64,000 nucleotides of DNA from Candidatus Woesearchaeota archaeon (GTDB taxonomy: Archaea; Nanobdellota; Nanobdellia; Woesearchaeales; JAFGLG01): contig JAFGLG010000005.1 in the NCBI GenBank assembly GCA_016928155.1, forward strand, positions 124,001 through 188,000. Direction: 5' to 3'. The notes below the pieces were generated by a model that was given only the letters and a program-made list of their open reading frames with translations, did no database searches and was not told where the DNA came from. Positions 1-64,000 of this stretch are shown piece after piece (position 1 is the first letter of the stretch; the number at the start of each line of letters is the position of its first letter). The translations under genes were made by a program, and so were the position numbers.

Positions 1-240
1 GAAGTGGCTAATGGAATAATGACAAATGCTAGTGAGAAATTTAACTTATGGTCTTTACCATATATTGGAAATTATTTTAAAGAATTCAGAGAGGAAATTG
101 CTCAAGAAACAAATGTAGAGAATTTAGAACCTCATCTAAACCAACCTCTTGTATCTCAATTTAGGATTATATTTGAGAAAAATCCCAGTTTTAGAGCAGG
201 CTTGTACACACTAAGTCCATATTATTCTTGGTTAGAATAG
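1..240 (+). CDS. Unknown protein, 5' end outside window
   Basis: The frame is open from base 1 to a TAG stop at 238-240, so this is the C-terminal 79 codons of a longer gene. The visible part is soluble and rich in Phe, Tyr and Asn (it contains FNLWSLPYIGNYFKEF) and ends in YYSWLE. No motif is recognised. The DNA is AT-richer than most of the window. The next 320 bases, up to the toxin-antitoxin pair, show no convincing gene on either strand. Confidence 0.45.
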   Translation, partial: EVANGIMTNASEKFNLWSLPYIGNYFKEFREEIAQETNVENLEPHLNQPLVSQFRIIFEKNPSFRAGLYTLSPYYSWLE

Positions 241-530
241 AAATTGCCCCTTCTATTTTTAGGACTTCAAATTTATTGAACTTAATTATTGATATGCTAA
301 TATGTTGTGTTTGGAAGGCTGATTTCTTCTTGTTAGTGCAATATATGATTGTGGATAATCCGGGTGATCTGCAAAGATAGTTCTGGGAGGGTTATCTGAA
401 GATTGATTCTTCTGCTGGAGATGCAAAGCTTTCGAGAACTTGACAAATCTTTCAAGGATATGTGCAAAAGGCATTTATTGCTTGCGAACAGATAGAAATC
501 TATGCTTAGATTGATAAGGGACACAGAAAG

Positions 531-540
531 ATTTATATAT
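531..540 (+). promoter_or_regulatory. TATA box of the toxin-antitoxin pair
   Basis: ATTTATATAT lies 22-31 bases before the ATG at 562. It falls inside the longer open frame that begins at 502, which argues that the shorter protein starting at 562 is the real one and that its mRNA has almost no leader. Confidence 0.5.
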
Positions 541-561
541 CAATTGATATACAAGGGATCT

Positions 562-825
562 ATGATAGAGAATGCCAGATCACCCACACTGAGGACTGTC
601 AAGATGATTGAAGAGACCATAGAGAGATACAGCGGAGAGCTTAACAGAAGGCAATTGTGGGAGAAGCTGCCAAAGAAAGTCATGTGGCAGACATACCTTG
701 AAGCCATCAATCATCTCCAGAAGAGCTTCAGGATAGGGATTGACCGCAATGGGACCATCGGCTGGATCTGGAACCCGAAGCTCGCAGAAAGAACCCTATC
801 TAGACCCGATCTACGGGCAAGATGA
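562..825 (+). CDS. Winged-helix-like antitoxin of a RelE-type pair
   Basis: An 87-residue protein, with an in-frame extension possible from 502 that I reject because a TATA box sits inside it. The centre (YSGELNRRQLWEKLPKK, then a segment ending in GTIGWIWNP) looks like a small winged helix: a helix pair followed by a wing with GxIGWI. This arrangement is common for archaeal antitoxin-like partners of RelE toxins. Its last four bases overlap the ATG of the next gene (ATGA), so the two are probably translated together. Inferred role: bind the downstream toxin and the shared promoter. No experimentally known homologue is recognised. Confidence 0.6.
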   Translation: MIENARSPTLRTVKMIEETIERYSGELNRRQLWEKLPKKVMWQTYLEAINHLQKSFRIGIDRNGTIGWIWNPKLAERTLSRPDLRAR

Positions 826-1136
826 AATCAAGAATATATTTCGCGACCAAAAGACTGAAGTCAGAATTTCTCGGACTGAAAGATGACAAGATCAAGGACT
901 GGATAAACAGGGCCTTGGATAATATCTCTGATGATGCCTTCATCGGAGTCCATATAGGCAAAAGGAAGATACCAAAGACATACATCAAGAGATATGGAAT
1001 CACTAACCTCTGGAAATATGACCTCCCGCAAGGCTATCGATTGCTTTACTCGATAACTGGCTCTGATCCAGCACCTATTGCAATCATCATATCATGGATG
1101 AACCACAAAGAATATGAGAGGATCTTCAAGTATTAG
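822..1136 (+). CDS. RelE/ParE-superfamily toxin
   Basis: 104 residues, the usual size for a RelE/ParE toxin. The fold signature is a helical N-terminal half (MKSRIYFATKRLKSEF) followed by strands with GYRLLYSI and a C-terminal AIIISWMNHKEYERIF, matching the R-x-LY ... H-x-x-Y-x-x-F pattern of the family. RelE members cleave mRNA at the ribosome and ParE members poison gyrase; the sequence alone does not tell which. The start overlaps the antitoxin stop by four bases. The 267 bases after it hold no clear gene, only the TATA box (about 1373-1379) of the lipoprotein gene. Confidence 0.7.
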   Translation: MKSRIYFATKRLKSEFLGLKDDKIKDWINRALDNISDDAFIGVHIGKRKIPKTYIKRYGITNLWKYDLPQGYRLLYSITGSDPAPIAIIISWMNHKEYERIFKY

Positions 1137-1403
1137 AGAAATCCATGAGCATCTTCTGGCGCTTGCCATCAAAAGAGATGATAGGTTTTTGCGAGGTTAA
1201 ACACACTATGCGCGAAGCACCGAACCCCTGTTTTCGTAATTTAGAACTTAAACACAATTGAGCTTAACAAACATCAGGAGAGCGACTGCCCGCAATGCCC
1301 CCGAACCGCACTAAAAAAAGCATTCTGACCCAAAGCCGATGCTTCCCGCACAGAGCCATAATCCAAGAAAAATTTATATATCCAGCATTGAAAAATACAA
1401 CAC

Positions 1404-1751
1404 ATGAAAGTAATACATACTCTGATCATCTTGTCAACCATCATATCAATGGTCCTTTCAATGGCCATCCTCTATGGATGCCAGCCAAGTGAAGTGATCC
1501 CTGCCCAAAAAATCATAAAATGCTCAAGACTGGCTGATTCCTATTCACCCTGCCCAGAAGGATATTTCTGCTATGAAAGCATTGCAGGAGGAAACAGCCC
1601 CGCAGGACAAGTGCCACAGGAAAGCATAGGCGGGGACAAAATCTGCCACAAGATATGCACAACTGACTCTGACTGCGATGGCAGATGCAGAACAGTCGAT
1701 ATACTGACAGATGATTACAGTGAGAAATACCAACTATGCTTTGAATCCTGA
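1404..1751 (+). CDS. Small Cys-rich lipoprotein
   Basis: 115 residues. A hydrophobic N-terminus (residues 4-24) ends in a lipobox-like AILYGC, so Cys26 is the likely lipidated residue and the protein is exported and membrane-anchored. The mature part has eight or more Cys, including CPEGYFCY and CHKICTTDSDCDGRC, a spacing seen in small disulphide-rich extracellular modules. The TATA box AATTTATATA lies about 30 bases upstream. It stands alone between the toxin pair and the large gene at 1870. Function unknown. Confidence 0.7.
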   Translation: MKVIHTLIILSTIISMVLSMAILYGCQPSEVIPAQKIIKCSRLADSYSPCPEGYFCYESIAGGNSPAGQVPQESIGGDKICHKICTTDSDCDGRCRTVDILTDDYSEKYQLCFES

Positions 1752-1834
1752 CATACTGGCCAGCTTCTTTGGATCAGACAATACCAATGCTTAGCCATGA
1801 TTTAATCACTTGCATGTGAATACCTTCCTGGTAT

Positions 1835-1849
1835 CAGTATTAAATACTG
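1835..1849. promoter_or_regulatory. Palindrome overlapping the promoter of the 560-residue gene
   Basis: CAGTATT A AATACTG is a perfect 7-base inverted repeat around one base. It overlaps the TATA-like TATTAAATA and sits 21 bases before the ATG at 1870, the expected place for a repressor operator. No regulator is identified. Confidence 0.4.
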
Positions 1850-1869
1850 AATCCTGATGACATGACCGA

Positions 1870-3552
1870 ATGACACTGCTTGGAAGGCTCACAAACCGGA
1901 ATCCGCTGGACATATTGGGAGAAGGAAGCGAAGAGCTCCAGAAGATATACAAGAAATTCCCTGCACTGAAGGAGCTGGCATGCTCCAGCTTCTACTTCGG
2001 GCTGTTCCGCGGCCTGATGGAGCTTTCAGTGGCGACGAAGCTGTACATGAACATGCCGGAGACAGGGATCCTCAGCATGCTGACAGGAATATCATTCGAT
2101 GTGCCAGGCAATTATTTCGGAGAAGTGAAAGGCAATGAGTTCCTCAATGAGAACGCAATCCCGATCAACCCTAGCTACAGGGTCTCGAAGCTGAAGGAGA
2201 AGCACTGCGGCTTCCTGAAATCAGGCGGGCTCGAGAGCAGGATAAGGCTCGAAGAGCATCTCAGGAAGAATCATTTCAAGAGCGACAAGGAATTCGAATC
2301 AAGATACCTGCAGAAATATGACTCTATCGCAAAAGCACTGAAGACCGACCCGCCGGAAAAGAGAACCAACAGCATCGCAGGCATACTCTTCGGAAGGTCC
2401 CAGGCACCTGAAAAGGATGCGACGCTGAATGAACTGCTTCATGAATTCTCATCATCAACCCTTGACCCCAATGCAGTGGATGCCGGAATGAAAGATCTCT
2501 ACGGGCAGATCTCGGCAATACCCCCAAATATACCGACATCAAGCAGGCTCTGGACAAGAGGGAGATATATGGACCTTGTCAGGGCGCTCAAGAGCGTGAT
2601 CCAGCACGGGTACTATGAAGAGATGGATGTAGAGCTCAGTATCCTGAAAGATGCCAAAGACTCCATAAAGGGGATCCGTGAAGGCAAGAAACCCAGGAAA
2701 GAGGACATCGAGCACATCATCAGGCTTTCAAAAGAATATCTTGCATTCGCACTCACGAGCCAGAAGTACTCCCACGACGAAAGCATGGAATTGCAGACCG
2801 AGGGCATCTCCACAGACGAGAAGACCCGCGCCATGAAGAGGCTGCTGAAACGGGCTTCCTCAGGAGAGATAGCCGGATCGGATCTTGATGAGCTGTCCTT
2901 GTACATAACAGCAAGGGAGAACGCCATAAGGAAAGCAGGAGTCTCTGAAAGGAGGATCTACTGCTCTGCGAGCGACGCTGTCAGGAAGTTCATCGAGGAG
3001 CCCCTGAATGACCACACGAGGAGCATCAACAGGGAAGAGATGAAGCAGATAATGGACATATGCTTCAGCGAGGCGAGGAGAGTGACGAAATATGAGATAG
3101 GATCGCATGCCCTGCTGTTCGGCATGCTCGGAGCAAGCATATGGAACCCATTGCTCTTCGGAGGCAGGGCAGCCAACATCTTCGGATGGGGCCTGCCGAT
3201 AGCGGCAAGGTCATTTGTCGACAGCTACTGCTCGACAAAAGGGGGGAGGGTGCTGACGAACGCCCTTACGCAGATATTCTTCGACGCATTCAAGAAAGAG
3301 GGCATAAACACCGGCAGCGTGATGAATGAATATGACTCCCTTGTGTCCCAGGCATACCACAGGGGATACATGTTCTCGATGGGCAGCTCATTGGCCGTGA
3401 ACTATTTCGCGACCCTGGCCAACAGGATGGAAGCACTGTACATACCTATCGGGGCTGCAACAATATTCTTTGCCCTGGCATACAGCAAATGGTACTCGAG
3501 CATACGGAACCTGGAATCACAGATATACAGCAATGCAAGATTCATCGGATAG
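1870..3552 (+). CDS. Large unknown protein with C-terminal membrane segments
   Basis: 560 residues, not recognised. The N-terminal 400 residues are mostly charged and helical (LEEHLRKNHF, RLLKRASSGEIAGSDLDELS). The C-terminal 150 residues contain hydrophobic stretches: HALLFGMLGASIWNPLLFGG, then MGSSLAVNYFATL, then LYIPIGAATIFFALAYSKWY. These suggest two or three membrane spans or membrane-inserting helices. It has its own promoter with a palindrome and is separated by about 90 bases from the polymerase operon, which has its own TATA box. No function is proposed. Confidence 0.7.
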   Translation: MTLLGRLTNRNPLDILGEGSEELQKIYKKFPALKELACSSFYFGLFRGLMELSVATKLYMNMPETGILSMLTGISFDVPGNYFGEVKGNEFLNENAIPINPSYRVSKLKEKHCGFLKSGGLESRIRLEEHLRKNHFKSDKEFESRYLQKYDSIAKALKTDPPEKRTNSIAGILFGRSQAPEKDATLNELLHEFSSSTLDPNAVDAGMKDLYGQISAIPPNIPTSSRLWTRGRYMDLVRALKSVIQHGYYEEMDVELSILKDAKDSIKGIREGKKPRKEDIEHIIRLSKEYLAFALTSQKYSHDESMELQTEGISTDEKTRAMKRLLKRASSGEIAGSDLDELSLYITARENAIRKAGVSERRIYCSASDAVRKFIEEPLNDHTRSINREEMKQIMDICFSEARRVTKYEIGSHALLFGMLGASIWNPLLFGGRAANIFGWGLPIAARSFVDSYCSTKGGRVLTNALTQIFFDAFKKEGINTGSVMNEYDSLVSQAYHRGYMFSMGSSLAVNYFATLANRMEALYIPIGAATIFFALAYSKWYSSIRNLESQIYSNARFIG

Positions 3553-3640
3553 TGTCATCGGATCAGAATTTCAGGAGCCGCACACGACCCACTGGACAGG
3601 CTGACAATGGGTATTTATACCTGCTGAGCACTATAATCTG

Positions 3641-4045
3641 ATGGCATTGATAGGTCTCAGAGGGTCGAACCACGACCTACTGCTGCGGGCATTCGAAAAA
3701 AGGAGCCTGATACTGGACTGCGCAAACTGTGCGAATCCGCATAGCCTGTTCCCTGAGATACCTTATGAGAAATTCCACGATGTATTTGTGCTGGAAGTCG
3801 AGATAATATACAAATTCAGGGACACTCTAAAGGAGATGGACCGGATAATGCAGAGCATCAGGGCAGAAAGACTCATTGTGACACCATTTGACAGACTGTT
3901 CTATTATGACGATGAGAAAGAGAGAGAAAATGTACTGGAACATGCATGGGAACTCATGAAAGGCATCTCAAAGAGATACGATGTTTATGTCGGGGTGAAA
4001 AAACAGGAGGATAACGCAAGAAGATACTGCGATAAGGTGATCTGA
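3641..4045 (+). CDS. Degenerate RecA/RadA-like protein, polymerase operon
   Basis: 134 residues. The N-terminus GLRGSNHDLLL aligns with a Walker A loop (GxxGxGKT) in which Gly-Lys-Thr has become Asn-His-Asp, so ATP binding is probably lost. LILDCANCANPHSLFP and RLIVTPFDRLFYYDD fit strands 2 and 3 of the RecA-fold core, the second in the place of Walker B. It is the first gene of a three-gene run with the polymerase; the TATA box TATTTATAC lies about 25 bases upstream. Archaeal polB2 genes are known, from memory, to sit beside inactive RadA paralogues, a layout compared with bacterial ImuA-ImuB-DnaE2. Inferred role: a non-catalytic accessory factor for the polymerase. Confidence 0.6.
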   Translation: MALIGLRGSNHDLLLRAFEKRSLILDCANCANPHSLFPEIPYEKFHDVFVLEVEIIYKFRDTLKEMDRIMQSIRAERLIVTPFDRLFYYDDEKERENVLEHAWELMKGISKRYDVYVGVKKQEDNARRYCDKVI

Positions 4046-4046
4046 T

Positions 4047-4349
4047 TTGGGGCACACAGTATGGAGCAACAGGATAGTCGTAGACATAATGCTGAATGAG
4101 CTGAAGAGCTTCGGCAAGGCGCTGCGCAAAGAGGACAGGGAGATATTCGAGAGACTCCTCAAGAAACCACTGAAGCACTTCGGCTCGATAACATATGCAA
4201 GCAGCATCCATGCTTGGGCGTTCATACTTATCTGCGTGATGCTTGAGCAGGAGAAGAGGATAAGAGATATCGAGGATAAACATGAGAGCATGGCTGATGG
4301 ATGCATACAGGAGGAAGAACTCGATAGTATTATGGCTGAAGACACCTGA
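4047..4349 (+). CDS. Small protein of the PolB2-type operon
   Basis: 100 residues with a TTG start two bases after the preceding stop, so translation is probably coupled. Helical, with RKEDREIFERLLKKPLKHFG and FILICVMLEQEKRIRDIE, the second resembling an amphipathic dimer helix. No enzyme motif is visible. Its 3' end overlaps the start of the polymerase gene by 68 bases in another frame, an unusually long overlap that itself supports a tight functional link. Probably a polymerase accessory or DNA-binding subunit, inferred only from context. Confidence 0.55.
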   Translation: MGHTVWSNRIVVDIMLNELKSFGKALRKEDREIFERLLKKPLKHFGSITYASSIHAWAFILICVMLEQEKRIRDIEDKHESMADGCIQEEELDSIMAEDT

Positions 4350-6840
4350 GAACATACAGATTGAGAGAGAATTCAAGACAGAGATATACCTGAACATACA
4401 AGAAGAATCCACAGAACTTCTCAGGAAAGAACGGATGCCCTATATTGTCGTTCAGAAGAAGACATACATGAGAGAATGGAAGAGCGTGTATTCCGTTCCT
4501 GTCTACAGGCTTGACCAATATGAAAGAATAGTGAGGTGGATAGAATACAAGACAAGGCACCGACTTCCGATGTACAATGCAGACATAGCGCCAGAACAGC
4601 ACTATCTCTATGAGAATGACCTTCGTCCATGCAGTGCAGTGGAGATCAGCGGGTCAAGGATAACCCCATTGAAGACAGATGAGACAGCAGTGATGAAGGT
4701 CATGAGAGTGAAAGTCATCTCTTCAGGCGATGTCAGGCAGAGCACAGAGATGCAGGTCAAAGAGATAATAGCAGACAGGAACAGATACCAGGGGAAGGAA
4801 GAAGTGATACTGCATGAGTTCGCAGAATATTTCAAGAGAGAGGACCCGGATGTTGTTGTCATGCAATATGGATTCTCAAGGCTCCCCTATCTTGTGAAAA
4901 GGATGGAAGGGCATGGTATTGGATGCCCGTTCCACCGCTGGGACCCTAAAGAGATAAAATACAAAGGAGGGAAATCATTCTACAGCTACGGCAATGTCAG
5001 ATACAGGGATTTTGCAGTCCGTCTTAATGGACGTTTCCTCATCGATACATCCTCCATGCTGGCAAGCGAATGCTCAGTGGACGGCATAGCAGAGCTGAGC
5101 TATCTCTCAGGAGTCCGCTTCCAGCAGATAGCATCGAGGAGCTTCGGAGCAGTTTTCCAGGGATCACTGGTGCGGCATATGATACAGCAAGGCATCCTGG
5201 TCCCATTCAAGGAGAAGCCAGTAGAGAAGCCGATGAGCATGTTCCAATTATTGAAGTCAGACAGGAGCGCACACACATATGACCCCAAGGTCGGGATGCA
5301 CCATGATGTTGCAGAGATAGATTTCTCGTCGATGTTCCCATGGCTCATCTTCAACCATAATATAAGTGCAGAGACGATACTGTCAGACAAAGGGCCGTTC
5401 GACAAGGTGCCTGGCATACCAGTGAGAGTATCATTGCAGCACAAAGGATTTGTGCCACTTGCGATAAAACCACTGCTCGATCGCCGTATGGAATACAAGA
5501 AGAATCCGACACGGGTCAACAAGGAGAGAGCAGTAGGCCTGAAATGGGTGCTTGTGACAAGCTATGGCTACCTGCGCTTCAGGGAATTCAAGCTCGGAGT
5601 GGCAAGCTCCCACATGGCCATATGCGCGTATGCAAGAGAAGTGCTGCTCAAGGCAGCGAAGCTTGCAGAAGACAGGGGCTTTGAGATAGTGCATGGCATA
5701 ATCGACTCGCTCTACATAAAGAAGAAAGGAGTGCAAGCTGATGAGGTCAAGGAGTTCTGCGAAGAGCTGCACCAGATAACAGGGATACCGATAAGCTTTG
5801 AGGGGATATTCAAGTGGATATGCTTCCTGCCGAGCGTGAATGACAATTATAGGCCAGTGCCCACAAGATTCTATGGAATATTCGACAATGGTGATGTGAA
5901 AGCAAGAGGGATCGAGGTGAGGCAGAGGAGCTGTCCGCTGATTGTGAAATATTTCCAGCAGAAGGTCCTGGAGAATATGGCAGGATGCGGGAATGAAGAG
6001 GAGATAAAGCAGATGATACCAGCATTCTACAGGATGCTCAGGAATACAGTGGACAGATTAGAAGAGCTTGATGCAGACTGGCTTGCAAGCTCAGTGTGTG
6101 CCGCGACATCTGACTACAAGCATGAGATAAGCCAGAAGAAAGCAGTCAGAGAGCTCAAGAAGAAAGGCATAAGAGTCATGCCAGGGCAGAAGATAAGCTA
6201 CATCTATGGAAAACATGGGATAGTGCTTCCAGAAGATTATGACATGAATCCTGATGTCATGCAGTACAGGAGACTCCTGATCAGGGCACTATATTCAGTG
6301 CTGCAGGTGTTCGGCATAACAAAAGAAGAGATCCGAGAAGGTATCATGGATGAGATGCAGACAAGGATAATGTGCATCCCGATGAGAAAGGATTTCAAGA
6401 ACAGGCGAGGATTATCAGAAAAAGAGCTGAGAAGGAGGCTTGAAAGGCATGGATGGCTTGTCTGGAGAGGGGACATGCTCGCTGCGATACGCACAAGAGA
6501 GCTGTATCCGAATGTCGAGAGAAAATATAAGATGCTGACTGATCTGCTTGAAAGGCATCACCCAGGCAGACTCGAAGAGCTACAGTACATATGCGCTGTG
6601 CATCATGGGATGCCAGATTTCCTCTGCTACAGGGATTGCAGGTTCAAATTCGTGGAATGCAAGCTCGAATATGAACCGCTGAGCGATGCGCAGAAGAGAT
6701 GCATCCGGCGGCTGGAAGGGATGGGGTTCGGTGTCGAGATACATAAGCTTGTGCAGAAGACCAGAATGAATGAAGCGGTTTATGTTGGAGATGAGAAGGT
6801 CATTATCGAAAAACAATTACCACTTAGGACGTTTGCATGA
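4282..6840 (+). CDS. Family B DNA polymerase (PolB2-like) fused to a VRR-NUC nuclease
   Basis: 852 residues. Polymerase motif A is DFSSMFPWLI with Asp347; motif B is KWVLVTSYG (Lys421); motif C reads HGIIDSLYI with Asp475, so the second Asp of the usual YxDTDS is kept and the first is Ile. The 3'-5' exonuclease is eroded: Exo I reads MRVKVISSG without the D-x-E, and Exo II (DPDVVVMQYGFSRLPYL) lacks its Asp. At the C-terminus HGMPDFL (Asp779) with FVECK (Glu792, Lys794) and LSDAQKR matches the PD-(D/E)xK core of VRR-NUC nucleases. Motifs A and C keep both catalytic aspartates, so synthesis is plausible, without proofreading. The start at 4282 is favoured because IVLWLKTPENIQIE fits the family N-terminus. 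Likely role: damage-tolerant synthesis or repair. Confidence 0.85.
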   Translation: MRAWLMDAYRRKNSIVLWLKTPENIQIEREFKTEIYLNIQEESTELLRKERMPYIVVQKKTYMREWKSVYSVPVYRLDQYERIVRWIEYKTRHRLPMYNADIAPEQHYLYENDLRPCSAVEISGSRITPLKTDETAVMKVMRVKVISSGDVRQSTEMQVKEIIADRNRYQGKEEVILHEFAEYFKREDPDVVVMQYGFSRLPYLVKRMEGHGIGCPFHRWDPKEIKYKGGKSFYSYGNVRYRDFAVRLNGRFLIDTSSMLASECSVDGIAELSYLSGVRFQQIASRSFGAVFQGSLVRHMIQQGILVPFKEKPVEKPMSMFQLLKSDRSAHTYDPKVGMHHDVAEIDFSSMFPWLIFNHNISAETILSDKGPFDKVPGIPVRVSLQHKGFVPLAIKPLLDRRMEYKKNPTRVNKERAVGLKWVLVTSYGYLRFREFKLGVASSHMAICAYAREVLLKAAKLAEDRGFEIVHGIIDSLYIKKKGVQADEVKEFCEELHQITGIPISFEGIFKWICFLPSVNDNYRPVPTRFYGIFDNGDVKARGIEVRQRSCPLIVKYFQQKVLENMAGCGNEEEIKQMIPAFYRMLRNTVDRLEELDADWLASSVCAATSDYKHEISQKKAVRELKKKGIRVMPGQKISYIYGKHGIVLPEDYDMNPDVMQYRRLLIRALYSVLQVFGITKEEIREGIMDEMQTRIMCIPMRKDFKNRRGLSEKELRRRLERHGWLVWRGDMLAAIRTRELYPNVERKYKMLTDLLERHHPGRLEELQYICAVHHGMPDFLCYRDCRFKFVECKLEYEPLSDAQKRCIRRLEGMGFGVEIHKLVQKTRMNEAVYVGDEKVIIEKQLPLRTFA

Positions 6841-6969
6841 GAACCTCACTTGGTGTAGCAACATTATTTTCATATATCAGACTACCATAAATTATTTAAG
6901 AAAGTATTAATTCCTAATGGATAGTAAAAAAAGAGTTCTGTGATAAAAAACTGCTATGGGGGTATTGAA

Positions 6970-7404
6970 ATGAAAAAGTATCTAGTTTTTGCACTTGTGT
7001 TTTTGCTAAGCACTTTCGCTGTTTATGCCTTAAATTCAGCACAAAAATCAGATTCTGCACTGATACCTGGGACAGAGCATGTGACTGTACCAGCGCGATT
7101 CGACCTGTACCTGAATCAGGCAGCAATTCTTCATAACAATTGGATAAGCTTTGCCTATGTTGATGAGATTGCACAAGTAAAGGTTATCAGACTGAACCAG
7201 GGAGAATCAAAATCAGTGAAACCTGTCTTGATAGAAGTCAAGTACACTGATGGACCGACATTTAGCCCTGCGGACCCTATACACACCGAATATTTTTATA
7301 TGGACATCGGCGACAGCGTGTATTTCAATGGAGTCGTACTGGACCTGACAGGGATAAGCAACACATGGAATGTTGAATTCTATGTGCACTATCCTGAATG
7401 GTAA
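6970..7404 (+). CDS. Exported protein of unknown function
   Basis: 144 residues from the ATG at 6970. A GGGGGT ribosome site just upstream and a clean signal peptide (MKKYLVFALVFLLSTFAVYA) make this start better than one 30 bases earlier. The mature part is beta-rich, with YFYMDIGDSVYFNG, NTWNVEFYVHYPEW and no Cys. No family is recognised. U-rich DNA after the stop (about 7410-7440) probably ends the transcript. Confidence 0.65.
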   Translation: MKKYLVFALVFLLSTFAVYALNSAQKSDSALIPGTEHVTVPARFDLYLNQAAILHNNWISFAYVDEIAQVKVIRLNQGESKSVKPVLIEVKYTDGPTFSPADPIHTEYFYMDIGDSVYFNGVVLDLTGISNTWNVEFYVHYPEW

Positions 7405-7487
7405 ACCCTATCTTTTCTCTTTTTTATTTTCTTTCTCTATTCCCGTGATACAAAATCTATTTAAGCCTCAGAGTCAAAGCTAAGGTC

Positions 7488-8087
7488 ATGTGCGGCAGAT
7501 TCATCTTGACAGTGGATATCGGAGAGATATTGAAGAGATTCAAGGTAGAGACAGATATCAGAACGAATCCCAGACATAATATTGCACCGACACAGAACAT
7601 CCTCATAATCACTTCTCACGAGCCAAGCAAACTGAACATTGCCAGATGGGGGCTGATGCCATCATGGGCAAAGCACCCAATAATCAACACAAGAGAAGAC
7701 AGCATCACAAAACCCCTGTACAAATCGCTCAATAGATGCCTGATCCCTGCAGACGGTTTCTTTGAATGGAAGAAGGTAGGAAGCAAGAAGATCCCCTATT
7801 TCATATCGCTCAAAGGGAAGAAGATCTTTGCTTTCGCAGGTCTATGCAATCAGGAAGCCTGTTCAATCATCACAACAGCAGCAAATCAATTGGTGAAACC
7901 TATCCATGACAGGATGCCGGCAATACTTGAACAGAAAGAAGAGAGAAGATGGCTTAAAGGGATGGACAAGGATCTGCTGAGACCCTATCCTTCTGACGAG
8001 ATGCAATGCATACAGATAAGCGATCTTGTGAACTCACCGAAGAATGATAATCCTGAGGTCATCGCAGCCCAGAACCTGCTTAAATAG
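7488..8087 (+). CDS. SRAP-domain protein (YedK/HMCES family)
   Basis: 199 residues, close to the family's usual 200-230. The hallmark residues are present: Cys2 exposed after Met removal (MCGRF), the Asn of NPRHNIAPTQ, the Glu of GFFEWKK and the His of PIHDRMPAIL. The family forms a covalent thiazolidine link with abasic sites in single-stranded DNA and protects them during replication. The TATA-like CTATTTAAG lies about 35 bases upstream. It stands alone but lies close to the repair-type polymerase operon. Confidence 0.9.
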   Translation: MCGRFILTVDIGEILKRFKVETDIRTNPRHNIAPTQNILIITSHEPSKLNIARWGLMPSWAKHPIINTREDSITKPLYKSLNRCLIPADGFFEWKKVGSKKIPYFISLKGKKIFAFAGLCNQEACSIITTAANQLVKPIHDRMPAILEQKEERRWLKGMDKDLLRPYPSDEMQCIQISDLVNSPKNDNPEVIAAQNLLK

Positions 8088-8148
8088 GGCCTCACAAACT
8101 TTATATACCTTAAAGACCACCATATCATCAGCCAATGAGGTGGGAACG

Positions 8149-8445
8149 ATGATAACTCTGGGCAGTAATATCGAATTAGTTGGTTTCAAGGAAGTAGACC
8201 CTGGTTCTATGGTGATTGTTCGCAAGATGGTGGGCAATTATTTCAGGAGATTCACTGACACCAAAGGCGGGATTGAGAAACTTACACTGACGCTGAAGCC
8301 TGTCCATGCGCAGGATGAGAACAGCAAATTCGAGCTCAAAGGCAGGGTCGCCATGAGCGGCGCTGTCAAGGCCAGCGAAGCCACTGAGAAGAACCTTTTC
8401 TTTGCACTCGACAAGGTGCTCAGCAGGATAGAAGCACAACTATAA
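8149..8445 (+). CDS. HPF/RaiA-like protein (possible ribosome-hibernation factor)
   Basis: 98 residues from the ATG at 8149, chosen for the GAGGTGGG ribosome site just upstream and the TATATA box near 8102. The pattern (helix, KLTLTLKPVH strand, FELKGRVAM strand, then the helix EATEKNLFFALDKVLSRIE) resembles the beta-alpha-beta-beta-beta-alpha layout of HPF/RaiA proteins, which bind the small ribosomal subunit in resting cells. The match is by pattern only. The next gene follows after 11 bases and is probably co-transcribed. Confidence 0.45.
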   Translation: MITLGSNIELVGFKEVDPGSMVIVRKMVGNYFRRFTDTKGGIEKLTLTLKPVHAQDENSKFELKGRVAMSGAVKASEATEKNLFFALDKVLSRIEAQL

Positions 8446-8456
8446 CCCCGATCTAT

Positions 8457-9098
8457 ATGCCTGAAACCACAAAGAAGGAAGCTGTAGAGGGAATGAAAAG
8501 CGCAATCGAGGGCCTCATCAGCAGATACAATGAATGCGGCAGAGCTGACATAGACCTTCTCGACGAGGTAATAAACCGCCGCGTGCTTCTGAACAGCTGG
8601 GATGAACTGAGAGGCCCTGAGAGAGACGGGCATGAGCTAGGAAGGCAGATGATCATGCTGGCAGAATCAGTCGACAGGATACTCCAGGAAAACTATCCAG
8701 TCTTCTTCGGACCGCGTGCCGAGGAGGCAGAGCAATGCATACCCACAATAATCGACCTGACCAAAAGGTACTATGCAAGCGAGCGTACACTCACTGATTT
8801 CATCAGCAATGCAGAGACGGCATTCAATGGAGCCATAATGCAATATAGGAAAAGACTGGAATTCCTGACAGGATATCCTGACACTCTTGTGGAAAATGAG
8901 AGGGATATCATCATCACAGGCCTACATCAGCTGCTTGTCCTGGCGACAGAGATGAATAGTTTCTGGATTGAAAAATCCAATGGACAAGGGGTATCTGGAA
9001 AAAAACCATTTGACACCCAGCTCTATGAGATCATCGGATGCTTGAGAGAATATTCAAATGAGACTGAGAGCCAGGAACGCCATGGCCCAGATGCCTGA
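8457..9098 (+). CDS. Unknown helical protein
   Basis: 213 residues, all-helical in appearance, with no signal peptide and no motif. Typical segments are AIEGLISRYNECGRADIDLL and ITGLHQLLVLATEMNSFW. It starts 11 bases after the HPF-like gene, so a shared transcript is likely. The following 200 bases hold a TATA box at about 9141 (GATTTATATA) that is too far from gyrB to be its proximal promoter, plus a small inverted repeat TTCTGG ... CCAGAA near 9200-9235. This could be a leader or a short RNA. Confidence 0.6.
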   Translation: MPETTKKEAVEGMKSAIEGLISRYNECGRADIDLLDEVINRRVLLNSWDELRGPERDGHELGRQMIMLAESVDRILQENYPVFFGPRAEEAEQCIPTIIDLTKRYYASERTLTDFISNAETAFNGAIMQYRKRLEFLTGYPDTLVENERDIIITGLHQLLVLATEMNSFWIEKSNGQGVSGKKPFDTQLYEIIGCLREYSNETESQERHGPDA

Positions 9099-9286
9099 AT
9101 TCAAGCTCCCAAGAGGCTATAAAGCCATTCTAGAAAGAAAAGATTTATATATGAGAAAGTGATTTTTCAGATTGAAAGAGAGGCGCTATATCCCCTAAAT
9201 TCTGGGCTTATAGACCGTCTGGACAAAACCAGAACTAAAGTGAAAAAGGCGTATTGATTTCATTATAGAAAATAAATATAAGATAG

Positions 9287-12472
<3,186 letters not shown>

Positions 12473-12584
12473 TTATAACAAATTCTATTTTTTATGTTAA
12501 TATAATAACAATAAGTTAAAGTATTGTATAAGATTTCTATATTCAGCCAACGCAATTCCCAAAAAACTAAAGGAGTGATAATAA

Positions 12585-12812
12585 ATGACATATGGACCAA
12601 ACCAACAGCAACCTGCATATGCAATGCTTTCAATAGATCCAAACCTGGCATATGGATCTGATCCTGAAAGGCGCCAAACAAATACCCTCTGTGCAGCAGA
12701 TTTCCTCCCTTATGAAGTCCTTGCACAGATAAACAGGAACAGAGCTGCAGTGCAGCCGAGCGAATTTGATGCTGCTGTTGAAGCAGAGCATGCACTGGCT
12801 GTGAACTATTAG
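12585..12812 (+). CDS. Small unknown protein
   Basis: 75 residues with a good ribosome site (AAAGGAGTGATAATA) before the ATG. Rich in Gln, Pro, Ala and Tyr (MTYGPNQQQPAYAM), with no Cys and no membrane segment. Not recognised. The clear ribosome site and the absence of a competing gene support it as real. Confidence 0.5.
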   Translation: MTYGPNQQQPAYAMLSIDPNLAYGSDPERRQTNTLCAADFLPYEVLAQINRNRAAVQPSEFDAAVEAEHALAVNY

Positions 12813-12888
12813 CCATCAACAGCTCGCAACCTTTTCTATGTTTTTCTTTTCACATATTCTTAAATAATATCTGGCATTACACTGCTCC

Positions 12889-13509
12889 ATGGATGATCTT
12901 CCAGCACCGCCGAAAGGGTATATGCTGTTTGCACAGAGCAGCATAGCCGGCACACTGGACATTGATTATCAAGCCCAGACCATGGGAAGGCAGAACCGGG
13001 ATGCAGGAGTGCTGCGCTTCACAGAAGACTACACTTTTGTCAATATCGCTGATGTCTGCAGATATAAACAGACCCTTGATGACTATGTGGCTGAATCAAC
13101 TTTCCTGTCAGATCTCAGCAAACTCGGATTCACAAGAGAAGACCTGCCGGATCTCGAGAAAGAGATAGGATTCGACAAGACAAGGTTCTTGGGGAAGACA
13201 AGGTACAAAGCAGACTCGATCGACAGAGTCCTGGAATATTTTCCAGAACCAGAAAATGAGAAAAAACCAGAAAAAGAAGAGGAGAGAATTGACTTCTCCC
13301 AATCGAAGATGATCACAGTGCAGGAAGCAGCTGCAATGATCAGGCAATACAGCCTGCCGCTGAACACAATTGTGGAGTTCAGAAAAAAATACCAGGACAA
13401 TCCGGAAGCGGCAGTCATTGAAGGAAGCTCTGTGAAGAGATTCAATGAACTGGCACTCGAGATGTTCATCCTCAGGATACTTGAAGAGAAAGACGCACAA
13501 AATATATAA
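12889..13509 (+). CDS. Unknown soluble protein
   Basis: 206 residues, with a charged linker (EPENEKKPEKEEERID) at about residues 119-134 separating two parts. The C-terminal part (MITVQEAAAMIRQYSLPLNTIVEFRKKY) looks like a small helix-turn-helix or adaptor module, as judged by eye. The TATA box of the next gene (ATATATAAAG) overlaps the last codons, so transcripts here are tightly packed. Function unknown. Confidence 0.6.
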   Translation: MDDLPAPPKGYMLFAQSSIAGTLDIDYQAQTMGRQNRDAGVLRFTEDYTFVNIADVCRYKQTLDDYVAESTFLSDLSKLGFTREDLPDLEKEIGFDKTRFLGKTRYKADSIDRVLEYFPEPENEKKPEKEEERIDFSQSKMITVQEAAAMIRQYSLPLNTIVEFRKKYQDNPEAAVIEGSSVKRFNELALEMFILRILEEKDAQNI

Positions 13510-13532
13510 AGCGACAAAATTGCTGAATTCTC

Positions 13533-15641
13533 ATGTGCGGCATCATAGGATATTTCGGGCCAGAGCTGGATAAAGAGAAGATAAGAGCAGCTTTTGCCCT
13601 GATAGAATCACGAGGGAAAGATGCATATGGATACAGCAATGGCTCTACAGTCGAGATCAAGAAGCATATAGACAGACTTTCGCTGAAGGATACAACAAAT
13701 TTCTTCTTACACAAACTCCATTCCATTGTCGGAAGCAGACCACAGCCATTCAAAGGCAAAGGGATCTTCATCGCGAACTGCGAGATATACAACTGGGAAG
13801 AACTGGACCAGAAATATGATCTCGGTGCAGGGAATGATGCAGAGCTGATGTTCAGGCTTATTGAGGAAAAAGGGACAGATGCACTTGATGAGTTTGATGG
13901 TGTCTATGCTTTCGCCTACTGGCGCGACGGAAAAGTGATCCTCGCCCGGGACATAATAGGAGAAAGACCAATATGGGTGTCAAGGACAACATTTGCCTTC
14001 AGCTCAGAGAAGAAAGTGCTGGAGGCAATGGGATTAGATGATGCAGAGGAGCTGAATCCTCGCAAGATACTGACCTATAAAATCAAGACCAAGGAGAAGG
14101 GATATGTCGAGAGAGAATTCTTCAAGACAGAACCACAGGTCAAGGATAATCTACAGGGAATAAAGAAGAGATTGAATGGGCTGCTCACAAATGCAATATC
14201 AAAAAGGGTGCCTGACACAAGGATCGGGGTGCTGTTCTCAGGGGGGATTGATTCAACACTCATTGCATTCATCCTAAAGGAATTAAGGGTAGATTTCACA
14301 TGTTATGCAGCGGGGCTTGTGCAGGAAGGGCTGAAAGAGGCAGAAGACCTTGTACATGCAGAGAAGATAGCAAAAGAATTAGGATTCCCGCTGAAGTTGA
14401 TAACAATAGGCCTGGATGAGGTTGAAGCATACCTGACAAAGATCGTGCCGCTCATCGAAGACAGCAATGTGGTCAAGGTAGGAGTTGCACTGCCATTCTA
14501 TCTGGCATGCGAAGAAGCGCAGAAAGACGGAGTCAGAGTGATATTCTCTGGCCTGGGAAGCGAGGAGATATTTGCAGGATACCAAAGACATGAGCAGAGC
14601 CAGGATATAAACAAGGAATGCCTGCACGGACTGCTGAAGATGTATGAGAGAGACCTATACAGGGATGATGTCATCACAATGCACCACAATATTGAACTGA
14701 GACTTCCATTCCTCGACAAGAAATTGGTTGGGTATGCACTGCAGATACCTGCAAAGTACAAAATAAAGGATGATGTGAAGAAATGGATAATACGCGAAGT
14801 GGCTAAGGATCTTGGAATGAAAGCTGAGTTTGCCATGCGGAAGAAGAAAGCAGCACAGTACGGCAGCAATTTTGACAAGGCAATACAGAAATTAGCAGCA
14901 AAGCAGAAGAAAAGCAAATCAGGATATCTGAGGGATTTCTATCCGACGCATAATCTCAAAATAGGTGTGCTTTTCAGCTCAGGCAAGGACAGCACTTATG
15001 CAATGCACATCATGATGAAGCAGAACTATGAGATAAGCTGCCTGATCTCCCTCAAGAGCAAGAATCCTGATTCCTATATGTTCCATACACCGAATATCGA
15101 CATGGTCAAACTCCAGTCAGAAGCACTCGGGATACCATTGATACTTGAAGAAACACAAGGAGAGAAGGAGACAGAGCTCGAGGACCTTGAAAAAGCGATC
15201 ATAAGAGCAAAAACAGAATATAGTATAGATGCAATATGCACAGGGGCCCTGTTTTCCAATTACCAAAGAGACAGGATTGAGAAGATATGCGACAGGCTCG
15301 GGCTAAAGATGTTCTCGCCGCTCTGGCACAAGGACCAGGAGCTTGAGATGAGGGAGATAATCAATGAGGGATTCAAGTTCATGATGAGCAGCGTCGCGGC
15401 AGAAGGGCTGGATGCAAGCTGGCTCGGTCGGGAGATAACCTTGACTGACGTCGACAAACTAGTTCAGCTGCACAGAAGGATCGGCCTGAATGTCTGCGGC
15501 GAAGGCGGGGAGTTCGAATCGCTCGTTGTCGACGGGCCGATATTCAGGAAAAGGATCATCGTCAAGGAATCTGAAGTCCTGACTGACGGATCAAACGCAA
15601 AGATCATAATAAAACAGGCCGGACTCATGGAAAAGACCTAA
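13533..15641 (+). CDS. Asparagine synthetase (glutamine-hydrolysing) fused to DPH6 diphthine-ammonia ligase
   Basis: 702 residues with three parts. Residues 2-180 are a class II glutamine amidotransferase (MCGIIGYFG with Cys2, NCEIYN, GNDAEL). Residues about 205-460 are an asparagine-synthase ATP-PPi domain with the P-loop FSGGIDST. Residues about 475-702 are a second ATP-PPi domain, the DPH6/ATP_bind_4 type (FSSGKDSTYAM, CTGALFSNYQRDR, CGEGGEFESLV). DPH6 amidates diphthine on elongation factor 2, the last step of diphthamide synthesis, normally with free ammonium. The fusion suggests that glutamine-derived ammonia could reach DPH6, or simply that the two were joined for co-expression. Leaderless start 25 bases after a TATA box. 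Confidence 0.9.
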   Translation: MCGIIGYFGPELDKEKIRAAFALIESRGKDAYGYSNGSTVEIKKHIDRLSLKDTTNFFLHKLHSIVGSRPQPFKGKGIFIANCEIYNWEELDQKYDLGAGNDAELMFRLIEEKGTDALDEFDGVYAFAYWRDGKVILARDIIGERPIWVSRTTFAFSSEKKVLEAMGLDDAEELNPRKILTYKIKTKEKGYVEREFFKTEPQVKDNLQGIKKRLNGLLTNAISKRVPDTRIGVLFSGGIDSTLIAFILKELRVDFTCYAAGLVQEGLKEAEDLVHAEKIAKELGFPLKLITIGLDEVEAYLTKIVPLIEDSNVVKVGVALPFYLACEEAQKDGVRVIFSGLGSEEIFAGYQRHEQSQDINKECLHGLLKMYERDLYRDDVITMHHNIELRLPFLDKKLVGYALQIPAKYKIKDDVKKWIIREVAKDLGMKAEFAMRKKKAAQYGSNFDKAIQKLAAKQKKSKSGYLRDFYPTHNLKIGVLFSSGKDSTYAMHIMMKQNYEISCLISLKSKNPDSYMFHTPNIDMVKLQSEALGIPLILEETQGEKETELEDLEKAIIRAKTEYSIDAICTGALFSNYQRDRIEKICDRLGLKMFSPLWHKDQELEMREIINEGFKFMMSSVAAEGLDASWLGREITLTDVDKLVQLHRRIGLNVCGEGGEFESLVVDGPIFRKRIIVKESEVLTDGSNAKIIIKQAGLMEKT

Positions 15642-15726
15642 ATAATCTGCCTGGAGAACGGACATCATTCTTGACAATGAGGTGAAAAGTGACAAGGAAC
15701 AGTGGATGCACCTTTCTTACCACCTG

Positions 15727-15871
15727 CAGACCTGCTCGGCGTACCCATATGCTCCCGCCTGTGCCTTGATCCAAGGTCTGAAAATACAATATTACCAATA
15801 ATACCCCCAAGGGGATCAGGCCTGCAGAAGCTTTCTCTGCAGCCCAGCAGGCGATAACTGAAACCTCAGTT
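15727..15871. repeat. Cluster of hairpins between convergent genes
   Basis: Four inverted repeats lie in the 224-base gap. CAGACCT (15727) pairs with AGGTCTG (15774); CCTTG (15764) pairs with CAAGG (15772), sharing bases with the first so only one can form at a time; CTGCAGA (15822) pairs with TCTGCAG (15836); AACTGA (15856) pairs with TCAGTT (15866). They may be bidirectional transcript-end hairpins or part of a small RNA. Confidence 0.45.
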
Positions 15872-16315
15872 CAGGCTGAGAAAACTGACCAGGGTGATTC
15901 TCTTCAGATTACCATCCTGAAAAATGTCATATGAATTGGATATGTAGAACCTTTCGGACGGATGATAACAGAGAGACCTGCGGCAGAACTCCCTCACAGG
16001 CCCTACAGGCGGATTCGCTGTCCTGAAAGAGAGATAAAGGGCATCCAAATCTTCTCCAGAGACCTCCCCACCATCGGTAGTATCAGCCAAAGCAGCCAAA
16101 AACTCGATGTAAGACAGGGAATATGTCCTGGCAATATGCTGATCAGCCCCAAAATTCCTGGATTCCCATGCAACAAAGGCATCACTCAGGGTTTTCAGGG
16201 CAGAATCATCCTTCCTTGAGAAGTATCCAATAATCTCCCTTGACAGCTCTGAGTGGCTGACCATTATCTCAGGACCTGAATTCCTTATCCTGTCAGCAAG
16301 CGAGTCTTGAGCCAT
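15866..16315 (-). CDS. Unknown small protein
   Basis: 149 residues from the ATG at 16315. A longer frame exists from a TTG at 16399, but a TATA-like GTTTATAATCC sits about 25 bases before 16315, which favours the shorter, nearly leaderless form. The sequence is helical (MAQDSLADRIRNSGPEIMVS, LSYIEFLAALADTTDGGEVS). No motif is recognised. Its stop overlaps the last hairpin of the cluster after the AsnB-DPH6 gene. Confidence 0.5.
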   Translation of the reverse strand: MAQDSLADRIRNSGPEIMVSHSELSREIIGYFSRKDDSALKTLSDAFVAWESRNFGADQHIARTYSLSYIEFLAALADTTDGGEVSGEDLDALYLSFRTANPPVGPVREFCRRSLCYHPSERFYISNSYDIFQDGNLKRITLVSFLSLN

Positions 16316-16432
16316 CCCGAGCGGGGAAAGATGGAGGATTATAAACTTTTCTGGGAAAGGTAATACCACAACCGAAAATCCTCCATTATTCTCCAGCAAA
16401 AGTATAATAATCCATGATCAATCTTATCCCTT

Positions 16433-16696
16433 ATGGATAATATTGAGATATGGATACTCAACAAAATGTGCAGAAGAGGGTATTGGGGCAATAGGCTGAT
16501 TAACTTCGATGATTTGCACAACAATAAGATCTCCAGAAGAGACCTTGAACACCATCTCAGGAATCTTGAGAATCTTGGTTATATCCAAAAGAAAAAAGGA
16601 GACAAGTCTTCGCTTTACAGATACTCTCTTGTTCCTTGTCAAAAACATATTATTTTGCATATCCTAGAGGAGGTAAGTCTAAAAAATGGACATTGA
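16433..16696 (+). CDS. Small winged-helix protein
   Basis: 87 residues with a winged-helix pattern: a recognition-helix region ISRRDLEHHLRNLENLGYI followed by a basic wing KKKGDKSSLYRYSL. It overlaps the next gene by 11 bases. The ATG lies about 30 bases after a TATA-like element, so it is probably leaderless. It is likely a DNA-binding regulator of this three-gene unit, by inference. Confidence 0.6.
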   Translation: MDNIEIWILNKMCRRGYWGNRLINFDDLHNNKISRRDLEHHLRNLENLGYIQKKKGDKSSLYRYSLVPCQKHIILHILEEVSLKNGH

Positions 16697-17030
16697 AATA
16701 CTAAGAAACAATACATTTATATATGAAGACCGGTTACAAGATGAGATGAGACTTTCAAATTTCACTGATCTGCTCGGCGATGATCCCAGGATCAAAGTAC
16801 TTGATTATATGCTGGAGAACTGTATATTTGATTACACAAAAAAAGAGATAGCTGAAAACGCAGGCATATCCAGGACAACCCTTGATACCTTCTGGATCAA
16901 ACTGTTGGAATATGGAGTCCTGAAAAAAACGAGGAGCATAGGGAATGGAACTCTTTACAGGCTGAATCACAATAGTCCTATCGTGAAAAAGATGAAAGAG
17001 CTGGATCTTGAGATAACAAAAGCAAAATGA
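16686..17030 (+). CDS. Winged-helix transcriptional regulator
   Basis: 114 residues. The segment YTKKEIAENAGISRTTLDTF is a classic helix-turn-helix, followed by a wing (SIGNGTLYRLN). It resembles the protein encoded at 36970-37293 in length and layout: a DPRIKVLDYML-like opening, helix-turn-helix, then a basic wing. Both its ends overlap neighbours (11 bases upstream, four bases ATGA downstream), so the three genes form one unit. Confidence 0.7.
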   Translation: MDIEILRNNTFIYEDRLQDEMRLSNFTDLLGDDPRIKVLDYMLENCIFDYTKKEIAENAGISRTTLDTFWIKLLEYGVLKKTRSIGNGTLYRLNHNSPIVKKMKELDLEITKAK

Positions 17031-17239
17031 AAGGCAGATACAGGCATTACAAAGGGAAAGAGTATGAAGTGATCGGAATCGGCAGGGATTCTGAGACATT
17101 AGAAGATGTTGTTGTCTATAGAGCACTGTATGATGATGCGAGATTCGGGAACAATGCATTATGGGTCAGGCCAAAAGAAGAATTCTTCGGAGATGTTGAG
17201 GTGAATGGAAAGAAAAAGAAAAGGTTTGAGATGGTTTAA
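17027..17239 (+). CDS. DUF1653 protein
   Basis: 70 residues matching the DUF1653 pattern: GRYRHYKGKEYEVIGIGRDS near the N-terminus, then VVYRALY and WVRPKEEFFGDVEVNGK. This is a small beta-barrel domain of unknown function that is widespread in bacteria. It overlaps the winged-helix gene by four bases (ATGA). Its presence in a regulator unit does not define a role. Confidence 0.8.
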   Translation: MKGRYRHYKGKEYEVIGIGRDSETLEDVVVYRALYDDARFGNNALWVRPKEEFFGDVEVNGKKKKRFEMV

Positions 17240-17257
17240 TAATTAAAATAGCTATAA

Positions 17258-18232
17258 TCACTGCAACATATCATCCTCATCATCCCAAGGTGGGTCTATA
17301 TACACCGGAGTGTCCAGTTTCATAATCAAAGGAGATTGTCCTCCTCCACCACCCCCACCACCAATTTTGCTTGTATCACAGCAGACCCTTGTCTCTCCCC
17401 ACGCATACCAGTATTGATCTCTTGGCACTTCAGCAGCATCTGGGCAATTTGACGGATCCCTCAATTCTGTGATACCTGGATTTACATTCCAGCACTTCGG
17501 CCTGCAACCTGGAGGATACGCTGCTGCAAAACCACAAGCATCTGAATCTTCTTCAATATCAACACATTCATAAGGGTCACAGGCATAGCAGTTGCTTTGA
17601 CTGCAGCCTGAACTTCCGCCTGGTTTCAGGCAACAGACTGGATTGGGGTTACCACCTGACCAGAAGATATTGACCTCATCAGTTATATCTGTCTCGCCAG
17701 AAAGGCAGACATTATTCCTGACAACCTCGGAATCTGCGCTCTCACCAGGTATGTAATGATAGCAGTCAGGCTTGCATTGCCCATTATCCCAACCGCAATA
17801 AGGATACAGTTGATTATTTTCACATGCATCTTCGCTGCATGATCCGCAGTTGTTAATATCACAACCTGCATCATAGCAACCACCTATACAGCAGACAAAT
17901 CCCTCAGGGGCATCGTAGGAACTAACTTGTCTCCCCGAACATGTGCCCTCCCCACAGAATGTTGTACCTCCTGCTGCACCGCAGGAAGGAAGACATTGAT
18001 TATCTTTCCACCCGCAGTGCCCTCCTGGAATATTGGAACATTGATTTTGGTTACAATCTCCGCAATTATTGGCTGAGCATTGTGGAGCAGAGACCTTAAT
18101 ATTCAGAAAAGGACGGGAACCATAACCAAGCATATCCTCACCAAGTTGGCTTCTGTCTGCAAAAACCATGATAAACAATGCAACAACAGCAACAACACCT
18201 ACAACAATAAGATACGAATATTCCTGCTTCAT
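17258..18232 (-). CDS. Cys-rich secreted or membrane-anchored surface protein
   Basis: 324 residues from the ATG at 18232, which follows AGGTGATAAT; an upstream in-frame start is rejected. A signal anchor (SYLIVVGVVAVVALFIMVFA) is followed by about 30 Cys arranged in repeated modules of the form CxxNNCGxCxxxxC then YCGWDNGQCKPDC. A run of eight Gly near the C-terminus precedes an acidic end. Such proteins are typical of DPANN surfaces and are probably disulphide-stabilised. No enzyme function is visible. Confidence 0.75.
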   Translation of the reverse strand: MKQEYSYLIVVGVVAVVALFIMVFADRSQLGEDMLGYGSRPFLNIKVSAPQCSANNCGDCNQNQCSNIPGGHCGWKDNQCLPSCGAAGGTTFCGEGTCSGRQVSSYDAPEGFVCCIGGCYDAGCDINNCGSCSEDACENNQLYPYCGWDNGQCKPDCYHYIPGESADSEVVRNNVCLSGETDITDEVNIFWSGGNPNPVCCLKPGGSSGCSQSNCYACDPYECVDIEEDSDACGFAAAYPPGCRPKCWNVNPGITELRDPSNCPDAAEVPRDQYWYAWGETRVCCDTSKIGGGGGGGGQSPLIMKLDTPVYIDPPWDDEDDMLQ

Positions 18233-18476
18233 ATTATCACCTATTTTTAAAATAACAATAGGAAAAAATAGTCTGTTATATATAAATTTGCCCATCGGCC
18301 CATAATGATAGGGGGTTTTAGGAGATATATTTTCTATAATGAAAATATACCGGAGAATAATCAGCGGACATCAAAAAAACCCTAAGAAATAAATCCAAGA
18401 TTCTAATATATAAAAATATACAATCCAATTCCATTACATTTATAAAGGGCTCCCAGTTTCTCGGGCAAGGGTATTG

Positions 18477-19337
18477 ATGGCACAACAAAAGAAACAAGCA
18501 CAGTCAACAGTAATGAGATGGAAAAAGAAGAGATGGTTCCATATAAAAGCGCCAAAGCTCTTCAATGAACAGGAAGTCGGTGAGACACCAGGAGAGACTG
18601 CTGAAGAGCTGGTCGGCAGAAGGATAAAAGTCAACCTGATGCACCTGACCAGGGATATAAAGAAACAGAACTACAGGATCACATTCGAGATAACAAAAGG
18701 CTCTGGAGACTCATTGTTCACAAATTTCTACGGCTTCGAGATAATACCTGCCGCGGTCAGGAAGCTCATAAGGAGGAGCAGGACAAGGATAGATGATTCT
18801 GTTGTTGTGAAGACAAATGACAATGTCAAGGTAGCGGTCAAGCCTTTGCTCGTCACAAGACAGCTTGTCAACAACTCGCTCAAGTCAGAGCTGATAAAGT
18901 CATGCAGGAAACTGCTCAGCGAATACGCGAGCCAGGTATCATACCACCAATTCGCGCACGATGTCGCATTCTTCAAGGTCCAGAAGACCATGAGAGACAG
19001 CTTAAGCAAGCTCTACCCGCTGAGGAACGCAGAGATCAGGCTGATGCATTTCTACAGAGAGAAGAAACAGCCAGAGACACCGGAAGAGACAGAGATAAGC
19101 AAAGACCTGAAAATAGAAGTAAAGGTCATTGAGAAACCCGAGGAAGAGCCGATAGAGGAAGAGACGGCAGAGGAATCAGAGAGCGGACCTGAAGACAAGG
19201 AAGATGGATCCGGCGAAGAACAGGAGAGCGAAGATGACATAGAAGATGATTCTGATGCAGATGAAACAGAATCTGATGAAAGCGATGAAGCAGAGACAGA
19301 TGAAGAAACAGAAGATGACGAAGAGCCCAAAGAATAA
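18477..19337 (+). CDS. Small-subunit ribosomal protein eS1 (S3Ae) with acidic tail
   Basis: 286 residues from the ATG at 18477; a TTG codon directly before it could be read as a start but is unnecessary. Residues 1-200 match the eS1 family: WKKKRWFHIKAPKLFN, GRRIKVNLMHLT, IRRSRTRIDDSVVVKT. The last roughly 85 residues are almost entirely Glu, Asp and Ser, an extension beyond the usual archaeal length of around 200. The core binds 16S rRNA near the mRNA exit. The function of the tail is unknown; it could be a surface-exposed acidic anchor. Confidence 0.95.
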   Translation: MAQQKKQAQSTVMRWKKKRWFHIKAPKLFNEQEVGETPGETAEELVGRRIKVNLMHLTRDIKKQNYRITFEITKGSGDSLFTNFYGFEIIPAAVRKLIRRSRTRIDDSVVVKTNDNVKVAVKPLLVTRQLVNNSLKSELIKSCRKLLSEYASQVSYHQFAHDVAFFKVQKTMRDSLSKLYPLRNAEIRLMHFYREKKQPETPEETEISKDLKIEVKVIEKPEEEPIEEETAEESESGPEDKEDGSGEEQESEDDIEDDSDADETESDESDEAETDEETEDDEEPKE

Positions 19338-19370
19338 AATTTATAATTTCTATCACAATATAGTGCACTC

Positions 19371-19973
19371 ATGAGAAAAATCCTCAGTTCTGGAGCAGAA
19401 GCAGTCATCTATAAGAATGACATTTCAGTGATCAAGGACAGGGTCAGAAAAAGCTACAGGATAAAGGAGATAGATGAAACGTTGCGCAGAACAAGGACGC
19501 GAAGAGAAGCAAAAGTCCTCCAGAAACTGGCTGAGATAAATTTCCCGGCACCAAGGCTCATCAGCACAGATGACAGGAAGATGCATATCCACATGGAGTA
19601 TATCAAAGGGGATGTGCTCAAAGAGACATTTGACCAGGATCACAAGAGATTCTCAGAAGAGATCGGCAAGAAGGTTGCGATACTGCACAACAATGGCATA
19701 ATCCATGGAGACCTGACAACAAGCAACATGATATCCCGGGACGGGATAGTCTTCATCGATTTCGGCCTGAGCTTCTTCTCAAAGAAATACGAGGACAAGG
19801 CAGTTGACCTGCATCTCCTCAAGCAGGCGCTCGAGTCAAAGCACTGGAGAGTGTTCGATGAGGCATTCGATATCGTCAAAAGATCATATTCCGCGAATGC
19901 CGATGACGCAGGACAGATAATGCAGAGGTTCGAGGAAGTCGAGGCCAGAGGGAGGTATAAGGGGAAGCATTGA
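19371..19973 (+). CDS. Bud32, KEOPS complex kinase/ATPase
   Basis: 200 residues, stand-alone Bud32. Motifs are the glycine-poor loop SSGAEAVIY, the lysine in SVIKDRVRKSYR, the catalytic HGDLTTSN and the metal-binding FIDFGLS. In KEOPS, Bud32 hydrolyses ATP to support Kae1 in making N6-threonylcarbamoyladenosine at position 37 of ANN-decoding tRNAs. Kae1 is encoded separately at 58066; the two are fused in many Euryarchaeota but not here. The TATA-like TTTATAATTT lies 25-30 bases upstream. Confidence 0.95.
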   Translation: MRKILSSGAEAVIYKNDISVIKDRVRKSYRIKEIDETLRRTRTRREAKVLQKLAEINFPAPRLISTDDRKMHIHMEYIKGDVLKETFDQDHKRFSEEIGKKVAILHNNGIIHGDLTTSNMISRDGIVFIDFGLSFFSKKYEDKAVDLHLLKQALESKHWRVFDEAFDIVKRSYSANADDAGQIMQRFEEVEARGRYKGKH

Positions 19974-19979
19974 ACGAAA

Positions 19980-19990
19980 ATTATTTATAC
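19980..19990 (+). promoter_or_regulatory. TATA box upstream of the tRNA-His/hisS region
   Basis: ATTATTTATAC lies about 25-30 bases before an ATG at 20015 that opens an eight-codon frame (MARVDFIH, stop at 20041). Transcription from here would cross a 138-base leader with a GCTAGC-TTGC-GCTAGC hairpin (20097-20112) before reaching tRNA-His. The leader may be removed by tRNA processing. A regulatory role is only a guess. Confidence 0.4.
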
Positions 19991-20178
19991 TTCTTCAGCC
20001 TACATAATTACATCATGGCAAGAGTTGATTTTATTCATTGAAAGCAAATTCCTTTTTCTTGTTAGTTTGAAATCCAAAATCTCCTGCGGGTACCATGCTA
20101 GCTTGCGCTAGCCCAACAAACAGACAAATTCTGAAAATGCACGATGATTGCAGAGAAATTGCATAACCCACAGATACT

Positions 20179-20250
20179 GGCAAGTGTGGTGTAATGGCAG
20201 CATAGCAGACTGTGGATCTGCAGGCCCGGGTCCGAATCCCGGCACCTGCC
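20179..20250 (+). tRNA. tRNA-His (anticodon GTG)
   Basis: Cloverleaf: acceptor GCAAGTG/CACCTGC with one A-C mismatch at the fourth pair, anticodon stem GCAGA/TCTGC with loop CTGTGGA (anticodon GTG), T arm CCGGG-TCCGAAT-CCCGG. The genome encodes the extra 5' G at position -1 (20179) facing C73 (20250), the identity pair for histidyl-tRNA synthetase. CCA is not encoded. The hisS gene lies 345 bases downstream. Confidence 0.92.
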
Positions 20251-20266
20251 CTTCGGAGGTTCGACA

Positions 20267-20539
20267 ATGGATAATGAAGTAAGCCTGGAGAACAAGATAA
20301 TCATATCACTCAAGACAGCAACGCTACCTGATATGCTGACTGAAAGGCAGATTACCAAGCTGATGTCAGCAGGAGACCCGACCATCGAATACCAGAGGTC
20401 ACAATTTGAAGAGATAAGAAAAGCGAGCGATGCCATAATGATCATAACAAAAATCTACGGCGCTGATTCAAGAGAAGCAGACATCAGCCTGATGCACTTA
20501 CGACAGATAGAATCAATGTACCACGGGTGGATGGAATAG
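20267..20539 (+). CDS. Unknown small protein between tRNA-His and hisS
   Basis: 90 residues. The ribosome site GGAGG (20255-20259) lies only five bases after the tRNA 3' end, so the mRNA 5' end is probably made by tRNA processing. The protein is helical (MLTERQITKLMSAGDPTIEY, READISLMHLRQIESMYHGW). No motif is recognised. hisS follows with its own TATA box (CTTTATAAAC at about 20543). Confidence 0.55.
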   Translation: MDNEVSLENKIIISLKTATLPDMLTERQITKLMSAGDPTIEYQRSQFEEIRKASDAIMIITKIYGADSREADISLMHLRQIESMYHGWME

Positions 20540-20595
20540 CATCTTTATAAACACCCCAAAACATTTTTAAACAATACCGGCAGAAGGTGGGAGAA

Positions 20596-21894
20596 ATGAC
20601 TAAAATAAAGACCGAGACACCCAAAGGGATGCGCGACTTCCTGCCAGAAGAGATGATCAAGCGGGAATATGTCATGGAACGCATCAAGAAGATATTCGAG
20701 AAATACGGATTTGACCCCCTTGAGACACCTGCTGTAGAATATGCAGAAGTCCTTACAGGGAAGTACGGGGAGGATGAGAAGCTCATCTACAAATTCTTTG
20801 ATAAGGGCAACAGGGAGCTGGCGCTGCGCTATGACCTTACAGTACCGCTCGCAAGAGTCATGGCAGCAAATCCGAACCTCCCAAAGCCGTTCAAGAGATA
20901 CCATATCAGCAGGGTATGGAGATATGACAGGCCGCAGAAAGGGCGCTACAAGGAATTCTGGCAGTGCGACATCGACACCATAGGCAGCAAGTCCATGAAG
21001 GCAGATGCCGAGCTCATCGCAGTCATGACAGAAGTGATGAAGGAACTGGGATTCAAGAAATTCACAATCCAGATCAACAACAGGAAACTGCTCAATGGGA
21101 TAATGCTCTATTCGGGTCTCAAGACAGACAAGATAAAGGAAGCGCTCATCTCCCTCGACAAGATCAACAAGGTCGGAAAGCTGGGAGTCATCGAAGAGAT
21201 GAAGAACAGGGAGATAAAAGAAGAGAGCATCAACAAGATAATGGAGCTCATGGTAAAAGAAGGGAGCGATGAAGGCATACTGGCTGAGCTCAAGGACAAG
21301 GTCACAGATGCAGAGGGCATGGAAGGGCTCAAAGAGATGGAAGAGCTGCTTTCCATACTCAAGGAGATGGGCATAGACAAGATGTACAAGCTTGTGCTCT
21401 CGCTCGCAAGAGGACTTGATTACTACACTGGAACAATATTCGAGACAGTCGTGGAGGAACCAAGCATAGGATCCCTCACAGGAGGGGGCAGGTATGACAC
21501 GCTCATCGGAAGATTCTCAAACAATGACCTTCCAGCAGTCGGAACCAGCTTCGGGATCGAAAGGATAATAGATGTCATGAAAGAGCTCAGGATGGGGCTT
21601 CCTGAACAGAAGACCAAGTCAAAGGTGTTCGCAGTGAATGTGACACCTGATACAGAAAAGGATGTCAACAGGATAGTGAGCGACCTAAGGGCAGAAGGCA
21701 TCAGCGCCCAGAGCGACCTCATGGGAAGGCCGATAAGCAAGCAGATAAAATTCGCAGACAGCCTGGGCATACCATTTGTCGTCATAGTCGGGCCGGATGA
21801 GCTCAAGGAAGGCATGGTGAAGCTCAAGGACATGAAGACAGGAACAGAAGAGAACATCAAAGTCAGAGAGCTTGCAAAAAAACTTGGAATATAA
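20596..21894 (+). CDS. hisS: Histidyl-tRNA synthetase
   Basis: 432 residues from the ATG at 20596, which follows AAGGTGGGAGAA; a GTG nine bases earlier is part of that ribosome site. Class II motifs are clear: motif 2 with RYDLTVPLARV and YHISRVWRYDRPQKGR, the histidine-specific GLDYYTGTIFE, and motif 3 GGGRYDTLIGRF. The C-terminal anticodon-binding domain spans about residues 335-432. It charges the tRNA-His encoded just upstream. Confidence 0.97.
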   Translation: MTKIKTETPKGMRDFLPEEMIKREYVMERIKKIFEKYGFDPLETPAVEYAEVLTGKYGEDEKLIYKFFDKGNRELALRYDLTVPLARVMAANPNLPKPFKRYHISRVWRYDRPQKGRYKEFWQCDIDTIGSKSMKADAELIAVMTEVMKELGFKKFTIQINNRKLLNGIMLYSGLKTDKIKEALISLDKINKVGKLGVIEEMKNREIKEESINKIMELMVKEGSDEGILAELKDKVTDAEGMEGLKEMEELLSILKEMGIDKMYKLVLSLARGLDYYTGTIFETVVEEPSIGSLTGGGRYDTLIGRFSNNDLPAVGTSFGIERIIDVMKELRMGLPEQKTKSKVFAVNVTPDTEKDVNRIVSDLRAEGISAQSDLMGRPISKQIKFADSLGIPFVVIVGPDELKEGMVKLKDMKTGTEENIKVRELAKKLGI

Positions 21895-21907
21895 GAAGAA
21901 AGAATTC

Positions 21908-22798
21908 TCACTTTGTCAATACTTCGCATCCACCCCCTGTGACAAGCACAGTGTGCTCTGCCTGGCTGACCAGGCCCTTTGCCTTGTCATTGAGAGGAGG
22001 ATAAAGCCTGAGAATGCCTTTCTCAGTCAGTTCTTTCAGGGCAAAATTCACCTTGAAGTAAGGCATCTTCCTTGTGAGCCACCTTGTGGTGAAAGGGAGC
22101 CCATTGAACTTCTCAATCTCCCTGAGGACCAGCCGGGTTATTGGGCTGCGCACAGGTTTCTTATCTTCAATCATAAAAATCTCAGCAGAGTCCCCCTCCA
22201 CAACCATGCCCTGCCCGTCTGTTGCAAAAGGCTCGATGGCAAAGACCATCCCCTCCTCCACACAGGTATCATCTCCATTGTCATAATTAGGGATCTGCGG
22301 AGCGGTGTGCACTGAGAACCTCCCGACACCATGGCCGGAAAGGTTCTTGATAGGCACATAGCCATACCCCACTATCGAATCCTGAATAACCTTTCCTATG
22401 GCGCCGAGAGTCACGCCCGGCTTTATTATCCTGATGGCATTTTTCAGGGCTTCCTCAGAAGCAGCGACGAGCTTAGAATGAGAACCGAGGTCAATGGTCA
22501 CAGCAGTGTCTGCCACATAACCATCGACATGCGCGCCAAGGTCAAGCTTCAGAACATCCCCTGTGCTGAACAATGTCCCATCATTCGGACCAGGGCAGTT
22601 ATGGGCGGCAGTATGATTGAAAGATATCTGGACAGGAAAGGCCATATCTCCCCCAAGCCCGACAATCTTTTCTTCAATAAGGTCAGTGACTTCCCTCAGG
22701 GAAGCGCCGACCCTTATCAGGCCCTTACCATATTCCCTTGCCCCGGCAGTGATCCTGCCTGCTTCCCTGAATCTCTCCAGCTCTTCATCAGAATACAT
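21908..22798 (-). CDS. map: Methionine aminopeptidase, type II
   Basis: 296 residues. Metal ligands are visible in LDLGAHVDGYVADTAV (two Asp), GHGVGRF (His), FAIEPFAT (Glu) and QAEHTVLV (Glu). The insertion before the last ligand is typical of type II, the archaeal and eukaryotic form. It removes the initiator Met from new proteins, including the Ntn-type amidotransferase and SRAP protein encoded here, which need Cys2 free. It starts one base after the stop of the debranching enzyme gene, so it is the last gene of that operon. Confidence 0.96.
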   Translation of the reverse strand: MYSDEELERFREAGRITAGAREYGKGLIRVGASLREVTDLIEEKIVGLGGDMAFPVQISFNHTAAHNCPGPNDGTLFSTGDVLKLDLGAHVDGYVADTAVTIDLGSHSKLVAASEEALKNAIRIIKPGVTLGAIGKVIQDSIVGYGYVPIKNLSGHGVGRFSVHTAPQIPNYDNGDDTCVEEGMVFAIEPFATDGQGMVVEGDSAEIFMIEDKKPVRSPITRLVLREIEKFNGLPFTTRWLTRKMPYFKVNFALKELTEKGILRLYPPLNDKAKGLVSQAEHTVLVTGGGCEVLTK

Positions 22799-24706
22799 TC
22801 ACACCACGACCAAATCCGCTTCCTTATTTCTCCCGTTATCTCTCTCTTCTTTTCTCTCTTTATTTCTCTCCATATTCCTCTTTTTATTTTTCCTGATGAC
22901 ATGAATAAGCTCAATCAACATGGCACTGCTCCATGCCTGCGAGAAGCACCCCCTGCTCTCAAGCCTTGAAGCAGAGCTTATCTCGGCATGGTGGCCGATC
23001 GCACCTGAATACAATATCTCATTAGTTGATGCACTGACAATCCTGTCAATCTTTTCCTGATAATACTTACTATCTACCTGATGCATGCAAAGGGCTGCAA
23101 GGTTGTTTATCCAGAACCAGGAATCACCGCGATGATAGCTCATGTTGTCAGTGCCTGTATGGGTGTCCCTGAAGAGCGGATGGTCCTTCTCTATCGTGGA
23201 TATGCCGCCCCATCCCAACCAGAGCTTGTCCAGAGCACTGTCAAAGATCCTTTTCCATTCTGCTTTCGAGAAAAGCTTCGGATATATGTAGTATGTAAGG
23301 AAAACATTCGGCCTCTGGGTCATGTCATCAATGCCATCAGCAAGCCTGCCATCCTTGAAGAACTCCTGCCTGATCTTCTTCTTCAAAGAATCCCTCTGGC
23401 TCTTCGCAACATTCGGCATCTTGAGGATCTCAGAGAGCTTGATCCAAAAATCAAACATGCAGAGTGTCAGGGCCTGTATCTCAATCCTCACACCAGATCT
23501 CGCATCCTGGCCGCCGATATGCGTATCCATCCAGGTCTCAAGCTCCTTGTTCCATATCAGGCCATCGACAGCATATGTGTTGAAGAGCTGTGAGATGCTC
23601 TTCTCGAGCTTTTCCTTGATAACATAGAGCTCAGGGAGGCTCAGGTATATCTTCATGTCATCGCGCATATCAAGATGTCTAAGGAAATCAGACAGTCTCC
23701 TGAAAAGCCACCCTACACCATCGGCATTGCCCAGCTTGGCATCTGGTTTCCTGTTCGGGAGCCTTCCATCAGGAAGCAACGCCCTCAGATGATCAAACAG
23801 GACTCGCTTCACAAGACTAAGCTTGTTCGACAATATCATTGAACCTAAAGAAATGGTCTCATCCCTTGTCCAGAACTGGAAAAACCAGGGAAGACCTGCA
23901 TATATCCCTGTCCTGCCATCAACTGTGCAGAGCAGGGAATCAAGAGAGTACTGCGCGCATGCAAGAGCAAAATCCTGTTCAGAAGACGGAGAGCCGAGCA
24001 TCACATCATAATACTGCTCTTCTCTTGCCTTCAAGCCATTGATGTTGGCGAATACAAAATCCGCCTCCTTGAGAGCCTTCTCCCTGTCCAATGAGAAAGA
24101 AAAGACAAAGTTCTTCCCGATGATGGAGAGCGCCCTGTACACATACCATTCATGATGAGAATCTTTCCTCTGCCGCTCATACTCATAGCCCTCCTTGATC
24201 CACTCGTTGATCATGTCAAATTGCCCTGAATCAGACCTTATCGCAAGATAAGCCTCATACTTCTTCTGGTCACCGACATGTTTTGTGAACCTCACGAGGA
24301 TGGTGTCCCTCACCTTCTCAATATCATATGCTCTCCCCCATTCATCATAATCATATATCTGCCTCATATCAAGGTCTATGATTACCTCCTGCTCCCTGTC
24401 AAGCTGATAGACAAATGAATCATGATTCCGGGGCATGAAAAAAGACTCGGTGAGATTCTTCCTCTTCCTTCTCACCTGGCAGAACTGGTTTATGACCTCC
24501 TCAACAGGCTCTTCAGACGGTATCAGATTAGACACCACCTTGTACATACTCCACCTGTCATTGCAGAAAAATCCATTATATTTGGTGTAAGGCAGCTCAG
24601 AGAAAAGCATGAATGCACCTGTGCGGTTAGTCATGATGAATGAGCTGTCACTCCCTTCCACCTGCTTCGATATCTTCTTCCCCTTCAGCGAATGTGATAT
24701 CCTCAT
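22799..24706 (-). CDS. Amylo-alpha-1,6-glucosidase (glycogen debranching enzyme family)
   Basis: 635 residues. The N-terminal domain (residues 24-45, FIMTNRTGAFML) fits the GDE_N pattern. The catalytic (alpha/alpha)6 barrel has LPWFFQFWTRDETISLGSMI, PDGRLPNR and, near the end, RGCFSQAWSSAMLIEL, the conserved GDE_C signature. It would hydrolyse alpha-1,6 branches of glycogen-like glucan. The last 35 residues are a low-complexity charged tail (KKRNMERNKERKEERDN) encoded by a polypyrimidine tract on the plus strand. It overlaps the HAD gene by four bases. Confidence 0.85.
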   Translation of the reverse strand: MRISHSLKGKKISKQVEGSDSSFIMTNRTGAFMLFSELPYTKYNGFFCNDRWSMYKVVSNLIPSEEPVEEVINQFCQVRRKRKNLTESFFMPRNHDSFVYQLDREQEVIIDLDMRQIYDYDEWGRAYDIEKVRDTILVRFTKHVGDQKKYEAYLAIRSDSGQFDMINEWIKEGYEYERQRKDSHHEWYVYRALSIIGKNFVFSFSLDREKALKEADFVFANINGLKAREEQYYDVMLGSPSSEQDFALACAQYSLDSLLCTVDGRTGIYAGLPWFFQFWTRDETISLGSMILSNKLSLVKRVLFDHLRALLPDGRLPNRKPDAKLGNADGVGWLFRRLSDFLRHLDMRDDMKIYLSLPELYVIKEKLEKSISQLFNTYAVDGLIWNKELETWMDTHIGGQDARSGVRIEIQALTLCMFDFWIKLSEILKMPNVAKSQRDSLKKKIRQEFFKDGRLADGIDDMTQRPNVFLTYYIYPKLFSKAEWKRIFDSALDKLWLGWGGISTIEKDHPLFRDTHTGTDNMSYHRGDSWFWINNLAALCMHQVDSKYYQEKIDRIVSASTNEILYSGAIGHHAEISSASRLESRGCFSQAWSSAMLIELIHVIRKNKKRNMERNKERKEERDNGRNKEADLVVV

Positions 24707-25368
24707 ATGCTCATCACGCTCACAAGAGCCAAAAGGCTCTTCATGTCCCTTATCTCATCGAAATTCTCAATTATGATATCAGCCCTGCCCAGCTTCCTGG
24801 CGCTGACTGAAGTAGGCACACCTATGCAGAACATCCCGGCAGATTTCGCAGCCTCAACACCAGAGGGAGAGTCCTCTATGACAACACAATCATCAGGATG
24901 GACACCGAGCCTCTTGGCTGCCTTCAGATAGATCTCCGGATCAGGCTTTGACCTCTTGATGTCCTCTGCTGTAAGGACAGCGTCAAATAATCCCTTGATC
25001 CCTAGCTTGCTTATCATCAGTGTTGCCTCTTTCAATTCAGAACCAGTAGCAAGAGCCAGCTTGAACTTTCCATGCAATGACCTCAAGAACCCCACAGAGC
25101 CAGGGACAGGGAAAAGATCATCCTTTGCCAGCGCAAGAAATAACCTGTGCTTCTTCGCAATAAGCTTCCTGACATCAGCCTTCAAGCTGAAATGACCCAA
25201 TAAGTTTGCCATTCCGACCTTATCTGAAAGGCCCAGGACAAGCCTGTCATAAACAGCCTGATCCAACACTTTCCCATGATCCGCAAAGACAGCGCTGAAT
25301 GCCCTGAAATGCAGCTTCTCGCTGTCTGCCAATACATTGTCCAGATCAAAAATCACAGCCCTTATCAT
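24703..25368 (-). CDS. HAD-superfamily sugar phosphatase/phosphomutase (PgmB-like)
   Basis: 221 residues. Motif I is DLDNVLADS (Asp8, Asp10), motif II ATGSELKEA, motif III with KPDPEIYLKAA, motif IV VIEDSPSGVEAAKSAG. Cap and size match beta-phosphoglucomutase and 2-deoxyglucose-6-phosphatase relatives. The fourth residue of motif I is Asn instead of the common Gly. Four-base overlaps on both sides place it between the phosphohexomutase and the debranching enzyme, so a sugar-phosphate substrate is likely. Confidence 0.85.
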   Translation of the reverse strand: MIRAVIFDLDNVLADSEKLHFRAFSAVFADHGKVLDQAVYDRLVLGLSDKVGMANLLGHFSLKADVRKLIAKKHRLFLALAKDDLFPVPGSVGFLRSLHGKFKLALATGSELKEATLMISKLGIKGLFDAVLTAEDIKRSKPDPEIYLKAAKRLGVHPDDCVVIEDSPSGVEAAKSAGMFCIGVPTSVSARKLGRADIIIENFDEIRDMKSLLALVSVMSI

Positions 25369-26693
25369 TTTCCCTCAATGATACCGATTATCATTGACCT
25401 CTTCTCCTCCAGTATCACCTTGTTGTCAGCCTCAATCCTCAGCCTGACAAGAGGTTCTGTATTCGATTTCCTCAGGCTGAACCACCAATCATCATATTCG
25501 ATGTACACACCGTCGATGTCAGAGCTCCTGCCGTCAGAGAAAGCAGACTTGACCCTGCTGAGAACCATGTCTGCATCATCAACCACCATGTTTATCTCTT
25601 CAGTATGCGCGTACCTGTCGATCGGAGCAATGAGCTCAGAAAGCCTGCGCCCGCTCTTTGCCAGTATCGCCAATGCCTTGACAGAGCAGAACAGACCGTC
25701 GTCAATGCAGAAATTATCCCTGAACATGACATGACCTGAGAATTCCCCTGCAAGGATGCCTCCCTCATTGACAAGCTTCTCCTTGTAGAAAGGGTTTCCC
25801 ACCCTCATCTTTATCGGGATGCCACCATCCTTCCTGACATCTTCCTCCACTGCTTTTGAAAACCTCAGGTCATAATACACCTTTTCGCCCTGATGATGCT
25901 TCAGCTCATCAGAAGCCAGCAGGGCAAGAAGCATGTCCGGGAAAACCAGTTCCCCTTTCTCGTCGACAAACTGGCACCTGTCAGCATCACCATCAAAGAA
26001 AATGCCGCAATCGGCCTTCTCCATTACAACCCTCTTCTGGAGATCCCTGAAATTCCCGATCTCATGAGGATTAGCCGGATGATTCGGGAAAGACATGTCC
26101 ATCTCAGGATACATGTGGATCGCCTCCACAGGCAAGGAATCGAACAGGGGCCTGGCAGTCAGGGCACCCATGCCATTGCCGTAATCAAACACAATCTTAA
26201 GATCCCTGATGCCTTCTGCAAATCCTTTCACATGATCAAGATAATCCTTAAGCACATCCTTCTGATTGATACTGCCTTTTCTTGCATCATCAAAACTGCC
26301 CTTCTCGACCAGTCCCCTGATCTGATCAATGCTGTCTGAATGCATCTGGACACCCTTAGGCCTTATGAGCTTGAATGCATTATACTGCGCCGGGTTGTGA
26401 GAGGCGCTTATCATGATGCCGCCTGAGTAATTGAAATTGGCAACAGAGAAGCTCAGCATAGGTGTGGTCACGAGCCCTATATCAACAACATCAGCACCCT
26501 GGTCAGTTATCCCATCAGTCAAGGCCTTGAACAATGAGGGTGATGATCCCCGCATATCCCTGCCAACAACAACTGAATCACACTTCAGAAATGCAACAAA
26601 TGCCCTGCCTATCTTATATGCGAGCCTCTCATCAAGCTCAACAGGGTACACGCCCCTTATATCATATGCTTTGAATACAGATATCCAAATCAC
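25365..26693 (-). CDS. Phosphomannomutase/phosphoglucomutase
   Basis: 442 residues, GTG start. Family signatures: FKAYDIRG at the N-terminus, the phosphoserine loop MISASHNPAQYN, the metal loop GDADRCQF, sugar-binding GEFSGHVMF and phosphate-binding KSNTEPLVRLRIEA. It interconverts hexose 1- and 6-phosphates for glycan or glycogen metabolism. It is the first gene of a four-gene coupled operon. The upstream 195 bases hold AT-rich short repeats and probably its promoter. No ATG fits the N-terminus; GTG at 26693 is the best start. Confidence 0.93.
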   Translation of the reverse strand: MIWISVFKAYDIRGVYPVELDERLAYKIGRAFVAFLKCDSVVVGRDMRGSSPSLFKALTDGITDQGADVVDIGLVTTPMLSFSVANFNYSGGIMISASHNPAQYNAFKLIRPKGVQMHSDSIDQIRGLVEKGSFDDARKGSINQKDVLKDYLDHVKGFAEGIRDLKIVFDYGNGMGALTARPLFDSLPVEAIHMYPEMDMSFPNHPANPHEIGNFRDLQKRVVMEKADCGIFFDGDADRCQFVDEKGELVFPDMLLALLASDELKHHQGEKVYYDLRFSKAVEEDVRKDGGIPIKMRVGNPFYKEKLVNEGGILAGEFSGHVMFRDNFCIDDGLFCSVKALAILAKSGRRLSELIAPIDRYAHTEEINMVVDDADMVLSRVKSAFSDGRSSDIDGVYIEYDDWWFSLRKSNTEPLVRLRIEADNKVILEEKRSMIIGIIEGK

Positions 26694-26846
26694 CTCACTG
26701 CATGGTCAGATAATACAAATGATACAAATAATGCATATGATGCAGATATTTGATATTATAAAACTTTCTATTTAAATAGAGTGTGTGTCACTACTGAAGA
26801 AAAATAAATCAATCAGAAATCATTTCGGTATCAGATATTATTCTGT

Positions 26847-26872
26847 AATATCATTTCACAATATCATTTCAC
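26847..26872. repeat. 13-base tandem repeat in intergenic DNA
   Basis: AATATCATTTCAC occurs twice head to tail, followed by two partial copies (AATACTATTTTGC, AATTCATTTCG) that run into the end of the lipoprotein gene. It appears to be a slippage product. The gap lies between two divergent or tail-to-head minus-strand units and holds nothing else clear. Confidence 0.6.
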
Positions 26873-26888
26873 AATACTATTTTGCAAT

Positions 26889-27476
26889 TCATTTCGTGAG
26901 ATTCAAGGAGAATTCCTGATGATCTATGGCCTGCTCTTCACCATCAATCCTCGCAGAAACATCATATTTGCACGACATCTCATTAACAGCAGAGAAGTCA
27001 GCTAACTTGAACTCGAAGTTGAAAGCAGCGAACCCGCCTGGGAACATCCTGGAGACATACACCCTCTGCTTCGGGAAGGTAATATCCTTGTAATCCACCA
27101 GAAGCCAAAGGCCGCCATAGGTCTTGATATAAACCCCGTTATTTGCACAAAAAAGAGCTGGAGTGACCAACTGCATCTCCTGGTCCCCTGCATTATCAAT
27201 CCTGAACTGGACATAAAGATTCTTATCAATATCACATGTGTAATCAGCCTGATTTGAACATGAACAGGCTTTGTCAGAACACAGCTTGCCATCACCCATG
27301 TAATAAATAGTATCAGTGGGACAGAGATCACAGGCTTCTGCAGGAGGAGGAGTCTCATTCTTTGGCTCTTGCTTTGCTGGAGCAGGAGGGACATATGGCT
27401 GAGCATCATCTGTAGAAAAATAATCAACAACCTTTGTGCATCCTCCGACAAGCATAGCAGCAACTAGGACAAACAA
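26889..27476 (-). CDS. Cys-rich lipoprotein
   Basis: 195 residues, apparently with a TTG start (no in-frame ATG precedes the signal peptide). The signal MFVLVAAMLVGGC ends in a lipobox with Cys13. A Pro/Lys linker (PPAPAKQEPKNETPPP) separates the anchor from a domain with CDLCPTDTIYYMGDGKLCSD and a beta-rich C-terminus (VSRMFPGGFAAFNFEF). The lipoprotein at 31518 has a comparable two-part design. Surface-located; function unknown. Confidence 0.7.
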   Translation of the reverse strand: MFVLVAAMLVGGCTKVVDYFSTDDAQPYVPPAPAKQEPKNETPPPAEACDLCPTDTIYYMGDGKLCSDKACSCSNQADYTCDIDKNLYVQFRIDNAGDQEMQLVTPALFCANNGVYIKTYGGLWLLVDYKDITFPKQRVYVSRMFPGGFAAFNFEFKLADFSAVNEMSCKYDVSARIDGEEQAIDHQEFSLNLTK

Positions 27477-27572
27477 AACATACCTGAAAAAATATCTATG
27501 GTGATCGATTGTATCCCTCTTTTAACACTCTGATGGATTAATTATTTAAATAGTTATTGATACTGGGCATCC

Positions 27573-28337
27573 ATGGACAAGAAGATCGGACAGAATTTCC
27601 TCAAGAACACTGATATCGCAGGAAAAATAGTGAAGGCTCTTGAGCTCAAAAAGGGAGAGAATGTGCTGGAGATAGGCCCAGGAAAAGGAATCCTGACAAG
27701 GATAGTCTCAAGAACAAACAAGATCACAGGGGTAGAGCTGGACAAAAGCCTGGAGCTGCATATCCCAAACACAGATATCATCTATGGCAACTTCCTCGAG
27801 ACAGAGCTTGATGGGTTCGACAAGATAATCTCAAACCTGCCCTATGACATAACAGAGCCCTTCTTTGTCAGGCTGAAGAGCATGAGATTCAAGAAAGGTG
27901 TGTTCATGATCGGAGAGAACTTCTATGGGATCATCAAAGACAGGATCGGCAGGATGGGAAACATGATATGGGCTTATTTCGATGTCGAGCATATCATGGA
28001 AGTAAGCAAGAAGGAATTCTACCCACAGCCCAAGACCAGATCCGATGTGATATCTGTCATCCCGATCCCAAAGCAGGACATCAAGGAAAGCAAAAGGAGA
28101 TTCTACAGAGAGATATTTGACCAGGATGACAAAAAGCTCAAGAATGCACTGCGGGAAGCCCTGACAAGGATAGGCATGACAAAAAGAGAAGCAAAAGAGG
28201 ATATCGGAAAACACTTCCTGCCAACACTTGATTTCTCTGAAAAAAAAGTGGATATGCTGAGCAACAGCGAGATGCAGAGATTAGATGGATGCATAACAAA
28301 AGCGATAAAAAACAAAAAAATCAATATCTCCTCCTGA
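27573..28337 (+). CDS. ksgA: rRNA adenine dimethyltransferase KsgA/Dim1
   Basis: 254 residues. The N-terminal KKIGQNFLKNTDIAGKIV is the family's substrate-loop signature; ENVLEIGPGKGILT binds S-adenosylmethionine; ISNLPYDITEPFFVRL is the catalytic NLPY motif. It dimethylates the two adjacent adenosines at the 3' end of 16S rRNA during small-subunit maturation. The TATA-like TTATTTAAAT is 25-30 bases upstream. Its 3' end overlaps the convergent LTD gene by 17 bases. Confidence 0.95.
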   Translation: MDKKIGQNFLKNTDIAGKIVKALELKKGENVLEIGPGKGILTRIVSRTNKITGVELDKSLELHIPNTDIIYGNFLETELDGFDKIISNLPYDITEPFFVRLKSMRFKKGVFMIGENFYGIIKDRIGRMGNMIWAYFDVEHIMEVSKKEFYPQPKTRSDVISVIPIPKQDIKESKRRFYREIFDQDDKKLKNALREALTRIGMTKREAKEDIGKHFLPTLDFSEKKVDMLSNSEMQRLDGCITKAIKNKKINISS

Positions 28338-28944
28338 CTGCAAAAAATACGAGAATACAGCAAGTGAAAGTGAACAAGGCAGTCAGCAATGAGAACTCCG
28401 GAGCCTGGCTCGATACAGAATTCAAGTAACCCGGGGTTCCGCCATTCTCAGTTGATTCAAGCCACGACGTGCTGGCATTATTGTCCAGAGAAGCATCAAT
28501 GAGCTCCAATGTATAATTGCTGGCACCGCCCCATGAGCTGTTGTAGAACACAGAGTCCATGACCAAATCTGATGCATCCCTCATCTCCAGGAGCTCTCCT
28601 GTGTTTGACAGGGAGCTCCATGTGGAATCAAAAAGTGTTCCTGAGAATGAAGGGAAATCCAGCAGGAACTGGTCAGCATCATCAGTGATTATAGCGTATG
28701 AACCGGCAGGAAGAGTGCCTGAGCCCTGGATTAGTGTAAGGGAATGAGCTGATCCACCCTCGTAGAACCTGAACCCTGTCATGTCGACAGAGGTCTGCTC
28801 ATTGAAGAGCTCCACCCATTCATGACCTGAATCAGTGCCTGCCGGATCATACATAATCTCGTTTATCACGAGAGCATGAACAAAACCTGCAAATAATATC
28901 ATTGAAAACACAAAAATCAGCATCTTCAGTCTTGGTTTTATCAT
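28321..28944 (-). CDS. Lamin-tail-domain surface protein with PEF-type sorting tail
   Basis: 207 residues from the ATG at 28944 (ribosome site GGGTGAT). A signal peptide ends near FAGFVHA. The LTD domain follows: LVINEIMYDPAGTDSGHEWV, VELFNE, GSYAIITDDADQF, ENGGTPGYLNS, all hallmarks of the family. The C-terminus is PEF, a 20-residue hydrophobic span and RRRY, matching the tripartite PEF-CTERM design recognised by archaeosortases. The protein is probably cell-surface anchored. No archaeosortase is in this window. Confidence 0.85.
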   Translation of the reverse strand: MIKPRLKMLIFVFSMILFAGFVHALVINEIMYDPAGTDSGHEWVELFNEQTSVDMTGFRFYEGGSAHSLTLIQGSGTLPAGSYAIITDDADQFLLDFPSFSGTLFDSTWSSLSNTGELLEMRDASDLVMDSVFYNSSWGGASNYTLELIDASLDNNASTSWLESTENGGTPGYLNSVSSQAPEFSLLTALFTFTCCILVFFAVRRRY

Positions 28945-29099
28945 AAAATCACCCTTGAAAATCAAAAGGCATGGGATTTAATATCCTTTTCTGGCCAGAA
29001 TCCAGAAAGGTTTTCCTGATATGGGAAACCCTCTGTCTGCTGTGAAATTATTCTGGAAAAAATCCCGAAAATCAGAAGTTCTCCGGAAAACGTGCCGTC

Positions 29100-29525
29100 T
29101 CAACGCATCATCCTCGCCAAAAAGACAGAAAGGACAGAGATGAAAAAAACTGATGATAACGCCGACAAGAACAATGAAATGATCCTGAGGAAATCCTGCG
29201 TAAAACTCACAAAAAGGCCATGCGGCAGAAAGGCAGGAGATATCAGTAGCATGAGCAGGATCGAGATGACATACGGATTCATGCCGAATCTGGCAATCGG
29301 GATTGACCGGGTGCATATCAATGCAGATGATATTATCAGGATACTCGCAGACAATATCAGCATATGGAACCTGACAGGGAAGATGCCTTTGATGAACAAC
29401 CACAGCAGCCAGCAGAAAATTCCGGAGTGCGATACAACAAGGAAATCCTTCACCTTCTCCTTCATGAGCAGCCTGCCGAGGACAAGCAGAGAGACCAGGA
29501 AGAGAGCTGAGACAATGTATATCAA
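29100..29525 (-). CDS. Unknown multi-pass membrane protein
   Basis: 141 residues with four or five hydrophobic spans (MIYIVSALFLVSLLVLGRLL, LILSASILIISSALI, VISILLMLLISPAFL, ISLFLSALSSVFFISVLSVF). The TTG start overlaps the stop of the upstream small membrane gene. No family is recognised. The two genes form a pair that could encode subunits of one complex. Confidence 0.6.
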   Translation of the reverse strand: MIYIVSALFLVSLLVLGRLLMKEKVKDFLVVSHSGIFCWLLWLFIKGIFPVRFHMLILSASILIISSALICTRSIPIARFGMNPYVISILLMLLISPAFLPHGLFVSFTQDFLRIISLFLSALSSVFFISVLSVFLARMMR

Positions 29526-29698
29526 GCGAACCCACCGACAAAACCCTTGATGAGAATCAGCAGAACAATGAAGCCTGATGACAAGACTATATGGAGGAAG
29601 AGCCTTGAGGAATCCTCACCACCCCTGCGGACCTGCAGGAGCTCGACTGCCACGGATACCAGCACCAGATAGACAAGACAATATGCTTCAGGAGACAT
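29522..29698 (-). CDS. Small membrane protein
   Basis: 58 residues from the ATG at 29698, preceded by AGGTG 12 bases upstream; a GTG at 29713 is the alternative. Two hydrophobic spans (AYCLVYLVLVSVAVELLQV and LHIVLSSGFIVLLILI) flank a short basic and acidic loop. It overlaps the larger membrane gene downstream by four bases. Function unknown. Confidence 0.55.
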   Translation of the reverse strand: MSPEAYCLVYLVLVSVAVELLQVRRGGEDSSRLFLHIVLSSGFIVLLILIKGFVGGFA

Positions 29699-29782
29699 GG
29701 ATATATCAATCACCTATGGATTCATTAATCTTAGGCATGAAAAACCGGAAATTTTTTATATCTGGGATGCCAGGATCATGAC

Positions 29783-30478
29783 ATGCTGAAAACACCAATA
29801 ATCATGATCAATTTCAAGGCATATGAACAGGCGATCGGGGACAAGGGTGTGCAGCTGGCGCAGATCTGCGAGATGGTGTCAGTCAAGAGGAACATACCCA
29901 TCGCGGTCGCTGTGCAGACAGCAGACATCTACAAGATGAGCCACACAGTCAACATACCTGTGCTTGCGCAGCATGTCGACGCTGACGAATTCGGAAGCCA
30001 CACAGGAAGCGATATTGCCGAGGACATAGAGCAGAACGGGGCTGTGGGCACACTCCTCAACCATTCAGAGCACAGGATGAGGATCGATGTGCTTGAGCAG
30101 AGCATTGACCGGGCAAAAAAAGCAGGGCTTGCTACAATTGTGTGCGCCAACACACCAGAGATTGCAGAGGCAGTTGCTGTATTCTCTCCTGATTTCATCG
30201 CAGTCGAGCCGCCAGAGCTGATCGGTGGGACCATTTCTGTGTCTTCGGCAAAGCCTGAAGTGATCACAGAGACAGTGAAGCTCGTAAGGAAGGTGGATAA
30301 GAGAATCAAGATATTGTGCGGAGCAGGAGTCCACACAGCAGAAGATGTGAGGATTGCGCTGAAACTTGGGACTGACGGAGTGCTTCTTGCATCAGGGATC
30401 ACAAAGGCATCTGATCCTGCAAGTGTCCTGAATGAGCTGTGCGACGGCATAAGGAAACCCCTTCTCAAACAGGTATAG
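29783..30478 (+). CDS. tpiA: Triosephosphate isomerase (archaeal type)
   Basis: 231 residues, the short archaeal form. Catalytic Lys is in INFKAYEQ, catalytic His in LLNHSEHRM, catalytic Glu in AVEPPELIG, and the phosphate loops are in CGAGVHTAEDV and GVLLASGIT. It interconverts dihydroxyacetone phosphate and glyceraldehyde 3-phosphate. TATA box TTTTTTATAT about 30 bases upstream; single gene. Confidence 0.97.
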   Translation: MLKTPIIMINFKAYEQAIGDKGVQLAQICEMVSVKRNIPIAVAVQTADIYKMSHTVNIPVLAQHVDADEFGSHTGSDIAEDIEQNGAVGTLLNHSEHRMRIDVLEQSIDRAKKAGLATIVCANTPEIAEAVAVFSPDFIAVEPPELIGGTISVSSAKPEVITETVKLVRKVDKRIKILCGAGVHTAEDVRIALKLGTDGVLLASGITKASDPASVLNELCDGIRKPLLKQV

Positions 30479-30538
30479 ACAATTAGGACTACCCTAAAAT
30501 AGTAAATTATATAAATATCTATTATTGCCTACTGACAC

Positions 30539-30976
30539 ATGGATCTTGTCAACATAATAAGGGAATCAGAACCGATCCTCGCAGAGCTTGGACAAGCTAC
30601 GGCAGTAGGCCTGCCAGCATATATAGGAATGTGCGCATTGAGGGGCGCACGCAGAGGGACTGATGTGATACAGCAGTTTGCAAGCCCGATAAACATAGGT
30701 GTTGGACTGGCTGCAGCAATAGTCTATGCATATTTTCATGAGTTAGATATGACTGCACTGCATCACACCTCAGGCATGGTATGGCAGCTGACAGGAGCAG
30801 GGGCAGCAGGGGCTGCAATGGGCAGTGTGATAAGACCATTCTACAGGGCGACATTAAACCAGGCACAAGGGTTCATCGCAGACTTTCCGCAGAACTCCCC
30901 GCGCGGTGCAGCAATCGGAGCAGCAATCGGACCTGTATTGTACGGGATAGCACATGGGCTCATGAAGTACCTGTGA
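30539..30976 (+). CDS. Small Ala/Gly-rich membrane protein
   Basis: 145 residues with three or four weakly hydrophobic segments (TAVGLPAYIGMCAL, NIGVGLAAAIVYAYF, QLTGAGAAGAAMGSVI, GAAIGAAIGPVLYGIAH). GxxxG-rich helices suggest tight packing in the membrane. A TATA box (AATTATATAAATA) lies about 30 bases before the ATG. Not recognised. Confidence 0.6.
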   Translation: MDLVNIIRESEPILAELGQATAVGLPAYIGMCALRGARRGTDVIQQFASPINIGVGLAAAIVYAYFHELDMTALHHTSGMVWQLTGAGAAGAAMGSVIRPFYRATLNQAQGFIADFPQNSPRGAAIGAAIGPVLYGIAHGLMKYL

Positions 30977-30997
30977 GAACATCACAGAACCAAGACA

Positions 30998-31531
30998 CTA
31001 CTTGACTTCCACATAGATCTTCTTCACAGGAGCATACTCATTGCCCCCATCATATGTGACAAAGGCATCAATGACATAAGTGCAGGCCATAGTCTCCTTC
31101 TTCGCCCTTACAGCGACGAGAAATATGAACTGGTCATTGTTCCTTATCGGCTGGGAGATGACAAGGCTCTGGGATGCTGTGGTGATCTCCAAGGAAGTGG
31201 CATCGCACCCCGCAATGGATTTTGGGACTAAAGTCAGGGTGAATGTGTTCTCTGGGGCCGTGTTCAGCACATTGAGCACGCCGACACCATAGGTCGCGAC
31301 CTCTGCCTTGCTTATCTCCTTCCTGTTGACAGGAACAGCAACCTTGCTCCCGTCATAGAGCAGGGACTTTATCTCTCTCTCAGTGGCGGTGTCAAGCTGG
31401 AGCTTCAGGGATTCGGCTTTCGTGAAGAACTTGGCCATCAGATAGAAGCTGCCGCTCAATATGACAATAGAAAGTATCATTATCGTCAGGAAGTTTATCG
31501 ATAGTTCAAAACCCTTCTTAGATGTCAGCAT
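30998..31531 (-). CDS. Pilin-like exported protein
   Basis: 177 residues from the ATG at 31531. The N-terminus SKKGFELSINFLTIMILSIV is a short basic leader followed by a Gly-Phe-Glu-like junction and a 22-residue hydrophobic helix, as in archaeal type IV pilins processed by a class III signal peptidase. The rest is a beta-rich extracellular domain with one Cys pair. It is the last gene of a four-gene operon and overlaps the lipoprotein gene by 14 bases. The exact peptidase site is inferred. Confidence 0.65.
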   Translation of the reverse strand: MLTSKKGFELSINFLTIMILSIVILSGSFYLMAKFFTKAESLKLQLDTATEREIKSLLYDGSKVAVPVNRKEISKAEVATYGVGVLNVLNTAPENTFTLTLVPKSIAGCDATSLEITTASQSLVISQPIRNNDQFIFLVAVRAKKETMACTYVIDAFVTYDGGNEYAPVKKIYVEVK

Positions 31532-32948
31532 TGGCAAAGTTCACCTTTGATCTGAACTGGTATTCCTTTATCTCATCAAACACATTCTCCATCTGGCCGC
31601 CGAATTTCGAATACTGATATGCACAGTGCACCCTGACCTTGACCTGCTTCTGGGACTCCTCATCCTCACCCAGAGGAAAATTCACAGGGATGCTGAAGGA
31701 CTTCATGTCCCTTATCGACTGCAGGGTATTTTCAGAGAACAGATCAATCTTGCCCAAGAGCAGCTCCCCTTCGACAAGCTCTATCTTATTTATCGTGACA
31801 ACAGTGGCAAGATCAGGTGAAACAGACACAAGCTCAAGCTTTATGTCAAAAGAGTCCTTGTTGACATTGAACGGATCATTGAAATTTGACTCCATGTTTA
31901 TCTTGAACTTCGTGTACGAAAGCTCTGCCGAAAGCGTGCTGAGGCTCTGCTGGGCAAGCTTCGACTGACAGTCATTCTGGTAGCAGACAGCTGTCATATG
32001 GTCTGAGATCTGCCCATCGCACGGCCCGCAGTCGCCCGGACAGGAACACTTGTTCTCATTCGATTCGCAGATGAAGTTGCCGCACCTGTTGGGTATAGGA
32101 TCATGGGTGCAGAGCAGAGTTCCCTCGATGCACTCATCCTTTGTAGCCGGATTATTGTCATTGCAGTCCACATCATCACAGACATATACCCTGGTCGGGA
32201 CCAGGAAATTATATTGTGCAGATGCTTTCTCAGTGAAGGAATCCCTCACAGTCTTCTCTGAACCGAAAGATGTCTTCCTGTATTCATAGAAAACCTTTAC
32301 GGCGAGTGTCTGGAGACTTTCAGGCTGAGGGAAATCACAGGTTGCTATTATCTCTGTTTTCATAGATGCGCCAGGACCCCACATCGGCCTGTTCAGCTCC
32401 TTCTCACCAATGACAAACTCCTTGGCTGCAAAACCTGTGCCTGAAGAGCCCAGTACCTGGATCTTCGATATCATGAAATCCTCTATGCCATCTGACATAT
32501 CGGTTATCTCGAGCTCCACATCAAAGACAGAGGACTTGACATCAAAAGGCTGGTCAAGAGTCATCTTGATGTCTGTCTTGAAATCAAAAGTCGACTTGGC
32601 GAAGGTGACAGGAGTCCTTGTCTTGCTTCCCTTGACATCAAGCGCGCATTGGTCATTATCCGGACCGCAGCTGTATTCAAGGCCGGTAAAAGCAGTCGCA
32701 TTACCTTTAGGACCGCACTTGCCGCAGTCGACCATGCATGTGCATTCGTTCTCAGAATCCTCGCATACCTTGTTCCCACAGCAGTTCTGCTGAGGACTAT
32801 ACACACATTTTCCGTCAACACATGAGGAATCAAAGCATGTCTTTGCCTGGCAATCGCTTTTCTTCTCGCACTCCTTGCCGCCGCAGCCAGATAGGATTAC
32901 AGAGAAAACTAGGATTACAAGAAAAAAAATGAAAATCTTACGGTTCAT
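31518..32948 (-). CDS. Large Cys-rich lipoprotein
   Basis: 476 residues. Signal peptide with lipobox VILSGC (Cys22), then a Cys-rich segment (CEKKSDCQAKTCFDSSCVDG, CCGNKVCEDSENECTC). Two long beta domains follow, with a second Cys-rich module between them (CDDVDCNDNNPATKDECIEG, RCGNFICESNENKCSC). The repeated Cx(6-7)CGNxxCE module suggests internal duplication. It is encoded between a small membrane protein and a pilin-like protein, all overlapping, so it is probably part of one surface assembly. Confidence 0.75.
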   Translation of the reverse strand: MNRKIFIFFLVILVFSVILSGCGGKECEKKSDCQAKTCFDSSCVDGKCVYSPQQNCCGNKVCEDSENECTCMVDCGKCGPKGNATAFTGLEYSCGPDNDQCALDVKGSKTRTPVTFAKSTFDFKTDIKMTLDQPFDVKSSVFDVELEITDMSDGIEDFMISKIQVLGSSGTGFAAKEFVIGEKELNRPMWGPGASMKTEIIATCDFPQPESLQTLAVKVFYEYRKTSFGSEKTVRDSFTEKASAQYNFLVPTRVYVCDDVDCNDNNPATKDECIEGTLLCTHDPIPNRCGNFICESNENKCSCPGDCGPCDGQISDHMTAVCYQNDCQSKLAQQSLSTLSAELSYTKFKINMESNFNDPFNVNKDSFDIKLELVSVSPDLATVVTINKIELVEGELLLGKIDLFSENTLQSIRDMKSFSIPVNFPLGEDEESQKQVKVRVHCAYQYSKFGGQMENVFDEIKEYQFRSKVNFANADI

Positions 32949-33172
32949 TTTAGGAATTCATATTCCTTAATGATCAGGACCATGAAAAGCACAAGCACAA
33001 TCGCTCCTGCAACCATATAAGTCAATCCAGACATGATCTGATCAGTGTTGCCGGTCCTCATGATCCAGACACCTGCAGCCATGATACCAAAACCAAGCCA
33101 AAGGAACTTGTCAAGGACAAGCTTCATGATCTCAAATTCCTGGGCAGCTGAAAGCCTTTTCTTCATCTTCAT
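32945..33172 (-). CDS. Small two-span membrane protein
   Basis: 75 residues from the ATG at 33172, which follows AGGTGATATCC. Two hydrophobic spans (DKFLWLGFGIMAAGVWIM and MVAGAIVLVLFMVLIIKEY) with a basic, charged N-terminus. It overlaps the lipoprotein gene by four bases. It may be a membrane platform for the pilin-like proteins of this operon, by context only. Confidence 0.6.
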   Translation of the reverse strand: MKMKKRLSAAQEFEIMKLVLDKFLWLGFGIMAAGVWIMRTGNTDQIMSGLTYMVAGAIVLVLFMVLIIKEYEFLK

Positions 33173-33177
33173 GGATA

Positions 33178-33657
33178 TCACCTTACATCAAATGTTATCT
33201 GAGTCGAGGCAATGGGCCCCTGAACCGCGTGCACAGACTGGATAGTACATACAACCAGACCCTCAGGCAGTGAGTTCTGGGATATGATAATCCTGAAAGT
33301 CTTGTCTGTCCCGGAATCAACGTTCTGAGGCTCACCCTGGACCTGATATGTGCCGCATGTCAGGAACGGAACAATAGGAGCTGTCTCGAATGAGTTGTAT
33401 ATCTGTATTGTCAGGGCAGTCGCCTTGGCCCTCTGGACACTTATCTGGTCACCAGAAGGAGTGACAATCGGCTCTTCAGCGCTTGCCGGCAAATCAGGTT
33501 CCGGGACATAAAGCGTCTGGCCGAACTTGGTGAACATCCTCTTAGTGAATGCGATACCAAGCCCCAACATTGTAATCGCGAGAACAAGAATAACAATAGC
33601 ATTGATAGAGAGCTCCATAGAACCTGCTCTTCTTAGCTTACCGCTAAAGATTTTCAT
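33178..33657 (-). CDS. Pilin-like exported protein, first gene of operon
   Basis: 159 residues with a clear ribosome site (AAGAGGTGAAGTTGA). Leader KLRRAGSMELSIN then a hydrophobic helix AIVILVLAITMLGLGIAF, the usual archaeal pilin layout, and a beta-rich ectodomain with two Cys. Two pilin-like proteins, a membrane protein and a lipoprotein in one overlapping operon suggest a surface filament or adhesion complex, but no assembly ATPase or PilC-like gene is in the window. Confidence 0.65.
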   Translation of the reverse strand: MKIFSGKLRRAGSMELSINAIVILVLAITMLGLGIAFTKRMFTKFGQTLYVPEPDLPASAEEPIVTPSGDQISVQRAKATALTIQIYNSFETAPIVPFLTCGTYQVQGEPQNVDSGTDKTFRIIISQNSLPEGLVVCTIQSVHAVQGPIASTQITFDVR

Positions 33658-33759
33658 TCAACTTCACCTCTTTTGCCTGACAAAATAATCATAATCAACC
33701 AGTTACAAATGGGGTTGGTGCTTTATAAAGGTTTTGATAATTGCAGTATATTTTATACA

Positions 33760-33920
33760 GGCTCTGTCCGGAATCTCGCTAACGCTAGGGTTAGTGGCTT
33801 CAAAGTCCCTGTTAAAACCAATCCAAAGCTGACATTTCCCGTAGGGAGCTCCTTTGTCAGCCAGAAAATCACTCATTAGGACTTTGACCCGATGCCACTA
33901 ACCTACATTCCGGACAGAGC
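33760..33920. repeat. Long imperfect inverted repeat in a divergent gap
   Basis: The 389-base gap between the pilin-like operon and the uL16 gene holds no protein gene. It contains a perfect 15-base inverted repeat, GGCTCTGTCCGGAAT (33760-33774) and its complement (33906-33920). Inside are matching GGTTAGTGGC/GCCACTAACC and TCAAAGTCC/GGACTTTGA segments, plus an inner GCTGACA/TGTCAGC pair. The left arm has about ten extra bases (CTCGCTAACGCTAG region). It could be a structured RNA or a non-autonomous mobile-element remnant. Confidence 0.7.
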
Positions 33921-34046
33921 CTTTTATACAGAAACATTTAAATGCAGAGAATCTCTTGATTTTCTTATTTAAAGGATGGGGGATCACAGGAATTTCCAAT
34001 ACCTTTAAAAACAAGCCCTTTTCATCAGAAAAACCAGGTAACAAAT

Positions 34047-34568
34047 ATGGCACGAATAAGGAAATTTTGCGCATACAGACGCCTTGAAAGGCCTTACACC
34101 CGAAAAAGCAAGTACAGGGAGAAGAGCTATGTAAGAGCATCTCCGGTATGCAAGGTGGTGAGATTCCACATGGGCAACCTGCAAAAGAAATTCCCTTTCT
34201 CACTCAGACTTATCTCAAAGAGCAGCCTTCAGATCAGGGACAATGCAATTGAATCTGCAAGGCAGATCAGCAACAAGGCCCTTGAAAAGAAGCTCGGCAA
34301 GACAGGATTCCAGATGATCATCAAAGTCTATCCTCATCACATACTGAGGGAGAATCCCCTGGCAGCAGGTGCAGGAGCAGACAGGATGAGCACGGGGATG
34401 GCCCACAGCTTCGGAAAGGCGATAGGCATCGCAGCCAGGGTGAAGAAAGGGCAGACACTCATCCATGTTTTTGTCGAGAAAGATCATGTGCCTGTCGCCA
34501 AACAGGCCCTGAAGCTCGCAGGATCAAAGCTCCCGTGCTCGACATCCATAGTGATCGACAAAGCTTGA
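34047..34568 (+). CDS. rpl10e: Large-subunit ribosomal protein uL16 (archaeal L10e)
   Basis: 173 residues, full length. Signatures: MARIRKFCAYRRLERPYTRK at the start, VRFHMGNLQKKFPF, VYPHHILRENPLAAGAGADR and GMAHSFGKAIG. It binds 23S rRNA near the peptidyl-transferase and GTPase centres. A TATA-like CCTTTAAAAA is about 40 bases upstream. The mechanosensitive channel gene follows closely and may be co-transcribed. Confidence 0.97.
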   Translation: MARIRKFCAYRRLERPYTRKSKYREKSYVRASPVCKVVRFHMGNLQKKFPFSLRLISKSSLQIRDNAIESARQISNKALEKKLGKTGFQMIIKVYPHHILRENPLAAGAGADRMSTGMAHSFGKAIGIAARVKKGQTLIHVFVEKDHVPVAKQALKLAGSKLPCSTSIVIDKA

Positions 34569-34588
34569 GCTTTTAAGAGGTGGAGCAA

Positions 34589-35689
34589 ATGCTTAACAAC
34601 ACATTATTCACTAATATCACACAAGGTTCTCTGGTCAGATATGAATCATACCTTTCAAACCCTATTGTGCAGGCAAAATATCTCATGGCACTGTGCATAT
34701 TTGTCGGCTTCTGGATAATATCTGAAGCAATACTCTTCATCACCAGAAAATATGTAGAGGCACTGTTCGCCAAGACAGAGACAGATGTCGATGACAGGCT
34801 CATAGCAAAGACAAAGAGGCCCATAGCATGGTGGCTGAGGATAGTGGGCCTGAGACTCGGCATTTCTTACCTTGCGTATGAAGGGACGTTAGAAGTCATA
34901 CTTGAAAGATTGCTTGATACATTGCACATAATACTTTTCATGTATATCCTTATCGCATTATTCAATGCATTCATAGAGTTCTTCGGACACAAATGGGCAA
35001 AGAAATCAAAGACCTCACTTGATGATCAGCTTCTGCCATTAGTGCACAGGATAATGTCAATAATCATGGCAGTCATCGGAGTCATATGGATAATCAAGAC
35101 ATGGGGAGTCGAGATAACACCCTTCCTTGCATCACTAGGTATTGCCGGCTTGGCCATATCATTCGCATTTCAGGATGCGCTCAAGAACATCATCGGCGGC
35201 GTTGCGCTGATACTTGACAAGAACTTCAACCTGAACGACAGCGTCAGGTTAAGTTCTGGAGAGACAGGCAGGGTGAGGGAGATAGGCCTCCGCAGCACAA
35301 AGATACAATCATGGGATGGCGAACTGATAATAATCCCTAACGGTGTGCTCTCAAATGCGACCATCTGGAATGTCGATCTCCCCCACAAGAAGCTCAGGGT
35401 AGTTGTGAATGCCGGTGTGGCTTATGGCAGCGATATCGACAAGGTCAAGAAGATCATAATGAAAGAGATCAAGACAGTGAAGGACATTGTCGATGATCCA
35501 GCACCTTATATAGAATTTACCGGCATGGGGGACTTTGCATTGAACATTGCAGTCAAGGTCTGGATACCCAACTCATCGGTCAAGATAGAAGTAAAGGATG
35601 AGCTGACAACAAAGATATACAATGCATTCAAGAAGAACAGGATAGAGATACCCTTCCCGACAAGGACCATCTATACCAAGAAGGGTTAA
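34589..35689 (+). CDS. MscS-family mechanosensitive channel
   Basis: 366 residues from the ATG at 34589, which follows AAGAGGTGGAGCAA; a GTG at 34580 is part of that ribosome site. Several membrane spans precede the pore helix region TPFLASLGIAGLAISFAFQD, then the MscS beta domain (LDKNFNLNDSVRL, GEVG-like ETGRVREIGLRSTKI, IIPNGVLSNATIWN) and the C-terminal alpha/beta domain. It relieves turgor on hypo-osmotic shock. Confidence 0.95.
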   Translation: MLNNTLFTNITQGSLVRYESYLSNPIVQAKYLMALCIFVGFWIISEAILFITRKYVEALFAKTETDVDDRLIAKTKRPIAWWLRIVGLRLGISYLAYEGTLEVILERLLDTLHIILFMYILIALFNAFIEFFGHKWAKKSKTSLDDQLLPLVHRIMSIIMAVIGVIWIIKTWGVEITPFLASLGIAGLAISFAFQDALKNIIGGVALILDKNFNLNDSVRLSSGETGRVREIGLRSTKIQSWDGELIIIPNGVLSNATIWNVDLPHKKLRVVVNAGVAYGSDIDKVKKIIMKEIKTVKDIVDDPAPYIEFTGMGDFALNIAVKVWIPNSSVKIEVKDELTTKIYNAFKKNRIEIPFPTRTIYTKKG

Positions 35690-35720
35690 TTTTTTATATT
35701 TAGACATATTCTGATAGGGC

Positions 35721-35891
35721 ATGGACGAGCTAAAAACCAACTTCAAGGTCCCTGAAGGCCATGTATGCCAGGGCTGTCTTAAGTATGAGCAGTTCGGCCC
35801 AAAATGCTGGGTCTACTGGGAGAAGAAGAAGATCTGCACGCACAGGGTCGTGAATGTGGATGAGCTTTCTATGGAAAAGATGATGAAGTAA
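35721..35891 (+). CDS. Small Cys-rich protein (putative metal-binding)
   Basis: 56 residues, short but convincing. Four Cys and two His are arranged as HVCQGCLKYEQFGPKCW then KKICTHRV, suggesting a zinc or iron-sulphur knuckle. A TATA-like TTTTTTATATT lies about 25 bases upstream. Its 3' end overlaps the convergent HEPN gene by 23 bases. Not recognised as a named family. Confidence 0.65.
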   Translation: MDELKTNFKVPEGHVCQGCLKYEQFGPKCWVYWEKKKICTHRVVNVDELSMEKMMK

Positions 35892-36303
35892 GTCTTGAGT
35901 CAATAATCTTCATTAGCTTACTTATAATCTCCTTTAGTTTCTCTTCGTTCCTCCTAAGATATTCTTTTGGGACAAACCTGCCCTCATAAACCACCTGATT
36001 CCTCTTTATGCGCATTTGATCAATCAGGGCTATCTCAGATTCAATGAAGTCATTATAAAACTTACCAAGATACAGGACCAGTGCCTCATGACTTACTGTC
36101 TTGAATCCATCTATGGCCATCAGCGCAACAATCAACTCCTTAATAATCTTATAATATTTCTCAACAACTAAAGAAGGATATCTATCATGATCAATATTAT
36201 TGGCTTCGATCCTGGCATTAGCCATCTTTAAAATGGATCTGGACTTTGCTATGTCAGGAGAGACCTTATAAACCATATGCTCAATATCATTCCATGTTTT
36301 CAT
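35869..36303 (-). CDS. HEPN-domain protein, first HEPN/MNT cassette
   Basis: 144 residues, all-helical. The C-terminal RIKRNQVVYEGRF matches the R-x(4-6)-[NH] region of HEPN domains, which in toxins forms the RNase site or, in MNT pairs, the site that is AMPylated. It lies 65 bases after the MNT gene in the same direction, the standard arrangement of HEPN/MNT toxin-antitoxin systems. Likely the toxin. Confidence 0.7.
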   Translation of the reverse strand: MKTWNDIEHMVYKVSPDIAKSRSILKMANARIEANNIDHDRYPSLVVEKYYKIIKELIVALMAIDGFKTVSHEALVLYLGKFYNDFIESEIALIDQMRIKRNQVVYEGRFVPKEYLRRNEEKLKEIISKLMKIIDSRLTSSSFP

Positions 36304-36368
36304 GATTGATAAAGATAATCAGAATTATTATGCCTTTTGCAGATTTATCGAGCAGAAATCTTCAAAAA

Positions 36369-36890
36369 TCACAGCATATCCAGGTATCCTGAAAGAACAA
36401 TTCCATTTGCCAAAGAATTTCGGAATTCTTCTGAAAGTTCTTTAGGATTTTCGGCGAAGAAAAGATTTATATCTCTATTTAGTGTTTTTTCGTACTGGGA
36501 CAAATCCATGTCCTGTTCTTTTGCCTGAAGGAAAATATCAATATCGCTCCCTTCATGATCCTGACCCTTTGATGCAGAGCCGAACAAGAGAATCACATTT
36601 GGATGAAGACTATCATTCAGATGCTCTATCAATCCGGTCTCATGCAGCCTTAGGATCATGTCATTTCTCTTGTATAACTGGAATCTTTCTTCAGGATTTG
36701 CTTTATAGCTCGGGTATGTCGTGACCTTTTGTTTTCTTATGAAGCCATCCTTCTCCAATGCCTTCAGATGATTCCTGACTGTGGGCAGTGTGAGGTTTGT
36801 CTTTCTGCAGACCTCTCTTATCTGGAATAATCCGGTGGGATAATCAAAGAATAAACGCAGGATCCTGTATCTGGTATAATTTTGTATCAT
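36369..36890 (-). CDS. Minimal nucleotidyltransferase with N-terminal HTH, first HEPN/MNT cassette
   Basis: 173 residues. Residues 1-80 are a winged helix (FQIREVCRKTNLTLPTVRNH, basic wing RKQKVTTYPSYK). Residues about 95-173 are a pol-beta type nucleotidyltransferase with LLFGSASKGQDHEGSDIDIF, the GSx(10-12)DxD active site. MNT antitoxins neutralise HEPN toxins by adding AMP; the fused winged helix probably represses the operon promoter. The TATA box CTTTATAAAC (reverse strand) lies upstream at about 36912-36921. Confidence 0.8.
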   Translation of the reverse strand: MIQNYTRYRILRLFFDYPTGLFQIREVCRKTNLTLPTVRNHLKALEKDGFIRKQKVTTYPSYKANPEERFQLYKRNDMILRLHETGLIEHLNDSLHPNVILLFGSASKGQDHEGSDIDIFLQAKEQDMDLSQYEKTLNRDINLFFAENPKELSEEFRNSLANGIVLSGYLDML

Positions 36891-36969
36891 GTGATATAGA
36901 AATGTAGCAGTTGTTTATAAAGGTTTTGATTTTCCCTGAAAATATTTTTGAAAAACAGGTGCTGAAGAA

Positions 36970-37293
36970 CTATTGATTCATCTCTGCCTTTGCTCTGTTT
37001 TTCTCATGCACATCCTGTCTTGTTGTTTGCCAATAAAGATCCTTGAATTTTCTTGCTGATGGATTTGACATGTCAAGCCTGAACATCTTTGCCTTGCCGA
37101 CTCTTCTTGTCATTTTGACAATGCCTGCTGATTCCAGCTTGCTCCAGAACAATTTCAGAGTAGAATAACCGACACCTGAAAGGCTTGAAATGTCTGTCAT
37201 GCTGTAGTCAAATTCCTCATTGACAACCAAGAAATCCATGACTCTAAGAATCGGGGAATCTCCAAAAATCTCTAGGAATATTGATTTATGCAT
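36970..37293 (-). CDS. Winged-helix regulator between two HEPN/MNT cassettes
   Basis: 107 residues. Opening IFGDSPILRVMDFLVVNEEF, then the helix-turn-helix YSMTDISSLSGVGYSTLKLF and basic wing MTRRVGKAKMFRLD. It resembles the regulator at 16686 in layout. The DNA between it and the next cassette is AT-rich. It may regulate one or both cassettes, but it has its own TATA box (TATATAAATA near 37316-37325). Confidence 0.65.
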   Translation of the reverse strand: MHKSIFLEIFGDSPILRVMDFLVVNEEFDYSMTDISSLSGVGYSTLKLFWSKLESAGIVKMTRRVGKAKMFRLDMSNPSARKFKDLYWQTTRQDVHEKNRAKAEMNQ

Positions 37294-37362
37294 AACATTT
37301 GGAGGATGAGTTCGGTATATAAATATTACTATCTTTGGCTTTTAATGGCTATTTCTAAAAAT

Positions 37363-37884
37363 TTAATTTTGGCTTTCTAATATCTGTTTAGCTTTGTTGA
37401 CAAACATGATTGACTTAATCCTTAATTGCTCAACCAAAGATTTGTCAAACACGTATCTTGTTGAGTATGTTGCCTCTTCTCGCTTTAATTTTGACTGCAC
37501 ATAAAATAAAAGATCATGATAATCAAAGAATAGACTGTTTATCAGAGCTATGTCCTCTGCATCAATTCCCTGGTTATGATATTCCTTAATCAACACACAG
37601 AGAGTGGCATCATGACTCTTGGTCCTGTAACCTTTCTTGCTCAGGAGCGCCATGGCTGCCTGATATGCTGCATAATAGCAACCTACAACACACCAGTCAT
37701 GATAACCTAACTTCAGGTTGTCTTTAATGAATCTCAGATTATGCTCTGCCTTGGCTTGATGACCTTTGATGAGAGCTTTATCTTCTGGCTGCATGACCAA
37801 GATATTCTTCCTTTGGTAAGTCCTAATTTTATTTTCCAACAGTTTAGGATCATCTATCATCTTATTGAAGTCAAACAGCTTCAT
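37363..37884 (-). CDS. HEPN-domain protein, second HEPN/MNT cassette
   Basis: 173 residues from the ATG at 37884, chosen for its GAGGTTT ribosome site over an in-frame start at 37911. Helical with HDWCVVGCYYAAYQAAMALL, SHDATLCVLIKEYH and KREEATYSTRYVF, the four-helix HEPN layout of the type often found with MNT partners. It overlaps the MNT gene by 14 bases, so the two are co-translated. Likely the toxin or effector. Confidence 0.75.
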   Translation of the reverse strand: MKLFDFNKMIDDPKLLENKIRTYQRKNILVMQPEDKALIKGHQAKAEHNLRFIKDNLKLGYHDWCVVGCYYAAYQAAMALLSKKGYRTKSHDATLCVLIKEYHNQGIDAEDIALINSLFFDYHDLLFYVQSKLKREEATYSTRYVFDKSLVEQLRIKSIMFVNKAKQILESQN

Positions 37885-38464
37885 TATAATAAACCTCATA
37901 GAAGAACACATGATTCGTTATCGGGTAACCTGTGTTAAGGGCAGACTGCACAACATAATCCTGCTTCATCCTCAGTTCTGTCTTGAAATCAAGAAAAGTC
38001 ATCTGGAAAACATTGATCCTTATGGCAGTCTGCGACTCGGCATATCTTTCTGCATTGCCTGTGTCCATTTTTTTATTAGTAATCAACAATAAATCAATAT
38101 CAGAATCTTCGGTGTAGGTCCCTTTTGCAGTGGAACCGAACAGGAATGCTATGACCGGCTTCTCAGTGAGCTTGTCAAGAAAACATGCTATTGCATTCTT
38201 CCTTATGCTTGGTAGCATGCTTAACCTCTCGACATCAAACAGGGTGAATAATGCAAAGGTCTTGAGATTTTTCTTTGATGAATATTTCTTGAGATTTGCA
38301 TCCTTTCTTGATGTGAGAAATCCCTCTTTCTCCAACTGGTTGAGGAATCTTGATGCGCTGTTCTCATTCAATCCTGTCCTTCTAGCAATCTCTCTCAGAT
38401 GAAAGCTCTTATCCGTATTCCTGTAAAAGAGATACATAATCTTTGAGGTCCCTATTGTTTTCAT
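37871..38464 (-). CDS. Minimal nucleotidyltransferase with N-terminal HTH, second HEPN/MNT cassette
   Basis: 197 residues. The winged helix has FHLREIARRTGLNENSASRF and a basic wing; the nucleotidyltransferase core is FLFGSTAKGTYTEDSDIDLL. It is the first gene of the second cassette. Two overlapping palindromes lie directly upstream of its start and are plausible targets of its own winged helix. It shares architecture, not close sequence, with the first cassette, so the two look independently acquired or long diverged. Confidence 0.8.
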   Translation of the reverse strand: MKTIGTSKIMYLFYRNTDKSFHLREIARRTGLNENSASRFLNQLEKEGFLTSRKDANLKKYSSKKNLKTFALFTLFDVERLSMLPSIRKNAIACFLDKLTEKPVIAFLFGSTAKGTYTEDSDIDLLLITNKKMDTGNAERYAESQTAIRINVFQMTFLDFKTELRMKQDYVVQSALNTGYPITNHVFFYEVYYNEAV

Positions 38465-38467
38465 TTT

Positions 38468-38494
38468 TTAAACGATTGTTTAAATATTTTAAAC
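38468..38494. promoter_or_regulatory. Overlapping palindromes before the second MNT gene
   Basis: TTAAAC-GATT-GTTTAA (38468-38483) is a perfect 6-base inverted repeat, and GTTTAAATATTTTAAAC (38478-38494) is a near-perfect one that shares its first half. They sit 4-30 bases before the minus-strand start at 38464 and next to a TATA-like TATATAAA. A site for autorepression by the winged-helix MNT protein is likely. Confidence 0.5.
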
Positions 38495-38696
38495 ATTTAT
38501 ATATTTTATTGTTTCTATCTGGGATACGAAGCTTAATAAGATTATATGAGAAAAATCCGAAAATTATCCGAAATGTTGATATTAATTAAATTAGTATATT
38601 ATTGTGGATTTCTTATACCCCTATTTATAAATGTTTTAGTTACTTGTTAGTGATTAACAGCGAAAACTATAAATACCTGAGAGTCTTAAAAGCAGT

Positions 38697-39272
38697 ATGC
38701 TTGAATCATATCTGAACCAAGAATGCAACAGGAGAGGTTTTCTGACTGGACTAGCTAAACTTGCAGGCGGAGCAGCAATTGCAGCAACAGGACTGGATCT
38801 GCTAGCATCAGAAGCAGAGGCTGGAGAAAATTATTTTGGAACAAAAAGACCAGATCAAGAGTTATATGATATAATCAGTAACCTCAATCCAGAAAGGATG
38901 GAACAATTGAATGAACAGCAGAAATATAATCAAGTAGTTACCGAGCTCAAAGCTCCTCTTGAAAAGGCATTGAGATATGATTTGCAAAGCCTAGGAACAT
39001 CAGAGAAGAAGAAACTTGCATATGCATTCAATAGTTATGGTATTGGAAAGAATGCAAGTTTGAATACAACAAAATTCAAATATGGAAATGAATTTATAAT
39101 TGCCACTATCCTAAGTCCGGAGGTAAGCACTTTTTGGTACAGCCTCGCAGGGTATTACATGGCATCTGGAGACAATAAATCTGCAGTACCTTGCCTTAAG
39201 AAATTTGTTTCTCTTGAACCAAATGATAAAAGAACGCCAAGAATTCTAGATTGGATAGAAAAAAATTCATAA
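38697..39272 (+). CDS. Tat-exported TPR-like protein
   Basis: 191 residues. The N-terminus carries a twin-arginine signal: NRRGFLTGLAKLAGGAAIAA, ending near SEAEA. The C-terminal third (AGYYMASGDNKSAVPCLKKF) is a TPR-like helix pair. The DNA here and in the next kilobase is AT-richer than the surrounding window, hinting at recent acquisition. TATA box ACTATAAATA about 30 bases upstream. No partner enzyme is recognised. Confidence 0.7.
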   Translation: MLESYLNQECNRRGFLTGLAKLAGGAAIAATGLDLLASEAEAGENYFGTKRPDQELYDIISNLNPERMEQLNEQQKYNQVVTELKAPLEKALRYDLQSLGTSEKKKLAYAFNSYGIGKNASLNTTKFKYGNEFIIATILSPEVSTFWYSLAGYYMASGDNKSAVPCLKKFVSLEPNDKRTPRILDWIEKNS

Positions 39273-39324
39273 AAATCAGGTTTTCTTAATAATATTTTTA
39301 AATAAAAGCTGTCCAATAGCACAT

Positions 39325-41388
39325 ATGATCTGTAAAAAAGGGGTAATAGTACTAATTATTGTTCTATTACTATGTATAATAATCCATGCACAGGAACCTT
39401 GTAATCCAGCATTTGAGGATTGTCCAGATGAAGATGTCGATTACGAATCTGAAGACACATGGCAGGATCCGAATAATTATGGAGCAGCTACTTCTTCTCA
39501 AGTAGGGTATGCACTTCAGAATGGATGGATAAGTGCAGGCAATATCCAGCACCTGACAGTTGATCAACTCAGAGCTAATCTTAATAATCTTGATGCACCA
39601 CATATTAATGGACTCACACAGACTCAGATAATGGGTTTCACAGGACCAGAAGTCTCAAACATCTACTATAGCATGCAAACAAACAGATACCAAGAGCTAA
39701 CATCACCACAACTCACCCACCTCATGGACAATGGAATGATATTCAACAACCCATCCGGCTTCAACCCACAGGATTACAATGCAAATGCCTTGAATTCAGC
39801 ATGGCAGCAGCACTACAATAATCCTGGACTCTATGTGAATGTAGGCACAGCAGGGAACGTGGGAATGACAAGGACAGCAACCCAGACAGGGAATCATGAT
39901 GTGATGAATATCGATGGCAACACAATATACCTGGACACATTCAATCTCTATGATCACAGCATCAGCTCAGCAGGCAGCCAATGGATCATAATAGATGATG
40001 TCATGTTCAAGAATGTAAAGAACCTGATGAGAAGCGACAGGAACTGCAACAATGACAACTGCCTGAATGCAGACAGCGCAGAAGAGATAAGGATACCGAA
40101 TGCGAGAGGCAGGGCAGAGGCACAGGTCTCCAAGGATATCACAATAGACTCAGACCATGAATACTATCTCAGCGAAGTGCAGCTCTTGGATGACAATGGC
40201 ATCGTGCTGAAAGATGGGAAAGAGATCACATCCGCAAACACGCTGTTCTTTGCAGGAGAGAGCTCAAGCTTTGATGTGCTCTCAATATCCAGCGTGAGGA
40301 ACTTTAATACAACCTACCTATATGATACCGCATTCCTCACAGACCTGGGGGGCCTCATAACAACAGACCAGGACATCCTCCCGAGTGTCAGGGATTTTGA
40401 GTATTATTTCGGAGAAGACATAGATGGCGAAAGATATGACATGGTATGCAACAAAGACAACAACCAAATCCTGCTGCATAACCATCTTCCAGGAAGCGGT
40501 AGAGAGATCCTCATCGACTGCGATAAGGATGGGGTGATCAATGCATCCCTAAGCGAACAGGAAACAAACCTGATGATAGATGAAAAATCCACCATCACGA
40601 TAAAGACAGACAATACAAGAAAGATAGAGTTCAATCCGAACAAGACAATACCCAATCTAAGCAGTGTGATGAGAATAATAGCAGCGCCCACACCTAATTA
40701 CTATTTCCTGAATGGGATCATGAAATATCAGAACAACAACATCAAGGAAGAGATAAATGTGGGAGATGCCCTGAATTCAGTAGAGATTGACCTCAACTTT
40801 GGATTCAAGTGCATGCAGCTGAGCAGGAATGCAATTTACTATTATTATGGGGATGATTACAGCACATTTTCCATAAGGAATCCATCTTACAATCCAGAAG
40901 AGCATTACTCAATCTGCCTCAAGAAAGCAGATGGAGACCTGCTTGGAGGAGAATCACAGGTCGATTTCCTGCAGAAACAGATGTTCTTCAAGGGCTATGC
41001 CGAGGCAAACAAGTTCGTGTTCGCGCCCAGCAAAGAGATAATCTCGCATCTTCTGCTCCCCATCTACCAGGGGTATTCAGATAACAGGATAGGCATGCAG
41101 TTCGACAATGAGCTCCACTTCGTGGAGAACAGCTATGCGACAGGAGAGAGGACATCCAATTCCAGCATGATAAACTCAGGTTATTTCACAATATTCGAGA
41201 GAGACCATAGGTATGTGAGAGTGAATCAGGCGCCTTACTCATCAGCTATAAAGAGCTACAGCGCAAGCTATGATGACTCACAGATAATCATTGGATATGA
41301 CCTGATCCAATACAAGGACAATTATGTCAGGGTCATAAGAGAAGATAACAACAAACAACAATATGAGAGATGGCTGGCAGATGGATAG
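39325..41388 (+). CDS. Large secreted protein of unknown function
   Basis: 687 residues. Signal peptide (VIVLIIVLLLCIIIHAQ) then an acidic, Asn- and Tyr-rich mature region. Residues 55-150 contain helix repeats with SSQVGYALQNGWISAG, TVDQLRANL and TQTQIMGF; the rest is beta-rich (NIDGNTIYLDTFNLYD). No catalytic motif. Base composition shifts from AT-rich in the first 500 bases to average later, which may mark a join. The next gene starts before its stop. Confidence 0.7.
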   Translation: MICKKGVIVLIIVLLLCIIIHAQEPCNPAFEDCPDEDVDYESEDTWQDPNNYGAATSSQVGYALQNGWISAGNIQHLTVDQLRANLNNLDAPHINGLTQTQIMGFTGPEVSNIYYSMQTNRYQELTSPQLTHLMDNGMIFNNPSGFNPQDYNANALNSAWQQHYNNPGLYVNVGTAGNVGMTRTATQTGNHDVMNIDGNTIYLDTFNLYDHSISSAGSQWIIIDDVMFKNVKNLMRSDRNCNNDNCLNADSAEEIRIPNARGRAEAQVSKDITIDSDHEYYLSEVQLLDDNGIVLKDGKEITSANTLFFAGESSSFDVLSISSVRNFNTTYLYDTAFLTDLGGLITTDQDILPSVRDFEYYFGEDIDGERYDMVCNKDNNQILLHNHLPGSGREILIDCDKDGVINASLSEQETNLMIDEKSTITIKTDNTRKIEFNPNKTIPNLSSVMRIIAAPTPNYYFLNGIMKYQNNNIKEEINVGDALNSVEIDLNFGFKCMQLSRNAIYYYYGDDYSTFSIRNPSYNPEEHYSICLKKADGDLLGGESQVDFLQKQMFFKGYAEANKFVFAPSKEIISHLLLPIYQGYSDNRIGMQFDNELHFVENSYATGERTSNSSMINSGYFTIFERDHRYVRVNQAPYSSAIKSYSASYDDSQIIIGYDLIQYKDNYVRVIREDNNKQQYERWLADG

Positions 41389-42100
41389 GAAGGGACAGAT
41401 AACAATATGGATGATATTCGGAATTGTCATTATAGCAGTGCTCGCAATAACCATCTTCCTATGGGGCATGAGAGAATTCGGGGACAAACCAGAGCTGAAC
41501 AGGTATGAGATACAATTGTTCACAGAGAGATGCCTCAAGGATACAGGAGAAAGCGCCCTCAAGAAGATCGGACTGCAAGGGACATATCTCCACCCGACAG
41601 ATCATGTGGAGACAGAGTTCGGAAAAGTCGGGTACCTGTCAAGAAACGGAGAGAATGTCAACAGGACCTTGATCAATATCGAGCGTGACATCGCAGAGCA
41701 TGTCATTGAGAACTTCGATATCTGCACTGGAAATTATTCTGTGTTCAAGCAGAAAGGACTGAAGATAAAGCAAGGAGATAAATATCTATCAGTCGGATTC
41801 GGCGAATATGCGACAATATTCACACTCAACTATCCAGTATCATTCATCCTCGCAAATTCTACTTTCAGCTTTGAGAGATTCGAGACAGAAGTGCCGATAA
41901 GGTTCAAAACACTGTTCAGCTATGCCCTTGGAGTCAAGGATCCAGACCTTATAGACATGACATATCTCGGCGACCTTGATGTCAACACCACAGTCCTTGA
42001 TTACAACACATCAAAAGTGTATGTCTTTGATGATTCCTTATCAGAGATAAGATCAGAAGAGAGGCTGAAGAGCTATAAGCTGGCGTTTGCTGTGAAGTAA
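41381..42100 (+). CDS. Pilin-like exported protein
   Basis: 239 residues from the ATG at 41381, eight bases inside the preceding gene; an alternative start is at 41363. The N-terminus MDRKGQITIWMIFGIVIIAV has a KGQ junction and a long hydrophobic helix, the pattern of archaeal class III signal (pilin-like) proteins. The remaining 210 residues are a mixed beta-rich ectodomain with conserved-looking FSYALGVKDPDLID. Probably exported with the preceding large secreted protein. Confidence 0.65.
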   Translation: MDRKGQITIWMIFGIVIIAVLAITIFLWGMREFGDKPELNRYEIQLFTERCLKDTGESALKKIGLQGTYLHPTDHVETEFGKVGYLSRNGENVNRTLINIERDIAEHVIENFDICTGNYSVFKQKGLKIKQGDKYLSVGFGEYATIFTLNYPVSFILANSTFSFERFETEVPIRFKTLFSYALGVKDPDLIDMTYLGDLDVNTTVLDYNTSKVYVFDDSLSEIRSEERLKSYKLAFAVK

Positions 42101-42217
42101 GAAGATTTGAATATTTCATATTTGTCATCGAAAAATATCTGATTCTATTGAAAATAAACTTGTTTTTTTCTGGAAAGAGATATTAAACTATATCTTCTTA
42201 TAAAATAAAGAAAAAAC

Positions 42218-42252
42218 CATGGTGGCTTGCACCTTGGTGAAATCCTCCGATT
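42218..42252 (+). pseudogene. Truncated tRNA copy, anticodon arm deleted
   Basis: GGTGGCTTGCACC then TTGGTGAAATCCTCCGAT matches the interrupted tRNA at 42300 (GGTGGCTCAACC ... CTGGTGAGATCCTCCGAT) apart from the missing D-loop and anticodon arm. The loss fits recombination between two CTGGT copies that flank that segment in the intact gene. A TATA-like TTATAAAAT lies upstream. It cannot fold as a tRNA. Confidence 0.6.
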
Positions 42253-42299
42253 GAAAAAGAAAAGCAAAGATATTATTTAATGCTTTCGGTTTAGGCAAT

Positions 42300-42413
42300 G
42301 GCGTGGTGGCTCAACCTGGTACAGCGCCAGGCTGAAGCCCTGGTGAGATCCTCCGATCTCATGCGGGTTCAAATACTCTTGACCCCTTGAGTTTGGAAAT
42401 CCCGCCCGCGCCG
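42300..42413 (+). tRNA. Interrupted tRNA with anticodon GAA (tRNA-Phe by anticodon)
   Basis: Acceptor GGCGTGG/CCGCGCC, D arm GCTC...CAGC, anticodon stem CCAGG/CCTGG with loop CTGAAGC (42332-42338), so the anticodon is GAA. The variable region is 19 bases (42344-42362) with a TGAGAT/ATCTCA stem, unlike the 5 bases expected for tRNA-Phe. The T arm GCGGG-TTCAAAT-CCCGC is split by 26 extra bases (42375-42400), with AAAT repeated at both edges. Position 73 is G, not the A usual for Phe. Either two non-canonical introns are removed, or this is a Ser-like type II tRNA with an altered anticodon. Confidence 0.75.
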
Positions 42414-42421
42414 CCTAAAAC

Positions 42422-43165
42422 CTAATCCTCAGATATGCTCCACATCTGGTCAAAATATCTCTTGAAGTTGACAGCAATCTCTTTTGACTGGATAACAACA
42501 CCTATCATGCCAGTGAAAGAGATGATAGCGACCTTATCAGCATAGACATAGGTTGTTGTGGGGAAGAAGCCGAACTGCTTGGGAAGAAAACGTCTTTCCT
42601 GGAGAGGAAAGATCTCCTTGCCCCGCGCATTCTGATAATATATTGACTTGACCTTGACACCCTTCCCATCCCTTCTCCTGGTCCAGTCAGTGATCCAGTG
42701 CTTCAGTATCTCTCTCATGATGCCTGTTGTTCCAAGACCATACATGTATTCTCCAGGCTTCAGGGTCTCGATCATATCTTCATAGATAGAGATTATGCCG
42801 CGCTTTCCCTTGAAGTGATGCACCTCCTGCTTCTCAGTGCCCATCTGATACTTCAGCTCAAGCTGAGGAAAAATCTCATCGAACTGCTCAATCTCTTTTC
42901 TCTTTCTTTCTGCGATTCGCTTGAGATTCTCAGGTGAGGCCACTTCAAAATATTTCTTCTCAGCTTTGGAGGAGGTGCTCACAAGGCCCTTTTCCATCAA
43001 TCTCTCAAGAGTATCATAGACATTGACCCTGTGAACGCCTGATTTCTGTGCAACTAAACCGGCAGAAGCGCTCCGCATCTCCAGAAGTGCAATATAGACC
43101 TTTGCCTCATTCTGGCTGAGACCAAGGGTCTCTATGTTCCTAAGTAATCCAGGCTCAAACGGCAT
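42422..43165 (-). CDS. TrmB-family transcriptional regulator
   Basis: 247 residues. The N-terminal winged helix (GLSQNEAKVYIALLEMRSAS, HRVNVYDTLERLMEKGLV) is the TrmB signature. The C-terminal domain (residues about 115-247, VHHFKGKRGIISIYEDMIE) is the type with a GKRGI segment found in archaeal TrmB relatives that sense small ligands. It is divergent from the small-protein operon at 43288; a palindrome between them is its likely operator. Confidence 0.88.
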   Translation of the reverse strand: MPFEPGLLRNIETLGLSQNEAKVYIALLEMRSASAGLVAQKSGVHRVNVYDTLERLMEKGLVSTSSKAEKKYFEVASPENLKRIAERKRKEIEQFDEIFPQLELKYQMGTEKQEVHHFKGKRGIISIYEDMIETLKPGEYMYGLGTTGIMREILKHWITDWTRRRDGKGVKVKSIYYQNARGKEIFPLQERRFLPKQFGFFPTTTYVYADKVAIISFTGMIGVVIQSKEIAVNFKRYFDQMWSISED

Positions 43166-43205
43166 AATATAGGGTATATAAAGCTTTTATTTAAATATTT
43201 CTAAT

Positions 43206-43227
43206 TGTAGTATTGATATATACTACA
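43206..43227. promoter_or_regulatory. Palindromic operator in the TrmB intergenic region
   Basis: TGTAGTA-TTGATATA-TACTACA has perfect 7-base arms. It sits between the minus-strand TrmB promoter (TATATACC near 43172) and the plus-strand promoter (TTTATATATTTGG near 43230-43242), so one bound protein could control both directions. Confidence 0.6.
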
Positions 43228-43287
43228 TTTATTTATATATTTGGACCGGTATAATTATCACTGTAAAGTCATTAAGAGGTGACAAAA

Positions 43288-43428
43288 GTGAAACAGAATG
43301 AGATCCAAATGGCAATCAAGATCGCAGTGCTCGGAAAGAAGTCAAAGACATACACTGTGGAGACTGAAAAAGGAAAATGCCAGGAGAGCGGCGGGATGAG
43401 CAGCTGGGGCGTAATGATGATGAGGTAA
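43288..43428 (+). CDS. Very small protein, TrmB-linked operon
   Basis: 46 residues with a GTG start 5 bases after the strong ribosome site AAGAGGTGA. Contains IKIAVLGKKSKTYTVETEKG, one Cys and an unusual Met-rich end (WGVMMMR). First gene of the operon divergent from TrmB. Too short to assign, but its ribosome site, spacing and operon place support it. Confidence 0.5.
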   Translation: MKQNEIQMAIKIAVLGKKSKTYTVETEKGKCQESGGMSSWGVMMMR

Positions 43429-43432
43429 AAAT

Positions 43433-43549
43433 ATGATAATCCTAAATGAAGATGACATAAGGACATTGAGGGAGCAAGGTTTCCTCAGCATAGAGCGACC
43501 AGAGGGAAAGCTTGTGCTCTATCATGAGACATCGATGGAGATAATGTGA
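43433..43549 (+). CDS. Very small protein, TrmB-linked operon
   Basis: 38 residues, starting 4 bases after the preceding stop. Sequence features: DDIRTLREQGFLSIERPEGK, which looks like one helix and a hairpin. The following gene begins 9 bases on, behind GAGGTGATAAG. Assigned from spacing; could be a non-coding stretch if the 46-residue gene is not real. Confidence 0.4.
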   Translation: MIILNEDDIRTLREQGFLSIERPEGKLVLYHETSMEIM

Positions 43550-43558
43550 GGTGATAAG

Positions 43559-43909
43559 ATGAAACCTACACTTATGGAACTGGAAGCGGATCTTGATAAA
43601 ATCATGGGAGGCAAAGAGCCAGATGGGATTCCTATTGGGTTGGGCTCCTGTCAAGGAACCTTAGAAATGCAATTGCTGATAAGACCTTACTTGAGACTCT
43701 TAAAGGATGAGAAGGGCATCACAATACCTGAAGCAATCACCATGGCACTCGAAAGATACAAAGGGAGCCTGCCATTGGTTGATGGGATATACTTTGCATG
43801 GGGCACCTACAGGAACCCAGAAGAGGAAAATCAAGCGATGGCTGGTGTTGAATCACAGATCTTGACAACGTATAAAGAGTTAGGCATAGAATTCAATTCA
43901 ATAAAATAG
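43559..43909 (+). CDS. Small unknown protein, TrmB-linked operon
   Basis: 116 residues with a clear ribosome site (GAGGTGATAAG). Helical, with one Cys (GLGSCQGTLEMQLLIRPYLR) and GITIPEAITMALERYKG. No membrane segment and no recognised family. Together with the two micro-proteins it forms a unit that TrmB probably regulates. Confidence 0.6.
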   Translation: MKPTLMELEADLDKIMGGKEPDGIPIGLGSCQGTLEMQLLIRPYLRLLKDEKGITIPEAITMALERYKGSLPLVDGIYFAWGTYRNPEEENQAMAGVESQILTTYKELGIEFNSIK

Positions 43910-43955
43910 ACATGCTACCACAAACTAAATAAACAAATCATGGGGTTGATTAAAT

Positions 43956-45473
43956 ATGGAAGACGAATGGATGCTTGCAGAAGAAATTCCTGATATAGAT
44001 TTCTTTTTCTCGCAGATATGGCTGAGCGCTTTTGTGAATGATATGGAAAAAAGCGTTGGAACAAATTATGAGAAGATACTCTGTGTGTACAGGGGATTCA
44101 ACCTGACATTCTATTACGGCAAAGATGATTCAAAGAGATTTGCACAGCATGTCATAGATCTCATCAAGAAAGACAGGAAGTTTGGGCACAGGATAAATGA
44201 CCAGATCTATAAGTTATCTGATAAACTTGCCACCTTCAGCAAGATGATTTATGATGCAGACCTTGGGAAGATGGACAACAATGAGCTGCTCAGACTGTTC
44301 AAGACACATGATGAGATGCATACTGAGCTGTATCAATGGGGATGGCTGCCAAATTCAATAGACATGTTCCATCCATTGTACACGGAGCTGCTGCTTTCCT
44401 ATCTTGAGAAGAAGACAGGATCAAAAGAGGGAGCTAACAAGGCGTTGATAGCACTTACGCAGCCGCAGAAGAATTCCATACTTGCTGATATCGACGATGA
44501 GCTGCTGGAGATCGGTGCTGAGATAGAGAAGGACCAGAGCCAGACAGAGGTCTTCAAGAATAATAGCGCTAAGGCGATAAAGCAGAAGCTCAAGAAAGAG
44601 TTCCTGCAGAAGCTTGAGGATTATTGGCAGAAATACATGTATCTAGGTTATATGTGGTTAGGAATAGGGAAACAACTAGATGTGGAGGATTATATACAGA
44701 CGCTGAAGGATTTTGTGGGCAAGGGTGTGAAGCTGACTGAGCAGGCAAAAGAGAACAAGAGGAGAGTTCTTGAAGATAACAAGAGAAGGAAAGAGGTGCT
44801 GAATGAATTGAAGATAGATGATGATCATAAAAACTTATTCGACCTCTGGGGAGATTTCATGCTGACGAAGATATACAGGAGGAATGCCCAGATCAAATCA
44901 TTCTTCTATTTTGACAAACTTCAGAAGGAGATAGCAAAAAGGATAGGCGTGATACAAGAGCACCTGAGATTCATGCAGCCGGATGAGGTTGAGAATGCCT
45001 TGCATGGCGGTGAAGTGTATGTTGAGCTGCTCAACAAGAGGATGGAGTTCAGCGTCTACTATGCAGAGAAAGGATATGATGAATTTGTGACAGGAGAGGC
45101 TGCAAGAGAGCTGGCAAAAGCAGCAGAATCAGAAGTTGATAAGGATGTGACTGAAGTGACAGGCCAGGTCGCTTGCTTGGGGAAAGCAAAAGGCAGAGTG
45201 AAGATCATAATCAGGGCAAGCGATATGCATAAATTCGAGCAGGGTGACATCCTGGTGAGCATTGCGACAGATCCTGATGTTGTTCCAGCGATGAAGAAGG
45301 CAGCAGCAATAGTCACAGAGCAGGGAGGAGTCACTTCGCATGCAGCAATCGTGTCGCGTGAGTTAGGCACACCTTGCGTGATTGGCACAAAGATCGCAAC
45401 CAAGGTCTTCAAGGATGGGGATCTTGTTGAAGTAGATGCAGAGAAAGGGATTGTGAGGAAAATCAGTAAATAA
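43956..45473 (+). CDS. Stand-alone phosphohistidine-swivel protein (PEP-utilising family)
   Basis: 505 residues. The C-terminal 90 residues are a PEP-utilising mobile domain: ATDPDVVPAMKKAAAIV then TEQGGVTSHAAIVSRELGTP with the phospho-acceptor His in TSHAA. The upstream 400 residues are a long helical region with coiled coils (EENKRRVLEDNKRRKEVLNE-type repeats). Neither the ATP-grasp domain nor the PEP-binding barrel of PEP synthase is present. It must therefore act with partners encoded elsewhere or serve another phospho-transfer role. Confidence 0.8.
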   Translation: MEDEWMLAEEIPDIDFFFSQIWLSAFVNDMEKSVGTNYEKILCVYRGFNLTFYYGKDDSKRFAQHVIDLIKKDRKFGHRINDQIYKLSDKLATFSKMIYDADLGKMDNNELLRLFKTHDEMHTELYQWGWLPNSIDMFHPLYTELLLSYLEKKTGSKEGANKALIALTQPQKNSILADIDDELLEIGAEIEKDQSQTEVFKNNSAKAIKQKLKKEFLQKLEDYWQKYMYLGYMWLGIGKQLDVEDYIQTLKDFVGKGVKLTEQAKENKRRVLEDNKRRKEVLNELKIDDDHKNLFDLWGDFMLTKIYRRNAQIKSFFYFDKLQKEIAKRIGVIQEHLRFMQPDEVENALHGGEVYVELLNKRMEFSVYYAEKGYDEFVTGEAARELAKAAESEVDKDVTEVTGQVACLGKAKGRVKIIIRASDMHKFEQGDILVSIATDPDVVPAMKKAAAIVTEQGGVTSHAAIVSRELGTPCVIGTKIATKVFKDGDLVEVDAEKGIVRKISK

Positions 45474-45619
45474 GATATTATTTTTCTGAAAATTCTTTAT
45501 TATTGGTCTGCATTCTCGGAAATTTCACGATTTATTCTCTTTTTTTCCGGTTTCTTCGGAAGGAACACTGGACAAGTTGACGATGGGCATATTAAGATAT
45601 TCAGATATAGATATAATGC

Positions 45620-45735
45620 CGTCGGTCCGGAGCCGACGGTTGCCCACACTGCAATGAACTAAGAGTGGAACTGATGGTTGCTGGGAAGGCCATTAAGTGA
45701 TGAGACTCTGTTATGATGAGCAGTGTGGGCACTTC
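45620..45735 (+). ncRNA. Candidate structured RNA
   Basis: In the 276-base gap after the swivel-protein gene. A GC-rich hairpin CCGTCGG/CCGACGG (45620-45640) is followed by a perfect 12-base helix TGCCCACACTGC (45642-45653) with GCAGTGTGGGCA (45721-45732). Between its arms are an AGAGT/ACTCT stem and CTGA and TGATGA boxes that could form a kink-turn. An internal loop of about 9-10 bases per side resembles the pocket of an H/ACA guide RNA, but no ANA box follows. TATA-like GATATAGATATA lies just upstream. The strand is inferred from it. Confidence 0.6.
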
Positions 45736-45749
45736 CTAGTTTAAATATT

Positions 45750-46286
45750 TTACTGCAAAACCCTTACAGTCTTCTCATAAGCAAATGAGGCAATGCCCCC
45801 AAGGAAGCCTGTTATCACCTGGAGAATGCCCATTGCAGTCAAGAATATTATTGGGATTATATCTAGGCTGTAGAGGATGTAGGCTGATAAGAACAAGAAT
45901 GCTGATTTAAGAAGCACTCCGACGAATAGACTGATCCAATAAGATTTCCTGAGCTTCCTGAATGCCATGACAAGTAGGGTGTTGCCTATCCAGATGAAAG
46001 GAATCATGTAGAGCAGGAAGGGTGTGAAAGGCCCGAACAAGATGCCTCTTGACAAAACACCAAGAGAAGGCAGTAAGATTATCGGAAGAATCTTCCAGCC
46101 TTTGAGCTTCAGAGCATTGCTGATCAGGAAAGCATTGACCAACAAACCGACAACAATCTGAGGATGGCCGATGAAAAGCGGGATGCAGAAGCCAAGCACT
46201 GAAAAAATAACAAGCTCTGCAATCTGATAAGTGTTTGAGAAATCAACCTCTTCAAGAGTCACCCATTTTTTTATGTAAGCATACAT
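45750..46286 (-). CDS. Six-span membrane protein, S-component-like
   Basis: 178 residues with six hydrophobic spans (IAELVIFSVLGFCIPLFIG, VGLLVNAFLISNAL, ILPIILLPSLGVLSRGI, FLLYMIPFIWIGNTLLV, ISLFVGVLLKSAFLFLSAY, VITGFLGGIASFAYE). The layout resembles ECF-type S components, some of which are linked with and misnamed after hydrogenases. It is divergent from the [FeFe] hydrogenase operon. Substrate unknown. Confidence 0.65.
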   Translation of the reverse strand: MYAYIKKWVTLEEVDFSNTYQIAELVIFSVLGFCIPLFIGHPQIVVGLLVNAFLISNALKLKGWKILPIILLPSLGVLSRGILFGPFTPFLLYMIPFIWIGNTLLVMAFRKLRKSYWISLFVGVLLKSAFLFLSAYILYSLDIIPIIFLTAMGILQVITGFLGGIASFAYEKTVRVLQ

Positions 46287-46333
46287 GCCTGTTCACAATA
46301 CTTATTCATTTAAATATTTTCTGGAGCGTCCAA

Positions 46334-46455
46334 TCTTTCGCCTTGCTCAAGATATCTCAAGAAAATATTAGGGAAATAACAAATTCGCCTGCGAATTTGG
46401 ATAAGCAGGATATTAACCCCAATATTTTCCAGAATAAGCAGTCTTAAGGCAAAGA
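46334..46455. repeat. Long nested inverted repeat upstream of the hydrogenase operon
   Basis: Three nested pairs: TCTTTCGCCTTGCTCAAGA with TCTTAAGGCAAAGA (46442-46455, left arm bulged), GAAAATATTAGGG (46361) with CCCCAATATTTTC (46417), and CAAATTCGC (46380) with GCGAATTTG (46391-46399). It lies between divergent promoters (the hydrogenase TATA box is near 46474). It is either a structured RNA or a palindromic mobile-element remnant. Confidence 0.65.
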
Positions 46456-46518
46456 ATCAAAAGAACCACAACAACCTTTATAAATAAAATACCCAATAGC
46501 AGAGCAAAGAGGTGGGTA

Positions 46519-46926
46519 ATGGACATCATCCTGGATGAATTCTGGAAGATACAGGACAAAGAGGGCTATGTCTCAGAAGAGGCCATGAAAAAGCTCTCGA
46601 AAAAGACAGGGATCCCGATAGTGAAGCTATATGCTGCAGCCTCATTCTATTCATTCATCTACACAAAGCCCCAGGGAAAATATGTGATAAGGCTGTGCAA
46701 CAGCCCATCATGCTATCTCAATGGAAGCCTTAACATAGCAGAATGGATTGAGAAAGAGCTTGGCATAAGATCAGGCGAGACCACAAAAGACAGACTCTTC
46801 TCATTCCACATAGGATCATGCATCGGATGCTGCAATGAAGCCCCAGCCATGATGATAAACGACAAGGTCTATGGAAATCTGACAGAGCAGAAAGTGAAGG
46901 GGATATTTGAAAAATGCAGAAAGTGA
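46519..46926 (+). CDS. [FeFe] hydrogenase small subunit, NuoE-like (HydC)
   Basis: 135 residues with the thioredoxin-like [2Fe-2S] domain: ligands in LCNSPSCYLNG and GSCIGCCNEAP. Ribosome site AAAGAGGTGGGTA. It is a minimal version of NuoE, lacking most of the N-terminal helical part. The next gene overlaps by 13 bases. In HydABC complexes this subunit relays electrons between the NAD site and the hydrogenase. Confidence 0.9.
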   Translation: MDIILDEFWKIQDKEGYVSEEAMKKLSKKTGIPIVKLYAAASFYSFIYTKPQGKYVIRLCNSPSCYLNGSLNIAEWIEKELGIRSGETTKDRLFSFHIGSCIGCCNEAPAMMINDKVYGNLTEQKVKGIFEKCRK

Positions 46927-48029
46927 AAGTGATGCAGATACTGAAGAAAGCCGACGGCGCGCTCGAGAAAGCAAAACAGCTCGGACCTGAGAGAGTGATA
47001 GAGCTACTCAACAAGAAGGACCTCAGGGGAAGAGGAGGAGCAGGATTCCATACAGGCAAGAAATGGGAGATGGCAAGGAATGCGCCTGGCGAGAAAAAAT
47101 ATGCGGTCTGCAATTCTGATGAAGGAGAGCCAGGCTCATTCAAGGACAAGTTCATATGGAACAATAATCCAGAAGCGGCCATCATAGGGCTCCAGACAGC
47201 TGCGTTCTGCATAGGGGCCCAAGAAGCGCTGATCTATCTGAGAGGAGAGTACAGATATCTCAAGAAGAATATTGAGAAGGCCATAACGAAGATAGGCGGA
47301 GTGCCAGTGAAGATCGTTGTCGGAGGAGGGGCATATGTGTGCGGAGAAGAGACAGCAATCCTTGAATCAATAGAAGGAAAAAGGGGCCAAGTCAGGAATA
47401 AGCCGCCATATCCAGTGACATATGGATTATTCGGGATGCCGACAGCAGTCAATAATGTAGAGACACTTGCAAATGTGCCACTTGCAGTGCTCTATGATGA
47501 CTGGGATCCCAACCTGCGGCTTTTCTCATTATCAGGCAATGTGACAAAGCCAGGAGTTTATGAACTGCATATGGGCAGCAAATTCTCAGATCTTTTGGAT
47601 CAGGGAAAACCAAAAAACAGGATAAAGGCTGCATTCTTAGGATGCTCAGGAGGAGTCATACCCTATGATCCTGACATGAGACTGACACCAGAACAGGTAT
47701 GTGATATGCGATGCAGGCTCGGATCAAGAAGCTTCATAGCAGCAGATGAGAAGCACTCAATAGTGGAGCTGGCTGCAAACATCGCAAAATTCTATGAATA
47801 TGAGAGCTGCGGCAAATGCACTCCGTGCAGGGAAGGCAACCACAGGATAGTCATGATACTTGAAAGTATGCTGGCGGGAAAAGGGAAGAGAGAGGACCTT
47901 GATACCCTGCAGGAGCTTGCAGAGGTCATAGAAGAGACATCAAGCTGCGGGCTCGGGCAGACATCAACACAGCACCTGAAGACAGGGCTCCAGCATTTCA
48001 GGAAAGAATTCGAGGCATTGATAAAATGA
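46914..48029 (+). CDS. [FeFe] hydrogenase flavin subunit, NuoF-like (HydB)
   Basis: 371 residues: the FMN- and NAD-binding fold (GRGGAGFHTGKKW, CNSDEGEPGSFKD, GGGAYVCGEETAILESIEG), the SLBB segment and the [4Fe-4S] motif ESCGKCTPCREGNHR. The usual N-terminal [2Fe-2S] domain and C-terminal ferredoxin domain of bifurcating HydB are absent, so it is a compact form. Overlaps both neighbours. It would oxidise or reduce NAD(H) for the hydrogenase. Confidence 0.93.
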   Translation: MQKVKVMQILKKADGALEKAKQLGPERVIELLNKKDLRGRGGAGFHTGKKWEMARNAPGEKKYAVCNSDEGEPGSFKDKFIWNNNPEAAIIGLQTAAFCIGAQEALIYLRGEYRYLKKNIEKAITKIGGVPVKIVVGGGAYVCGEETAILESIEGKRGQVRNKPPYPVTYGLFGMPTAVNNVETLANVPLAVLYDDWDPNLRLFSLSGNVTKPGVYELHMGSKFSDLLDQGKPKNRIKAAFLGCSGGVIPYDPDMRLTPEQVCDMRCRLGSRSFIAADEKHSIVELAANIAKFYEYESCGKCTPCREGNHRIVMILESMLAGKGKREDLDTLQELAEVIEETSSCGLGQTSTQHLKTGLQHFRKEFEALIK

Positions 48030-49696
48030 GAGTGAAAGTGGACGGCAAGGAGATGGAATTCGATGCACAAAAGAGCCTCCTGATAAATCTTAGAGCAAAA
48101 GGATTCTCAATACCATCGATGTGCTACCAGGAAGGGCTTGAAGCAGAAGCAAGATGCAGGCTCTGTGTCGTCGAGATAAAGGGAAAGCTGAAGACAAGCT
48201 GCTCGACATACCCGGAAGAGGGCATGGAGATCCTGACCAGTTCAGACAAAGTCAAGAGGGCGAGAAGGGTCAATGCAGAGCTGCTCTTTGCAGAGCACAG
48301 GAAATGCACCAATGTAGCCGGCCATGATAATGTATGCCAGATGATCGACGGCATAGAAAATATCGGCTCCAGATTCGAACCGAGAAAATCATATGAATCA
48401 GAGCTGGGGAATGCTGTGATAAGGGACAACAACCTCTGCATAAACTGCGGGAGATGCGTGCAGGTATGCGCAAAAGTCCAGGCGACATATGCCATAGATT
48501 TTGCAAAACGCGGCCATCATGAGCATGTCACGCCCTATTTCGAGCATAATCTCGCTGATGTGGCATGCACAAAATGCGGGCAGTGCATAGCAGCATGCCC
48601 TGTCGGAGCCATATCAGAAAGGGAGCACATCCCTGAAGTCCTCAGGGCGCTCAAGGACAAGAAAAAGACAGTGATCGCACAGACCGCACCTTCAATCAGG
48701 GCATCGCTTGGCGAGGAATTCGGCATGGAGCCAGGAACACTTGTGAAAGGGAAGATGGTGGCTGCATTACACAGATGCGGATTCGACAAGGTATTTGACA
48801 CAGACCTCGGGGCAGACATCACAATAATGGAAGAGGCATCTGAGTTCCTTGAAAGAGCGAAGAAAGGAGGGCCATTCCCGATGATAACGACGTGCTGCCC
48901 TGCATGGATAAAATGCATGGAGCATTTCTATCATGAGCTCATACCCAACATGAGCACATGCAAGAGCCCGCACACAATGCTTGGGATACTGATAAAGAAA
49001 TACTATGCAAAGAAAGAGGAGATACCTGAGAAGGACATTGTTGTGGTGAGCATAATGCCATGCACAGCAAAGAAATTCGAGTCAACAAGGCCTGAGCTCT
49101 CAGGGGATGTGGATTATGTGCTCACAACACGCGAGACTGCAAAGCTCATCAGGCTTCACAATATCGACTTCAGGAACCTGCCGGATGAAGAATTTGATCC
49201 TGCGCTCGGGATATCCACAGGGGCAGGAGTGATATTCGGGGCTACAGGGGGAGTCATGGAGGCTGCGCTCAGGACAGCATATGAATTAGGGACAGGAAAA
49301 AGCCTGACAAAGACAGAATTCGAACAGATAAGAGGCATGGAAGGCATCAAAGACGGAAGCATAATCATAAACGGTAATGAATACAGGTTTGCAGTGGCCA
49401 ACGGACTGGCACATGCGCGTGAGCTCATCAAGAAAAAGGATGATTATCATTTCATAGAGATAATGGCATGCCCCGGAGGATGCATAGGGGGAGGAGGACA
49501 GCCTCTGCCTGTGGATCAAGAGATACTGAAGAAAAGGATGAATGCATTATACCAAGAGGATGCCCTGCTCCCATTGAGGAAATCCCACGAAAATCCTATT
49601 GTCAAACAGATATATGCAGAATTCCTGGATCATCCTCTCAGCAAGAAGGCAGAGAAGCTATTGCACACAAGATACACAAAAAGAAGCCAGTTCTGA
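48026..49696 (+). CDS. [FeFe] hydrogenase catalytic subunit (HydA)
   Basis: 556 residues. N-terminal [2Fe-2S] ligands Cys33, Cys44, Cys47, Cys59; then a His/Cys cluster region HRKCTNVAGHDNVC (residues 91-104) that lacks one Cys of the usual H-x3-C-x2-C-x5-C; two [4Fe-4S] ferredoxin motifs (CINCGRCVQVC, CTKCGQCIAACP). H-cluster motifs are intact: TTCCPAW (Cys290 proton relay, Cys291), MPCTAKKFE (Cys346), MACPGGCIGGGGQP (Cys482, Cys486). The C-terminal small-subunit region is fused. It probably makes or uses H2 with HydB and HydC. Maturases HydE, HydF and HydG are not in this window. Confidence 0.95.
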   Translation: MRVKVDGKEMEFDAQKSLLINLRAKGFSIPSMCYQEGLEAEARCRLCVVEIKGKLKTSCSTYPEEGMEILTSSDKVKRARRVNAELLFAEHRKCTNVAGHDNVCQMIDGIENIGSRFEPRKSYESELGNAVIRDNNLCINCGRCVQVCAKVQATYAIDFAKRGHHEHVTPYFEHNLADVACTKCGQCIAACPVGAISEREHIPEVLRALKDKKKTVIAQTAPSIRASLGEEFGMEPGTLVKGKMVAALHRCGFDKVFDTDLGADITIMEEASEFLERAKKGGPFPMITTCCPAWIKCMEHFYHELIPNMSTCKSPHTMLGILIKKYYAKKEEIPEKDIVVVSIMPCTAKKFESTRPELSGDVDYVLTTRETAKLIRLHNIDFRNLPDEEFDPALGISTGAGVIFGATGGVMEAALRTAYELGTGKSLTKTEFEQIRGMEGIKDGSIIINGNEYRFAVANGLAHARELIKKKDDYHFIEIMACPGGCIGGGGQPLPVDQEILKKRMNALYQEDALLPLRKSHENPIVKQIYAEFLDHPLSKKAEKLLHTRYTKRSQF

Positions 49697-49863
49697 TCAT
49701 TTCTGATTTCCGAAAAAAAATTGAGAAAATAGGTTATTTAGAACAGATTTCCGTCGCTGATCAGATATTATCCGATTTCTCTGCAATATTATCATGAATC
49801 CTTGAAAAATCTTTTTTTAGCCTCAGATCAAATAGATTAACATAACCAACCCGAGGTGGGAAA

Positions 49864-50268
49864 ATGAGCTACAAAAAAAGAGGATTCACAAGCTTTCTTG
49901 GAAAAGCTGTGCTTGGTGCAGCGATATTCTATATAGGGCACTTTTCAGGAAGCAGTGAGATGAGGCAGTTCAAAAATGATATCCAGCAGGATGTCAGTGC
50001 AGTAAGCAGGTATATGCCGCCTGCACAGCAGAGAAATTATGTCGACGACTATGTATCTGGATTGACACCTAATGAGAGAGTGAAAACAATCTCAGGATAC
50101 ATACAGGAGATGCCTGACAGGGAACAGGAGATGCTGGCATTCAGGATGTACAATTCCCTGTCTGATCCTGCAAAGAGCCAGCTAAACCATATCATCGAAG
50201 GGGCTAACCCCCCAGACAGGTATGACAAGGCAGCAGGATTCATCAGGGAACTTGTGGGACAGTTCTGA
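49864..50268 (+). CDS. Small membrane-anchored protein, AAA+ operon
   Basis: 134 residues with a ribosome site (CGAGGTGGGAAA). One membrane helix near the N-terminus (GKAVLGAAIFYIGHFSG) and a helical soluble part (LSDPAKSQLNHIIEGANPPD). Basic residues before the helix place the C-terminal part outside. It is the first gene of a four-gene operon; the next starts 9 bases later behind GAGGTGACAAG. Confidence 0.6.
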   Translation: MSYKKRGFTSFLGKAVLGAAIFYIGHFSGSSEMRQFKNDIQQDVSAVSRYMPPAQQRNYVDDYVSGLTPNERVKTISGYIQEMPDREQEMLAFRMYNSLSDPAKSQLNHIIEGANPPDRYDKAAGFIRELVGQF

Positions 50269-50277
50269 GGTGACAAG

Positions 50278-51270
50278 ATGGAATACCAATCATCATTTGT
50301 CAGGCAGAAGATGGAATCAAAAGATAATGGATACGACATCCTCCATGCAGAGAACCAGGCACCGATGACATCGGCAACCTCATTCCTGGAGAAGAACCAC
50401 CCGATATTCGAGGAATCCATGAGGGTGCTTCAGGAATGCCAGAGAGAATATGACCGTGTGGCAAATGAGTACGGAGGAATCGCCGGCAAGGTGATGATAG
50501 CACTGAACCTCACAACACCGAAAAAGAGGCTTGAGAAGAGGGTTGCGAACCTAGAGTTCAACATCAGTGTCCTCGAGGAGATAGTGACGCATTCAGAGCA
50601 GTCCATAAAAGATCTGCATGGGCACTACATGTCAAGCTCAAGGGCCAAGATCGTGGCAGGCAGGAGCATGCAGGGCTATGAAAAGGTCGGCAAGGACATC
50701 GAAGAGCAGGCCGCACTCCTCATTGAGGATTACAACAGGTGCGATGATGAGGCCCTGAAGCTAGAGATAGAGAATGAGCTGTTCAGCCTTGAGCAGGACA
50801 GGCAAAGGGTGAAAGGGGAGCAGGAAGAATGCGCTGCGGAGATAATATTCCTCGACAATGCACTTGGCTCGCTCAACAAGTACAAGTCAGCAATGGGAAG
50901 CCTGACAAAGACAGCGAGGGCAGCGCTCAACTCAGGCAGGCTAATCAAGCGTGAGGTGGAATCATCACTGCCGTATGTTGTCAAGGGGCAGGAGACACTC
51001 AGCGCAATACAGGACATCTACCAGAACATACAGGCGCTCAAGACTGACCTGAGCAGGATATATGAAGTGAACCTCCGGAGCGTCGCTGAAGTGACAAAAT
51101 ATCACCTTGACCCATCGACAGCAAGGCTCGTGGATCCGGGGAAGACAAAAGCAGACGACTACAGCTCAAAAATAAAGGACAATATGGCAAAAGGGAGGGA
51201 CACGCTGATCGATCAGGCAATGAAGATCATCGATAGGGACAGGAACAAGAAGAAGGGAAAAGATGCTTGA
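50278..51270 (+). CDS. Coiled-coil protein, AAA+ operon
   Basis: 330 residues, almost entirely helical with long coiled-coil stretches (RLEKRVANLEFNISVLEEIV, LFSLEQDRQRVKGEQEECAA). No membrane span and no Cys-rich module. Its helical-hairpin character is loosely like PspA/ESCRT-III or TelA proteins, but no diagnostic motif is visible. It overlaps the ATPase gene by 8 bases. Likely a substrate or adaptor of the ATPase. Confidence 0.6.
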   Translation: MEYQSSFVRQKMESKDNGYDILHAENQAPMTSATSFLEKNHPIFEESMRVLQECQREYDRVANEYGGIAGKVMIALNLTTPKKRLEKRVANLEFNISVLEEIVTHSEQSIKDLHGHYMSSSRAKIVAGRSMQGYEKVGKDIEEQAALLIEDYNRCDDEALKLEIENELFSLEQDRQRVKGEQEECAAEIIFLDNALGSLNKYKSAMGSLTKTARAALNSGRLIKREVESSLPYVVKGQETLSAIQDIYQNIQALKTDLSRIYEVNLRSVAEVTKYHLDPSTARLVDPGKTKADDYSSKIKDNMAKGRDTLIDQAMKIIDRDRNKKKGKDA

Positions 51271-52666
51271 GCTAAGGATAAGTGAAGAGGAGATATCACA
51301 GGCCACAGAGAAGGCATGCGAGAGGCTGAACAATACAATATACAGCTTCAGGAGCTTCTTCAATAACCTCTACAGCAACAGGATGAGACAGGATGGGCTT
51401 GAGTCAATAATAAGGTTTGAGCGATTCCTGGGCATGCAGGGATGCATAAAAGAAAGATGCAGAAGGGCCCTCAGGATAGACCTTAACAGGGAGCTCACGA
51501 TAGAGGAAGACCATCATCTGAACCTGTATTCCCTCATGAGATCAGCAGAAAGGTCCCTTAAAGAGCGCCATGACGCAGACCCAGAGACATGCGAGCTCTC
51601 ATTCGATTATCAGGCAGGGGAATACAGCCTCATAGATTCAATAATCAGGGGCTACATGAACGGAGCCAGAAGAAGACCAGACAGCATGCCGCAATACACA
51701 GATGATTTCCTGACAAGGATACTGGATGAGACATCGATGCTGACAAAAAAGACCGGCAGAGAGAAGATCAGGATCTCATTCAATGGCGACAAGAAAAAGG
51801 CATCAAACATCAGGCACAAGGACTATTCTGAGATCATAGGCGCGGAAGAGGCAGTGCACACACTGAGATATACAATAAGCAGGCTGTGCTGCTATGACCC
51901 TGAGCAGCAGAAGAACATCTATTCAGGCTCACTGCCAAAGTCAATCCTCCTGTACGGACCTCCCGGCTCAGGGAAGACAAGCCTGATAGATGCATCAATA
52001 GGGTATGCGCAGATGCTCTGCGACATGAAAGGCATGCCCTTCAATCCCGGTGTCATAGACAACTCCCTGAAATCCATGTGGATGGGGAAATCAGTGGAGA
52101 ACATCAGGAGGATGATCGAGGATGCCAGATCACCTGACGGGGCAGGCCTCATAATCATCGATGACTTCGACATGGTGCTGAACAGCAGGCAGAGCAAGGA
52201 ACAGAATTTCGGCGAGGTCCAGGTGCTGCATGAGCTTCTCAACCAGATATCAGGATACGGGCACAATAATGATGGGAATCATATCTATCTGCTGACGAGC
52301 AACATGCCTGGCGCTGCAGATACAGCCCTGTTCGACAGGATAGAAGAGAAGATCCCGGTTAGAGGATGCTGCACCCAGGAAGATTTCAAAGAGCTCCTGA
52401 ATAAAGAGCTGGGCACATACAGGGATCATGCTGATGATGGAGTGATCGAGAAGCTATCATCAGACCTCGGGAGGATGGGTGCATCAGGAAGGACAGCAAC
52501 AAGGATGGCCAGATCAATGATAAGATACATCGACCACAGGATACCTGGACCAGAGTTCATCTGCGCGCCATATCATATCCAGGCCGGACAGAACAACGGA
52601 TACAGGAGATTCAGCATGAAAGAATTGGGGATCCTGGACCAGCCTGAGGTCAGATCATATGTATAA
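51263..52666 (+). CDS. AAA+ ATPase of unknown system
   Basis: 467 residues. N-terminal 190 residues are helical and unassigned. AAA core: Walker A GPPGSGKT (232-239), Walker B LIIIDDFD (Asp300-Asp301, so Asp replaces the usual catalytic Glu), sensor 1 LLTSNMP, then DTALFDRIEEKIPV, and a small helical lid. This is the classic-clade single-domain type (katanin/Vps4/CDC48-like core) by pattern. It overlaps both neighbours by 8 bases, so it probably acts on the coiled-coil or TPR partner. Confidence 0.75.
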   Translation: MLELRISEEEISQATEKACERLNNTIYSFRSFFNNLYSNRMRQDGLESIIRFERFLGMQGCIKERCRRALRIDLNRELTIEEDHHLNLYSLMRSAERSLKERHDADPETCELSFDYQAGEYSLIDSIIRGYMNGARRRPDSMPQYTDDFLTRILDETSMLTKKTGREKIRISFNGDKKKASNIRHKDYSEIIGAEEAVHTLRYTISRLCCYDPEQQKNIYSGSLPKSILLYGPPGSGKTSLIDASIGYAQMLCDMKGMPFNPGVIDNSLKSMWMGKSVENIRRMIEDARSPDGAGLIIIDDFDMVLNSRQSKEQNFGEVQVLHELLNQISGYGHNNDGNHIYLLTSNMPGAADTALFDRIEEKIPVRGCCTQEDFKELLNKELGTYRDHADDGVIEKLSSDLGRMGASGRTATRMARSMIRYIDHRIPGPEFICAPYHIQAGQNNGYRRFSMKELGILDQPEVRSYV

Positions 52667-54071
52667 ATCAGGCTTTGTGAAGAGGTGGGAGCAGAGGAGA
52701 GAAGAGTTCAGGAAAGAGCTTGAGAATCTTGTTCTCGAAGATTATGAGACCAAGCTGAGCAGGTTCTCCGGGGAGATGGACCTGGAGAAGGCTAGAGAGG
52801 CACTCGGGAAGCAGGCAGGATTCGATGAGATAAGAAGATATGACCAAGAGGCATATGTATTCCAGGAAAGCCTTGACGCAGGACTTTATCCCAAGGCGCA
52901 GAGGCTCCATTCGATGAACGCCCATACCCTCAGAGTGCAATCATCAGCAAGGGAATATATTTCAGCAATATTCAGCCAGACCACCTCTGAATTCAGGAAA
53001 ACAAAGAAAGAGCCCCTGAATATCCACAAACTTGAATCATGCTACAACCAGATGCAGGAGATTGCAGGCATACTGGGCAATGAAGGAAGATTCTCTGGTG
53101 AGCTTGACACTGCAGAGGCCGGATTGAAGAGAGTCTACAGGAGAATAGCTGCCAATGATCCAAAAAAAAGGAAGGTGAGAAAAATGAGAAGAGCTGCTGC
53201 AACACTGGCATTGATCGCATGCCTTGCCGGCGCCGGCTATGCGAAAAAGGAGCATATCCAGTCGTGGATAAACCCAAAGATAAGCTCATATTATCTGAAA
53301 CAGAGCAAGGAAAGCGCCGGCCTTGAGAGGAAGCTTGAGCTCAGCTACAAAGCACTCGAGAGGGACGAAAGCCCTGAAGCTCTTGCTTTCCATAATGAGG
53401 CATATGAACGCTACATGATGAAGCACGGCCAGAAAGAGGGGAAACCTGGGATGGAAAGCATGCTTAATACACTGAGAGCCCACAAAAGAGCAGCTGAAAA
53501 ACCCCAGCCTTTCTCTGCGATCGAGCATATCATACAGGGCATATACGCACAGGACACGCAGGCCGGCATGCACCATTACAGTGAGGCCATAAAGCATGAC
53601 AGGCATCTGCTCGTGCCATATTTCAGGATGGCAAAAATCTATTCAGACATGGATGAGAAGGAGAACATGCTCAGGATGATGGAATCTGCACACAGGATAG
53701 CCCCTGACAACATGAGGATCTGTCAGGAATACGGGTGGAGCCTCTTTGTCAACAGGCAGTACTTTGATGCCGCAGATGCACTGTCAGGGGCTGTAGATGA
53801 CAAGAGCGGGGCAGACTTCCACGGGGCGCTGGGGACCTCCCTGGCATACACAGGCAGGGCTGAGCAGGGCATGAAGCATCTGCAGATTGCCGTCGACAAA
53901 GACCAAAAAAATGCTGCCTGGCAGACCCAACTCGGAGCACTCCACTACAGGCAGGGAGATCTTGCCAGGGCGAGGACCCACCTATACATTGCATACAGGA
54001 ACGGCGGCGACCAGGAACTTATCAGGATCATAGAAAAGATTGATTCTCGTCTACAAGAACACAAAAAATGA
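52659..54071 (+). CDS. Membrane protein with C-terminal TPR repeats, AAA+ operon
   Basis: 470 residues. Residues 1-165 are a charged helical cytoplasmic region; a basic stretch (KKRKVRKMRR) precedes one membrane helix (AAATLALIACLAGAGYA); residues about 215-470 are TPR-like repeats (LLVPYFRMAKIYSDMDE, EYGWSLFVNRQYFDAADALS, GTSLAYTGRAEQGMKHLQIA, LGALHYRQGDLARARTHLYI). The positive-inside rule puts the TPRs outside the membrane. It is the last gene of the operon and could link an inside ATPase to an outside partner. Confidence 0.7.
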   Translation: MYKSGFVKRWEQRREEFRKELENLVLEDYETKLSRFSGEMDLEKAREALGKQAGFDEIRRYDQEAYVFQESLDAGLYPKAQRLHSMNAHTLRVQSSAREYISAIFSQTTSEFRKTKKEPLNIHKLESCYNQMQEIAGILGNEGRFSGELDTAEAGLKRVYRRIAANDPKKRKVRKMRRAAATLALIACLAGAGYAKKEHIQSWINPKISSYYLKQSKESAGLERKLELSYKALERDESPEALAFHNEAYERYMMKHGQKEGKPGMESMLNTLRAHKRAAEKPQPFSAIEHIIQGIYAQDTQAGMHHYSEAIKHDRHLLVPYFRMAKIYSDMDEKENMLRMMESAHRIAPDNMRICQEYGWSLFVNRQYFDAADALSGAVDDKSGADFHGALGTSLAYTGRAEQGMKHLQIAVDKDQKNAAWQTQLGALHYRQGDLARARTHLYIAYRNGGDQELIRIIEKIDSRLQEHKK

Positions 54072-54176
54072 CGGATTCTCGAGGGAGAAACCGGAAAAAA
54101 GCAAAAAATATTTAAATACCGACGGTTTTGTGACCTTCATCCGGCGAGAGCCGGAAATAAAAAGAGGTGAGCCTAA

Positions 54177-54347
54177 ATGGCAGTTAAAGTTGCAAAAGTC
54201 GGTATTAAGAGGAAACCGGGCTACCTGTATTTCATCGACAAGCAGGGAGATGTCTCCATGGCTAAGATGAACAGGGGCGGCAAGAAAAAGAAGAAAGCCG
54301 TGAAGAAGAAAGCAACCAAGAAGAAGGCAAAGAAAAAGAAGAAGTAA
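54177..54347 (+). CDS. Small Lys-rich basic protein
   Basis: 56 residues with a strong ribosome site (AAGAGGTGAGCCTAA). The first 30 residues (VGIKRKPGYLYFIDKQGDVS) form a small beta-type module; the last 26 are nearly all Lys with a few Ala, Thr and Gly. This looks like a nucleic-acid or chromatin-binding tail. Its leader has a TCCGGC-GAGA-GCCGGA hairpin with a GNRA tetraloop at 54139-54154 and a TATA-like TATTTAAATA near 54108. Similar short proteins recur in DPANN genomes, from memory. Confidence 0.7.
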   Translation: MAVKVAKVGIKRKPGYLYFIDKQGDVSMAKMNRGGKKKKKAVKKKATKKKAKKKKK

Positions 54348-54371
54348 TTGCCTTTTTTTATTTTTTTTCTA
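54348..54371. terminator. Bidirectional U/A-rich transcript end
   Basis: A run of seven T, one A and nine T follows the basic-protein stop, giving a U-tract for the plus-strand transcript. The minus-strand tmk gene ends inside it, so both transcripts may stop here. Confidence 0.5.
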
Positions 54372-55077
54372 AATTCTGCTTAAGAATCTCAAGCGCCCTG
54401 ACAGCAGTCTCTTCAGGCCTTATCGACGTAGTGTCTATATAAAACACCTTGGTGCCGGCCTTCTCAAACAGGTCCTTAATCCAGAGAGACTGATACCTCT
54501 TCTTTATCATCGCCTGGAAATCCAGATTCTCGAATATGGCCTTGTCCTGCTTCTTCCTCACACCGATCCTCCCAACCACAACATCAGGCTCGGCAACCAG
54601 GATAATGAGTATATCAGGCGGATTCTTCAAGGCCAGCTTGTTCCCCGGGAGCTTGAGGATATCCTGCATATCCATGCCATCACCCTGGACCGGCTGGTAC
54701 ACAAGGCTGGACGGCAGGCCCCGCTCCTGTATTATCATCTTGCCGGCCTGCAAAGCAGGGATCACCATGCAATTATACAGCATCTCCCTGTCCAGAGAGA
54801 AAGCCATGGCAGTCGATAATGCACCATAATCCCTGGAGTTCCTGCGTACGATCTCATCGCGGATCGCCTTGCCCACCATAGCAAAGGTCGGCTCAGCTGA
54901 AACAATGACATCATAAGTGATGAAATCATCCTTCAGGGGGATGCGTGAATTCCTCGACTCAAATTCCCTGGCATCAAAGACAGCATTGCCACGCTCTTTG
55001 AAGAAATCCTTGATAGAATCCAGAATCAATCCCTTGCCTGCAAGATCCATGCCTTCAATCATCACAAAAATAGCCAT
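54358..55077 (-). CDS. Thymidylate kinase-like nucleotide kinase
   Basis: 239 residues from the ATG at 55077 (ribosome site GAGAGGTG). The P-loop reads EGMDLAGKGLI, where thymidylate kinases have GxDGAGKTT, so the Thr/Ser after Lys is Gly. Other features fit: SAEPTFAMVGKAIR, the IQERGLPSS segment with Glu-Arg, and KKRYQSLW. It would phosphorylate dTMP or a related nucleotide. The altered P-loop weakens the exact substrate call. Confidence 0.8.
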   Translation of the reverse strand: MAIFVMIEGMDLAGKGLILDSIKDFFKERGNAVFDAREFESRNSRIPLKDDFITYDVIVSAEPTFAMVGKAIRDEIVRRNSRDYGALSTAMAFSLDREMLYNCMVIPALQAGKMIIQERGLPSSLVYQPVQGDGMDMQDILKLPGNKLALKNPPDILIILVAEPDVVVGRIGVRKKQDKAIFENLDFQAMIKKRYQSLWIKDLFEKAGTKVFYIDTTSIRPEETAVRALEILKQNLEKK

Positions 55078-55170
55078 CACCTCTCATACTGATTCCTAAG
55101 CTGAATTTTATAAATCTTTTCAAAAGAAGGCAAGAAAACATTTAAATACATAATACACCAAGATAGTCTC

Positions 55171-55320
55171 ATGAAATACAGATGCATGGCCTGCAATTAC
55201 AGATTTGAATGGAAAAGGGAGAAAAAGCCTGAAAGGTGCCCTTACTGCGCAAAAAGAGCTGAGCTCAAGATAGAGATGTCCTCAGCAGACATGGTCAGAG
55301 ATGTGGATGACATCGCATAA
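55171..55320 (+). CDS. Small zinc-ribbon protein
   Basis: 49 residues. Two CxxC knuckles (CMACN and CPYC) 16-20 residues apart form a rubredoxin- or zinc-ribbon-like fold, preceded by MKYR. TATA-like TTTAAATAC about 30 bases upstream. Short, but the pattern is typical of stand-alone archaeal zinc ribbons. Confidence 0.7.
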   Translation: MKYRCMACNYRFEWKREKKPERCPYCAKRAELKIEMSSADMVRDVDDIA

Positions 55321-55352
55321 ATGAGTATCCGGCTTCATTCTTTCAGCCTAAT

Positions 55353-55392
55353 ATTCATTTATTGATCCAAGCATTCATTTATTAATCCAAGC
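55353..55392. repeat. 20-base tandem duplication
   Basis: Two head-to-tail copies of a 20-base unit beginning ATTCATTTATT and ending TCCAAGC, with one G/A difference. It lies in the 172-base gap before the RHH-nucleotidyltransferase gene, upstream of its TATA box (CTTTATATAC near 55462). Confidence 0.7.
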
Positions 55393-55492
55393 CAGCAATA
55401 AGATCAAGTGTACAATCCTGCAAATATTACCCCCTCATATCACATCATATAAAAACAAAATCTTTATATACCCACATCGGGCTTTAGAAGAC

Positions 55493-56323
55493 ATGAAAGA
55501 ACGCATCACAGTGACTCTTGAATCTGACATCCTAAGACAGGTGGATCTCTCTGTCGATGGATATACCATCAAGAACAGGTCTCATGCCATAGAAGTGCTC
55601 CTCTGCAAAGCCCTCGGCAAAGACAAGGCAGGAACAGCCCTCATCCTCGCAGGAGGACGGCTGAACAGGCTGAAAGGAACGCTGACAAACATCTCGCCGG
55701 TCATGGCACTGGTCAAGAACAAGCCGATCCTGGAGCACAATATAGACCTCCTGAAAAGGTACGGGGTGAAGGAGATGATAATATGGATAAACCCCAGATC
55801 CCAGGACGTCAAGGATTATTTCGGCGACGGAAGCAGATTCGGGGTGAGCATCACTTATCTGGATGAAGGGGAGCCACTCGGCACAGGAGCGCCGCTGAAG
55901 AAAGCAAGGCCTTTCCTCAAGGAGACATTCATCGTGTGCAACGGCGATGAGCTCAAGGATGTCAACATAGACGACCTCATGAGATTCCACAGGGACAAGA
56001 AAGCAAATGTCACCTTAGCCCTGACCACTGTACAGGACCCCAGCAAATACGGGGCCGCAAACCTCCATGGGGACAGGGTGATCGACTTCACAGAGAAGCC
56101 GAAAAAGGGCACGCATAGCTCAAACCTGATCAATGCCGGCATCTACATATGCGAACCAAAGGTGATAGACCTCATACCTGATGGTCATGTCGGCATGGAA
56201 AAGGACATATTCCCCCTGATCGCCAAAGACAAAAAGCTTTTCGGGTTCAGCTTCTGCGGCCAATGGTATGACTGCGGAAACCAGGAAGGATATGAAAAGG
56301 CACTCAAAGAATGGAAAGGATGA
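55493..56323 (+). CDS. Ribbon-helix-helix domain fused to a sugar nucleotidyltransferase
   Basis: 276 residues. Residues 1-45 are a ribbon-helix-helix DNA-binding domain (RITVTLESDILRQVDLSV, NRSHAIEVLL). Residues 48-276 are a nucleotidyltransferase of the glucose-1-phosphate thymidylyltransferase/mannose-1-phosphate guanylyltransferase type: LAGGRLNRLKGTLTN, LGTGAPLKKA, CNGDELKDVN, NLINAGIYI. The usual Pro-Lys-Pro with its catalytic Lys reads ISPVMAL, so activity is uncertain. It may be a sugar-nucleotide-sensing regulator rather than an enzyme. Confidence 0.8.
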   Translation: MKERITVTLESDILRQVDLSVDGYTIKNRSHAIEVLLCKALGKDKAGTALILAGGRLNRLKGTLTNISPVMALVKNKPILEHNIDLLKRYGVKEMIIWINPRSQDVKDYFGDGSRFGVSITYLDEGEPLGTGAPLKKARPFLKETFIVCNGDELKDVNIDDLMRFHRDKKANVTLALTTVQDPSKYGAANLHGDRVIDFTEKPKKGTHSSNLINAGIYICEPKVIDLIPDGHVGMEKDIFPLIAKDKKLFGFSFCGQWYDCGNQEGYEKALKEWKG

Positions 56324-56331
56324 ATGCTTCC

Positions 56332-57270
56332 CTACCTGAAATGATCATAGCCGCGGCCAAACTCCATAATCTTATTATTGTATGAAAGGACACATCCCCC
56401 GGATGTTATGACCCCTACAATGAAATATCTGCATCTTATCTTACCAAGATTTTTCCGAGGGATAGTGAAGAGCAGCTCATAATCCTCACCGCCGTAAAGA
56501 GCCAGCTTATACGGGTCCAGTCCCATCTTCCCAGATACCCTGATCAGCTCTCCGCTGACAGGAACAAAGGAATGGTATATCCTGCATCCTTTCTTCGAAA
56601 GGCGGCAGATATGCCTGAGATCAGTCGCGAGCCCGTCACTAAGGTCTATCATTGAGGTGGCAAAAGGAGCGATCTTCCTTGACAAATCCAGCCTGGCCCT
56701 TGGTTCAAGATGACGCCTGACAAGCGATGACTTTATCTTCCTATTTATGCAAAGCCTGCCAGCCTCTGACTCCCCGAGATGGCCTGTCACACAGATAAGG
56801 TCTCCGGACCTTGCAGTGCTCCGAAGCGAAATATCCTTCTTCTTCACAGACCCGGTCATGGCGACATTTATTATCAGTTTCTCAGACTTTGAGGTGTCAC
56901 CGCCGATGATATCGATCCCGTGCCTCCTGCATGCCAGGCCCATCCCCTTGTAGATGCTCTTGACATAATCAAGGCCCACTTCAGGAAGCCCTATCGAGAC
57001 AAGGCAATATTCAGGGGTGCCCCCTATTGCGGCAATATCAGAAACATTGACTTCGATAGCTTTCATGCCTATCTGCTCAGGAGTGAAATACTTCCTGGAG
57101 AAGTGAACATCCTCAATTAGGATATCGGTCGTATACACATGGAACTCGCTTTTCCTTGATGACCTCACAACAGCAACATCATCATCAATGCCGACGACAA
57201 CATCCCTGTTCCTGGGCCTCCTCTTAATGCTCTCCAAAAGATGGACCTCATCCCTTATCTTGCCGCTCAT
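56332..57270 (-). CDS. thiL: Thiamine-monophosphate kinase
   Basis: 312 residues. ThiL/PurM-like motifs: GIDDDVAVV, VHFSRKYFTPEQIGMKAIEV, VNVSDIAAIGGTP, GGDTSKSEKLIINV, TGSVKKK, MIDLSDGLATDL and LYGGEDYELLFTIP. It phosphorylates thiamine monophosphate to thiamine pyrophosphate. It starts 21 bases after the ThiE stop, so ThiE and ThiL act consecutively from one transcript. Confidence 0.95.
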   Translation of the reverse strand: MSGKIRDEVHLLESIKRRPRNRDVVVGIDDDVAVVRSSRKSEFHVYTTDILIEDVHFSRKYFTPEQIGMKAIEVNVSDIAAIGGTPEYCLVSIGLPEVGLDYVKSIYKGMGLACRRHGIDIIGGDTSKSEKLIINVAMTGSVKKKDISLRSTARSGDLICVTGHLGESEAGRLCINRKIKSSLVRRHLEPRARLDLSRKIAPFATSMIDLSDGLATDLRHICRLSKKGCRIYHSFVPVSGELIRVSGKMGLDPYKLALYGGEDYELLFTIPRKNLGKIRCRYFIVGVITSGGCVLSYNNKIMEFGRGYDHFR

Positions 57271-57291
57271 CCCAGCAACCCCATTTCCTGT

Positions 57292-57921
57292 TCACCCAAT
57301 CAGCTCCAGATACTTCCTGATCTGGAAACTTATGTCAGGCGCATTCAATATCGCAGATATCATGGCCACACTGCTGGCGCCTGCTTCCAGGACACAGGAC
57401 ATGTTCGAATAATCAATGCCGCCAATAGCGACAATCGGCAGACCAACAGCTGAATGGATCTCCCTTACCAGCCCTATGCCGACAGGAGGACCAGCATCAC
57501 CTTTGGTTACTGTACCATAGATCGGACCCACCCCAAGATAATCAGCGCCACCCTCCTTAGCCGCAAGAGCATGCTTCATCTCGCTGCAGGAAACCCCTAA
57601 AATCCTGCCACCGATTATCTCCCTTATCTCATGAAAAGTCCTGCTGCACAGGTCATTCTGACCAAGATGGACCCCGTCTGCATCAACCTTCTCGCACAAC
57701 TCAGGATAATCATTGATGATGAAAGTTGCATGATGATCCCTTGTGAGATGACGCAGCCTAAGAGCTTCAGACTCGAGGTCTTCAGGACTGATATTCTTCG
57801 CCCTCAGCTGAATAATCCTGGCGCCGCCCTCAAGCATCCTCTGGACCTGATCATAGAGGGGCAATGCACAAAATTCAGTGTCAGTTATGCAATAAAGCCT
57901 TGCCGGGAAATCAAATTCCAT
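57292..57921 (-). CDS. thiE: Thiamine-phosphate synthase
   Basis: 209 residues, TIM barrel. Signatures: LYCITD, IIQLRAKNISPEDLE, INDYPELCEKVDADGVHLGQ, ILGVSCSEMKHAL, YLGVGPIYGTVTK and PIVAIGGID. It couples the pyrimidine and thiazole halves of thiamine. First gene of the thiE-thiL unit. Nothing resembling a TPP riboswitch is evident in the 144 bases before it. Confidence 0.95.
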   Translation of the reverse strand: MEFDFPARLYCITDTEFCALPLYDQVQRMLEGGARIIQLRAKNISPEDLESEALRLRHLTRDHHATFIINDYPELCEKVDADGVHLGQNDLCSRTFHEIREIIGGRILGVSCSEMKHALAAKEGGADYLGVGPIYGTVTKGDAGPPVGIGLVREIHSAVGLPIVAIGGIDYSNMSCVLEAGASSVAMISAILNAPDISFQIRKYLELIG

Positions 57922-58065
57922 TAGACAACAGAATAGGTGATGATTAATAAAAATTATGTATTTTCAATGAATTCTCAATTCTGTAGATACATGGAAATAA
58001 CGATTTCATGAATAATCTATAATGATTTCATAAATAATATAAAGGGCCCTTAGCTCTTTCAATGC

Positions 58066-59049
58066 ATGATATGCCTAGGGATAGAGAGTACAGCACACAC
58101 ATTCGGAGCAGGGATCGTCAAAGGGAAGAAAGTCCTTGCAAATGCCATGGATTCCTTCACAACAGAGAAAGGCGGCATGATACCCTCAGATGTGGCAGAA
58201 CACCACATCCAGGCATGTGATGAAGTCATCAATAAAGCACTCTCCCAAGCAGGAATCACGCTTGCGGATATTGACCTGATCGCTTATTCAAGAAGCCCGG
58301 GAATAGGACATACGCTCAGGATCGGGGCAGTGGCTGCAAAATCACTGGCAATCCGGCTTGGAGTGCCGATTGTCGGGGTGAACCATTGTGTCGCACATCT
58401 AGAGATAGGGAGACTTCTGACAAAGGCTAAGGATCCAGTGCTGCTGTATGCATCAGGGGCAAATACCCAGGTCATAGCATATGAAGCAGGGAAATACAGG
58501 GTATTCGGAGAGACGCTTGACATCGGGATAGGCAATTTGCTTGATGCATTCGCCAGATCGATGGGGCTCGGATTCCCAGGAGGCAAAAAAATATATGATC
58601 TCGGCCTGAAAGGCAAGAACTACATCGAACTGCCCTATAGAGTCAAGGGCATGGATGTGAGCTTCGGCGGGCTTCTCACAAATGTCAAGCAAAAAGCAAA
58701 ATCAGGAGAGCACAAGATAGAAGACATCTGCTACAGCCTGCAGGAGACAGTGTATGCAATGCTTGTCGAGGTGAGCGAGAGGGCTATGGCCCATACAGGC
58801 AAACAAGAACTGCTCCTCGGCGGAGGAGTGGCGTGCAACAAACGTCTCCAGGATATGGCGCAGAAGATGTGCAAGGAAAGGGGAGCCATATGCTTTGTGC
58901 TCGATAACCAATTCAATGTAGATAATGGGGCGATGATAGCCTGGCTAGGCATGCTCGAGCATGAAGCAGGGAATTCCAATATGGATCATGGCTCATGGGG
59001 GATAGACCCTTATGAAAGGACTGATGACATCAAAGTCAACTGGCGATAG
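58066..59049 (+). CDS. kae1: Kae1 (TsaD), KEOPS catalytic subunit
   Basis: 327 residues, ASKHA fold. Signatures: MICLGIESTAHTFGAGIV, GGMIPSDVAEHH, SRSPGIGHTLRIGAVAA, metal-site VNHCVAHLEIGR, YASGANTQV, GGGVACNKRLQDM, NGAMIAWLG. It transfers the threonylcarbamoyl group to A37 of tRNA. There is no fused Bud32; that gene is at 19371. TATA-like AATAATATAAAG about 30 bases upstream. Its end overlaps the convergent permease gene by 14 bases. Confidence 0.97.
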   Translation: MICLGIESTAHTFGAGIVKGKKVLANAMDSFTTEKGGMIPSDVAEHHIQACDEVINKALSQAGITLADIDLIAYSRSPGIGHTLRIGAVAAKSLAIRLGVPIVGVNHCVAHLEIGRLLTKAKDPVLLYASGANTQVIAYEAGKYRVFGETLDIGIGNLLDAFARSMGLGFPGGKKIYDLGLKGKNYIELPYRVKGMDVSFGGLLTNVKQKAKSGEHKIEDICYSLQETVYAMLVEVSERAMAHTGKQELLLGGGVACNKRLQDMAQKMCKERGAICFVLDNQFNVDNGAMIAWLGMLEHEAGNSNMDHGSWGIDPYERTDDIKVNWR

Positions 59050-59545
59050 AATCCAGGAACTTCGTCTTCTCGATTATCAATGCAATAGCGATGACAAAAG
59101 GCACAGAGACAATGAGCCTTAACAGGAGGAACCTGAATCCGAGGAATGAGAGCTCGAATATCTCCTCCACAAACTTGAAAGTGGACCAGGCACCGATGAA
59201 CAATGCGACATTCAGGAGCCTGGCACCTTTCTTCCTCATGGCAGCTGCCAAGGGAAAAGCCAGGTAAAGAGGTCCGAGCATGACAGTGCCAAGCATGAAG
59301 CTCAGGACAGCCCCTTTCACTCCAGAAGCCTTCCCCAGGCGCTTGACAACAGCTTCCTTAGGGACCCATACCTCAAAAAGGCCCATCAGGATGAAAAATC
59401 CTGGGAGAAAATACAATATCATTAGAAGATGGCTGAAATCCGCCTCCAGAATCATGCTCCTGTAAAAATCAGGCCACTTCAGCATTGTCACAAGCATGAC
59501 TGCAATTATCATGGTCAGAATTGCCTTGTGATGGTGGTTCTTCAT
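59036..59545 (-). CDS. Permease half B (DUF318/YraQ-like)
   Basis: 169 residues from the ATG at 59545; a TTG at 59557 overlaps the upstream stop and is an alternative. Four or five membrane spans with the YraQ-like FLPGFFILMGLFEVWVPKEA, GVKGAVLSFMLGTVMLGP and ARLLNVALFIGAWSTFKF. In most relatives the two halves form one 300-350 residue permease; here they are two adjacent genes. Possibly an export permease for small ions or metalloids, by family. Confidence 0.75.
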   Translation of the reverse strand: MKNHHHKAILTMIIAVMLVTMLKWPDFYRSMILEADFSHLLMILYFLPGFFILMGLFEVWVPKEAVVKRLGKASGVKGAVLSFMLGTVMLGPLYLAFPLAAAMRKKGARLLNVALFIGAWSTFKFVEEIFELSFLGFRFLLLRLIVSVPFVIAIALIIEKTKFLDSIAS

Positions 59546-59553
59546 CCTATGGA

Positions 59554-60033
59554 TCAATATACCACCCCGATAATCGCACCTACTAATATAGCAGCCACGA
59601 GGCCAAGGCTGTTCCTCACAAGAGCGAAACGCCAGCCCATCTCCTTGATCTCTATAGGGAGACTGAAAGAGTGCACCATTATCAGGCTTGTTATCAGAAC
59701 ACCGATAAAACCAGGGTTGACACCGCTTGAAAGGAGCTGGCCTGCAATCGGGAATGTGATGAATTCTGGGATATGCACAATGGCACCCAGCAAAGCAGCG
59801 AGGACATAGCCCTTCAGGCCGGGATTGGCAGAAATTTCAGTAATAATGCCTTCATAAGAAAACAGCTTCTGGATGAACAATAGGACAAGTATCACTATTA
59901 TCAGCAGAGGGAATATCTTCTGGAAAGATCTCCAGGCCAGGCGCAGTGACTCATTTGTCTTATTATTATCACGCCTGAAGAAGCAAACAAGCACTGTAAA
60001 GACAACAATATTAAAAATTATCGGCACAATCAT
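59554..60033 (-). CDS. Permease half A (DUF318/YraQ-like)
   Basis: 159 residues from the ATG at 60033. Membrane spans with LLIIVILVLLFIQKLF, PGLKGYVLAALLGAIVHIPE, FPIAGQLLSSGVNPGFIGVL and SLIMVHSFSLPIEIKEMGWR, matching the repeat unit of DUF318 permeases. It is immediately upstream of half B, so the two halves are likely made together and assemble as a heterodimer. Confidence 0.75.
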   Translation of the reverse strand: MIVPIIFNIVVFTVLVCFFRRDNNKTNESLRLAWRSFQKIFPLLIIVILVLLFIQKLFSYEGIITEISANPGLKGYVLAALLGAIVHIPEFITFPIAGQLLSSGVNPGFIGVLITSLIMVHSFSLPIEIKEMGWRFALVRNSLGLVAAILVGAIIGVVY

Positions 60034-60079
60034 CGTCAACTAAAACAAATATGTGTTTAAAAAGTTTATCTAATGCTCT

Positions 60080-60149
60080 GAGGAAGAGAAAGAGAGAAAA
60101 ATAAAGCGAAAGAGAGAAAGAAATGAAGAGAAAGAGATAGAGAGAATAA
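60080..60149. repeat. Polypurine tract
   Basis: About 70 bases that are nearly all A and G on the plus strand (repeats of GAGAAAGAGA type), in the gap between the S-component-like and permease genes. A second tract with the opposite strand bias (pyrimidine-rich on plus) encodes the charged tail of the debranching enzyme at 22840-22900. Confidence 0.7.
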
Positions 60150-60185
60150 TCCACATCTCCAAAACCAGATAAGCCAAAAACCGGA

Positions 60186-60896
60186 TCAGGACTTAAGCAG
60201 ATAAGAAATGGTGTATCTCCTGTCAATGCTCAATACATCCTGCGGAACCCTGAATGAGGCCTTCATCTTATCCAAGACCACATTGAACACAACATAAGAA
60301 CCTGTGATGCCCAAAGTGAATGCGAGGCGCTCAATGACAACAACAGGGATAAGCATCAGCCACTGCTCAGGTGCCATAGGCACAGCATACATCCAGGCAG
60401 CGCTCCCGACTGCGTGGGCAGTGAAAGTCGATCCCAGGCTCTTCAGCAGAAGGTTGTCAGAATACCTCTTTGGGAGGATCTTGACAATGACTGGGATCCA
60501 CCAGAACATCGCATAAAGCCATGCAGCCCTCCCTGTCGGGTTAGCGATGAACAGAGCCATGCAGACAAGAGGGACAGCAATGCCGATGTATCTTCTCTTT
60601 GAACCAAAATATATCGCTGCAAATACCATGGGGGTCAGCCTAATCATGTTTATCAGGGTGAATGCCTTGCCGAATATCAGGTAATCGGCAATCTGCGCCC
60701 CAAGAACAGATATCGCACCAAAAACAGGGCCTAGAAAAGCTCCTGCAATAGGACCGAAAAACTGGAAAAGAGTGAAGTACTGGGCTTCTGATCCTATCAC
60801 GCTTGAGAAATTGAGCCTGTTCGCAACAAACACCACTGCAATGAACAGCCCGAGGAATGCAATCCTTTTGACACTGAAGATCTCCTGAATTTTCAT
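60186..60896 (-). CDS. ECF-type S-component-like membrane protein
   Basis: 236 residues from the ATG at 60896, about 30 bases after a TATA box; a longer frame to 60941 is less likely. Six spans with IAFLGLFIAVVFVANRL, GPIAGAFLGPVFGAISVLGA and FTLINMIRLTPMVFAAIYFG, fitting vitamin-uptake S components. The LGAQIADYLIFGK loop is typical of the family. Substrate unknown; the nearby thiamine genes are only a weak hint. Confidence 0.65.
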   Translation of the reverse strand: MKIQEIFSVKRIAFLGLFIAVVFVANRLNFSSVIGSEAQYFTLFQFFGPIAGAFLGPVFGAISVLGAQIADYLIFGKAFTLINMIRLTPMVFAAIYFGSKRRYIGIAVPLVCMALFIANPTGRAAWLYAMFWWIPVIVKILPKRYSDNLLLKSLGSTFTAHAVGSAAWMYAVPMAPEQWLMLIPVVVIERLAFTLGITGSYVVFNVVLDKMKASFRVPQDVLSIDRRYTISYLLKS

Positions 60897-60997
60897 GATA
60901 CAAGTGAATCTTAAGGCATCATATAAAAAGTTTTCTGGCATTAAACAGCATGATCATGAGTAGAATTTGTATTCCTGCAGTGATGAATCTTATCAAT

Positions 60998-61156
60998 TCA
61001 CTTTGTGTGCGACTTCCTGAACTTCTTCTCTAATTCAGGAGGGAACTCATTCAGGATAAGACCGCACTCCCTGCATACCAGCTCATCATCCTTCTTGCTG
61101 TAAGCCACATCAGGGCTGCCGCAATCAGGGCATTCCTTAAGATCTGAAAGCTTCAT
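60998..61156 (-). CDS. Stand-alone TFIIB-type zinc ribbon
   Basis: 52 residues: LKECPDCGSPDVAYSKKDDE then LVCRECGLIL, the CxxCG...CxECG zinc ribbon found at the N-terminus of TFB/TFIIB. No cyclin folds follow, so it cannot be a complete TFB. It may bind RNA polymerase or be a transcription accessory factor. Confidence 0.75.
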   Translation of the reverse strand: MKLSDLKECPDCGSPDVAYSKKDDELVCRECGLILNEFPPELEKKFRKSHTK

Positions 61157-61260
61157 ATCAGGCCAGAAATCGGATTGTCAATATAAATATTTTGCTGTGA
61201 GAGCCCTGAACAATTAAGGATGTGCTAGAAATGTGAGAATGAGCTATTCCAGACAGGAAG

Positions 61261-63384
61261 TTATTTTGCTGTTTTTCTTGCTTCGATTATCTGATCAAGG
61301 ATCTTCTGCCTGCCTCTCCACTCAAGGGCCTGCTCGAGGACTTCGCTCAGTGTGTCAACAGGTATGATCGTTATTTTCTTCAGCGTCTCTGCTTCAAGCA
61401 CAATATCCTTCATATTGGACCTTGGCACAATCACATTCCTGATGCCTGCCTCAGCAACTGCCTCAACCTTGGATGAGACACCCCCGACAGGAAGGACTTC
61501 CCCCCTCACAGAAAGGGAGCCTGTCATCGCAAAATTCTGCTTCACAGGGATCCCCTTAAGGGCGCTGATCACTGCTGTGGCGACAGCTATAGATGCAGAA
61601 TCCCCTTCAACACCCTCATAGGTCTGGAGGAACTGGACATATATATCATACTTGCCCTTGATGTCCTCGCCGAAATACCTCTTCACGATAGCAGAGACAT
61701 TCTTCACAGCCTCCTTTGCAATTGTCCCCAGCTTGCCGGTCGCAATGAACTGGTTCTCCTTGCCGCCGAAAGTCACCTGGGCCTCGATAGGGAGTATTAT
61801 CCCAGACAGGGCGCTTCCGCTTCCCATGACAGCCAGTCCGTTAACCCTCCCGACTGTCCTGCCTCTTATCTTGATGACCTCATAATCCTTCTTGCGCTCT
61901 ATGTACTTGTCAGCTATCTGCTGTTCGAGCGTCCTGGCAATCTTCAAAGCTTCCAGGATATGCTTCCTCTCGACAATCTGGGCATTCTTCTCAACAGCCA
62001 GGTCACCTGCAGCCCTGACCAACCCACCGAGCTCTCTCAGCCTCAATGTGAGATGCCCTTTCCTGTTAGCCATCTTCCTCGCCTCATTGAGTATCTGCGA
62101 GACAGCCTCTCTCGAGAAATGAGGTATCTTCTTGTCCTTGTCGACCTCCTGGGCAACAAAGACTGCAATCTTCCTCCTGTTCTCAGGCGTATCAGGAAGC
62201 GTCTCATTCATGTAGACCTCATAGCCATAGCCCCTTATCCTTGACCTGAGCGCAGGGTGCATATGCTTGACTGTCTCAAGATTTCCTGCTGCGACAAGGA
62301 TGAACCTGCACGGCACAGGCTCTGTCCTGACCATGGCGCCTGCACTGCGCTCGCTCTGCCCGGTTATCGAATATTTCCCCTCCTGCAGGGAGGTCAGCAG
62401 CTCCTGCTGGGTATGAGGCTGGAGAGTCGCTATCTCATCTATGAAAAGGACACCCATGTGGGCCTTATGTATCATCCCGGCGACAACCCTCTCATGCGCA
62501 GGAGTCCCGAGACCGCCGCTCTGGAAAGGATCGTGGAGAACATCTCCGAGCAGGGCTCCGGCATGAGCGCCAGTGGCATCCATGAAAGGGGCCTGCTCCT
62601 TATTGAAATTATCCACAATGACTTTAGGGACAAGAGTCTTGGTGTTCATCTTCTTGCCGATGTTCATTATCATTATTATGCCGATGAGGAACATCATGGA
62701 GGCGATGAGAGAAGCGGCATAGACGACATCAGGGAGATATCCTGTACGCCATGCCCACCAGGGAAGCAGTGAGAACACAACCAAGAGAACAAAAAGGATC
62801 ACGTTCTGGTTGCGCATGAGCCCCATCGATGAATACCTTGCCTGATTGACAATCTCCCTGCCCTGGCCAGCAGCGACAGTCCTTATCAAAGGCTGGTTCT
62901 CATCATTGGGATTCGGGAAGGAGACTATGTCCATGAGCTTCTCCTTGGGAAGCAGCTCTGCGAGGGCCAAACCAAGCATGCTCTTCCCTGTCCCAGGCTC
63001 GCCTATAAGAAGGACATGCCTCCTCTGGTTTGCGACCTTCTTTATGACCCTGACAGCCTCATCCTGGCCGATCACCTGGCCTATCATGGTCTTGGAAAGC
63101 TCAATATCCTTGGTTGTCTGGAACTCAATGCCTAGGTCAGACTCATCCACAATCTCATACACCTTGCCATCCTGCGGCAGTGCCTTGTCAGATGCAGCAC
63201 CCTTGGAAACAACATTCTTGGATTTGGGATCCTTGAACTTACCACCCTTGGACTTTCCATCCTTGGGCTTACTATCCTTGGTTTTGACATTCCTGGATCC
63301 CTGCTTTGCCTTACGGACTGAAGATTTTACAGGCTTCCTTGAGACATTCTTAGAATCCTTTCCCTTGACAATTTTGCCTGCCAT
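61261..63384 (-). CDS. lonB: LonB, membrane-bound ATP-dependent protease
   Basis: 707 residues from the ATG at 63384 (after GGGTG). Unusual N-terminal extension of about 70 residues, almost all Lys, Ser, Gly and Asp. Then AAA+ with Walker A GEPGTGKS, two membrane helices inserted after it (NVILFVLLVVFSLLPWWAW, VVYAASLIASMMFLIGIIMI), Walker B GVLFIDEI, and the Lon protease domain with catalytic Ser in EGDSAS and Lys in VGGVSSKVEAV. It degrades membrane and misfolded proteins. Confidence 0.96.
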   Translation of the reverse strand: MAGKIVKGKDSKNVSRKPVKSSVRKAKQGSRNVKTKDSKPKDGKSKGGKFKDPKSKNVVSKGAASDKALPQDGKVYEIVDESDLGIEFQTTKDIELSKTMIGQVIGQDEAVRVIKKVANQRRHVLLIGEPGTGKSMLGLALAELLPKEKLMDIVSFPNPNDENQPLIRTVAAGQGREIVNQARYSSMGLMRNQNVILFVLLVVFSLLPWWAWRTGYLPDVVYAASLIASMMFLIGIIMIMNIGKKMNTKTLVPKVIVDNFNKEQAPFMDATGAHAGALLGDVLHDPFQSGGLGTPAHERVVAGMIHKAHMGVLFIDEIATLQPHTQQELLTSLQEGKYSITGQSERSAGAMVRTEPVPCRFILVAAGNLETVKHMHPALRSRIRGYGYEVYMNETLPDTPENRRKIAVFVAQEVDKDKKIPHFSREAVSQILNEARKMANRKGHLTLRLRELGGLVRAAGDLAVEKNAQIVERKHILEALKIARTLEQQIADKYIERKKDYEVIKIRGRTVGRVNGLAVMGSGSALSGIILPIEAQVTFGGKENQFIATGKLGTIAKEAVKNVSAIVKRYFGEDIKGKYDIYVQFLQTYEGVEGDSASIAVATAVISALKGIPVKQNFAMTGSLSVRGEVLPVGGVSSKVEAVAEAGIRNVIVPRSNMKDIVLEAETLKKITIIPVDTLSEVLEQALEWRGRQKILDQIIEARKTAK

Positions 63385-63529
63385 CACCCTGCGAACGAGA
63401 GGTGCATTTTTAAATTTTATGCAGAATAAGTCAAGAGAACAGCGAAAAAACAGAGCAAAAATGCAATATTTCCGGGTTTTCCTGAAAAACGTTTATATTG
63501 CAGGATAACCCCCATATTCCGGGATTGAT

Positions 63530-63880
63530 ATGGATGAGAAACTGCTGCTGAAAGGTGCATTGATCGGAAGCATCATAGGACTTATAGGGCTGCTTGTGAC
63601 AGGAGCCACAAGCGAGAGCATAAAGGACTATGAAAACAAGGAAATGCTGGATTATGGAAGCGAAATGAGAGCAGAAGGAGTCATAGATTCAATAAGCTCA
63701 AACGGCAACATGAGCTTCATAACACTCAAAAGAGAGACTGAACTCGGGATAATACTGTTTGACAGCTATCCCCTGCCATTAGAAAAAGGGGACAGGATCG
63801 AGATAAGGGGCACATTGGATGAATACAATGGCGAAGATGAGCTGATAGCGAGCGAGATAAGGCTGATATCAAGGCAGTAA
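63530..63880 (+). CDS. Membrane-anchored OB-fold protein
   Basis: 116 residues: an N-terminal membrane helix (LKGALIGSIIGLIGLLVTG), then a small beta-barrel of the OB type (AEGVIDSISSNGNMSFITL, GIILFDSYPLPLEKGDRIEI, RGTLDEYNGEDELIASEIRL). The pattern is that of nucleic-acid-binding OB folds in small archaeal membrane proteins. TATA-like GTTTATATT about 35 bases upstream. Function unknown. Confidence 0.7.
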   Translation: MDEKLLLKGALIGSIIGLIGLLVTGATSESIKDYENKEMLDYGSEMRAEGVIDSISSNGNMSFITLKRETELGIILFDSYPLPLEKGDRIEIRGTLDEYNGEDELIASEIRLISRQ

Positions 63881-63934
63881 CATCAGCATAATCAGGCAAC
63901 AAACTATATAAATAAACATATCTCAACATGAACC

Positions 63935-64000
63935 ATGAACCCGCAGCACAGAAAGACAGAGCATAAGTTATCAATGCCCATAATCTCTCTCTTGATATTC
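63935..64000 (+). CDS. Start of an exported protein, cut off by the window end
   Basis: The frame from ATG 63935 stays open to the end (22 codons): a basic start (MNPQHRKTEHKL) then a hydrophobic stretch (PIISLLIF), probably a signal peptide or membrane anchor. TATA box CTATATAAATA at 63904-63914 gives a nearly leaderless start. Confidence 0.5.
   Translation, partial: MNPQHRKTEHKLSMPIISLLIF

Follow-up and report, generated by a model that had tools for sequence, protein, structure and literature searches.

The window, a 64,000-nucleotide stretch of DNA from the Woesearchaeota, archaea of a small, uncultured group, encodes an 852-residue protein (4282–6840, + strand) in which a DNA polymerase of the PolB2 family, the archaeal translesion 'extender' group, carries a C-terminal VRR-NUC nuclease domain. 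The polymerase and its operon are those of the known PolB2 mutasome; the new part is the nuclease. On balance, we consider it probable that this mutasome (iRadA–PPB2–PolB2) has gained, at the C-terminus of its polymerase, a FAN1-type, PCNA-linked, structure-specific nuclease that operates with it in a cut-and-extend manner. Direct support comes from the identities of the domains, the operon, the conservation of the active sites, the recurrence of the polymerase–nuclease link and, in a structural model, the topology of a helical insertion in the nuclease.

The open reading frame begins within the PPB2 gene, overlapping it by 68 nt, and the same overlap is found in relatives. The N-terminal and degenerate exonuclease region (residues 1–265; 4282–5076, +) was delineated by alignment with the genome's PolB genes and with other PolB2 sequences; the acidic residues of Exo I–III are lost, and Pfam returned only a sub-threshold echo of the exonuclease domain (15 bits). 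The polymerase palm, fingers and thumb (residues 266–690; 5077–6351, +) were assigned from Pfam, invariant columns, AlphaFold and matches to family B polymerases in the PDB. A DNA_pol_B match covers residues 296–644 (44.6 bits, cut-off 23), and the catalytic residues Asp347 and Asp475, the latter in an IID motif, are encoded at 5320–5322 and 5704–5706 (+). A flexible junction with a degenerate PIP-like motif (residues 691–708; 6352–6405, +), recognized by pLDDT and a motif census, leads into the FAN1-type VRR-NUC domain (residues 709–822; 6406–6747, +), in which VRR_NUC (PF08774) matches residues 769–820 with 28.3 bits (cut-off 23.8) and, in a second search, with 30.5 bits. In the AlphaFold2 model, pLDDT is mostly >90 over residues 1–690, drops below 50 at residues 691–710, consistent with a disordered joint, and is followed by a folded domain extending to about residue 822. 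A Foldseek search with the full-length model returned polymerases only, and the nuclease domain was therefore modelled and searched alone.

A sequence-only reading of this DNA had proposed a family B polymerase with Asp347 and Asp475, fused to a VRR-NUC core with Asp779, Glu792 and Lys794. All five residue numbers are right, DNA_pol_B lies above its cut-off, and so does the C-terminal domain in the PF08774 profile search that the reading had suggested as a check; the three nuclease residues are conserved in 30/30 related domains. The presence of a nuclease domain was thus confirmed, while its boundary, placed at residue 740, was wrong, the domain starting at about residue 709 with a GLSE motif.

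The polymerase part is PolB2. The NCBIfam model for archaeal type B polymerases (NF004416) scores 348 bits over residues 4–681, below its equivalog cut-off of 516, and identity to the PolB2 proteins of archaeal loci with a PolB2 operon ranges from 28 to 56%. In an alignment with L001, a proofreading PolB encoded by the same genome, the acidic residues of Exo I, the Asp of Exo II and the Exo III segment are missing from the fusion protein, whose residues 473–475 read IID where L001 has DTD; the D327-R328 motif is invariant among the aligned PolB2 sequences. This alignment bears out the previously noted loss of the Exo I and Exo II acidic residues and of the first Asp of the DTD motif. 'Eroded proofreading' is nonetheless not special to the fusion protein, because all exonuclease motifs and the first Asp of DTD are lost as standard throughout the PolB2 family, an active translesion extender (PMC8764526, PMC11791011). 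Sulfolobus Dpo2 shows these losses too; it is an active polymerase able to extend mispaired ends, and the only PolB2 for which translesion extension activity is known (PMC8764526). The earlier description of a B-family polymerase with inactive proofreading was therefore sound as far as it went; it overlooked the PolB2 identity, the operon, SRAP, the PIP-like motif and the helical insertion.

No Y-family polymerase was detected in the genome by a search that was positive in 11 of 14 control genomes, which makes PolB2 the main translesion candidate. The same 1.48 Mb genome also encodes L001 and L002 (on contigs C7 and C9), B-family polymerases whose DTD motifs are intact. Leptospira phages (records KF114879, KX656785, KF114880 and KF114878) have a PolB that shares 28% identity with the polymerase part, over at most 79% of the query; like the relatives on haloarchaeal plasmids, they match the polymerase part only. 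Single-protein and alignment queries of viral contigs found no relatives of either polymerase or nuclease, and hence no sign of a viral source; in genome contigs, the single-protein query gave nothing and the alignment query found relatives.

The operon opens with iRadA (3641–4045, +), a truncated, ATPase-less RadA/Rad51 homologue of 134 residues. It is followed by PPB2 (arCOG07300; 4047–4349, +), a small helical PolB2 partner of 100 residues with a TTG start, recognized by iterated HMM searches. These two genes lie directly upstream of PolB2, and SRAP, an HMCES/YedK-type abasic-site protein (7488–8087, +; Pfam SRAP, 184.6 bits), lies downstream. Both iRadA and PPB2 are described partners of PolB2 in a translesion mutasome (PMC11791011, PMC4104785), and iterated HMM searches recovered homologues of both next to PolB2 in almost all of 80 archaeal PolB2 loci. 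A profile built from the iRadA set matches archaeal RadA in the PDB (E 2e-17). The N-terminal arm of PPB2, a motif described in PMC11791011, is conserved, reading MGHT in the window and MGRT elsewhere. Compared with the ~240-residue forms, the window iRadA lacks half of the protein at the N-terminus and the tail at the C-terminus. Shortening at both ends characterizes Woesearchaeal iRadA, in which the PIP-like tail, found at the C-terminus of many of the ~240-residue iRadA proteins of other archaea, has been lost. SRAP falls within the PolB2 locus in 8 of 19 Woesearchaeal loci versus none of 61 other archaeal loci; an enrichment of SRAP near PolB2 has already been published (PMC11791011).

Further along the + strand, the window encodes a 1056-residue DNA gyrase subunit B (9302–12472) with an intein at about residues 425–854 and a weak HNH signal; a 702-residue protein (13533–15641) that joins a glutamine amidotransferase/asparagine synthase part to a diphthamide synthase domain (Diphthami_syn_2, 246 bits); and an [FeFe]-hydrogenase (48026–49696) that combines ferredoxin domains with domains of the large and small subunits. 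Neighbouring reading frames at 46914–54071 may encode [FeFe]-hydrogenase maturases.

The nuclease domain is highly conserved at its active site: beyond the three core residues, Glu713, the last residue of the GLSE motif (residues ~709–713), and Gln804 are likewise invariant in the 30 related domains. A profile of the nuclease family searched against the PDB gave FAN1 as the best match (E 2e-6), followed by the stand-alone VRR-Nuc protein 4qbo (0.02). Modelled alone from 8 sequences, the domain reached a pLDDT of 76 and a helix-strand-three helices-strand-strand-helix-strand topology (a-b-aaa-b-b-a-b), with a helical insertion between strands 1 and 2 that this moderate-confidence model places at about residues 731–774. 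The model aligns with 4qbn, 4qbo and FAN1, and the PD...ExK active site is conserved in 30/30 sequences. Over model span 1–119, 112–117 residues align with human FAN1 at ~20% identity (Z about 8); 81 residues align with stand-alone VRR-Nuc 4qbn (Z near 8), and 95–99 with Hjc resolvases, which tie with FAN1 (Z near 8; 8.4 for archaeal Hjc). According to a proposal by Pennell et al. (PMC4103454), FAN1, a monomer that cuts flaps, differs from the dimeric, junction-resolving VRR-Nuc proteins by a helical insertion at this position, which would block dimerisation and give FAN1 its preference for 5' flaps. With this position filled by an insertion in the model, monomeric cutting of flaps or branches appears likelier than Holliday junction resolution. 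The genome encodes only this one VRR_NUC domain, and separate genes for Hjc and for a FEN1 family nuclease; the VRR-NUC is therefore not needed as sole resolvase or flap nuclease.

Polymerase and nuclease are linked repeatedly in Woesearchaeales. Among 352 genomes of the order, PolB2 was found in about 27, two of them with partial genes, and strong matches to the nuclease family in 33. The two are fused in seven of the ~27 PolB2 genomes, representing six families (G000, G085, G271, G031, G293, G130 and G267), in each case with one open frame across the joint. The search for other polymerases with the same fusion, which the sequence-only reading had proposed, thus yielded independent orthologues in six other genomes; because of these and of the invariant nuclease residues, the fusion ORF is a real protein, neither a chance product nor an assembly artefact. 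In three genomes (G003, G134 and G171) the nuclease gene directly follows PolB2, whose end it overlaps in G003, and in six both genes are present but apart. The PolB2 proteins of the adjacent-gene group form a clade of their own (support 100/100), as do their nucleases (100/100); the link is therefore found in two lineages and takes two forms. The nuclease is present in 16 of 27 PolB2 genomes versus 17 of 325 others (Fisher p 5e-12, shared ancestry ignored), and the association persists when only unlinked genes are counted (6/17 versus 17/325; Fisher p 4e-4, likewise ignoring shared ancestry). PolB2 can do without the nuclease, since ~11 of the 27 Woesearchaeal PolB2 genomes are without it and 17 genomes have the nuclease and no detected PolB2; in many genomes it stands alone in unrelated contexts. 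Fusion status is scattered on the PolB2 and nuclease trees, and the fused nucleases are dispersed, but a single fused clade is not rejected (p-AU 0.21), which fits one fusion event within the fused lineage as well as several. Outside the order, Pfam found VRR_NUC in only one of 35 PolB2 genomes, and the pairing therefore looks limited to Woesearchaeales, to which the nuclease family itself is almost confined within the phylum sample.

The junction between the two halves carries a second recurrent feature. In 17 of 30 proteins, a PIP-like motif, QxxLxxF/Y, precedes the nuclease by 23–29 residues, compared with 1.6 expected from shuffling: six of the seven fusions have it (QSRLEEF in orthologue G031), and so do 11 of 23 nucleases not fused to PolB2. 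Within this clade, PolB2 proteins that are not fused often terminate in it as well. Its presence on both sides suggests, at the level of sequence, a PCNA link for each half in this family; human FAN1 is linked to PCNA through a PIP motif (PMC5648898). In the window protein, the corresponding segment is degenerate (EMQTRIMCIP), making PCNA binding through the junction site unlikely there. Stand-alone nucleases with a near-canonical N-terminal PIP box (for example RQTTLLEF) occur in genomes without detected PolB2 (L015, L016, L130, L132, L133, L135, L137 and others), and probably constitute a PCNA-bound VRR-NUC family of Woesearchaeales.

For the polarity and substrate of the nuclease, its monomeric state, PCNA binding and the cooperation of the two active sites, we infer the following. 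At a stalled fork or a damage-induced gap, iRadA and PPB2, joined in most orthologues by PCNA, would keep the complex on the primer end. There, the proofreading-less PolB2 would extend mispaired or lesion-opposed ends, and the flexibly tethered VRR-NUC, acting as a monomer, would incise a 5' flap or branched strand situated in front of the primer or across from it. The cut might fall in a displaced flap, in the arm of a fork, or beside a bulky or crosslinked adduct, and cutting and filling would take place within one complex. A dedicated role in lesion or crosslink repair had been suggested before: lesion repair is upheld by the family and the operon, and a crosslink becomes one of several possible substrates. 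A bolder version, which we regard as possible and rather doubtful, is that the single polypeptide performs FAN1-type unhooking or incision of a damaged or blocked strand and then Pol zeta-like extension past the lesion. If true, the protein would be a one-protein counterpart of the incision and bypass steps of the eukaryotic Fanconi pathway, which otherwise reside on separate proteins, set in an archaeon without a detectable Y-family polymerase.

The same domains could serve recombination-linked synthesis instead, with PolB2 extending an invading strand and a dimeric VRR-NUC cleaving Holliday or D-loop junctions and so resolving the joint. In its favour, stand-alone VRR-Nuc proteins resolve junctions as dimers (PMC4103454), archaeal Hjc (Z 8.4) is among the top structural matches of the model, and iRadA, the partner protein, is homologous to Rad51. 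Yet the strand 1–2 position said to block dimerisation is occupied by a FAN1-type insertion, the genome has an Hjc of its own, and iRadA is without its ATPase half; we regard this reading as unlikely. The link might also be incidental, a loosely associated nuclease gene drifting into the PolB2 locus and out of it again, with no functional coupling. The scatter of fusion status on both trees, the nucleases found alone in unrelated contexts and the several PolB2 proteins without a nuclease fit such drift, which is made quite improbable by the linkage of two separate PolB2 clades to the nuclease, through fusion and through neighbouring genes, by the co-occurrence of unlinked copies with PolB2 and by an active site that is intact in every fused copy.

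The exonuclease regions are inactive in all fused polymerases, and other PD-(D/E)xK enzymes can be exonucleases; the nuclease might then substitute for the lost proofreading by trimming the 3' primer end. PolB2, however, is a mismatch extender that does without proofreading throughout archaea (PMC8764526), and known FAN1/VRR-Nuc enzymes cut 5' flaps and degrade DNA in the 5' to 3' direction (PMC4103454), which leaves this substitution very improbable. Finally, the separate neighbouring genes of three relatives might point to an assembly or gene-calling error that joined two such genes; with the unbroken frame in seven genomes of six families, this explanation has next to no chance and is refuted.

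A full-text search of open-licence literature found no published description of a PolB–VRR-NUC fusion, in agreement with the sequence-only reading, which knew of no VRR-NUC fusion to an archaeal B-family polymerase. VRR is absent from the PolB2 mutasome paper, a PolB diversity survey and a bacterial polymerase survey; the only fusions reported in the PolB2 survey are iRadA–PPB2 and PPB2–PolB2 (PMC11791011). A 2025 paper on viral PolB fusions describes a helicase–PolB fusion and a separate BRO-N–VRR-NUC protein. The Woesearchaeal protein ties a translesion extender in cis to a putative structure-specific nuclease, which would make the hand-over between nuclease and polymerase during lesion bypass directly testable with one purified protein and two point mutants. 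It also places a FAN1-type nuclease domain, with its insertion, in archaea and inside a DNA-damage operon. As the accessory factors of the PolB2 mutasome are poorly understood, the nuclease offers a gene-neighbourhood clue to what the mutasome acts on.

Compared with the PolB2/Dpo2 mutasome of Sulfolobus islandicus and the bacterial G2 group, the locus shares the three-gene operon and its order, the lost exonuclease site, IID, the D(K/R) motif and the SRAP neighbour (PMC11791011, PMC8764526); it differs in the VRR-NUC fused to PolB2 and in an iRadA shortened at both ends. With the VRR-Nuc domain of FAN1 (human, Pseudomonas), its best PDB profile match, the nuclease shares the catalytic signature and the helical insertion between strands 1 and 2, and most fusions carry a PIP-like motif that may link them to PCNA, as the PIP motif of human FAN1 does (PMC5648898). 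Unlike FAN1, the protein is archaeal, is fused to a polymerase, has its PIP-like motif beside the nuclease and has no SAP, TPR or UBZ-type domains; Pfam gave no SAP or TPR match in it, and the N-terminal part is polymerase. Because SAP and TPR domains are absent, the protein is not a FAN1 and resembles the FAN1 nuclease domain in its working at most. The stand-alone VRR-Nuc proteins of phages and bacteria (4qbn, 4qbo) share the core fold and the active site; unlike the domain described here, they are without the long insertion, and they resolve four-way junctions as dimers (PMC4103454). A functional analogy, with no kinship implied, is with eukaryotic Pol zeta and the Fanconi nucleases, where an exonuclease-dead B-family extender likewise works with structure-specific nucleases; there these are separate proteins, and here they are one.
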